DNA of 32,312 bases, from contig CAJFJY010000008.1 of assembly GCA_904384205.1 (NCBI GenBank), forward strand, positions 1-32,312. Direction: 5' to 3'. Numbering within the stretch: the first letter of the stretch is position 1; each line of letters begins with the position of its first letter. The notes beneath the pieces are model-generated. The model had not been told where the DNA came from. It saw only the letters and a list, made by a program, of their open reading frames with translations, and made no database searches. The position numbers and the translations under genes were made by a program. Shown piece by piece: positions 1 to 32,312 of this stretch. This stretch comes from an uncultured Clostridia bacterium. GTDB lineage: Bacteria; Bacillota; Clostridia; TANB77; CAG-508.

Positions 1-38
1 TACATCCTTTTTTCTTCTTCTTCATAAACTTTTGACAT
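1..38 (-). CDS. 5' end of an unidentified gene running off the left edge
   Basis: The first 12 codons of a minus-strand gene are visible, starting at the ATG whose complement is 36-38 and reading M-S-K-V-Y-E-E-E-E-K-R-M. A perfect AGGAGG ribosome site lies at 47-52 (complement), 8 bases before the start, so a real translation start is likely. The product cannot be identified from 12 residues. It runs opposite to the element genes on its right and probably still belongs to the mobile element, because the other half of dacF is not seen here. Confidence 0.6.
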   Translation of the reverse strand, partial: MSKVYEEEEKRM

Positions 39-153
39 CTTAAAAACCTCCTAAAATTTTGATGTTTTTATATTACATCTCATTTTAGAAGGTTTCAATA
101 CGTCTTTTTGTTGACCGCTTACCAAAGGATAAATTTTTTAAAAAGAAAATTTG

Positions 154-195
154 GCGTAGATTTAGGTGAGTTTATGCTGATTTTTACATCTACGC
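154..195. repeat. 8-bp inverted repeat between divergent genes
   Basis: GCGTAGAT at 154-161 is repeated inverted as ATCTACGC at 188-195, separated by 26 bases. It sits between the minus-strand gene at the left edge and the plus-strand element genes. It could be a regulator-binding dyad, a hairpin or part of a transfer origin; nothing in the sequence decides. Otherwise 53-228 holds no gene that I can support. Confidence 0.4.
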
Positions 196-228
196 AATAG
201 GAAGTGTGGATGTGAGAATTGTTGTTAA

Positions 229-384
229 TTAACTAATAAACAAAGATATGTAATTATAAATTTTTATTTTAAGAATAAATCTTTGGCTTTTATTGCAGAG
301 AAAATGAATTCAAATATTAATGCAGTTGAACAGTTAAAAATAAGAGGTTTATTAAGTTTAAGAAGATATATGGAGGAAAAATAA
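229..384 (+). pseudogene. 3' remnant of a sigma-70-like factor (region 4 helix-turn-helix)
   Basis: An open stretch without a good start codon or ribosome site ends with TAA at 382-384. Its last 34 residues (S-L-A-F-I-A-E-K-M-N-S-N-I-N-A-V through R-G-L-L-S-L-R-R-Y-M-E-E-K) have the pattern of a sigma-70 region 4 helix-turn-helix: an IA-E turn, a recognition helix and a terminal LRRY. In clostridial and Tn916-like elements a small sigma-like gene commonly lies next to an HTH_16 gene, which is what follows 4 bases later. The simplest reading is that the 5' part was lost. In-frame ATG (304) or TTG (283) starts could give a 26- or 33-residue peptide, but neither has a clear ribosome site. Confidence 0.4.
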
Positions 385-388
385 TTAT

Positions 389-601
389 ATGGAAAAAACA
401 AAATTTTATGAATTATTAGTAAAGGCAAGACACGATGAAACAACACTTATATTTGTTATAGATAAGATTATGCCAAAAATAAATAAATGTTCACAAGATG
501 AAGATGGAAATATAGATGAAGAATTAAAAAGTCATTTGATTGAACATGCAATTAAAGTAATTAAAAATAAGAAATTAGCAGATAAACTAGCGAAAAATTA
601 A
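389..601 (+). CDS. HTH_16-type conjugative-transposon protein
   Basis: A 70-residue protein matching the pattern of the helix-turn-helix conjugative transposon-like domain (HTH_16, found in Tn916-family elements). The N-terminal FYELLVKAR helix is followed by the IMPKINKCS segment, a short D-E-D-G-N turn, and the IDEELKSHLIEH helix, as in the family's G-x-x-D-E-D-L motif. In this family such proteins are thought to regulate element genes, often beside a sigma factor. The ribosome site GGAGG at 372-376 lies inside the preceding remnant, so the two were probably translationally linked. Length is normal for the single-domain form. Exact function is not known from sequence. Confidence 0.7.
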   Translation: MEKTKFYELLVKARHDETTLIFVIDKIMPKINKCSQDEDGNIDEELKSHLIEHAIKVIKNKKLADKLAKN

Positions 602-619
602 AAAAATAAAAAAATTTTT

Positions 620-930
620 AATTTGCCCATAAAATTTTCAATTTTCAATTGTTGTTAATAGTAGGAAACAAAAAATTTCTACTTTTGATAGCACATTGAA
701 AATTGAATATGGGTTCATTAAAAACGTTCTATTATGGGAGCTAGTTTAAATGAGGATACAGAACCTCATACTTAAATATAAGTTAGCCACTTATAAGGCG
801 AAGATCGTAATAGTTATAATGATACACTTGCATAGCCTTAACTCATCGTATAGGGTGCAACTCGGCTGCTAGCGGAGTGGTGGGATTCCAGTGAATGATT
901 TAGCTAGTCATTGTTAATGAAGTAAAAATA
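620..930 (+). ncRNA. candidate structured RNA of unknown class
   Basis: This 376-base gap between genes has no credible reading frame but strong structure. CCCATA (626-631) and CAATTTTCAAT (639-649) pair with TATGGG (708-713) and ATTGAAAATTG (695-705). Inside that stem, AGTAGGAAA (660-668) can pair with TTTCTACT. Then come ATGAGG/CCTCAT (750-755/764-769), ATAAGT/ACTTAT (778-783/789-794), ACTC-x-GC/GC-x-GAGT (860-878) and AATGA/TCATT (894-912). By my count 52 of the 120 bases from 781 to 900 are G or C, far above the flanks; in AT-rich genomes this marks structured RNA. The 820-895 stretch vaguely recalls group II intron domain I, but I see no GUGYG 5' end, domain 5 or reverse transcriptase. 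Ends and strand are estimates. Confidence 0.5.
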
Positions 931-977
931 AAAAATGCAATTGATTTGAATTAAAAAATAAAGTTGGAGGTATAAAA

Positions 978-1169
978 ATGTTAGACAAAATTGCGATGAT
1001 AACATTTTTAGTAATATATATAATTTTTCTAATTATTACTATTTTTATGTATTTAGTAATAGTAGGTGCAAGTAAATGCAAAACAGAAGAAGAAAGAAGA
1101 TTTGAAGATGAAGAACAAATGAATTATTTAAGAAATTATAAGAATGGAGGTAAAACTAAAAATGAATAA
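978..1169 (+). CDS. small single-pass membrane protein of the element
   Basis: A 63-residue protein with one hydrophobic helix at about residues 5-31, then a charged cytoplasmic-looking tail rich in Glu, Arg and Lys (from about residue 34). Ribosome site GGAGG lies 7-11 bases before the ATG. It overlaps the next gene by 8 bases, so both are likely co-transcribed. I do not recognise a family. Small membrane proteins of this sort are common among accessory genes of clostridial integrative elements; no function can be assigned. Confidence 0.65.
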   Translation: MLDKIAMITFLVIYIIFLIITIFMYLVIVGASKCKTEEERRFEDEEQMNYLRNYKNGGKTKNE

Positions 1170-1392
1170 ATTACCTAGTACATTAACTAAAAATCAAGCT
1201 ATTGCCTTTGCAGTAGTAGCTTTTAATAATTTTATAAATTCAGGAAATACGAGTTGTTTTGATATTTCCACCATAGAAACTTTTTATACTGGAGCAATGG
1301 AGGCTCATAATAAAAGTTTGGTTGTGGAATTTGCAAATGACTTGAAAGAAAGTCATCCAGAAAAAATGAAAATAAATATTGAAGAAATTTAG
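1162..1392 (+). CDS. 76-residue hypothetical protein of the element
   Basis: The start at 1162 is chosen because GGAGG at 1146-1150 precedes it; an earlier in-frame ATG at 1144 overlaps that ribosome site and would add six residues. The protein has no membrane segment and begins M-N-K-L-P-S-T-L-T-K-N-Q-A, followed by predicted helices (AIAFAVVAFNNFI, TIETFYTGAMEAHNKSLVVEFAND). It ends just before a strong terminator, so it is the last gene of a small operon with the preceding membrane protein. Family not recognised; probably an accessory protein of the integrative element. Confidence 0.7.
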   Translation: MNKLPSTLTKNQAIAFAVVAFNNFINSGNTSCFDISTIETFYTGAMEAHNKSLVVEFANDLKESHPEKMKINIEEI

Positions 1393-1405
1393 GATATAAC
1401 AGAAG

Positions 1406-1432
1406 CCGATATAGTTAATATATCGGTTTTTT
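1406..1432 (+). terminator. Rho-independent terminator
   Basis: CCGATATA (1406-1413) and TATATCGG (1419-1426) form a perfect 8-bp stem with a 5-base loop, followed by six T residues. It ends the accessory operon before the recombinase module. Confidence 0.9.
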
Positions 1433-1481
1433 GAATAAAAAAATTTTTTGTACATAGTTATTGAATATGAGGTGTTTATAA

Positions 1482-1634
1482 ATGAAAAATGAAGATAAAA
1501 ATACTTGTACAGAAGATAAGAAATGCAACGAAATAAACTTCTCTGTTGCCTTTAAAAAGGATGGAGATAGTTTCCAAAGTATTATGGAAAAAATTTTAAT
1601 GAGTAAAATAACTAAAAATATACAAGAACCTTGA
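1482..1634 (+). CDS. TnpW-like small transposon protein
   Basis: A 50-residue protein starting at ATG 1482, with GAGGTG at 1469-1474 as ribosome site (7-base spacing), and ending at TGA 1632-1634. The C-terminal half, I-N-F-S-V-A-F-K-K-D-G-D-S-F-Q-S-I-M-E-K, resembles the conserved core of TnpW (a beta-strand of the form YTVxVHF, a K-x-D/S-A/G-D/E turn, then a helix ending in K-I/L-x-R/K-L). TnpW proteins are encoded next to serine recombinases in clostridial transposons and have no established biochemical role. Its place 60 bases upstream of the first recombinase fits. The N-terminus has two cysteines (9 and 15). Confidence 0.5.
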   Translation: MKNEDKNTCTEDKKCNEINFSVAFKKDGDSFQSIMEKILMSKITKNIQEP

Positions 1635-1669
1635 TATTTTAGCAAAAGTACGTTATAAATATATCAGGG
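1629..1669 (+). repeat. hairpin between tnpW-like gene and recombinase
   Basis: CCTTGATAT (1629-1637) can pair with ATATCAGGG (1661-1669) over 9 positions including one G-U pair, with a 23-base loop. It overlaps the stop codon of the small gene and lies just before the recombinase ribosome site (AGGAGG, 1684-1689). No T-run follows, so it is not a standard terminator; it may limit recombinase expression. Confidence 0.35.
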
Positions 1670-1694
1670 TGTTTATAATGGTTAGGAGGCTATT

Positions 1695-3341
1695 TTGAAC
1701 ATCGTAAAAGAAAATAATCAAGAATATAAGGCTGCAATTTATATTCGATTAAGTAAGGAAGATGGTGATAGAGAAGAAAGCGAGAGTGTTACAAATCAAA
1801 GAAAAATCTTAAAAGCATTTGCAAAAGAAAATAAATACAAAATTTATGATGAATATGTTGATGATGGATATACAGGAACAAATTTCAATAGACCAGATTT
1901 TAAAAGAATGATAAAAGACATTGAAAATAAAAAAGTAAATATGGTAATTACAAAAAGTTTATCAAGACTTGGTAGAGATTACATAGAAACAGGAAGGTAT
2001 ATTGAAACTTATTTTCCAGAAAATGAAGTAAGATATATTGCAATATTAGATGATGTAGATACATTTTTAGATAGAAATTGCGATACAGTAGCATTTAAAA
2101 ATATTATGAATGACTATTATGCAAAAGAAACTTCTAAAAATATTAAGAAAACCAAAAACAAAAAGAAGTTAGAAGGCTTTTACTATACATCTTATGCTCC
2201 ATTTGGATATAGAAAAGTTAGTAAATCAGGAAATCTCGAAATTGATGAAGTACAAGCAGAGATTGTAAAACGAATATATAACTTATTTCTTGAAGGCAAA
2301 GGAACATATCAAATAGCAACGTTATTAACAAAAGAAGGTATAGAACCTCCTGGATTACAGATGAAAATGACATGTGTAGTAAATAATATAACAAACACAA
2401 CAGATAAGTGGAATCATAATACAGTTAGAAGAATTTTATCTAATCAAATATATATTGGAAATTGTGTCCAAAACAAAAATAAAAAGATTAGTTATAAGAG
2501 TAAAAAAATGATTTCATTACCAGAAGAGGAACATACAATAACTAAAAATCATCATAAAGCTATAATTCCAATTGAAAAATGGGAATTAGTACAGAAAATG
2601 CTTGGAGTACACAAAAACGCTAAAATTAGAGAAACTGATGTTATGTTCAAAGGTTTATTATATTGTTCACATTGTAATAATAGGCTTTCTATTAGAACAA
2701 AAGTAGATCATAATAAATCAGGAGATGTAACAAGAAGGTATATCTATTGTGGTACAGCTAGCAAAAAGATTTCTAATAAGCCTTGTTATACAAGATATAT
2801 AAAATATGATATTTTTGAAGAACAGGCTCTTTCTAAAATTGCAGAAACATTAGAAATGTATATAAATTCAAATGCTTTTAAAAATGAAGATGCTTTGAGA
2901 AAAATACTAGAATCGCAAAGTAATAAAGGTAGTATTTTAAAAAAGATAGAAAAACTAAATAAAGATTTGGAAAAAGTTAATAAGAAAATAAGCACATTAT
3001 ATAATGATAAACTAAATGGATTATTGGAGGAACAAGATTTTAAACTTTTTTCAGATGGTTTAGTTAATGAACGCCATAGAATTGAAAAAATCTTAAAAGA
3101 AACTGAACTAGAATTAGAAAGTTTTGAAGAAGATTCTACAAATAATAGAATAAAATCAGACATGCAGAAATTTATAAAAAAATTATCTAAAAGTAAAGAG
3201 TTCAATAAAGAAACCATTAATCAATTAGTTAATAGAATTGAAATAGATAAAGATAATAATGCTGTAATATATTTTAATTTTTATGAATTAAATTGTATTG
3301 GAGGACAAATAGAAGATGTCAAACAAGCAAGTAATTTATAA
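1695..3341 (+). CDS. large serine recombinase 1
   Basis: A 548-residue large serine recombinase, which would cut and rejoin DNA at att sites through a phosphoserine intermediate. The catalytic domain spans about 1-155, with Ser20 in IYIRLSKEDGD and the Arg cluster SLSRLGRD at 88-95. The recombinase domain follows (YAPFGYRK at 167-174, NTVRRILSN at 242-250). A zinc ribbon has Cys324, Cys327, Cys352 and Cys364, and a coiled coil runs about 412-478. Length and order fit the TnpX/TndX type. It starts at TTG 1695, 5 bases after AGGAGG. Its last 26 bases overlap the start of recombinase 2, so the two are translationally coupled. It looks intact. Confidence 0.95.
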   Translation: MNIVKENNQEYKAAIYIRLSKEDGDREESESVTNQRKILKAFAKENKYKIYDEYVDDGYTGTNFNRPDFKRMIKDIENKKVNMVITKSLSRLGRDYIETGRYIETYFPENEVRYIAILDDVDTFLDRNCDTVAFKNIMNDYYAKETSKNIKKTKNKKKLEGFYYTSYAPFGYRKVSKSGNLEIDEVQAEIVKRIYNLFLEGKGTYQIATLLTKEGIEPPGLQMKMTCVVNNITNTTDKWNHNTVRRILSNQIYIGNCVQNKNKKISYKSKKMISLPEEEHTITKNHHKAIIPIEKWELVQKMLGVHKNAKIRETDVMFKGLLYCSHCNNRLSIRTKVDHNKSGDVTRRYIYCGTASKKISNKPCYTRYIKYDIFEEQALSKIAETLEMYINSNAFKNEDALRKILESQSNKGSILKKIEKLNKDLEKVNKKISTLYNDKLNGLLEEQDFKLFSDGLVNERHRIEKILKETELELESFEEDSTNNRIKSDMQKFIKKLSKSKEFNKETINQLVNRIEIDKDNNAVIYFNFYELNCIGGQIEDVKQASNL

Positions 3342-4881
3342 TGTAGGAATGTATTTAAGGCTAAGTAAAGATGATGGTGATGATATTGAAAGTGAAAGTA
3401 TAACTAATCAAAGAAAATTAATTAAAGACTATATTAATAAAAATGAAAATATGAAACTATATGATGAATATGCTGATGATGGATATAGTGGAGCAAATTT
3501 TAATAGACCAGATTTTCAAAGATTACTAAAAGATATTGAAAGCAAGAAAATTAATATGGTTATAACCAAAAATTTAGCAAGATTAGGTAGAAACTATATC
3601 GAAACAGGTAATTATATAGAAAAATATTTTCCAGATCATAGAGTTAGATATATTGCACTATTAGATAATATTGATAATTTTAAAGAAAGTGTTAGTAATG
3701 ATTTTGTTCCAATTAAATCAGTATTTAATGAAAAACATTGTAGAGATACATCTATTGCAGTAAAGAAAACTAAAAGAAGAAAAATGGAGGAAGGATTTTA
3801 TGCTTGCAATACAGCACCTTTTGGCTATAAAAAGGATCCTGATACTCCTGGAAAACTGATAATAGATATCGATGCCAGTAAAACAGTAAAGAAAATTTTT
3901 GATTTGAAATTAAAAGGATATACTGCAAATGAAATCGTTAAATATTTAGACAAAAATAAATATGTTACACCAGCTGAATATATGAAAATTAGAGGGCAAG
4001 AACATATTGAAAATAAAAATTTATGGCGAAGAAGTACAGTAAATAGAATTTTGTGTAATAAGGTTTATCTAGGGCATTGTGTAAGAGGAAAGACACAAAA
4101 CATTAGTTATAAATCTAAAGACAGAATTTTTGTTAAAAGAAATGACTTTATAATTACTAAAAATACTCATGAACCAATAATATCAGAGGAAGTATTTGAA
4201 AAAGTACATGATACTAAAAAATATGGAGCAGTAAAAGAGTATAATGAAACAAACTATCTTTTAAAAGACTTAATTTATTGTAAAAATTGTGGCAAGAAAC
4301 TTATTTTTAAGAAAGTAAGAAAAAGAGTTGTTATTTATTGTAGGAATCATGATGAAAACCCTAAATTATGCAACAATAATTGTAGATTAGATTATTTTAC
4401 AATTGAAAACAAAGTATTTGAATATATATCTAATATGTATAAGGAATACTTAAAAAATAATAGGGTAAAGGACAACCTTTATAAAAAATATACCGAAAAT
4501 GTTATTAAAGTTTTAGAGGAAGATTTAAAACAATTAAATATATCTTTAGGTCAGATTAACTTTAGAATAACATCATTATATAATCAAAGATTGTCAGAGA
4601 AAGTAAGCGAAGATGATTACAAAAATAGATATAATACTCTTATTGAACAAAGAAAAGATTTATCAGATAATATTGCTGATAAGGAAAAAGAAATTAAAAA
4701 AGAAAAGAATAAATTAAATACTTTAAATGAAAAGAAATCGATTCTAAAGAAAATTGAAAGACTTGATAAAAAGGATTTTAAAAATGTAAATTTTGAGGAA
4801 TTGATAGAAAAAATTGAAGTATTAAAAAAAGAAATACAAGTTAATTTTAACTTTGCAGAAGTAGGAAAATTTAAAGTCTAG
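3316..4881 (+). CDS. large serine recombinase 2
   Basis: A 521-residue paralogue of the preceding recombinase. Ser17 lies in MYLRLSKDDGD, the Arg motif is NLARLGRN (86-93), the recombinase domain has TAPFGYKK and STVNRILCN, and the zinc ribbon uses Cys322, Cys325, Cys342 and probably Cys352. A long coiled coil runs about 395-490. The ribosome site GGAGG (3300-3304) is inside the first gene. It is as complete as its partner, so neither is an obvious pseudogene. Tandem serine recombinases occur in SCCmec (ccrA/ccrB) and in some clostridial elements, where both can be needed; whether these act as a pair is inference. The gene stops at the edge of an att-like palindrome. Confidence 0.95.
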   Translation: MSNKQVIYNVGMYLRLSKDDGDDIESESITNQRKLIKDYINKNENMKLYDEYADDGYSGANFNRPDFQRLLKDIESKKINMVITKNLARLGRNYIETGNYIEKYFPDHRVRYIALLDNIDNFKESVSNDFVPIKSVFNEKHCRDTSIAVKKTKRRKMEEGFYACNTAPFGYKKDPDTPGKLIIDIDASKTVKKIFDLKLKGYTANEIVKYLDKNKYVTPAEYMKIRGQEHIENKNLWRRSTVNRILCNKVYLGHCVRGKTQNISYKSKDRIFVKRNDFIITKNTHEPIISEEVFEKVHDTKKYGAVKEYNETNYLLKDLIYCKNCGKKLIFKKVRKRVVIYCRNHDENPKLCNNNCRLDYFTIENKVFEYISNMYKEYLKNNRVKDNLYKKYTENVIKVLEEDLKQLNISLGQINFRITSLYNQRLSEKVSEDDYKNRYNTLIEQRKDLSDNIADKEKEIKKEKNKLNTLNEKKSILKKIERLDKKDFKNVNFEELIEKIEVLKKEIQVNFNFAEVGKFKV

Positions 4882-4926
4882 TGTCTAAATTGTACACTCT
4901 ATGATTACAATGTACAAAAATAGCAC
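4881..4926. other. attP-like palindrome centred on GA
   Basis: Two inward-facing arms, GTGTCTAAATTGTAC (4881-4895) and, on the other strand, GTGCTATTTTTGTAC (4926-4912), are placed symmetrically about the dinucleotide GA at 4903-4904. This is the layout of a large-serine-recombinase attachment site: two half-sites around a 2-base crossover. Tn4451 (TnpX) and Tn5397 (TndX) are known to use GA. It begins at the last base of recombinase 2, the usual place for attP. The same arm occurs again at the dacF junction (5019-5040). That the recombinases bind here is inference. Confidence 0.6.
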
Positions 4927-4973
4927 AAATATTTTCCTACTCGCAATTGAATTTCATAAATTAAAAAATAAAA

Positions 4974-5001
4974 AAAATTGAAAATAAAAATTTTCAATTT
5001 T
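4974..5001 (-). terminator. terminator after the truncated dacF
   Basis: AAAATTGAAAAT (4974-4985) and ATTTTCAATTTT (4990-5001) form a 12-bp stem with a 4-base loop. Read on the minus strand it is followed by a long T-rich run, which suits transcription coming from dacF; on the plus strand the tail is weaker (TTTTAAAATTT). It lies within the element and would end the broken dacF message 6 bases after its stop codon. Confidence 0.65.
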
Positions 5002-5006
5002 AAAAT

Positions 5007-5660
5007 TTAGAATTTTTTGTGTCTTAATTGTACCTTATAATCATTTGCAGAATTTACACAAATTGCTTTTAGCATTTCATCTACTGTTAAAGTTTCTCTT
5101 GTATCAAGCCATATTTGAGAACCACCCATAGAAGCAGCGTTTTCACTACAAGGAACTTGATCTCCCAATGATATTTTGCCATTTGCTAAAGATTCCATAA
5201 TTAATAATATACTCATAACTTTGGTAACTGAAGCAGGTCTTAATTGCTCATGAACATTATGAGAATACAATACTTGACCTGTTGTTTGTTCAATCAATAT
5301 AGCTGATTCAGACTCTAAATTAAGAGGGTTATTTTCATCAGTAGAGCTATTTGTCTCTAGTGTATTGGAATTTTCGTTTGAAGAATTTGTAGTATTTGAA
5401 GTATTGTTAATGTTTGAATTAGTACTTACACTAGAATTATTTGTACCTTGATTTATTGCATTTGTAATATTAGAAGTATTAGAGTTAATTGAAGAGTTTG
5501 AATTATTATTTGAAATATTAGTATTGTTAGATGTATCATTTAGTGGCGTGCTTGTAGAAGACCATACATAAACACTATCATCAGCAAAACAAGGAACAGT
5601 TATTGAAAATAGAATAACTAAAATTAAAAAAATCGTAAAAGAAAATTTTATTGGTTTCAT
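5007..5660 (-). pseudogene. dacF: D-alanyl-D-alanine carboxypeptidase truncated by element insertion
   Basis: The surviving 5' part encodes a signal peptide (1-26), an Asn/Ser/Thr-rich linker (about 41-106) and the start of the transpeptidase fold. The SxxK motif is Ser144-V-T-Lys147, and the SxN motif lies in V-N-S-A-N-D (202-207). After Asp207 the reading changes to Y-K-V-Q-L-R-H-K-K-F and stops; the family normally continues for over 150 residues, including the KTG motif and a C-terminal membrane anchor. The protein would trim pentapeptides in peptidoglycan, but without KTG it should be inactive. The break lies exactly at a GA core next to a recombinase arm, so it is an insertion. Ribosome site AAAGGAA precedes the ATG at 5658-5660. 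Confidence 0.85.
5019..5064. other. element/dacF junction (att half-site hybrid)
   Basis: GTGTCTTAATTGTAC at 5019-5033, then CTTATAA, then TC at 5041-5042 (GA on the minus strand). From 5043 on, the bases are ordinary dacF codons. The left part matches the arms of the palindrome at 4881-4926, best against its right arm read in reverse (TTGTAC, TT and TAATCAT shared at the same spacing). The GA belongs to the Asp codon of dacF. This is the expected look of a hybrid att site made by a GA-specific serine recombinase. Confidence 0.65.
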
Positions 5661-5813
5661 AAAATTTCATTCCTTTCTAGCTTTACTTAAAAGGCATATA
5701 TAAGAAAAAATCTTTCAAACTAATATACCTTTGTCAACCTATAAATGTAGTTACTATACTAAATAATAATAACCATTTATTAAAATATATTGCCTACATT
5801 CCCAAAAAAGAAC

Positions 5814-5843
5814 TTGACAAAGTTTATTCAAACAATATATTAT
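5814..5843 (+). promoter_or_regulatory. sigma-A promoter
   Basis: TTGACA at 5814-5819 is followed after 16-18 bases by overlapping -10 candidates TATATT (5836-5841) and TATTAT (5838-5843). It lies 50 bases before the small gene at 5893 and probably drives the small gene, response regulator and kinase. The rest of 5661-5892 shows nothing else that I can support. Confidence 0.7.
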
Positions 5844-5892
5844 GAAATAAACTCGGAGAAAATAGATATACTAATTTAAGAGAGGTATATCT

Positions 5893-6102
5893 ATGACAGA
5901 AAAGGAAATTTTAATAAAATGGAGACAAGGCTTAAGTAAGCAATTATTAGCTAAAATATATAGAAGAGAATATAATCAAAGAATAAAAATAATAAGATCA
6001 AGTGTAAGACATAGACATGATGGTAAATTGATAACTAGATATGAAGCTTTAAGTTATGTAGAAAAAATAATATATAATGAATTAAAAAAGAAAAATTTAT
6101 AA
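5893..6102 (+). CDS. small basic protein upstream of response regulator
   Basis: A 69-residue basic protein, M-T-E-K-E-I-L-I-K-W onward, with the core GLSKQLLAKIYRREYNQRIK and a C-terminal YVEKIIYNELKKK helix. The G-L-S-K-x-L-L-A-K-I-Y spacing could be a helix-turn-helix, so DNA binding is possible, but this is a guess from charge and helix pattern. AGAGGT precedes the ATG by about 7 bases. It is 18 bases from the response regulator and shares its promoter. No family recognised. Confidence 0.65.
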   Translation: MTEKEILIKWRQGLSKQLLAKIYRREYNQRIKIIRSSVRHRHDGKLITRYEALSYVEKIIYNELKKKNL

Positions 6103-6120
6103 TGCAATAGGAGAAATAAA

Positions 6121-6798
6121 ATGGTAAAAATTTTTTTATTAGAAGATGACAAAATAATTTCTTCAAGTGTAACTTATTATTTACAGGGGAAAGGTTTTAA
6201 AGTAGAAACAGCAAGCAATATAAAACAGGGACTAGAAAAAGTCAAAAATCAAGATTTTAATTTAGCTTTACTAGATATCACATTACCCGATGGAAATGGA
6301 TATGAGTTTTATAGAAATTTAAAAGAAATTCAAGATATACCTGTAATCTTTTTAACAGCCTTAGATGAAGAAGAAGATATTATAAAAGGATTTGATATTG
6401 GTGCAGATGATTATATAACAAAACCTTTTCATACAGGAGAATTATTATCAAGAATAAGAAATGTATTAAGGCATATCAAAAAGGAAGAAAAAGAAACCAT
6501 TATAAGAATAGATAATATAGAATTAAATGAAACAAATGGTATAGTAAAGAAAGATGGAAAAGAAATAGAACTTACAGCTTTAGAATATAAAATACTTGTA
6601 ATGTTATTTGAAAATAGAGGAAGAGTAATTTCAAGAGAACAAATCTTAGCAAATATTTGGGATGAAAGTGGCAACTTTGTAAATGATAATACATTAACTG
6701 TATATATAAAAAGATTAAGAGCTAAAATAGAAAATGATACTGATAACCCTAATATCATAAAAACTATTAGAAGATTAGGTTATAAAATAGGAAATTAA
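6121..6798 (+). CDS. OmpR/PhoB-family response regulator
   Basis: A 225-residue response regulator. The receiver domain (about 1-115) has the acidic pair at 9-10, phospho-acceptor Asp52 in LLDITLPDGNG, Thr79 and Lys101 in TKPF. The C-terminal winged helix (about 130-225) contains LTALEYKILVMLFENRGRVISR and the typical NTLTVYIKRLRAKI recognition region. It is the partner of the histidine kinase 37 bases downstream. The likely target is the ABC transporter operon at 8671, where an 11-bp-period direct repeat stands before the promoter, as is usual for PhoB-type regulators. The target is inference. Confidence 0.93.
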   Translation: MVKIFLLEDDKIISSSVTYYLQGKGFKVETASNIKQGLEKVKNQDFNLALLDITLPDGNGYEFYRNLKEIQDIPVIFLTALDEEEDIIKGFDIGADDYITKPFHTGELLSRIRNVLRHIKKEEKETIIRIDNIELNETNGIVKKDGKEIELTALEYKILVMLFENRGRVISREQILANIWDESGNFVNDNTLTVYIKRLRAKIENDTDNPNIIKTIRRLGYKIGN

Positions 6799-6835
6799 TT
6801 TTAATACAAAAATAATGGAGAATTAAGGTTGAAAA

Positions 6836-8041
6836 ATGATTATGAAAAGTAAATATAAAACGAAGAAAATAATTTTAATTACTATAATCTTAGTATGTAT
6901 GTTTATAGCGATAATTCTTACTTTTTTACATATAGAAAAATTATATAAAGAAGAAATATATAATTATTATAATCAGATTATTGGAATTGTATCAGAAAAA
7001 TATCCTGATTTGGAAGATAAAATTATAAGAGAGATATTTATTTCTCCAAAAACAATAAATGAAGATTATCTAAAAAATTACGGAATAGAAAAAACAGAAA
7101 TTGATATTCCAAATAGTGTCACAAGTCTAATTTTCAACAATTTATTATATATAGTTATTATAGTTAGTATAGCCATAATTTGCATTTTAATTGTTTTTAT
7201 ATATTATCAAAAAAAGCAAATAAAAGATATGCAAAAACTTGATGAATATTGTAAGAAAATAATAAAAGGAGAAGATTCATTAGAGCTAAAAAGCGAAGAC
7301 GAGGGACTAGAAAGTATTTTAAAAAATGATATATATGACATGACAATGTTATTAAGAGAAAAAAATAGTAACTTAAACAAAAACAACAAAGATTTTGAAA
7401 AATTGATTGCAGATATATCGCATCAGCTAAAAACACCTTTAACATCTTTAAATCTATTAAATGACCTATTATATACAGATTTACCAGAAAATAAGAAAAA
7501 AGAATTTCTTGATAGCTCATCTAAAGAGCTAGAGAAAATTCATTGGCTTGTAAAAACCTTATTAAACATTGCAAAACTTGATTCTAAGACATTAGTTTTA
7601 CAAAAAAGTAATCATAATTTGAGAGAAATGTTAGAAGAAATCAAGAAAAATTTCAAAGCTATGTACGAAGCATATAATACTAAAATTATTTTAAATATAA
7701 ATTCAGATTGTAATATATATTGTGATAAGAAATGGACAGAAGAAGCAATTTCTAATATTATAAAAAATGCAATTGAACATGGTTCAAAAAATATAAATAT
7801 AACATCAGAAGAAAATCGAATTTTTACTCAAATTGAAATTTCTGATGATGGGGAAGGTATTTCAGAGAAAGATATCAATCATATTTTCGATAGATTTTAT
7901 AAATCTGAAAATAGTAAAGAAGAAAGTTTAGGATTAGGTCTTGCTTTTTGTAAGAGTATTATAAATAACCAAGATGGTGAAATAAAAGTAAAAAGTGAAA
8001 AGAATGTAGGAACTAAGTTTATTATAAAATTATATAAATAA
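6836..8041 (+). CDS. membrane sensor histidine kinase
   Basis: A 401-residue kinase with membrane helices at about 11-32 and 103-124 enclosing an extracytoplasmic loop of about 70 residues. A linker follows, then HisKA with His196 in ISHQLKTPLTSL, the N box NIIKNAIEHG, DDGEGI, and the G box LGLGLAFCKSI. It should phosphorylate the preceding response regulator. The loop is much longer than in BceS-type intramembrane sensors (compare the kinase at 18845), so it may sense a ligand directly, as VanS- or VncS-like kinases do. A start at ATG 6842 is also possible. The pair is separated from the ABC genes by one small membrane protein gene. Confidence 0.92.
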   Translation: MIMKSKYKTKKIILITIILVCMFIAIILTFLHIEKLYKEEIYNYYNQIIGIVSEKYPDLEDKIIREIFISPKTINEDYLKNYGIEKTEIDIPNSVTSLIFNNLLYIVIIVSIAIICILIVFIYYQKKQIKDMQKLDEYCKKIIKGEDSLELKSEDEGLESILKNDIYDMTMLLREKNSNLNKNNKDFEKLIADISHQLKTPLTSLNLLNDLLYTDLPENKKKEFLDSSSKELEKIHWLVKTLLNIAKLDSKTLVLQKSNHNLREMLEEIKKNFKAMYEAYNTKIILNINSDCNIYCDKKWTEEAISNIIKNAIEHGSKNINITSEENRIFTQIEISDDGEGISEKDINHIFDRFYKSENSKEESLGLGLAFCKSIINNQDGEIKVKSEKNVGTKFIIKLYK

Positions 8042-8053
8042 ACCAGATAGTAG

Positions 8054-8082
8054 TTGATTTAAATATATATTTATGCTATTAT
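8054..8082 (+). promoter_or_regulatory. extended -10 promoter
   Basis: TTGATT (8054-8059), a 17-base spacer and TATTAT (8077-8082) with an upstream TG at 8074-8075. It begins only 13 bases after the kinase stop codon and gives the small membrane protein gene its own promoter. Confidence 0.7.
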
Positions 8083-8118
8083 GTAAATATAAAAAACGTA
8101 TAAAGGGAGGACAAATTA

Positions 8119-8349
8119 ATGACAGGGAAGTTTGTAGCAATAATATTTTTTGTTGGCGCAATTATTGCAGCATATATCGGCTGTAATCAGCTGATATGGC
8201 TAAGAAAAAATCAACGGTTTGATATAAATCAAACAAAAGAAGAAATTGAAGATTTTTACTTATTGCGACAAATGAAGAAGATAGGAATAATAATAGCTTT
8301 TCTAATAACAGCATTATTTTTGCTAATAGCATCTTTTTTGTCAAATTGA
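8119..8349 (+). CDS. small two-helix membrane protein
   Basis: A 76-residue protein with hydrophobic helices at about 4-25 and 53-74, joined by a charged loop (Q-R-F-D-I-N-Q-T-K-E-E-I-E-D-F). Ribosome site GGGAGG at 8105-8110 is 8 bases before the ATG. It has its own promoter and a strong terminator, so it is transcribed apart from both the two-component genes and the ABC operon. Its place between them suggests an accessory role in sensing or transport, but no family is recognised and that role is only inferred from position. Confidence 0.7.
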   Translation: MTGKFVAIIFFVGAIIAAYIGCNQLIWLRKNQRFDINQTKEEIEDFYLLRQMKKIGIIIAFLITALFLLIASFLSN

Positions 8350-8355
8350 AAACCT

Positions 8356-8386
8356 AGCGGTTGCACTTTTTTGTGTAACCGCTTTT
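8356..8386 (+). terminator. Rho-independent terminator
   Basis: AGCGGTTGCAC (8356-8366) pairs with GTGTAACCGCT (8373-8383) over 11 positions, one of them G-U, with a six-T loop and a short T tail. It follows the small membrane protein gene by 6 bases. Confidence 0.85.
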
Positions 8387-8433
8387 AACATTACAGAAAA
8401 TTGCATTTCCAATAATGATCCTATATTTGTCAA

Positions 8434-8471
8434 AGTCATTTTAGAGTCATTTTAAAATTGTATTATATAAT
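8434..8471 (+). promoter_or_regulatory. direct-repeat operator and promoter of the ABC operon
   Basis: AGTCATTTTA occurs at 8434-8443 and again at 8445-8454, an 11-bp period; a further GTCA lies at 8429-8432. The -10 candidate TATAAT (8466-8471, overlapping TATTAT at 8461-8466) lies about 11 bases after the second repeat, and there is no good -35. That arrangement, with direct repeats replacing the -35, is typical of promoters activated by PhoB/OmpR-type regulators. The regulator encoded at 6121 is the natural candidate. Confidence 0.6.
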
Positions 8472-8493
8472 AAAGAAAAAATATAGATGAACA

Positions 8494-8599
8494 GAAAAAT
8501 TGCCTTGCAATTTTTCGCGTCGACAAATCTTATACGCTTCTTGCTAGACCTTAAATTTATGTAACAAATATTAAAAAGTAGAGAAAAGGTCTAGCGAAG
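8494..8599 (+). other. leader with two strong hairpins upstream of the ABC genes
   Basis: Two structures fill the roughly 200-base leader. GAAAAATTGC/GCAATTTTTC (8494-8503/8507-8516) is a perfect 10-bp stem with a 3-base loop. GCTAGACCTT (8543-8552) pairs with AAGGTCTAGC (8586-8595), extended by CTTC (8537-8540) with GAAG (8596-8599), around a 33-base loop. Neither has a T-run, so simple termination is unlikely. An RNA-level control, or a small palindromic insertion unit, are both possible. The remaining bases to 8654 show no gene. Confidence 0.5.
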
Positions 8600-8670
8600 C
8601 TAGATGTGTCCCTTAATTTTAAATTAAAATATTCAAAATTAAGAATAATTAAATAGGAGGTAAAAATAGG

Positions 8671-9348
8671 ATGGAAATTTTAAAAGTTCAAAACTTAACT
8701 AAAAAATATGGCAAAAAAGATACTGAAGTAGTAGCATTAGATAATGTTTCTTTTTCAGTAGAAAAAGGAGAATTTGTTGCAATTGTTGGAGCATCTGGAA
8801 GCGGAAAATCAACATTGTTACATTTAATAGGAGGTGTAGATAAACCAACATCTGGGAAAGTATTTATAGATGGAACAGATATTTATAGTTTAAATAATGA
8901 TAAACTAGCAATATTTAGAAGAAGACAAGTTGGACTTATATACCAGTTCTATAATCTAATTCCAATTCTAAATGTAAAAGAAAATATAACATTACCATGT
9001 GATTTAGATGGTCAAAAAATAGATGAAAAATATTTTAATGAACTAATATATATATTAGGGTTAGAAAATAGAATAAATCATTTGCCAAATCAACTATCAG
9101 GAGGTCAACAGCAAAGAGTTTCAATCGGTAGAGCTATGATGAACCATCCTGCAATAGTTTTAGCAGATGAGCCAACTGGAAATTTAGACAGTAAGGCTTC
9201 AAGAGAAATTATAGATTTATTAAAAGCATCAAACAAGAAATATAAGCAAACTCTTATAGTAATCACTCATGATGAAAAAATTGCATTAGAAGCAGATAGA
9301 ATAATAACTATTCAAGACGGAAAACTTGTGAAAGATGAAAGAAAATAG
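8671..9348 (+). CDS. ABC transporter ATPase, MacB/LolD/BceA type
   Basis: A 225-residue ATPase that would power the permease encoded 12 bases downstream. It has Walker A GASGSGKSTLLH (about 40-51), Q-loop YQFYNLIPILNV, signature LSGGQQQRVSIGRAM, Walker B VLADEPTGNLD and the H-loop histidine in VITHD. The family couples ATP hydrolysis to mechanical work by FtsX-type permeases on lipids, lipoproteins or antimicrobial peptides rather than to classical pore transport. Genes for a two-component system and a regulator-type promoter upstream suggest induction by envelope-active compounds. Confidence 0.95.
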   Translation: MEILKVQNLTKKYGKKDTEVVALDNVSFSVEKGEFVAIVGASGSGKSTLLHLIGGVDKPTSGKVFIDGTDIYSLNNDKLAIFRRRQVGLIYQFYNLIPILNVKENITLPCDLDGQKIDEKYFNELIYILGLENRINHLPNQLSGGQQQRVSIGRAMMNHPAIVLADEPTGNLDSKASREIIDLLKASNKKYKQTLIVITHDEKIALEADRIITIQDGKLVKDERK

Positions 9349-9360
9349 GAGGGAAGTTTG

Positions 9361-11958
9361 ATGAAAATATTAAATCGAATAACTGTGCAAAACCTTAAGA
9401 TGAATAAAAAAAGAACAATTGTCACAATTATAGGAATAGCACTTTCAGTAGCTCTAATATGTGCTGTTACATCATTTGCTGTTAGTTTTCAAAAAGCTAT
9501 GGTTGATAGAGAGATAAAAACATCCGGAAACTGGCATATTAGTATAAATGATATAGCTCAGGAAAATTTAAAATATATAGAAAACAATGTTAAGGTTAAG
9601 CAATTAGCATATAATCAAGAAATTGGATATGTGCAACTTAAAAATTCTGAAAACGAAAATAAACCATATGGATATATAGAAGCATTAGATGAAACATCTT
9701 TAAACAATATGGGATTAATGTTAACAGAAGGAAGATTACCAGAAAACGAAAATGAAATTTTAATACCAGAACATTTAGAAGCAAATGGTCATGTAGATTA
9801 TAACATAGGAGATAAAATTACTTTTAACGTAGGAAATAGGATGATTGAAGGAGAAAAATTGAATCAAAATAATCCATATTATACAGATGAAGACATACAA
9901 TTTCAATTAGAAAATAATATGATGACAGAAGAAAATATATTAGCTCAAAAAGAAACTTTTACACCAATAGAGAGCAGAGAATATACAGTTGTAGGAATTA
10001 TAGAGAGACCAGATTTTGAACCTTATTCCGCTCCTGGATATACAATGGTTACAAAACTTGATAAGCTCGAAGAAGGTAAAAGTATAGGAATAACAATTTT
10101 GTTAAAAAATCCTTCTGATGCATATGATTTTGTACAATATTTAGAAGACGATTTACAAATCTCAAATGTAAATACAAATAGTAGCTTACTAGAATATTTA
10201 GGAGTTTTTGGAAGCAATGGAACTATAACTTTTGTAATTGGAATAATTACAGTTGTAATCGTAATAATATTGTTAACATCTGCATTTGTAATTAGCAATA
10301 GTTTTAATATATCTTTAACAGAAAAAACGAGAGAACTAGGAATGATTGCAAGTGTTGGTGCAACTTCAAAACAAATTAGAAAAAGCATATTTTTCGAAGG
10401 TGCAATTCTTGGACTTATATCAATTCCGCTGGGTATAATTATTGGAGTAGGAGCAATTGGAATAGTACTATTTATTGTAAATAATATCATAAATAGTGGT
10501 GTAGAGCCTTTAATCGATAACTTTAATCTTACTTTAGTAATATCTTGGCCTGCCATAGTAATAGCAATATTGATTTCTATTATAATGATTGCCATTTCTT
10601 TAATAAGACCAAGTATTAGAGCAGGAAGAATTTCACCAATAGATGCGATAAGAGAAAAATCAGATATTAAAATCACAAATAGACAATTGAAAAAACAAAA
10701 AAAGAATGGAAATAAAATAAAAGAATACAAAATTACTAAAAAATTATTTGGAATTGAAGGCGTTATTGCTAGAAAGAATTTTAATAGAAGTAAAAAGAAA
10801 TACAGAACAACCATATTCTCAATATTTTTAAGCATAGTTCTATTTATTTCTATGACATCTGTTATGGATAGTTTATTTTCAGTATCTTCATTAAGAGTAC
10901 AAGAAACGGGATATAATTTAAGAGTATATTCAGGAACAGATAATAACAATGAAGCCGAAGAGTATTTCTCAAAAATAGAAAAATTGGATGGAATAAAAGA
11001 ATACGCTATAATTTCAACTGCAGAAATAGGAATAAATCAAGACATAATAAATCCTGACTCATCATTTTATTCTGATATTATGTATTTATATGCTTTAAAT
11101 GATGAATGTTATAACAATTATATAAAAGAGTTAGGATTACAATATAATGATATAAAAGATAAAGCTATTTTGTATGATACAAGAGTTATGCGAGTTCAAG
11201 AAGATAACAAAATAAGAAGATTTGATTGTAATTTACTAAATGTAAATGAAGGAGATTATATAGATTATGGAACACTTGACGAAAACCATGATTTACATAT
11301 TGATGGAAAAATACAAATTGGAGTAAGAACAACTAAATTACCAATGGATAGTATTTTTGCTGATAATACAGCACCTGTTTTAATAGTTTCAAATGAGTTT
11401 ATGAAAAAATTTGATTATACAGTCGATATAATGTATATAGATGCAAAAGATCCATATGAACTTCAAAACGAAATTGCTAATATAGATTATGATAATAATG
11501 GTAACATATATAATTTTGAAGAACAGGCAAGAGCGGATAATAATATGAGTTTGATTATATCAATTTTCCTTTATGGATTTATTGCAGTAATATCAGTTAT
11601 TGGAATTACAAATATATTTAATACTGTAACTACAAATATGGCTTTAAGAAATAGAGAGTTTGCAATTTTAAAATCAATTGGAATGACAAGTAAAGAATTT
11701 AAGAGAATGATAAATTACGAAAGTTTTATATATGGAATAAAAGCTTTAATATTTGGACTTCCAGTTGGAGTATTGTTATCATATTTGATCTATAACATAA
11801 CAGGAACAGTATATGAGACAGAGTATCATTTACCAATAAGTGCAATTATTATTTCAATTATATTTGTTTTTGTAATAATATTTATCACTATGCAATATTC
11901 AGCAAGAAAGACTAAAAATCAGAATATTATAGAAACAATTAGAAAAGAAAATATTTAA
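9361..11958 (+). CDS. FtsX/MacB-type ABC permease
   Basis: An 865-residue permease. ATG 9361 is chosen with AGGAGGG about 6 bases before; a TTG immediately upstream adds one residue. A first membrane helix (about 21-43) is followed by a large extracytoplasmic region, then a three-helix FtsX domain (about 290-425, containing TREL-GMIASVGATSKQ). The pattern repeats in the second half: a helix near 480-500, a second extracytoplasmic region, and a second FtsX domain (about 735-850, NREFAILKSIGMTSKEF). This duplicated layout fits lipoprotein or peptide transporters such as the VanX/Lcn-type two-FtsX permeases. Partner of the ATPase above. Substrate unknown; detoxification of cell-wall-active peptides is the likely role. 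Confidence 0.9.
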   Translation: MKILNRITVQNLKMNKKRTIVTIIGIALSVALICAVTSFAVSFQKAMVDREIKTSGNWHISINDIAQENLKYIENNVKVKQLAYNQEIGYVQLKNSENENKPYGYIEALDETSLNNMGLMLTEGRLPENENEILIPEHLEANGHVDYNIGDKITFNVGNRMIEGEKLNQNNPYYTDEDIQFQLENNMMTEENILAQKETFTPIESREYTVVGIIERPDFEPYSAPGYTMVTKLDKLEEGKSIGITILLKNPSDAYDFVQYLEDDLQISNVNTNSSLLEYLGVFGSNGTITFVIGIITVVIVIILLTSAFVISNSFNISLTEKTRELGMIASVGATSKQIRKSIFFEGAILGLISIPLGIIIGVGAIGIVLFIVNNIINSGVEPLIDNFNLTLVISWPAIVIAILISIIMIAISLIRPSIRAGRISPIDAIREKSDIKITNRQLKKQKKNGNKIKEYKITKKLFGIEGVIARKNFNRSKKKYRTTIFSIFLSIVLFISMTSVMDSLFSVSSLRVQETGYNLRVYSGTDNNNEAEEYFSKIEKLDGIKEYAIISTAEIGINQDIINPDSSFYSDIMYLYALNDECYNNYIKELGLQYNDIKDKAILYDTRVMRVQEDNKIRRFDCNLLNVNEGDYIDYGTLDENHDLHIDGKIQIGVRTTKLPMDSIFADNTAPVLIVSNEFMKKFDYTVDIMYIDAKDPYELQNEIANIDYDNNGNIYNFEEQARADNNMSLIISIFLYGFIAVISVIGITNIFNTVTTNMALRNREFAILKSIGMTSKEFKRMINYESFIYGIKALIFGLPVGVLLSYLIYNITGTVYETEYHLPISAIIISIIFVFVIIFITMQYSARKTKNQNIIETIRKENI

Positions 11959-11994
11959 CCTGTTGTATAAAAATAGTAAAAATGTATTTAATAA

Positions 11995-12023
11995 TTGACA
12001 TAAATTGTATCAGGATATATAAT
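11995..12023 (+). promoter_or_regulatory. perfect consensus sigma-A promoter
   Basis: TTGACA (11995-12000), an exact 17-base spacer and TATAAT (12018-12023). It serves the unknown gene at 12080. A promoter this strong normally needs repression, and a dyad directly follows it. Confidence 0.85.
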
Positions 12024-12053
12024 GAGAGCATATAATTAAAGTTATATGTTCTC
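12024..12053. promoter_or_regulatory. dyad over the transcription start, candidate operator
   Basis: GAGAGCATATAA (12024-12035) and TTATATGTTCTC (12042-12053) are inverted with a 6-base gap; 11 of 12 positions are complementary and one is G-T. The dyad starts directly after the -10 box, so the start of transcription (about 12029-12031) falls inside it. The RNA could not contain the whole stem, which favours a repressor site over a hairpin. The binding protein is unknown. Confidence 0.5.
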
Positions 12054-12079
12054 TTTACATTTTTTAGAAGGAGGAGCTT

Positions 12080-12472
12080 ATGAAGAAAGAAAATCGGACA
12101 GAGACTGTAAGTATGATAATTAAAACATTGAAAAACCTTAAAGATAAAAAGGTAGATGAATTAATGAGAAAAGGAAAGAAAAAGGAATTAAAGAAAATAG
12201 TGAAATGTATTGATTATTCTTTCCTAAATTCATACTTTAAGAAAGAAATACTGTTAGATATTGAAATCAATGAAATTCCTAAAGAATATCTCTTAGAGTT
12301 AGTAGTGTTTTTACATGGCAATCCACATAGTGACATATATATTCTAAGGAATTATAAAGAATTGCAAAAAGCATTACAAGATTCTGGAGGAGAACTAGAA
12401 AATAAAATTGCTAAAAAAATGAAAAGCAAAAACCTAAACGAAATAAGTTTAAAGAAATTGTTGGCAAAGTAA
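12080..12472 (+). CDS. 130-residue hypothetical protein
   Basis: A lysine-rich, soluble, mostly helical protein with no membrane segment or recognised domain. An N-terminal basic part (about 15-50) contains DKKVDELMRKGKKKELKKIV; a more hydrophobic middle has EIPKEYLLELVVFLHGNPHSD; and the C-terminus is basic. Ribosome site AAGGAGG precedes the ATG. The gene stands alone, with its own very strong promoter, an operator-like dyad and a terminator right after the stop codon. It looks like an independently regulated unit and could be a small nucleic-acid-binding protein, but nothing beyond charge supports that. Confidence 0.75.
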   Translation: MKKENRTETVSMIIKTLKNLKDKKVDELMRKGKKKELKKIVKCIDYSFLNSYFKKEILLDIEINEIPKEYLLELVVFLHGNPHSDIYILRNYKELQKALQDSGGELENKIAKKMKSKNLNEISLKKLLAK

Positions 12473-12479
12473 AGAGAGC

Positions 12480-12523
12480 AAAGGCTAGTAGCAAATATGG
12501 TTATTAGCCTTTAAAATTTTTTT
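12480..12523 (+). terminator. Rho-independent terminator
   Basis: AAAGGCTA (12480-12487) and TAGCCTTT (12505-12512) form the stem, with a 17-base loop that can partly pair further; AAAA and seven T residues follow. It ends the gene at 12080 and lies between convergent genes. Confidence 0.8.
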
Positions 12524-12589
12524 ATATAAGAAAAATTATTTTAAATTGGCTTTAAATATATTTTCTCATATACAACAAAGTTAGGCTTC

Positions 12590-13357
12590 TTATACATCAT
12601 ATGGATTTTCAATTAAATCTTTCCAATACTTTTTAGGCATAAATTGCATTTGGCATCTAGGATTCTTTCTTTCCTTTATAGCAATTGTTTTAAAAAACAT
12701 TTTCCATAAATCTTGATATTTTTGTTCTTCTAAAGTAATTTCTGGAATGTGAATATCTTGATTTTCTACTATTGTATAATCTTTTCCATTATATAAAAAG
12801 TACAAATTCCTATTTTTATCATGAATAATAAAGTTTTGAGAAGGAAGCCTTCGTATAAAATGCTGTCCCAAAGGTTCAATAATATTATTATCTGGATGAA
12901 CTTGTGCATAAAAAATATTTTCTCCAACTTCTATAAATCTAAGAAGACCTTTTAGTTTATGACATTCAGAAAGAGCTTTTCTCCTCATACTAATAACTTT
13001 GTAAACATAAGAAACAGTGATCATAGTATTAATTTTAGGACCTATATCAAATCCTTCACATATATATTTTAATATATTCATTTCTTTCTCTTTTTCATCT
13101 GATAAAAAGGCATAAAAGCTATTATATAGAACTTCATAACCAATATTGTTATTTATTCCGTTAAATACTCTTTCAGATTTTGTATAGTCTGTATCAATGT
13201 ACATCGTTTTATCTAAAAAATTAGGACTATATGTTTTTTCATCATATATCTTTTGTGGTAGAAATTTATTTGAATAACACTGAAAAACTATATTCAAAAA
13301 ACCATTAAATGTCCCATCATAAATTATTGTTTGATTTATAAGCTTCCAGTTAGACAT
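12590..13357 (-). CDS. TIGR03915/DUF4130 family putative DNA metabolism protein
   Basis: A 255-residue member of the DUF4130 family, whose members pair with a radical-SAM protein and are thought to act in DNA modification or repair, the exact reaction being unproven. Family-typical features are the opening Y-D-G-T-F-N-G-F-L (about 13-21), the central helical part with MRRKALSECHKLKGLLRF (about 124-141), AQVHPDNNIIEPLGQHFIRRLP (about 150-172), and the C-terminal NPRCQMQFMPKKYWKDLIE. Start ATG at 13355-13357 with AGGAGG in front. The gene overlaps the end of the radical-SAM gene by 22 bases, so the two are translationally coupled. Confidence 0.85.
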   Translation of the reverse strand: MSNWKLINQTIIYDGTFNGFLNIVFQCYSNKFLPQKIYDEKTYSPNFLDKTMYIDTDYTKSERVFNGINNNIGYEVLYNSFYAFLSDEKEKEMNILKYICEGFDIGPKINTMITVSYVYKVISMRRKALSECHKLKGLLRFIEVGENIFYAQVHPDNNIIEPLGQHFIRRLPSQNFIIHDKNRNLYFLYNGKDYTIVENQDIHIPEITLEEQKYQDLWKMFFKTIAIKERKNPRCQMQFMPKKYWKDLIENPYDV

Positions 13358-14634
13358 TTTATCTTATCCTCCTTAGTAGGTTGTAATTTATCAAATAGTG
13401 ATAATTGCTTGTATTCCATTTTAGGAACATCTTGCCTTTCTAAATAAAGTAAATTAGTTTCTATAAAACTAGGATTAAATTTATAAACATCAGTATAATA
13501 TTTTCCTTTACAAGTTATAAAATACTTAGCTCTTTTTAAAACAACACCTAAATGCTTTAAATTATCAAAATTAAGTTCGAAATTTCTTCTTGCTTTAATG
13601 ATCTTTTTAGCTGATATAACACCAATTCCAGGAATCCTAAGTAAAGTGAAAAAGTCAGCTTTATTAATTTCAATCGGAAATTTATCAATATTTCTTAAAG
13701 CCCAATCACATTTAGGGTCTAATAAAGTATTAAAATTAGGATGCGATTCATTTAGTAACTCATCGGCTGTAAAACCATAAAATCTTAATAACCAATCTGC
13801 TTGATATAATCTATTTTCACGAAGAAGGGGAGGGGATTCTAAACTAGGTAAATTCTTGTCATTATTAATAGATACATAAGCAGAATAATAGACTCTTTTT
13901 AAATTTATTTTTTTATACAAACTTTCTGAAAGTTTTAGTATTTTTAAATCACTTTCATTTGTGGCACCAACAATTAATTGAGTAGTTTGCCCAGCAGGAA
14001 CAAAGTGCTTTTTAAATTTAGATTTATCAAGAGTATTTATTTTAATATTGTCAGATATATATTTCATAGGAGTTAATATTCCTGTTTTTTCTTTTTGGGG
14101 AGCAAGTAGTTTTAAGCTTTCATTAGATGGTAATTCTATATTAATACTCATTCTATCTACTAATACACCAAGTTTATCGATTAATTCTTTGCTACATCCA
14201 GGTATAGTTTTGCAATGAATATATCCATTAAAATTATATTCATTTCTTAATATACTGACAGTTTGTATAATTTGTTCCATAGTATAATCAGGATTACGAA
14301 TAACGGCAGAACTTAAAAACAAACCTTCTATATAATTTCTTTTGTAAAAGTTAATCGTTAAATCTGCAACTTCGCGCGAAGTAAAGGTGGCTCTTGGAAC
14401 ATCATTTGATGAACGATTAATACAATATTTACAATCATATATACAGCTATTAGTAAATAATATTTTTAAAAGTGAAATACATCTACCATCAGCACCCCAG
14501 CTATGACAAATACCTGAAAAATGACCATTTCCAATTCCACTATTTACATTTTTCCTTTTGCTTCCACTTGAACTGCAAGAAGCATCATATTTAGCAGAAT
14601 CCGCTAAAATTTTTAATTTATCAAATATATCCAT
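13336..14634 (-). CDS. radical SAM protein linked to DNA modification/repair (TIGR03916 type)
   Basis: A 432-residue protein from ATG 14634, which has GGAGAT in front and matches the usual family start (M-D-I-F-D-K-L-K-I-L-A-D-S-A-K-Y-D). A longer frame to 14712 would add 26 residues and lacks a ribosome site. The iron-sulfur motif is Cys64-x3-Cys68-x2-Cys71 (C-I-Y-D-C-K-Y-C). A helix-hairpin-helix at about 324-350 (RIPGIGVISAKKIIKAR) suggests DNA contact. An earlier cysteine set (G-I-C-H-S-W, G-R-C-I) is also conserved. Family members occur with DUF4130 proteins or uracil-DNA-glycosylase-like proteins. Substrate unknown. Confidence 0.88.
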   Translation of the reverse strand: MDIFDKLKILADSAKYDASCSSSGSKRKNVNSGIGNGHFSGICHSWGADGRCISLLKILFTNSCIYDCKYCINRSSNDVPRATFTSREVADLTINFYKRNYIEGLFLSSAVIRNPDYTMEQIIQTVSILRNEYNFNGYIHCKTIPGCSKELIDKLGVLVDRMSINIELPSNESLKLLAPQKEKTGILTPMKYISDNIKINTLDKSKFKKHFVPAGQTTQLIVGATNESDLKILKLSESLYKKINLKRVYYSAYVSINNDKNLPSLESPPLLRENRLYQADWLLRFYGFTADELLNESHPNFNTLLDPKCDWALRNIDKFPIEINKADFFTLLRIPGIGVISAKKIIKARRNFELNFDNLKHLGVVLKRAKYFITCKGKYYTDVYKFNPSFIETNLLYLERQDVPKMEYKQLSLFDKLQPTKEDKIKCLTGSL

Positions 14635-14814
14635 ATAATCATCTCCAAACATTTGTGTGATTATATCATTAATAAAAGCAATTGTCAAACATTTATTCGA
14701 ACAAATTTGCATTTTTAATGATTCTGTGATAAAGTTGTTTCGAATATGGAAATATAAAAATAAAAAATTATTAAAAACTTATAGTATTGAATATTAAAGA
14801 TTGGATGAAAAATT

Positions 14815-15609
14815 ATGGAGATAAGCAAAGATTTACTAAAAGCATTGTTTGGATGTTCAGTAACACAAAGAATTAAAGATGTAAAACAACCAAGTGGTGG
14901 TTATATTAATCCAAAAGAAATGGAAATTATTGAAATGGGAGAAGGCATAGATTTTTTAAATCCAGAAGAAAATGTTCATGCAACTCTTGTAGGATTATCT
15001 GTAGATTATTTGACACGATTTATGTCTGGAACACCTGTTGAAGCAGCATTTTATATTAGTTCGTTGGGAGCTAGGTTAATAAAAGAGCAAAAAAATGCAC
15101 AAAAACTTTTAGAAGGAATTAAAGGTTTAGACAATAATTCTATTGTTAATTCAGTAAAATTATCTGGATATGATGTATGTGCTCGCACTGGTATTATGGG
15201 ATATCGACCAGTAAATGAAATAGAGCCAGATATTTCAACGATTACTAATATTCGCACAATGGTTGAGCGTTCATTAAAATTTTTGGAAAAATATGGTCCA
15301 AAAGTTCTTGATGGTTTTACTTTTGAAGGAGGCTATACTAATATTGTTAGTAGTGGGGATGGAGATTTTACTACATCTGACACATTGTGGGATTTTAAGG
15401 TATCAAAATTGAAACCAAAAAAGGAACATACTTTACAACTACTTATGTATTGGCGTATGGGATTGCATTCTATACATCCAGAATTTAAAGATATAAAATA
15501 TCTTGGAATTTACAATCCTCGTTTAAACATTGTATATCAACTTGCTGTGGATAAAATTTCGTCCTATATTATTTCTAAGGTTGAAAATGAGATTATCGGA
15601 TATAATTAA
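14815..15609 (+). CDS. predicted PD-(D/E)XK nuclease family protein
   Basis: A 264-residue protein that I do not recognise as a named family. Residues 181-212 have the pattern of RecB/Cas4-like nucleases: G-D-G-D (181-184), then D-F-K (193-195) inside W-D-F-K-V-S-K, then Q-L-L-M-Y-W (208-213). The N-terminal part (about 1-150) is helical and unlike the usual RecB family. By my count 7 of 9 arginine codons are CGN, whereas neighbouring genes use AGA almost always, which suggests recent transfer. The ribosome site is weak (GGATG). It is divergent from the radical-SAM pair, 180 bases apart. A defence or DNA-processing role is possible; catalysis is inferred from motifs only. Confidence 0.6.
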   Translation: MEISKDLLKALFGCSVTQRIKDVKQPSGGYINPKEMEIIEMGEGIDFLNPEENVHATLVGLSVDYLTRFMSGTPVEAAFYISSLGARLIKEQKNAQKLLEGIKGLDNNSIVNSVKLSGYDVCARTGIMGYRPVNEIEPDISTITNIRTMVERSLKFLEKYGPKVLDGFTFEGGYTNIVSSGDGDFTTSDTLWDFKVSKLKPKKEHTLQLLMYWRMGLHSIHPEFKDIKYLGIYNPRLNIVYQLAVDKISSYIISKVENEIIGYN

Positions 15610-15672
15610 ATCAAAGGAAGTAAAGAAATCAAAAATATTGATAGAATTTTTTAAAGCACTGTCTTATATATC

Positions 15673-15713
15673 CATATGCAAATTCGTAGATTTTACCTGC
15701 GGATTTGCATATG
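15673..15713. repeat. 17-bp hairpin between convergent genes
   Basis: CATATGCAAATTCGTAG (15673-15689) pairs with CTGCGGATTTGCATATG (15697-15713) over 17 positions, two of them G-U, with a 7-base loop. It ends one base before the complement of the flippase stop codon. There is no T-run on either strand, so it may block or protect transcripts from both sides without being a classical terminator. Confidence 0.6.
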
Positions 15714-17213
15714 TCATGACTTAGTTATTTTTATAGTTTCATAAATTCTCTTAATATTACATAAAAGTAGATAAATAAGAGAAAAGCAAATTATTTTTAT
15801 AGCTAAAGAAAAAATCAAATTATTAAAATCAAAATTTAAAAGTCTAATCACAAAAAAAGCAATAACACAAGCAAAAATAGGCTTTATAATAAAGTTTAAA
15901 AAATCAATTCTAAAATTAATTTTCTTTTTCAATTGAATTGCACTAATAGTAAAATTCAAAATTTCGCTCACACAAATACTCAAAATATAACCTGTCATTC
16001 CTAATTCAGGAACGATAAAATAAATTATAGTAATAGTCACAATTAAATCCAATATATTGCAACACATTACACTAACATGTTGATTAATTCCTTTTAACAT
16101 ACCATCAATTATACTGTCTATGTACATAAAAATAATTAGAGGTGCAAAAAACTTTATCCAAACTGCTGGTTTCAAGTTTTGATAAACAACAAGACTTATA
16201 TCATTAGAAAAAAATATAAATATTCCACATACGCAAATAGAAAAAAGAAAAGTAAGATTAAATATAGCGTTGCAAATAGTAATAAGTCTTTTATGATTAC
16301 CACCAGCAAGAAGTCTAGAAAATTCAGGTATAAGAAGACTACTAAAGGAATTAATAAAAACACTTGCAAACATCAAAATAGGCATAACCATTCCATTAAT
16401 GAGACCATATTTGGAAACTGCCATTGAATAAGATAAACCTGATAACTCTAACCTTATTGGTATCAAAAATTGCTTTAAAGAAGAAAGCCCAGATCGAATA
16501 CAAGAAGTAATACCAATAGGAAATGCAATCTTAAAGATTCTTCTTTTCATCAAAACTGGAATAGATCTTTTTTCGAAATATTTTCTTTTATCAACTTTAT
16601 AGAATATTATATTTAAGCTAAAAGAAAAAAATTCTGAAATCACATCTGCAAGCATTAAAGCTATACATGCATCTTCTACATTTTTAGTATTTCGTAGCAA
16701 AATATAAGTAAATACCATTTTGATTGTTAATTCTAATCCTTGAGATATAGCACTTTTAAATGATTTACCTACAGCTGATAAATAACCACCAATTACAGAA
16801 GAAATACTTATAAGAGGAAGTCCTAGAGTAATTACATATAAAGGTCTTGGAGAAACCATATCTTTAAGAAATAAGTTTGATATTATTGGAGATAATATAA
16901 ATATGAAAATGGAAACTCCTATACTTAGTATAATTGCAAAAATCATGCAAGTTTTAACAGATTTAAAAGCACTAAAATAATTCTTTTTTGCAAAATCTTC
17001 AGAAACAGTACAAGTACAAGCTATTCCTAAACCAGATGTAGATATTGTAATTGCAAAAGAATAAACTGACATTATTAAGCTGAAAATACCAACCGCTTCT
17101 GAGCCTATTTTGTTTGCTACATAGATGTTAAAAACCATGCCTATCCCACGCATTATTAATGCTGTAGAAGTTAAAATGATGCCATTAAACAAAAATAATT
17201 TTGCTTTCCTCAA
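15714..17213 (-). CDS. SpoVB/MurJ-like polysaccharide flippase (MATE fold)
   Basis: A 499-residue integral membrane protein with about 14 hydrophobic helices along its length. The N-terminal L-x-L-x-x-x-G-I-I-L-T-S-T-A-L-I-M-R segment with N-I-Y-V-A-N-K-I-G-S-E-A-V-G matches SpoVB-type members of the MOP/MATE superfamily. These flip lipid-linked sugar precursors; B. subtilis SpoVB serves spore cortex assembly. Initiation is at TTG 17213 with GGTGAT upstream. It follows the VanW-like gene by 53 bases on the same strand and probably shares its transcript. Distinguishing SpoVB from other oligosaccharide flippases needs a phylogeny. Confidence 0.85.
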   Translation of the reverse strand: MRKAKLFLFNGIILTSTALIMRGIGMVFNIYVANKIGSEAVGIFSLIMSVYSFAITISTSGLGIACTCTVSEDFAKKNYFSAFKSVKTCMIFAIILSIGVSIFIFILSPIISNLFLKDMVSPRPLYVITLGLPLISISSVIGGYLSAVGKSFKSAISQGLELTIKMVFTYILLRNTKNVEDACIALMLADVISEFFSFSLNIIFYKVDKRKYFEKRSIPVLMKRRIFKIAFPIGITSCIRSGLSSLKQFLIPIRLELSGLSYSMAVSKYGLINGMVMPILMFASVFINSFSSLLIPEFSRLLAGGNHKRLITICNAIFNLTFLFSICVCGIFIFFSNDISLVVYQNLKPAVWIKFFAPLIIFMYIDSIIDGMLKGINQHVSVMCCNILDLIVTITIIYFIVPELGMTGYILSICVSEILNFTISAIQLKKKINFRIDFLNFIIKPIFACVIAFFVIRLLNFDFNNLIFSLAIKIICFSLIYLLLCNIKRIYETIKITKS

Positions 17214-17266
17214 AAATTATCACCATTAAATAATATTAAAGAAAAACAAAATTATGAGTAAAAATT

Positions 17267-17959
17267 TTATTGATAAGTTATTGAATTAATAGTAATTGTA
17301 ATTGAATCACTATTTGTGCTTGCCAAAATCTTTATATCATTGCCAGAATCATTTCTAAATTTCAAATCATAGCTACCATAAGCAACAGCTGCATCTTTAC
17401 CTTCCTGAATATAAGGAACATCATTACTATGTTCATGTCTTTCAGTTACAACTAAAGATGGGACAGCTAAAACAGCATTGTATAAAGTAGTACTTACTTG
17501 ACAGTTTCCGCCACCATAACCTTGAATCTTATTTCCATTTCTATCAAAGATATCTGCCTTTTCATAGCCTTTACTACTTGTAGCTTGTCCTACAGTATCA
17601 CAAAAAGAAAAAGTATCTCCAGCTTTAACTGTTGTATTATTTAATGTAGAACATGTAATCTGTAAGTTATTTTGTCTAGCTGAATCTTTTGTATAGATTT
17701 TAGTAGAAAAAGTAGATATTTGAGTTTCAACAGGTTGTTTAGGTTTTTCCTCTACAACATTAGCATTAGCTCCAGAATTTTCAGAGTTTTCAGTTTTACT
17801 TGAATTTTCATTTGTGTTCTGATTTGAATCAGTAGAAGTCTTACTTGCCTCATAATTTGAGTTATTAGAATTATTATATCTAAAATAGAAAAAAACACCT
17901 GCTCCAATTATTGCAAGTACTAATATAACAATTAAAACAATAGATTTTTTATTTCTCAT
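17267..17959 (-). CDS. VanW-like membrane-anchored protein
   Basis: A 230-residue protein. An N-terminal membrane anchor (about 6-26) is followed by a low-complexity Ser/Asn/Thr/Glu linker (about 29-75) and a VanW-type domain (about 80-228). Conserved features are STF-STKIY near 83, AGDTFSFCDTVG, the GGGNCQVSTTLYNAVL core, E-R-H-E-H-S-N-D-V-P-Y and GKDAAVAYGSYDLKF. VanW domains occur in accessory proteins of glycopeptide-resistance clusters and widely in Firmicutes as wall-associated proteins of unknown activity; no resistance genes accompany it here. The protein is short compared with YoaR-type members, which carry extra N-terminal peptidoglycan-binding domains. Confidence 0.88.
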   Translation of the reverse strand: MRNKKSIVLIVILVLAIIGAGVFFYFRYNNSNNSNYEASKTSTDSNQNTNENSSKTENSENSGANANVVEEKPKQPVETQISTFSTKIYTKDSARQNNLQITCSTLNNTTVKAGDTFSFCDTVGQATSSKGYEKADIFDRNGNKIQGYGGGNCQVSTTLYNAVLAVPSLVVTERHEHSNDVPYIQEGKDAAVAYGSYDLKFRNDSGNDIKILASTNSDSITITINSITYQ

Positions 17960-18008
17960 AATAAATCACCAGTATTAGTATAACCATGTGATAGTAAAAA
18001 ATACATTA

Positions 18009-18037
18009 TTGCATGAATTTTTATTCTATGCTAAAAT
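18009..18037 (+). promoter_or_regulatory. extended -10 promoter of the BceRS-type pair
   Basis: TTGCAT (18009-18014), a 17-base spacer and TAAAAT (18032-18037), with TG at 18029-18030. It lies 140 bases before the response regulator gene. Confidence 0.6.
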
Positions 18038-18176
18038 ATTACTGAAAAAACAAAGATTAGCTGAACTAGATTCAAAAATTATTATGGCTAAAAATGAAAA
18101 AGAAAAGGAAATATTAGAAGCGGAATATTCAAAAATAATTAAAGAATTGAGAGAAAACTAAAAAGGAGATTTATAT

Positions 18177-18848
18177 ATGTCAAAAATTTTGATTGTAGAA
18201 GATGATAAAAAATTAAGAACAGAACTTGAAGTATTTCTAAAAAAGAATGGTTTTGAAATTTATACAATAGAAAACTTTGATAATATAGTAGAAGATATAT
18301 TAAAAACTAATTCAGATTTAGTTTTATTAGACTTAAATCTACCAAATAATGATGGTAGCTATATTTGTAAAGAAATACGAAAAACATCTAATGTGCCAAT
18401 TATAATAATAACAAGTAGAGATAGTGAATTAGATGAATTGATATGCTTAAATTATGGAGCAGATCAATATGTAACAAAACCATTTAATCTTCAAATATTA
18501 CTTGCAAAAATAACAGGACTTTTAAAAAGAAGCCAAATAACAGATGTAAATCAAAATAAAATAGACTGTAAAGACTTCATCCTAAATATATCTAAAAGCA
18601 CAATAGAAAAAGATGATAAAGTAATAGAATTAACAAAAAATGAACTAAAAATATTGCATTATTTAGTTTCAAAAAGAGGACAAATAGTATCAAGAGAAGA
18701 TATTATAAACTATTTGTGGGATAGTGAAAGCTTTATAGATGACAACACATTGACTGTAAATATAAAAAGACTAAGACTAAAATTGGAAGAAATCAATCTA
18801 GAAGATTTAATAGAAACAAAGAGAGGACAAGGGTATATATTAATATGA
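18177..18848 (+). CDS. BceR-like response regulator
   Basis: A 223-residue OmpR-type regulator with receiver acidic pair at 9-10, phospho-acceptor Asp52 in LLDLNLPNNDG, Thr79 and Lys101 in TKPF. The winged helix contains LTKNELKILHYLVSKRGQIVSR and NTLTVNIKRLRLKL. Ribosome site GGAG is about 9 bases before the ATG. It overlaps the kinase gene by 4 bases (ATGA), marking a tightly coupled pair. In BceR systems the target is normally an adjacent BceAB-type transporter; none is present here, so the regulated genes must lie elsewhere, or be the ABC operon at 8671. Confidence 0.93.
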   Translation: MSKILIVEDDKKLRTELEVFLKKNGFEIYTIENFDNIVEDILKTNSDLVLLDLNLPNNDGSYICKEIRKTSNVPIIIITSRDSELDELICLNYGADQYVTKPFNLQILLAKITGLLKRSQITDVNQNKIDCKDFILNISKSTIEKDDKVIELTKNELKILHYLVSKRGQIVSREDIINYLWDSESFIDDNTLTVNIKRLRLKLEEINLEDLIETKRGQGYILI

Positions 18849-19855
18849 AATTTAAAGATTTTTTAAAAGATAAAATATGGAGCCTAATGCTAATGATTTT
18901 TTCTGTGATAACAGTAGCAATTTTAGTTGTGTTTTATAACATTTCCATTTATATAAAAATCTATATTATAGTAACTCCGATTGTTGCATATACAATAGGA
19001 ATCCTAATAGAATTTTATCGAAAGAAAACTTTTTATGATACTCTTAAAGAAAATATGGAACAATTAGAACAAAAATATCTAATATCAGAAATAATAAAAG
19101 AACCTAGCTTTGCAGAAGGAAAAATTTTAAAATCTGTAATTCAAGATACAGGTAAATCAATGCTTGAAAATGTAAACAAATATAAATATATACAACAAGA
19201 TTATAAAGACTATATAGAATTATGGATACATGAAGTAAAACTACCTATTGCAACAAGTAAATTAATAATAGAAAACAATAAAAATGAAGTAACAAAAAAT
19301 ATTGAAGAAGAATTAGACCAAATAGAAAACTATGTAGAACAAGCATTATATTATGCAAGAAGTAGTACAGTTGAAAAAGACTATTATATAAATAAATGCA
19401 TATTGAAAGATATAGTAAATACAGCCATTCTAAAAAATAAAAGCAACTTAATATTAAATAAAATAAATATAGAACTAGAAAATTTAGATTTACAAGTATA
19501 TACAGATAGTAAATGGTGTATCTTTATACTAAACCAAATAATACAAAACAGTATAAAATATAAAAAAGATGGGAATAGTATATTACAAATAAACGCAAAA
19601 GAAAATAAAGAAAATGTTGTGTTAAATATAAAAGACAACGGTATCGGAATAAAACAAGAAGAAGTAGAAAAAGTGTTTGAAAAAGGATTTACAGGAACAA
19701 ATGGAAGAATAGATGGAAAAAAATCAACAGGAATGGGCTTGTATTTATGTAAAAAGTTATGTGAAAAATTAGGACTTTCTATTGAAATAGAATCCAAAAA
19801 GGATAAATACACACAAGTAAAAATAACATTTCCTAAAAATAGTTATTTTGGTTAA
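18845..19855 (+). CDS. BceS-like intramembrane-sensing histidine kinase
   Basis: A 336-residue kinase with two close membrane helices (about 11-31 and 37-57) and almost no extracytoplasmic loop, which defines intramembrane-sensing kinases. His129 lies in the BceS-type motif LWIHEVKLPIATSK. The ATPase domain has NQIIQNSIKYK, DNGIGI and STGMGLYLCKKLC. BceS kinases do not sense drugs alone but through the BceAB transporter flux. The missing neighbour transporter is therefore notable. It is followed after 20 bases by an acetyltransferase gene that may be read through from the same promoter. Confidence 0.92.
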   Translation: MKFKDFLKDKIWSLMLMIFSVITVAILVVFYNISIYIKIYIIVTPIVAYTIGILIEFYRKKTFYDTLKENMEQLEQKYLISEIIKEPSFAEGKILKSVIQDTGKSMLENVNKYKYIQQDYKDYIELWIHEVKLPIATSKLIIENNKNEVTKNIEEELDQIENYVEQALYYARSSTVEKDYYINKCILKDIVNTAILKNKSNLILNKINIELENLDLQVYTDSKWCIFILNQIIQNSIKYKKDGNSILQINAKENKENVVLNIKDNGIGIKQEEVEKVFEKGFTGTNGRIDGKKSTGMGLYLCKKLCEKLGLSIEIESKKDKYTQVKITFPKNSYFG

Positions 19856-19875
19856 TTGGGGAGAGGAGTGAGATT

Positions 19876-20436
19876 ATGATGAATGAAAAAGAAAAAAGAG
19901 ATACAGGATTATTATATGACGCTAATTATAATGAGGATTTGATTAATGAAATGAAAAAAGCAAAAGATTTATGTTTTGAGTATAATCAAATTAATCCTAG
20001 CAATAGAGAAAAGAGAATGGAATTTATAAAGAAGATTTTTGGATTTACAAAGGAAAATCTATTAGTAGAATCTAATTTCTACTGTGATTATGGATATAAT
20101 ATTAGCGTTGGAGATAATTTCTATATGAATCATAATTGTGTTATTTTAGATGGTGCAAAAGTTGAATTTGGTGATAATGTTTTTATTGGACCTAATTGTG
20201 GATTTTATACAGCTGGACATCCTTTAAATGTATCAGATAGGAATAAAGGTCTTGAATATGCAAAACCAATTAAAGTAGGTAATAATGTTTGGATTGGTGG
20301 AAATGTTATAGTAATGCCTGGAGTTACTATTGGTGACAATGTAACTATAGGAGCAGGAAGTGTTGTAACTAAAGATATTCCTTCAAATGTATTAGCTCAT
20401 GGAAATCCTTGTAGGGTAGTAAGAAATTTAGATTGA
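19876..20436 (+). CDS. maltose/galactoside O-acetyltransferase family (left-handed beta-helix)
   Basis: A 186-residue hexapeptide-repeat acetyltransferase like Maa/LacA. The N-terminal mac domain (about 5-60, YDANYNEDLINEMKKAKDLCFEYN) precedes the beta-helix, with repeats such as ISVGDNFYMNHNCVILDGA, VEFGDNVFIGPN, the catalytic-loop histidine in F-Y-T-A-G-H-P, and VTIGDNVTIGAGSVVTKDIP near the end. It transfers acetyl from acetyl-CoA to a sugar hydroxyl; the natural acceptor is uncertain in this family. Length is normal. Two adjacent ATGs (19876, 19879) follow GAGGAG. A strong terminator follows it. Confidence 0.93.
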   Translation: MMNEKEKRDTGLLYDANYNEDLINEMKKAKDLCFEYNQINPSNREKRMEFIKKIFGFTKENLLVESNFYCDYGYNISVGDNFYMNHNCVILDGAKVEFGDNVFIGPNCGFYTAGHPLNVSDRNKGLEYAKPIKVGNNVWIGGNVIVMPGVTIGDNVTIGAGSVVTKDIPSNVLAHGNPCRVVRNLD

Positions 20437-20447
20437 TAAACTCAAAT

Positions 20448-20487
20448 AGAGTATGTAATATTTGTTATATTATATACTTTATTTTTA
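20448..20487 (+). terminator. Rho-independent terminator
   Basis: AGAGTATGTAATAT (20448-20461) pairs with ATATTATATACTTT (20467-20480) over 14 positions including two G-U pairs, with a 5-base loop and an ATTTTTAT tail. It follows the acetyltransferase by 11 bases. Confidence 0.75.
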
Positions 20488-20505
20488 TGTTTTATTTTTT
20501 AAAGC

Positions 20506-20533
20506 GTAACATTTCTGAATTTAAATTGTATTA
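20506..20533 (+). promoter_or_regulatory. possible ECF-type promoter
   Basis: GTAAC (20506-20510) and GTATTA (20528-20533) are 17 bases apart, near the AAC/CGTA pattern used by ECF sigma factors, and lie about 50 bases before an ECF sigma gene. Autoregulation is usual for such genes. The match is weak. Confidence 0.3.
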
Positions 20534-20580
20534 TTAATAATTAAAAATACAAAAACATTAAAAGGGGAAAGGTGGTTCTC

Positions 20581-21141
20581 ATGGAAGCAAATGATATAGA
20601 AGATAAAGAACTATATAAAAAATATTTAAATGGTCAAAAAGAAGCATTTGAAGAAATAGTAATGAAATATAAAGACAACCTAATATATTTCATTTCAAAA
20701 TATACTAATAATATATATGTTGCAGAAGATATTTCTCAAGATGTATTTGTATATATACTTTTAAATAAAGATAAATATGATTTTAAATATTCATTAAAAA
20801 CATATTTATATATGATTGCCAAATGTAGAGCAATAAATTATCTAAAAAAAGAAAGTAGAATAATAAGAATAGACAATCAAGAACGATTATACAAAGATAC
20901 AAAAAACCTAGAAGATGAAATACTAGATAAAGTAATTGACAATAAAATTAAAGATGATATAAAAAAGTTGAAACCTAATTATCAAACCGTACTAGAACTT
21001 AATTTAATAGAAGGGTTTAAATATAAAGAAATTGCGATTATTATGAACAAAAATATTGGTGATATAAAAATATTGCTACATAGAGCTAAAAAGAAATTAA
21101 AAAAATTATTAGAAGAGGAGGGGATTAAATATGAAGAGTAA
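20581..21141 (+). CDS. ECF-type RNA polymerase sigma factor
   Basis: A 186-residue sigma factor. Region 2 (about 8-75) contains QKEAFEEIVMKYKDNLIYFISKYTNN, AEDISQDVFVYILLNKDKY and the helix TYLYMIAKCRAINYLKKESR. Region 4 (about 120-178) has LKPNYQTVLELNLIEGFKYKEIAIIMN and a recognition helix ending in LHRAKKKLKKLL. ATG 20581 is preferred because GGTGG precedes it by 5-6 bases; a GTG at 20572 is the alternative and would add three residues. The gene overlaps the next one by 11 bases. The downstream membrane protein is the likely anti-sigma factor. Confidence 0.93.
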   Translation: MEANDIEDKELYKKYLNGQKEAFEEIVMKYKDNLIYFISKYTNNIYVAEDISQDVFVYILLNKDKYDFKYSLKTYLYMIAKCRAINYLKKESRIIRIDNQERLYKDTKNLEDEILDKVIDNKIKDDIKKLKPNYQTVLELNLIEGFKYKEIAIIMNKNIGDIKILLHRAKKKLKKLLEEEGIKYEE

Positions 21142-22243
21142 TGATGTATATTTACAAGAAATTTATAAAAAATATGAAAAATCTAAGAATTCAAAAGATA
21201 AGAATACTTTTTATAAAATAAATTTTGATAAAAAGCAAAAATATCATGTCTTGCAAATAGCAGCTTCTTTTATCCTTTCACTTGTAATAACCTTTGGAGT
21301 TGTCTACGCTGGATTTATAGCATATCAAAATATATGGAAAGAGCCAAAAGAATACACTTTTGAGGAAGCTCATAATGTCACAGAAGAAGATATCGAAAGA
21401 AGTTTAACTAAAGATGAAGCTATCAATATTGCCAGAGATTTAGCTGAGAAATACAATAAAAATTTTGGTAATGTTACAAAGTGTGATTTAAATAAAGATG
21501 CAGATGATATGACATGGATAATTGTGACAGATACAGATTTTAGTGTTGACATAGATGGGGTTACAGGGAAACTTATTCAAATGTCTGATTTTAGTGTAGA
21601 TGATACAAAAATTCCAGCAACAGCAAGTAGAGAAGAAGTAGAAGCAGTTGCAAATGAAATATATTTAAGTCTGGGATATACTGAAGGAGAATATGTATTA
21701 GCAGATTTAAATAAAAATGCAATAACAGATGATACAAATTTATGGCAAGCAGATTTTTGCAAAGAATATGATGGAATATATAATTATTATCAAGATATAA
21801 GAATAACATTTATTCCTGAAACAAAAGATATTGTTATATTAACCATATTTGATGAAGATTTTGAAAATAATCCTCTAGTTATAACAAAAGAAGAAGCGGT
21901 TGAAATAGCTAAACAAAAAGCAAAATCTTTAGGAAAAGATGAGGATATGGTAAAAAATGTTACAGCCAAGCTAGACATAAGGAAAATGAATGCATATGTG
22001 TATAGCCAAGAACAAACAGCAATACCAAAACCAGATGGAAATGTAACAACTAACATAAGTGAAAATACCACGACAATTTCTACTACAGATGATATAGCAG
22101 TATATGATACAGAAGATATAGTAAGAAAAGTATGGGTTGTAGAAATTGAATATAAAGAAAATGAATATGCATTTGTTGAAAAAGATATGTATTTTGTAGA
22201 TTGTACAACAGGAGAGATAATAGGCGGAGACAGCATGAAATAA
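21131..22243 (+). CDS. putative anti-sigma factor with PepSY/YcdB-like domains
   Basis: A 370-residue single-pass membrane protein. The N-terminal cytoplasmic part (about 1-37, VYLQEIYKKYEKSK) could bind the sigma factor, one membrane helix follows (about 40-63), and the large outside part carries repeated PepSY-like units: ITKDEA-type segments SLTKDEAINIARDLAEKYN (about 91-110) and VITKEEAVEIAKQKAKSLG, each followed by beta-rich stretches (W-I-I-V-T-D-T-D-F-S-V-D-I-D-G). The overlap with the ECF gene and the topology support an anti-sigma role. PepSY domains are linked to inhibition of wall or peptidase activity; the signal sensed is unknown. A terminator follows 28 bases after the stop codon. 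Confidence 0.75.
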   Translation: MKSNDVYLQEIYKKYEKSKNSKDKNTFYKINFDKKQKYHVLQIAASFILSLVITFGVVYAGFIAYQNIWKEPKEYTFEEAHNVTEEDIERSLTKDEAINIARDLAEKYNKNFGNVTKCDLNKDADDMTWIIVTDTDFSVDIDGVTGKLIQMSDFSVDDTKIPATASREEVEAVANEIYLSLGYTEGEYVLADLNKNAITDDTNLWQADFCKEYDGIYNYYQDIRITFIPETKDIVILTIFDEDFENNPLVITKEEAVEIAKQKAKSLGKDEDMVKNVTAKLDIRKMNAYVYSQEQTAIPKPDGNVTTNISENTTTISTTDDIAVYDTEDIVRKVWVVEIEYKENEYAFVEKDMYFVDCTTGEIIGGDSMK

Positions 22244-22271
22244 GTTTTTAATTTATGAATAAAAGGGGATA

Positions 22272-22307
22272 AAACAGTTATTAGAAAAGTTTCTAGTAGC
22301 TGTTTTT
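22272..22307 (+). terminator. Rho-independent terminator
   Basis: AAACAGTTATTAGAAA (22272-22287) and TTTCTAGTAGCTGTTT (22290-22305) are complementary over 16 positions, two as G-U; the centre opens to a small loop. A T-run follows. It ends the sigma/anti-sigma operon. Confidence 0.85.
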
Positions 22308-22426
22308 AATATATATTAAATTAATAAATTTTTAATAATTAATAAACTTTAAATTAATAAGCAATGGGTATAATAACATCAGAACATAAAATTTATTAAT
22401 TACTTAAAGATGAAATTTAGTAAAAT

Positions 22427-22456
22427 TTGCATAAATAGGTAAAAGTATGTTATAAT
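22427..22456 (+). promoter_or_regulatory. extended -10 promoter
   Basis: TTGCAT (22427-22432), an 18-base spacer and consensus TATAAT (22451-22456) with TG at 22448-22449. It lies 35 bases before the VTT-domain gene. Confidence 0.75.
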
Positions 22457-22490
22457 ATATATGTTTGATGCAAAAGATTGAGGAGAGAAT

Positions 22491-23222
22491 ATGAATAGAG
22501 AAAAGAAAGTAAAAATTTTTAAAATTATTTTAATGGCATTAGTTGTAGCTATTTTTATTGGAGTAATAATATATTTAATTCCTGTAATAAAAAACTTAAG
22601 TACAACAGAAGGACAATTAGCTTTTAAGGAAAGGGTGTCAAGCTCTGGAATATGGGGAATGGCTGCATTATTTGGACTTCAATTTGCTCAAATTTTCCTT
22701 ATAGTAATACCAGGTGAACCAATAGAAATACTAGCAGGTATGTGTTATGGAGGAATAGGTGGACTAATATTTATAACCATTTCTGCAGCAATCATAACAA
22801 CTATGATAGTTTTTCTAGTACGCAAACTAGGTAGAAAATTTGTATATGATTTTTGTAGTGAAGAAAAAATTAAAAAAATAGAAAATAGTAAATTATTCAA
22901 AAACACTAAAAAGATTGAGTTAATAATGATAATATTATTTATGGTACCAGGAACGCCAAAAGATTTATTAGTATATATAGCAGCACTTTTACCAATAAAA
23001 CCATTAAGATTTATACTAATATCAACATTTGCAAGATTTCCATCTGTAATATCTTCAACATTTGCAGGATCCAATCTAGTAGCAGGAAATTGGAAATCAA
23101 TTATTATTATTTATTTAGTAACATTCTTATTAGTTGGATTAGCTATATTTATATTTAATAAATTTGATAAAAGCAAAACAACATCAGAAACATTAAAAAC
23201 AATACAAAAAGGTATAAAATAG
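22491..23222 (+). CDS. TVP38/TMEM64 (VTT/SNARE-associated) family membrane protein
   Basis: A 243-residue protein with an N-terminal helix (about 11-32) and a VTT domain. Typical signatures are the re-entrant segment VIPGEPIEILAGMCYG (about 80-95) followed by a glycine-rich helix, the FMVPGTPKDLLVYIAALLP segment (about 150-168) and FARFPSVISSTFAGSNL (about 183-199). The family includes DedA-like proteins linked to undecaprenyl phosphate or phospholipid handling; the exact substrate of TVP38-type bacterial members is not settled. AGGAGAG precedes the ATG. It is 21 bases from the next gene, so both are one operon. Confidence 0.92.
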   Translation: MNREKKVKIFKIILMALVVAIFIGVIIYLIPVIKNLSTTEGQLAFKERVSSSGIWGMAALFGLQFAQIFLIVIPGEPIEILAGMCYGGIGGLIFITISAAIITTMIVFLVRKLGRKFVYDFCSEEKIKKIENSKLFKNTKKIELIMIILFMVPGTPKDLLVYIAALLPIKPLRFILISTFARFPSVISSTFAGSNLVAGNWKSIIIIYLVTFLLVGLAIFIFNKFDKSKTTSETLKTIQKGIK

Positions 23223-23243
23223 GTAGGGGAGTAAAGATTAAAA

Positions 23244-23792
23244 ATGAATGAGTTAATAGTAAGCAAAACTACTAAAGACAAAATCATAGAATATATTACA
23301 TATTTTTTTATTTACTCATTTTTAGGATGGATATTAGAAACAATATATGCTATCTTAATCAATGGTTATTTTGTAAAAAGAGGATTTTTATATGGACCAA
23401 TTTGTCCAATATATGGATTTGGAGCAGTTATATTAATAATGGCAACAAAAAATCTTTATGGGAAACCATTTAAAAAATTCTTAATAGCAACAATTGCATT
23501 TACAGTATTTGAATATATCGTTTCTTACCTATTAGAAGTATTATTTGGATTAAGATGGTGGGATTATACAAACGATTTTCTAAATATAAATGGTAGAGTA
23601 AGCCTTTTATATTCTATATTTTGGGGAATAATAGGATTATTCTTGTTAGAAAAATTGCATCCATTTATACAAAACTTAATACAAAAAGCTACTACAAAAT
23701 GTAAATTCAATATTCAATATATTGTAGCCATAGTCTTAATTATAGCAGTTATAATAGACACAGTATTTTCAGCAATAAGATATTTAAACTAA
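23244..23792 (+). CDS. CmpB-family membrane protein (PF06541)
   Basis: A 182-residue membrane protein of the family called putative ABC transporter type IV / CmpB, with about five helices. Recognisable motifs are F-L-G-W-I-L-E-T-I-Y near 27-36, R-G-F-L-Y-G-P-I-C-P-I-Y-G-F-G near 46-60, and R-W-W-D-Y-T near 103-108, followed by N-x-N-G-R. The role is unknown; the ABC label is historical and no ATPase is adjacent. A second copy lies at 26835. It is co-transcribed with the VTT gene and followed by a large palindrome. Confidence 0.88.
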   Translation: MNELIVSKTTKDKIIEYITYFFIYSFLGWILETIYAILINGYFVKRGFLYGPICPIYGFGAVILIMATKNLYGKPFKKFLIATIAFTVFEYIVSYLLEVLFGLRWWDYTNDFLNINGRVSLLYSIFWGIIGLFLLEKLHPFIQNLIQKATTKCKFNIQYIVAIVLIIAVIIDTVFSAIRYLN

Positions 23793-23810
23793 AATACAAA
23801 TTTAAATTAG

Positions 23811-23888
23811 TCCCAAGTCATTAAGTCTTGGAACTTATATATTAAAATTTTAATATATATAAGTTCCAAGACTTTAGAGTATTTGGGA
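23811..23888. terminator. very long hairpin between convergent genes
   Basis: AAGTCTTGGAACTTATATAT (from 23823) pairs with ATATATAAGTTCCAAGACTT (to 23874), and the inner AAAA/TTTT also pair, leaving only a 2-base bulge; an outer TCCCAA (23811-23816) pairs with TTGGGA (23883-23888). Over 25 bp of stem separate the CmpB gene from dpaB on the other strand. It probably ends transcription from both sides, although there is no clean T-run. A small transposon-like palindromic unit is the alternative. Confidence 0.55.
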
Positions 23889-23901
23889 TGAATTTTCTGC
23901 A

Positions 23902-24480
23902 TTATAATAATATTGGACTAATTTGTTCACCTTTTAAAGCATATTCAATAGTTTTAGGAATATATGAAAAATCAAATACCAAAGACCTAGGTTTTGTTAT
24001 AGGATTATCTTGTTTAAAAGGCACAAAATAATAGTTCTTTCTATTCAACAATTTTCCTATATTTTCAGCATTTCCACTTAATCCATTATTAGTTGAAATA
24101 GCTATAACTAAAGGTTTATTATTTCTTAAATGTGATTTTGCAGCCATTGTTGCTGGAGTATCAATAATATCATTAGCAAGTTTTGCTATAGTGTTTCCTG
24201 TACAAGGTGCAATAATCATTATATCAGTCAACCCCTTTGGACCTATTGGTTCAGCACCTTGAATTGTATGAATAATTTCCTTTTCAGTTATTAATTCAAT
24301 TTCATTTATAAAATCACTAGCCTTTCCAAATTTAGTATCTAAATTATATGCATTATATGACATAATAGGTAATATATCAGCACCCATTTCTTTTAATTCC
24401 TTTATTACAGGTATAACTTTATTGAAAGTACAAAATGAACCTGTTAATATAAAACCTATTTTTAAATCTTCAAATTTCAA
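23902..24480 (-). CDS. dpaB: dipicolinate synthase subunit B (spore)
   Basis: A 192-residue flavoprotein of the SpoVFB/DpaB family. With DpaA it makes dipicolinic acid from a lysine-pathway intermediate in the mother cell, and the product gives spores heat resistance. Features are a Rossmann-like start KIGFILTGSFCTF, the MIIAPCTGNTIAKLANDIIDTPATMAAKSHLRNNKP core and AISTNNGLSGNAENIGKL. Start TTG at 24480 is chosen: AGGAGG is 9-10 bases upstream; a TTG at 24501 would put that ribosome site inside the gene. The sigma-K-like promoter just upstream fits mother-cell expression. No dpaA lies beside it, though dpaA-dpaB is the usual order. Confidence 0.92.
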   Translation of the reverse strand: MKFEDLKIGFILTGSFCTFNKVIPVIKELKEMGADILPIMSYNAYNLDTKFGKASDFINEIELITEKEIIHTIQGAEPIGPKGLTDIMIIAPCTGNTIAKLANDIIDTPATMAAKSHLRNNKPLVIAISTNNGLSGNAENIGKLLNRKNYYFVPFKQDNPITKPRSLVFDFSYIPKTIEYALKGEQISPILL

Positions 24481-24515
24481 TGTAAAAAAGCCTCCTTTCA
24501 AAAAAGGTACTAATA

Positions 24516-24542
24516 TATAATATGCAAAAAGTCGAAATATGT
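24516..24542 (-). promoter_or_regulatory. sigma-K-type promoter of dpaB
   Basis: On the minus strand AC (complement 24542-24541), exactly 16 bases, then CATATTATA (24524-24516). This fits the sigma-K consensus AC-N16/17-CATANNNTA. Transcription would start near 24509, about 29 bases before the TTG start. In B. subtilis the spoVF (dpaAB) operon is under sigma-K. Confidence 0.65.
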
Positions 24543-24556
24543 CTTTTTAAAAATAA

Positions 24557-24570
24557 CGAACATTTTTTTG
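24557..24570 (+). promoter_or_regulatory. SOS (LexA) box candidate 1
   Basis: CGAACATTTTTTTG matches the Gram-positive SOS consensus CGAACRNRYGTTCG at 11 of 14 positions by my count. The left half is perfect and the right half is degenerate. It lies 9 bases upstream of the -35 box of the YneA-like gene. Confidence 0.5.
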
Positions 24571-24579
24571 TAAAAACTA

Positions 24580-24608
24580 TTGACATATAAAAAAATAGGA
24601 TATATAAT
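24580..24608 (+). promoter_or_regulatory. perfect consensus sigma-A promoter of the YneA-like gene
   Basis: TTGACA (24580-24585), a 17-base spacer and TATAAT (24603-24608). SOS-like boxes stand on both sides, which would allow tight repression. Confidence 0.85.
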
Positions 24609-24618
24609 CCAAACATAC

Positions 24619-24632
24619 CGAACATTTATTCT
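24619..24632 (+). promoter_or_regulatory. SOS (LexA) box candidate 2
   Basis: CGAACATTTATTCT, 11 of 14 positions by my count against the Gram-positive SOS consensus. It begins 10 bases after the -10 box, covering the start of transcription, the classic repressing position. Confidence 0.5.
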
Positions 24633-24654
24633 TAGGTTAAGGAGATGATTTAAA

Positions 24655-24942
24655 ATGTTTAAATTTAATAAAAAAGTATGTTTATTTATTAGTATTTTGT
24701 TTTTGGGATTATTTATATTTTTTAATGTGTCATATTCTAATACAGAAGTAGAATATAAAAATAGAGTAATAAGTAGAGGAGAAACTTTGTGGTCAATTTC
24801 AGCAGATGAACAAAAAAATAATGAATATTTTAAAAATGAAGACATAAGAAAAATTATTTTTGAAATAAGAAAAATAAACAATTTATCAGATAATGAATTA
24901 TATGAAGGTTTAGAATTAAAGATACCTACGACAAATTCTTAA
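24655..24942 (+). CDS. YneA-like LysM protein, putative SOS division inhibitor
   Basis: A 95-residue protein with an N-terminal membrane helix (about 8-27) and a single LysM domain facing outward (about 40-91: S-R-G-E-T-L-W-S-I-S, then I-F-E-I-R-K-I-N-N-L, ending Y-E-G-L-E-L-K-I-P). This is the layout of YneA, which delays septation during DNA damage in Bacillus; yneA there sits next to lexA and is LexA-repressed. Here lexA is not in view, but SOS-like boxes flank the consensus promoter. AGGAGATG precedes the ATG. Any small LysM protein would share the domain, so the regulatory sites carry much of the argument. Confidence 0.7.
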   Translation: MFKFNKKVCLFISILFLGLFIFFNVSYSNTEVEYKNRVISRGETLWSISADEQKNNEYFKNEDIRKIIFEIRKINNLSDNELYEGLELKIPTTNS

Positions 24943-24971
24943 AAAATAAACAAAATACTACAAAAAGCATC

Positions 24972-24999
24972 TTGCTTATTTTTTCTAGTATGATATAAT
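24972..24999 (+). promoter_or_regulatory. promoter of pepF with overlapping short terminator
   Basis: TTGCTT (24972-24977), a 16-base spacer and TATAAT (24994-24999) with TG at 24991-24992. AAGCA/TGCTT (about 24966-24978) followed by ATTTTTT can form a small terminator hairpin for the upstream gene that overlaps the -35 region. Confidence 0.55.
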
Positions 25000-25021
25000 T
25001 CCGAAATAGGAGATGATTAAC

Positions 25022-26791
25022 ATGGATGAAAAATACAATTGGAAATTAACAGATATATTCAAAAATGATGAAGAATTCAACAATTCTAAAAATATAATAG
25101 AAGATAAACTTAATAAAATAGAAGAATATAAAGGAAAATTATGTGATTCAGCAGAAAATTTATACAATTGCTATAAACTATATGAAGAAATACTAATGAT
25201 ATTTGAAAAAGTATATTCTTATGGAATGTTTAAATATCATTTAAACATGGCAGACCAAGAAGGAATAAAAAAGTTCAAAGAAGTAGAAAGTTTAGCAGCA
25301 GATTTAGATGTTAAAACTTCATTCATTGTACCTGAGATTACATATTCAGATGAAAATAAAGTAGAAGAGTTTTTTAAGGAAAAAGAAGAATTAAGTAAAT
25401 ATAAAAGATCAATTTATGAAATACTAGAAAAAAAGGAACATATATTAAGTAAAGAAGAAGAAAATCTTTTAGCAAATTATTCTGAGGTATTTTCAGGACC
25501 TGAAAACATTTTTGATATAATGACAAATGCAGAATTTAAATTTGGAAAATTAATAGATGAAAATGGGAAAGAAATAGAATTAACAGAAACAAATTATACA
25601 AAATATGTTAAAAGTCAAAATCGCAATGTAAGAAAGCAAGCATTTAATCTATTATATAAAAAATATTCTGAATATATAAACACTATAACAGAAATATATT
25701 TAACTAATGTAAAATGTTCATCAGTAACAGCAAAATTAAGGAAATATAAATCTTCATTGGAAGAAGCAGTATTAAATGATGATGCAAGTATAAAAGTATA
25801 TGAAGCATTAATGGAAAGTATAAATAAAAATCTATCAAGCAACCATGAATTTATCAAATTAAAAAAAGAATTATTGAAAGAAAAAGATTATCATATGTAT
25901 GATTTATATGTTAATCCTTTTGAAAATAATGAAGATAATATAACTTTTGAAGAAGCTAAAAAAGAAGTACTAAATGCTCTTTCAGTATTAGGTGAAAAAT
26001 ATACAAGCAAATTACAAGAAGCATTTGACAATAATTGGATAGATGTTTATGAAAAGCCAAACAAAAGGGGTGGGGCATATAGTTCAGGAGTATATGATGT
26101 ACATCCATTTGTATTAATGAGTTTTACAAATACTAAAAGAGATGTAAGTACAATTGCTCATGAGCTTGGTCATAGTATGCATTCATATTTTGCTGAAAAG
26201 AATCAGAATATATTAGATTCAAATTATACTATAATGATTGCTGAAGTTGCATCAACAGTAAATGAAATACTTTTAAGTGAATATCAAATAGTAAATGAAA
26301 AAGATAATAGGAAAAAAGCAGAAATAATTTATGAGTTATTAGAAATGATTAGAGCTACATTTTTTAGACAATCAATGTTCGCAGAATTTGAAAAAATAAT
26401 TCATGAAAAGATCGAAAATGGAGAAGCTTTATCCTCTGAAGATCTAAACGACATATATTATAACTTAAACCAGAAATATTTTGGAAACAACATAATTGTT
26501 GATAAAGAAATTCAATTTGAATGGGCAAGAATACCACATTTTTATTCGGATTTTTATGTATATAAGTATGCAACTGGAATATCAGCAGCAATATATATTG
26601 CAAATAAAATATTAAAACATGAAAATGGATATTTAGAAAAATATATACAAATGTTAAGCCAAGGAAAAGCTAAAAAGTCAATTGATTTATTAAAAATGGT
26701 TGATGTAGATTTAGAAAATGTGGAAGTATATGACGAGGTTATAAAATATTTTAATGAAAAAATGGATATACTAAAAAAGTCCTATAATTAA
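25022..26791 (+). CDS. pepF: oligoendopeptidase F (M3 zinc peptidase)
   Basis: A 589-residue cytoplasmic zinc peptidase of family M3B that cleaves short peptides. The zinc motif is His380-Glu381-L-G-His384 in AHELGHSMHSYF, with Glu408 in M-I-A-E-V-A-S-T as third ligand. Other typical parts are the opening YNWKLTDIF, GGAYSSGVYDVHPFVLMSF (about 352-370) and the closing PHFYSDFYVYKYATG. ATG 25022 is chosen since AGGAGATG lies 7-10 bases before it; an in-frame ATG at 25013 overlaps that site. Length is normal. The next gene follows after 43 bases without a terminator. Confidence 0.95.
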   Translation: MDEKYNWKLTDIFKNDEEFNNSKNIIEDKLNKIEEYKGKLCDSAENLYNCYKLYEEILMIFEKVYSYGMFKYHLNMADQEGIKKFKEVESLAADLDVKTSFIVPEITYSDENKVEEFFKEKEELSKYKRSIYEILEKKEHILSKEEENLLANYSEVFSGPENIFDIMTNAEFKFGKLIDENGKEIELTETNYTKYVKSQNRNVRKQAFNLLYKKYSEYINTITEIYLTNVKCSSVTAKLRKYKSSLEEAVLNDDASIKVYEALMESINKNLSSNHEFIKLKKELLKEKDYHMYDLYVNPFENNEDNITFEEAKKEVLNALSVLGEKYTSKLQEAFDNNWIDVYEKPNKRGGAYSSGVYDVHPFVLMSFTNTKRDVSTIAHELGHSMHSYFAEKNQNILDSNYTIMIAEVASTVNEILLSEYQIVNEKDNRKKAEIIYELLEMIRATFFRQSMFAEFEKIIHEKIENGEALSSEDLNDIYYNLNQKYFGNNIIVDKEIQFEWARIPHFYSDFYVYKYATGISAAIYIANKILKHENGYLEKYIQMLSQGKAKKSIDLLKMVDVDLENVEVYDEVIKYFNEKMDILKKSYN

Positions 26792-26834
26792 GAAAATTAG
26801 ACGTTAACGAAATCAAAAGAAAGGAAAGTTATAA

Positions 26835-27785
26835 ATGATGCCAAAATTAGACGTAGAAATTAAGGAAAAAATATCAGATGAAAAAAATGAAATAGAAAAT
26901 AATACACTAAATGACGAAAATAAAGTTATAAAAAATAAGAAAACTTTCACAATAATGGGAATAAGCATTTGGAGAATTTTAGCATATTTTATTATATATA
27001 GCGTTATAGGATACATTATAGAAACTTTATATGGAATAATAACAAAAGGAGTATGGGAAAGTAGGCAAAGCTTTTTATACGGACCATTTTGTGGAATATA
27101 TGGCTTAGGTGCAGTAATTATGATAATATTTCTTCATAAATATCAAAAGAAATATAATGCCTTATTTATCGGTGGATTTATTGTAGGATCAATTACTGAA
27201 TATATTGTTAGCCTTTTCGGAGAAATGGTATTAGGAGTAAAATGGTGGGATTATTCAGGTATGCCATTAAACTTAAATGGTAGAATTTGTGTGTATTTCT
27301 CAATATTCTGGGGATTCTTAGGAATGTATTTAATTGCATCTCTAAATCCTAAGATAGACAGATTGATTAATTGGATTAAATCAAAATTTAAATCCTTAAA
27401 AGCACTAAAAGGAATAACAATAACAATTATAATTTTACTTTTATTAGATTGTATAGCAACAGGATTTGCAATTAACTTTTTCTTAATTAGAATGATCGCT
27501 AAAAATGATATAAATGTAGAAAATAAAGAACAAGTAATGCAAGAATATAATACAATTTATGGAAATGAAAAATTATCAGATTTTATATATACATTTTGGG
27601 GAGATAAAAAGATGATTAAAACTTTCCCGAATCTAAAAACTACTGACAAAGATGGAAATATTATTTATATGGATAGTTTATTAGATATACAACCATATTA
27701 TATGCAAATATATGATAAAAGTAAGTTAACTAACAAAGAATTCGAACAGCAAATTACAGGAAATGATGACGAAAATAATAATTAA
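26835..27785 (+). CDS. CmpB-family membrane protein with extra C-terminal domain
   Basis: A 316-residue paralogue of the protein at 23244. After a charged N-terminus (about 1-40) comes the membrane core (about 45-215) with V-I-G-Y-I-I-E-T-L-Y, Q-S-F-L-Y-G-P-F-C-G-I-Y-G-L-G, K-W-W-D-Y-S and N-L-N-G-R, the same motifs in the same order as its shorter relative. The final 100 residues are soluble, acidic and unlike the family core. Role unknown. It probably shares the pepF transcript and is followed by a strong terminator. Confidence 0.87.
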   Translation: MMPKLDVEIKEKISDEKNEIENNTLNDENKVIKNKKTFTIMGISIWRILAYFIIYSVIGYIIETLYGIITKGVWESRQSFLYGPFCGIYGLGAVIMIIFLHKYQKKYNALFIGGFIVGSITEYIVSLFGEMVLGVKWWDYSGMPLNLNGRICVYFSIFWGFLGMYLIASLNPKIDRLINWIKSKFKSLKALKGITITIIILLLLDCIATGFAINFFLIRMIAKNDINVENKEQVMQEYNTIYGNEKLSDFIYTFWGDKKMIKTFPNLKTTDKDGNIIYMDSLLDIQPYYMQIYDKSKLTNKEFEQQITGNDDENNN

Positions 27786-27797
27786 AAAATAAACTAA

Positions 27798-27850
27798 AAG
27801 CCTTTGTGACAAACAGTTATTATAATATTTTGTCATAAGGCTTATTTTTA
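27798..27850. terminator. bidirectional terminator
   Basis: AAGCCTT (27798-27804) pairs with AAGGCTT (27837-27843) and the inner TGACAAA with TTTGTCA; an ATTTTTA tail follows on the plus strand and a T/A-rich run on the minus strand. It separates the CmpB gene from the convergent recombinase gene. Confidence 0.8.
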
Positions 27851-28834
27851 CTATAAATCAGCTAAAGGATTACGTTCTACAGCACTCCTAACCTGATCAT
27901 TATTAACATGTGTATATATTTCAGTAGTAGAAATACTTTCATGCCCCAAAAGTTCTTGCAGAGCTCTTATATCAACATTGCCATATTGATACATTAATGT
28001 TGCTGCAGTATGTCTCAATTTGTGTGTTGAATATTTATTACCATCTAATCCAGCAGCTTTAAGTTCTTTATTAACAATATATTGTATTGTTCTTCTACTT
28101 ATACGCTCTTTCCTTTCACTTAAAAATAATGCGTTTTTTGAATTAAATTTATCAGTTTTTATTCCTTCTTTTGGTCGTACTTGTAAATATTCGCTTATAG
28201 CTTTTAAACAAGCGTTATTTAAATAAATCGTTCTTTCTTTATTACCTTTACCAATTACAGTCATTTTTAATTCACTAAAATCTATATCAGAAATATTTAT
28301 ATTCACTAATTCTGAAAGACGAAGTCCACAATTTAAAAATAGTGTTATGATAGCATAATCACGTTGATAATTTCTATTATCTTCATTTGCCGTTGCATCA
28401 AGTAATTTTTTACTCTCTTCTAAATTTAAATATTTGGGTAATCTTTTGTCAAGTTTAGGAGTTTCTAAATTTTGAGCAGGATTAACTTCTATTAAATTAG
28501 CTTTTTGAGATAAATAATTAAAAAATACTCTTATACTTGATGCTTTCCTTGCTCTAGTAGTAGCTTTGCTTTTCAATTCTATTGCCATATAACTTAAAAA
28601 AGCATGTATATCTTCTAGTTTGATTTTTTTAATAGTATCTAAAGATATGTCCTTAACAGTTATTTTGTTAAAATCTTTTTCTGAAGTCATCTTGAATTTG
28701 ATTTTAATAAATCTTAAAAACATTATTAGATCATAATTATATTCTTTAATAGTATTTGGTGATTTGTTCAGTATTGTAGCAGTATAATCTAAAAAAGAAT
28801 TAATGTATGATGGATTTTCTTCACGATTAATCAT
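27851..28834 (-). CDS. XerC/XerD-type tyrosine recombinase
   Basis: A 327-residue tyrosine recombinase. The N-terminal SAM-like domain (about 8-110) binds DNA. The catalytic domain has the first Arg in CGLRLSELVN, Lys in GKGNKER, H-x-x-R in HKLRHTAATLM, His in LLGHESISTTEIYTHV and the nucleophile Tyr in that last motif. Xer proteins resolve chromosome dimers at dif sites. No phage or transposon genes flank it, so a housekeeping role is likely, although the length is slightly above the usual 295-305. ATG 28834 is chosen because GGAG lies 10 bases before; a GTG at 28843 is too close to it. Confidence 0.9.
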   Translation of the reverse strand: MINREENPSYINSFLDYTATILNKSPNTIKEYNYDLIMFLRFIKIKFKMTSEKDFNKITVKDISLDTIKKIKLEDIHAFLSYMAIELKSKATTRARKASSIRVFFNYLSQKANLIEVNPAQNLETPKLDKRLPKYLNLEESKKLLDATANEDNRNYQRDYAIITLFLNCGLRLSELVNINISDIDFSELKMTVIGKGNKERTIYLNNACLKAISEYLQVRPKEGIKTDKFNSKNALFLSERKERISRRTIQYIVNKELKAAGLDGNKYSTHKLRHTAATLMYQYGNVDIRALQELLGHESISTTEIYTHVNNDQVRSAVERNPLADL

Positions 28835-28951
28835 TTGTTTCACACTCCTTATTTGATATTATATATCAAATATTTAAAAAATAAAAGACATTTAAAATTT
28901 TTTATTGATATGTTAATTCAAATTTAAAGCAACTAGTAAAACTAATAATAT

Positions 28952-29003
28952 CAATTTGAGGTAATTTTATGAATTAATTGATGATATTACCTTAAATAAA
29001 TTG
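28952..29003. repeat. inverted repeat in the recombinase-PBP intergenic gap
   Basis: CAATTTGAGGTAAT (28952-28965) faces ATTACCTTAAATAAATTG (28986-29003): GGTAAT/ATTACC match fully and the ends CAATTT/AAATTG match after a small offset. It lies between divergent genes and could be an operator or a hairpin. Confidence 0.4.
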
Positions 29004-29040
29004 GTAAAAAATAATTTCAAAAGACATTTTTTTACATATT

Positions 29041-29068
29041 TTACTTAATTATTATTTTATGATATACT
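29041..29068 (+). promoter_or_regulatory. promoter of the penicillin-binding protein gene
   Basis: TATACT (29063-29068) with TG at 29060-29061 forms an extended -10; TTACTT (29041-29046) is a poor -35 at 16 bases. It lies 31 bases before the ATG. Confidence 0.5.
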
Positions 29069-29098
29069 AGATAAAATAAAAAATAGGATAGTGATTTT

Positions 29099-31630
29099 AT
29101 GATTAATACAAATAAAGGAAAAAGATTAAAGAGTAAAAACAGAATAACAAATAAAAGGAAAGAAGACATAAAGCATAAAGAAGAAAAAACTCCACAGCAA
29201 ATAAAAAGAAGAAAAATCATTAAAATTATTGTTGTAGTTATAATAATATTAGCAATATTATTCATAGGAATTTCATTGGCAATTGATGCTTTTAAATGGA
29301 AAAATCTAGCTACAGATATGTTTTCTAATGAAAATTCAGTTGTTTTAGATACAGACGGAAATACTATAGCTGAACTAGGAGCAGAAAGAAAAAAAGAAAA
29401 AATCGAATTTTCTAATATACCAGATAATTTGAAAAATGCATATGTTGCAATTGAAGATGAAAGATTCTATTCACATCATGGCGTAGATATAAAAAGAACA
29501 GGATCAGCAATATTGTCATATATTTTCCATTTTGGTTCTTCTTCATATGGAGGAAGTACAATTACACAACAATTAGTAAAAAATTTAACAGGTGATAACA
29601 CAGATTCCGTTTTTAGAAAAGTAAAAGAATGGTGGAAAGCTTATTTATTAGAATCATATTTTTCAAAAGATGAAATACTTGAAATGTATTTAAATGTAAT
29701 TTATGTAGGGCCAAATATCTATGGAGTACAAACAGGCAGTAAATATTATTTTAATAAAGACTCTACTAATCTAAGTTTAGCAGAATCAGCATTTCTAGCT
29801 GGAATAAACAATTCACCTAATTCGTACAATCCATTTGGAGATACTAATAATACAGAAAAAATTGAAAACAGAACAAAAACTGTATTAGCTAAAATGTTAG
29901 AACTAGAATACATAAATCAAACTGAATATGATGAAGCTATAAAAGAAGTAGAAAATGGTTTAAATTTTAAAAATGGAAATATTAAATCAGATGATGGTGT
30001 TTATTCATATCATATAGATGCTTTAATAAATGAAGTTATAGAAGATTTAAGCGAAAGTGAAAATATTTCTGAGACTTTTGCACAAAATTATTTATACTTA
30101 TCTGGTTCGAAAATATATAGTACTCAAAATTCAACAATTCAGCAAGCTACAGAAAATGAATGTGAAAAAAATAGATATAGAATTAAGTCAGACAATGGAG
30201 AAGATTATTCACAAGCTGCAATGATTATTATAGACCATACTAATGGTCAAGTCGTTAGTTGTGTAGGAGGATTAGGGGAGAAAGATACTGCAAGAGGATT
30301 AAATAGGGCAACTCAGTCTGTAAGGCAAACAGGTTCAGCAATTAAACCAATAGCAGTTTTAGCACCAGCACTAGATAGAAAAGTCATAACACTTGCTTCA
30401 ATATATGATGATACTCAAAAAACTTTTAAAGATGGTTATAGTCCAGTAAATTATGATGGATATCTAGGAAAAATTTCTGTAAGAAGAGCAATAGAATCAT
30501 CTCAAAACATTCCTTTTGTTGAAATAATGGATGAATTAACTCCTAAAAGGTCAATTTCATATTTGGAAAAGATGGGAATTACAACTTTAACAGAAAATGA
30601 TAATAACTTAGCATTGGCATTAGGAGGATTAGAAAAAGGTATTAGCCCATTAGAAATGGCTGGGGCATATGCCACTATAGCTAATGATGGTGAATATATT
30701 GAACCTACTTTTTATATTCAAGTTGTAAATGGATCTGGAAAAGTTCTTGTAAAGCCAGAGCAAGAAACTAGAAGAGTATTCTCAGAATCAGTAGCATATG
30801 TTTTAAAAGAAGGATTAACTCAGCCAGTATTAGGAAATAACGGTACAGCTAGATATTGTTCAATATCAAATATGGATGTAGCAGCAAAAACAGGAACAAC
30901 TGATGATAACTTTGACAGGTGGCTATGTGGTTTTACACCATACTATACAGCAGTTACTTGGTTTGGCTATGATCAAAATGAGACAGTCAATTTTAATAAT
31001 CAAAATCCTGCTGGATTAATTTGGGCAAACGTTATGAAATCTGTTCATTCAAACTTATCTTCAAAAAGGTTTGAAAAACCAAATGGGGTAGTGGAAGCTA
31101 CTATTTGTACTGAAACAGGATTAAAAGCAAATTCTGGATGCCCAAACACATATATAGAATATTTCGTAAAATGTACTACTCCTTCTGTATGTAAAACACA
31201 TAGTGGAACAGAAATAAAAACTAATACTACTAATAATCAAAATAACAGGAAAGAAAATATACAAGATACACAAAATGATGCACTTACCACAAATAATGAT
31301 ACAGAAGATGTATTTAATAATAATACAATTGATAATGAGGAATTAGAATCAAATACAGAAAGTAGTAATTCGACAAATACAGCTACTAATACAAACTCTA
31401 ATGCAACGAATTCTAATAGCTTAAATAATACAAATTCATCAAGTAATTCTAATAATACATCTTCAAATTCGAATATTAGTTCAAACACTAACACTAATAT
31501 TAATACCAATACGAATACAAGTATGAATAATTCTAGTTCCAACTCAAATGTAAATACAAATTCAAATATTACGATTAGCAGTAACACTACATACCCTTCA
31601 AGCGAACAAGAAATAAATGGAACAGATTAA
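29099..31630 (+). CDS. class A penicillin-binding protein (transglycosylase/transpeptidase)
   Basis: An 843-residue PBP1A-type enzyme that polymerises lipid II and crosslinks peptidoglycan. After a basic N-terminus comes a membrane helix (about 41-63). The GT51 domain has the catalytic Glu in AIEDERFYSHHG (about 117-128) and GGSTITQQLVKNLTG. The transpeptidase domain has SxxK in TGSAIKP (Ser near 413), SxN in ESSQN and KTG in AAKTGTTDDNFDRW (near 597). The final roughly 130 residues are almost only Asn, Ser and Thr with acidic patches, an unusual tail. The gene is intact. Confidence 0.95.
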   Translation: MINTNKGKRLKSKNRITNKRKEDIKHKEEKTPQQIKRRKIIKIIVVVIIILAILFIGISLAIDAFKWKNLATDMFSNENSVVLDTDGNTIAELGAERKKEKIEFSNIPDNLKNAYVAIEDERFYSHHGVDIKRTGSAILSYIFHFGSSSYGGSTITQQLVKNLTGDNTDSVFRKVKEWWKAYLLESYFSKDEILEMYLNVIYVGPNIYGVQTGSKYYFNKDSTNLSLAESAFLAGINNSPNSYNPFGDTNNTEKIENRTKTVLAKMLELEYINQTEYDEAIKEVENGLNFKNGNIKSDDGVYSYHIDALINEVIEDLSESENISETFAQNYLYLSGSKIYSTQNSTIQQATENECEKNRYRIKSDNGEDYSQAAMIIIDHTNGQVVSCVGGLGEKDTARGLNRATQSVRQTGSAIKPIAVLAPALDRKVITLASIYDDTQKTFKDGYSPVNYDGYLGKISVRRAIESSQNIPFVEIMDELTPKRSISYLEKMGITTLTENDNNLALALGGLEKGISPLEMAGAYATIANDGEYIEPTFYIQVVNGSGKVLVKPEQETRRVFSESVAYVLKEGLTQPVLGNNGTARYCSISNMDVAAKTGTTDDNFDRWLCGFTPYYTAVTWFGYDQNETVNFNNQNPAGLIWANVMKSVHSNLSSKRFEKPNGVVEATICTETGLKANSGCPNTYIEYFVKCTTPSVCKTHSGTEIKTNTTNNQNNRKENIQDTQNDALTTNNDTEDVFNNNTIDNEELESNTESSNSTNTATNTNSNATNSNSLNNTNSSSNSNNTSSNSNISSNTNTNINTNTNTSMNNSSSNSNVNTNSNITISSNTTYPSSEQEINGTD

Positions 31631-31696
31631 TTTTTAAAAGAGATTATTATATTCAAGAGGGAGATAAATTTCAAAACTAGGTAATGTAGAATTAAA

Positions 31697-31736
31697 AACA
31701 TATTATATTGCTAATTGGTTAGCAATATAATATGTT
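31697..31736 (+). repeat. perfect 18-bp hairpin before the NUDIX ribosome site
   Basis: AACATATTATATTGCTAA (31697-31714) and TTAGCAATATAATATGTT (31719-31736) are exact inverses around TTGG. The NUDIX ribosome site GAGGAGGG starts a few bases later. No T-run follows, so this is not an ordinary terminator. It may be an operator, an mRNA-processing site, or a control of translation start. Confidence 0.65.
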
Positions 31737-31754
31737 GCTGAGGAGGGTATTATT

Positions 31755-32210
31755 ATGGGATATATAATGAATTTAAGAAAACATATTGGGCATGAACCAT
31801 TAATTGGTTTAGGTGCTACAACATTAGTATTTAATGATAGAAAAGAACTGCTTTTAAATTTAAGAAGTGATACAGATACGTGGGGAATTCCAGGTGGTTC
31901 GATGGAATTATATGAAACAATAGAAGAAACAGCGGTAAGAGAATTGAAAGAAGAAACAGATATTAGAGCTGATTGGCTAGAATTAGTTACTATATTATCG
32001 GGTAAAGAATATTACTTTGAATATCCTAATGGAGATAAAATGTGTACTGTTATCGTGCTATTTAAAGTGTTAAATTATACAGGAGATATAAAAGTTGCTG
32101 ATAATGAAAGCAAACAATTAAAATTTTTTTCATTAGATAATTTACCTAGTTTGGAGTCAAGGGCTAAAGCAATTATTGATAAAATTAATAATGGGGTAAT
32201 AAAAATATAA
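31755..32210 (+). CDS. NUDIX hydrolase
   Basis: A 151-residue hydrolase that would cleave a nucleoside diphosphate linked to another group. The Nudix box runs from Gly48 to Ile70: Gly48, Glu54, then R-E-L-K-E-E (62-67), which holds the metal-binding glutamates; the usual Gly near the end is Asp69. N-x-R-S-D-T-D-T-W-G-I-P-G-G-S leads into it. The start M-G-Y-I-M-N-L-R-K-H-I-G-H-E-P-L-I-G is typical of a common Firmicutes NUDIX group. Substrate cannot be read from sequence. GAGGAGGG is about 6 bases before the ATG. Confidence 0.93.
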   Translation: MGYIMNLRKHIGHEPLIGLGATTLVFNDRKELLLNLRSDTDTWGIPGGSMELYETIEETAVRELKEETDIRADWLELVTILSGKEYYFEYPNGDKMCTVIVLFKVLNYTGDIKVADNESKQLKFFSLDNLPSLESRAKAIIDKINNGVIKI

Positions 32211-32251
32211 TACAAATAGTAATTTTTTGTTGAGATAGGAGATGTAGCAAT

Positions 32252-32312
32252 ATGGCTAATGAAAATAAAAAAGATTTCAATGCTATGATGAAAAATAATA
32301 AGGATATGCCTA
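32252..32312 (+). CDS. 5' end of a gene running off the right edge
   Basis: Twenty codons are visible from ATG 32252: M-A-N-E-N-K-K-D-F-N-A-M-M-K-N-N-K-D-M-P. AGGAGATG stands at about 32237-32244. The short motif K-D-F-N-A-M with K-D-M-P reminds me of the start of an MGMT-family (alkyltransferase-like) protein seen in gut Clostridia, but that is memory of a short string and may be wrong. Confidence 0.6.
   Translation, partial: MANENKKDFNAMMKNNKDMP

Follow-up and report, generated by a model that had tools for sequence, protein, structure and literature searches.

The element that interrupts a dacF-like gene in the DNA studied here very probably has two attP-type sites of opposite polarity, and its paired recombinases would integrate the circular element into dacF through either site and in either direction. 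The window, by which we mean the whole 32,312-bp stretch of DNA that was analysed, is the entire contig C8 of a draft genome (G000) of 1.49 Mb in 86 contigs; all genomes used are multi-contig drafts. An element is said to lie in orientation A when its recombinases read the same way as dacF and its right end is joined to the second half of dacF, and in orientation B when it lies as in the window. The two sites are called P1 and P2, and the features are as follows.

1..5042, plus strand: right-hand part of the integrated element, which continues leftward beyond the contig
1695..3341, plus strand: large serine recombinase 1, 548 aa, with Resolvase, Recombinase and Zn-ribbon domains
3316..4881, plus strand: large serine recombinase 2, 521 aa, with a 26-base overlap with recombinase 1
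4881..4926, plus strand: P1, the whole attP-type site, beginning on the last base of the recombinase 2 stop codon
4903..4904, plus strand: GA, the P1 crossover core, where close orientation-A relatives switch from element to dacF
4905..5018, no strand: AT-rich 114-bp stretch from the P1 core to the P2 arm, its orientation common to both kinds of relatives
5019..5040, plus strand: P2 half-site c, whose partner half d is L012 8628-8649 at the left end
5041..5042, minus strand: used crossover core, TC on the plus strand and GA in the reading direction of dacF
5041..5660, minus strand: first half of the dacF-like D-alanyl-D-alanine carboxypeptidase gene, cut in its NSAND codons, with the second half on contig C58
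Contig C58 of the same genome, L012 8626-9055: left end of the element

Both recombinases contain all three domains above curated cut-offs and are of the size of large serine recombinases (~500-550 aa). The best profile match of recombinase 2 to a solved chain is TnpX (2mhc), in the N-terminal part only. From these features the cassette would be classed as a large-serine-recombinase integrative element with paired recombinases and two inverted attP-type sites. An Rfam pemK RNA match (48.8 bits, gathering cut-off 34.8) lies inside the element at 816-894 on the plus strand, upstream of two small ORFs.

The original prediction described three copies of a recombinase arm. The arm GTGTCTAAATTGTAC is indeed present exactly at 4881-4895 and, with one mismatch, at 5019-5033 as GTGTCTTAATTGTAC; the inverted copy at 4912-4926 matches at only 9/15 bases. 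The GA at 4903-4904 and the TC at 5041-5042 each lie 22 bases from the start of their arm, and the TC marks the start of dacF sequence, as predicted. On C58 the end of the element reads GTGTTTTAATTGTACAGACTAT-GA and is followed by dacF. Joined together, the two junctions give P2 as 22 bp, TC and 22 bp, with one GA common to both halves. P1 and P2 have opposite polarity and their cores are 138 bases apart. A whole attP-like palindrome had also been proposed; the site is whole, and its palindrome is no better than chance. P1 has 13/22 pairs; 60 shuffles of the window each gave a GA/TC-centred palindrome of 14-16 pairs at best, and the unshuffled window contains other GA/TC-centred palindromes with 14 and 15 pairs. 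As a palindrome alone P1 is within chance, and symmetry by itself is no proof. Unlike the palindrome, the resemblance of P1 to reverse-complemented P2 exceeds the window background: 35/46 positions agree, and the best other 46-mer of the window on either strand reaches 26. P1 is not clearly nearer to its own P2 than to those of other elements (35, 33 and 36 of 46 in the row for G000). Across the 1.49-Mb genome, the arm with up to 2 mismatches occurs 6 times versus 5 for a backwards control, so the motif is not scattered beyond chance. The three closest occurrences, with 0, 0 and 1 mismatch, correspond to both arms in the window and to the left end of the element on C58. The flanks of P1 contain an 11-nt perfect inverted repeat (4860-4870 / 4931-4941). 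An extended inverted repeat around P1 was considered as a sign of fused ends and rejected as weak: the alignment score of the two sides was reached in 11/1000 shuffles with arms and flanks, and in 90/1000 with flanks alone.

We take the target gene to be dacF, a name that is presumptive; the profile search itself gives Peptidase_S11, and this match ends at profile position 111 in the window half. Of 292 family genomes, 183 have an uninterrupted dacF-type site. None of the 14 genomes of this sample found to have a split dacF, the window's own among them, has one, and the other 95 also gave no match. The empty sites retain a single GA at the break point. Both the left end of the element and the empty site, which the original prediction had proposed as a check, were located. 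The left end is on C58, and the empty sites include L270, where the right-flank genes of the window adjoin an uninterrupted dacF, and L273, where a left-flank gene of C58 (valyl-tRNA-synthetase-like by reading) adjoins an uninterrupted site; L271 and L272 match dacF only. Because the empty sites and the split halves have one GA, the break lies at GA. This places it at 5041-5042 and not elsewhere, and agrees with the proposal of GA as the crossover. In G000 the second half of dacF goes out of frame soon after the junction, near L012 8541-8560 on C58, which may reflect post-insertion decay or an assembly error.

A near-identical element lies in the same gene, in the other direction, in a genome of the same genus (G399). 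Positions 227-4913 of the window align with contig C36 of G399 over 4,687 bp at 99.85% identity, with 7 mismatches and no gaps. The window copy is in orientation B and the G399 copy in orientation A, facing opposite to it and joined to the second half of dacF exactly at the P1 core. As read from these sequences, each site serves as a natural junction in one of the copies (P1 in G399, P2 in the window), and the predicted arrangement of a whole attP-like site beside a used half-site of opposite polarity holds in the window. Four close relatives (G399, G040, G037, G294) have their junction precisely at the P1 core, immediately past recombinase 2, and in all four the left half of P1 is the used junction; in G342 a cargo gene lies between recombinase 2 and the junction. 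Searches with the dacF pieces and with the element ends in the window and on C58 did not recover the left end of the G399 copy, and P2 is unseen there. At window 227-231 (L276 11096-11473) the G399 copy has ~378 extra bases, with 227-231 present on both sides; either DNA was inserted there and 5 bases were duplicated, or the window has undergone a deletion. Window positions 121-231 match G399 exactly and 1-120 differ; the element is likely rearranged, or has different cargo, at 1-120.

The close match of these two copies bears on the proposal that P1 is left over, as a relic, from a nested or tandem second element and now has no role. The second site is altered or absent in most relatives, and the 11-nt repeat in the P1 flanks is what would remain of two right ends fused head to head; both fit a relic. 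However, only 114 bp lie between the P1 core and the P2 arm, with no second recombinase set there, and the 99.85% identical element joined to dacF at the P1 core indicates that the left half of P1 was a working end recently. We regard a relic as very improbable; the idea may describe the origin of the site pair rather than its present use.

Two further sets of elements point to two usable sites. If the circle has both sites, an orientation-A element is expected to have the right half of P1 next to the first half of dacF, and a whole P2 further inside. G439 has this arrangement and is the mirror of the window, with P1 used and P2 whole: CTGTGGCGTACAAAAAAAGCAC follows the GA (the P1 half beside the first half of dacF), and then comes a whole P2 with a TC core. 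The core-to-core distance is 137 in G439 versus 138 in the window. A second lineage, with GAAC-type arms, repeats the arrangement. P1 is whole and P2 used in G206 (orientation B), P1 is used and P2 whole in G022 (orientation A), and the core-to-core distances are 222 and 221. Each site has therefore been observed both used and whole among otherwise alike elements. The segments between the sites in these two (198 bp in G206, L079; 197 bp in G022, L090) contain a third arm-like copy (CCTGTC...TTTTTGA) at the same place.

In all three A-B pairs compared, the between-site segment points the same way. Aligned directly versus flipped, it gives 93/114 versus 69/130, 84/119 versus 67/132 and 164/199 versus 106/224. 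This constant order is as predicted for one circle that integrates through either site. The same alignments weigh on the suggestion of an invertible 138-bp end, or of an element that flips in place by recombination of the whole P1 with one junction. In favour of a flip, P1 and P2 are inverted and alike (35/46), CcrAB reportedly also recombines non-canonical pairs of sites (PMC5595907), and the A118 integrase is reported to recombine attP with attP at <5% of the attP x attB rate (PMC3556126). Either flip, however, would reverse the segment relative to the dacF ends, and in the three opposite-orientation pairs the segment keeps the circle's own order and no flipped form is seen. Flipping is thus extremely improbable as the source of the two orientations, and low-rate inversion may occur within a population.

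Both orientations are common among relatives. Recombinase 2 relatives were collected from 292 family, 385 order and 210 genus genomes, samples that overlap, and from genome contigs. Among them 25 elements were found in dacF and 24, the window included, were classified; G293 was left unclassified and dropped from the counts, as its contig ends 2 bases past the GA. Orientation A is seen in 13 elements (G399, G040, G294, G037, G439, G273, G118, G144, G229, G022, G281, G320, G342) and the window-like orientation B in 11 (G000, G079, G206, G103, G131, G284, G376, G437, G459, G535, G504). G439 and G284 were classed by half-site sequence and not by recombinase direction. The first-half junction alone is seen in G131, G376 and G535, and in effect the second-half junction alone in G399, G040 and G294. 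G399 is the same as G292, the genome behind L044, with identical dacF places. Related recombinase pairs that end at another gene (G280, G415, G475, G472) were excluded; these sister pairs (loci L025, L172, L279, L280) have TC/GA near the switch to the non-dacF gene. Weaker relatives, at ~39% identity and below (L030 and L031 among them), were left out except for G320 and G342. A recombinase profile search of viral contigs gave 42 loci, none above 39% identity, and these were not used. On the recombinase 2 tree the 24 classified elements imply 6 changes of orientation, of which at least 4 are forced by starred branches; the tree without G439 and G284 again gives 6 changes, at least 4 of them forced. 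Shuffled orientation labels give a mean of 8.2 changes, and out of 500 shuffles 40 (A) and 59 (B) do with as few as 6, so orientation tracks descent only weakly. The right-end contig of G293 (end of L045) and the contig with the first half of dacF in G040 (end of L094) both stop exactly 2 bases past the GA. This is the point at which attP, junction and empty-site sequences would diverge, and the stops may reflect mixed forms in the sampled population.

The unused site has met different fates. Its region is assembled in 20 elements and lacking for G284, G399, G040 and G294. The site is whole, with a GA/TC core and a 16-bp centre, in 4/20 (G000, G206, G439, G022). It has arms but an altered core or spacing in 7/20, namely core AA in G079, core AA and a spacing of 17 in G535, spacings of 13 in G504, 18 in G437, 17 in G459 and 17 in G037, and core TT in G229. 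No site or half a site was found in 9/20 (G376, G103, G131, G281, G273, G118, G144, G320, G342). The palindrome scan missed GAAC-type sites (G206, G022, G229, G459), which were read by eye; elsewhere "none found" refers to the scan together with reading by eye. Elements with two whole sites are thus in the minority, and part of the mixture of orientations could come from independent lineages with a single site each. In L017, L277, L278 and L095 the arms of the altered unused sites are complementary at 11-14/15 positions and more symmetric than those of the window P1 (9).

The absence of a second site is informative where both recombinase genes are present. Two recombinases and two sites invite the reading that recombinase 1 recognizes one site and recombinase 2 the other, a possibility raised in the original prediction. 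But G273, G320 and G342 have both genes and no second site in the left-end scan of 295-321 bp; since the scan misses GAAC-type sites, the first 250-280 bp of these ends were also read by eye. Moreover, both sites target the same attB and the same GA. One site per recombinase is an exceedingly unlikely arrangement. Two alternative attP sites appear to be a better reading of the sequences than any of the three explanations first offered.

Under the reading with two alternative attP sites, a circular form with P1 and P2 as inverted attP sites would arise before each insertion, and the same recombinase pair would act on both. Serine integrases can pair attP and attB either way, and products form only when the central dinucleotides are parallel (PMC3783163). 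The asymmetric dinucleotide alone specifies direction for A118 (PMC3556126), and by analogy with this core dinucleotide the central GA alone would set direction here. GA in P1 and TC in P2, each recombining with the same attB, would then give opposite insertions, and later loss or alteration of the unused site would fix the direction in most lineages. A more speculative extension, which we put forward as a tentative idea with the odds against it, is a self-reversing cassette. Its circle would offer two inverted attP sites to one host site, each insertion would draw a direction, selection would disarm the spare site, and direction would become a heritable switch. The direction would determine if transcription from the host dacF promoter runs with or against the recombinase operon. 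Disarming at the core or spacing with the arms kept would leave a site that is bound and does not recombine; the arms are kept and the core or spacing is altered in 7 of the 11 elements with a recognizable second site.

We recognized no precedent for two inverted attP sites, or for insertion by a serine recombinase either way, in the available parts of the open-licence literature, nor in those of PMC3783163, PMC10083194, PMC5595907 and PMC5704250. Text matches to "two attP sites" were, in the portions available, unrelated counting, attP x attP reactions in vitro and a Xer-integrated phage, and provided no precedent. Serine integrases are valued for yielding a single product, in a single direction, from one attP and one attB. 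A family of two-site elements is a case from nature in which to test how direction is chosen and later locked, and a definition of ends that assumes a single attP could misplace the ends of such elements by ~138-222 bp.

Several known systems share parts of this design. The serine phage integrases (Bxb1, phiC31, A118) are alike in that attP consists of inverted arms around a direction-setting dinucleotide (PMC3783163, PMC3556126, available parts). They have one attP and one direction, whereas here two attP-type sites of opposite polarity and both directions are seen. The gin element in gerE of Bacillus cereus is likewise a non-phage element with several serine recombinases that splits a gene, and it leaves gerE during sporulation through one of its three recombinases (PMC5595907). 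It differs in that the available part of its description contains no second site, and in that dacF in G000 has an out-of-frame second half.

SCC elements (CcrAB) are similar in their two adjacent large serine recombinase genes; here the two genes are adjacent in all relatives with both assembled. SCC is also matched in that the five complete relatives (6.6-13 kb) contain cargo and, among the 19 proteins tested in them (larger ORFs only), gave 0 matches to a relaxase family. Relatives of ~36 and 43 kb, as well as G144 and G118, lie outside this set, and the middle of the window element lies off contigs C8 and C58. The cargo of the five includes NUDIX, a DegT-type aminotransferase and a UvrD-like helicase, as well as candidate defence proteins (PDC-S01, PDC-S02, WYL). 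Unlike SCC, the target here is dacF and there are two inverted sites, and the Ccr equivalog models give 50.7-107.4 bits where their cut-offs are 700-900. The TnpX/TndX elements (Tn4451, Tn5397) share a large serine recombinase and insertion within a gene. TndX cuts at GA, and Tn5397 carries this dinucleotide at its two ends and once at the joint (PMC3672683, available part); the window element is similarly bounded by GA on both sides, and its empty site has a single GA. It departs from them in having two adjacent recombinases and not one, a fixed target in dacF, and a second, inverted attP-type site inside the element.
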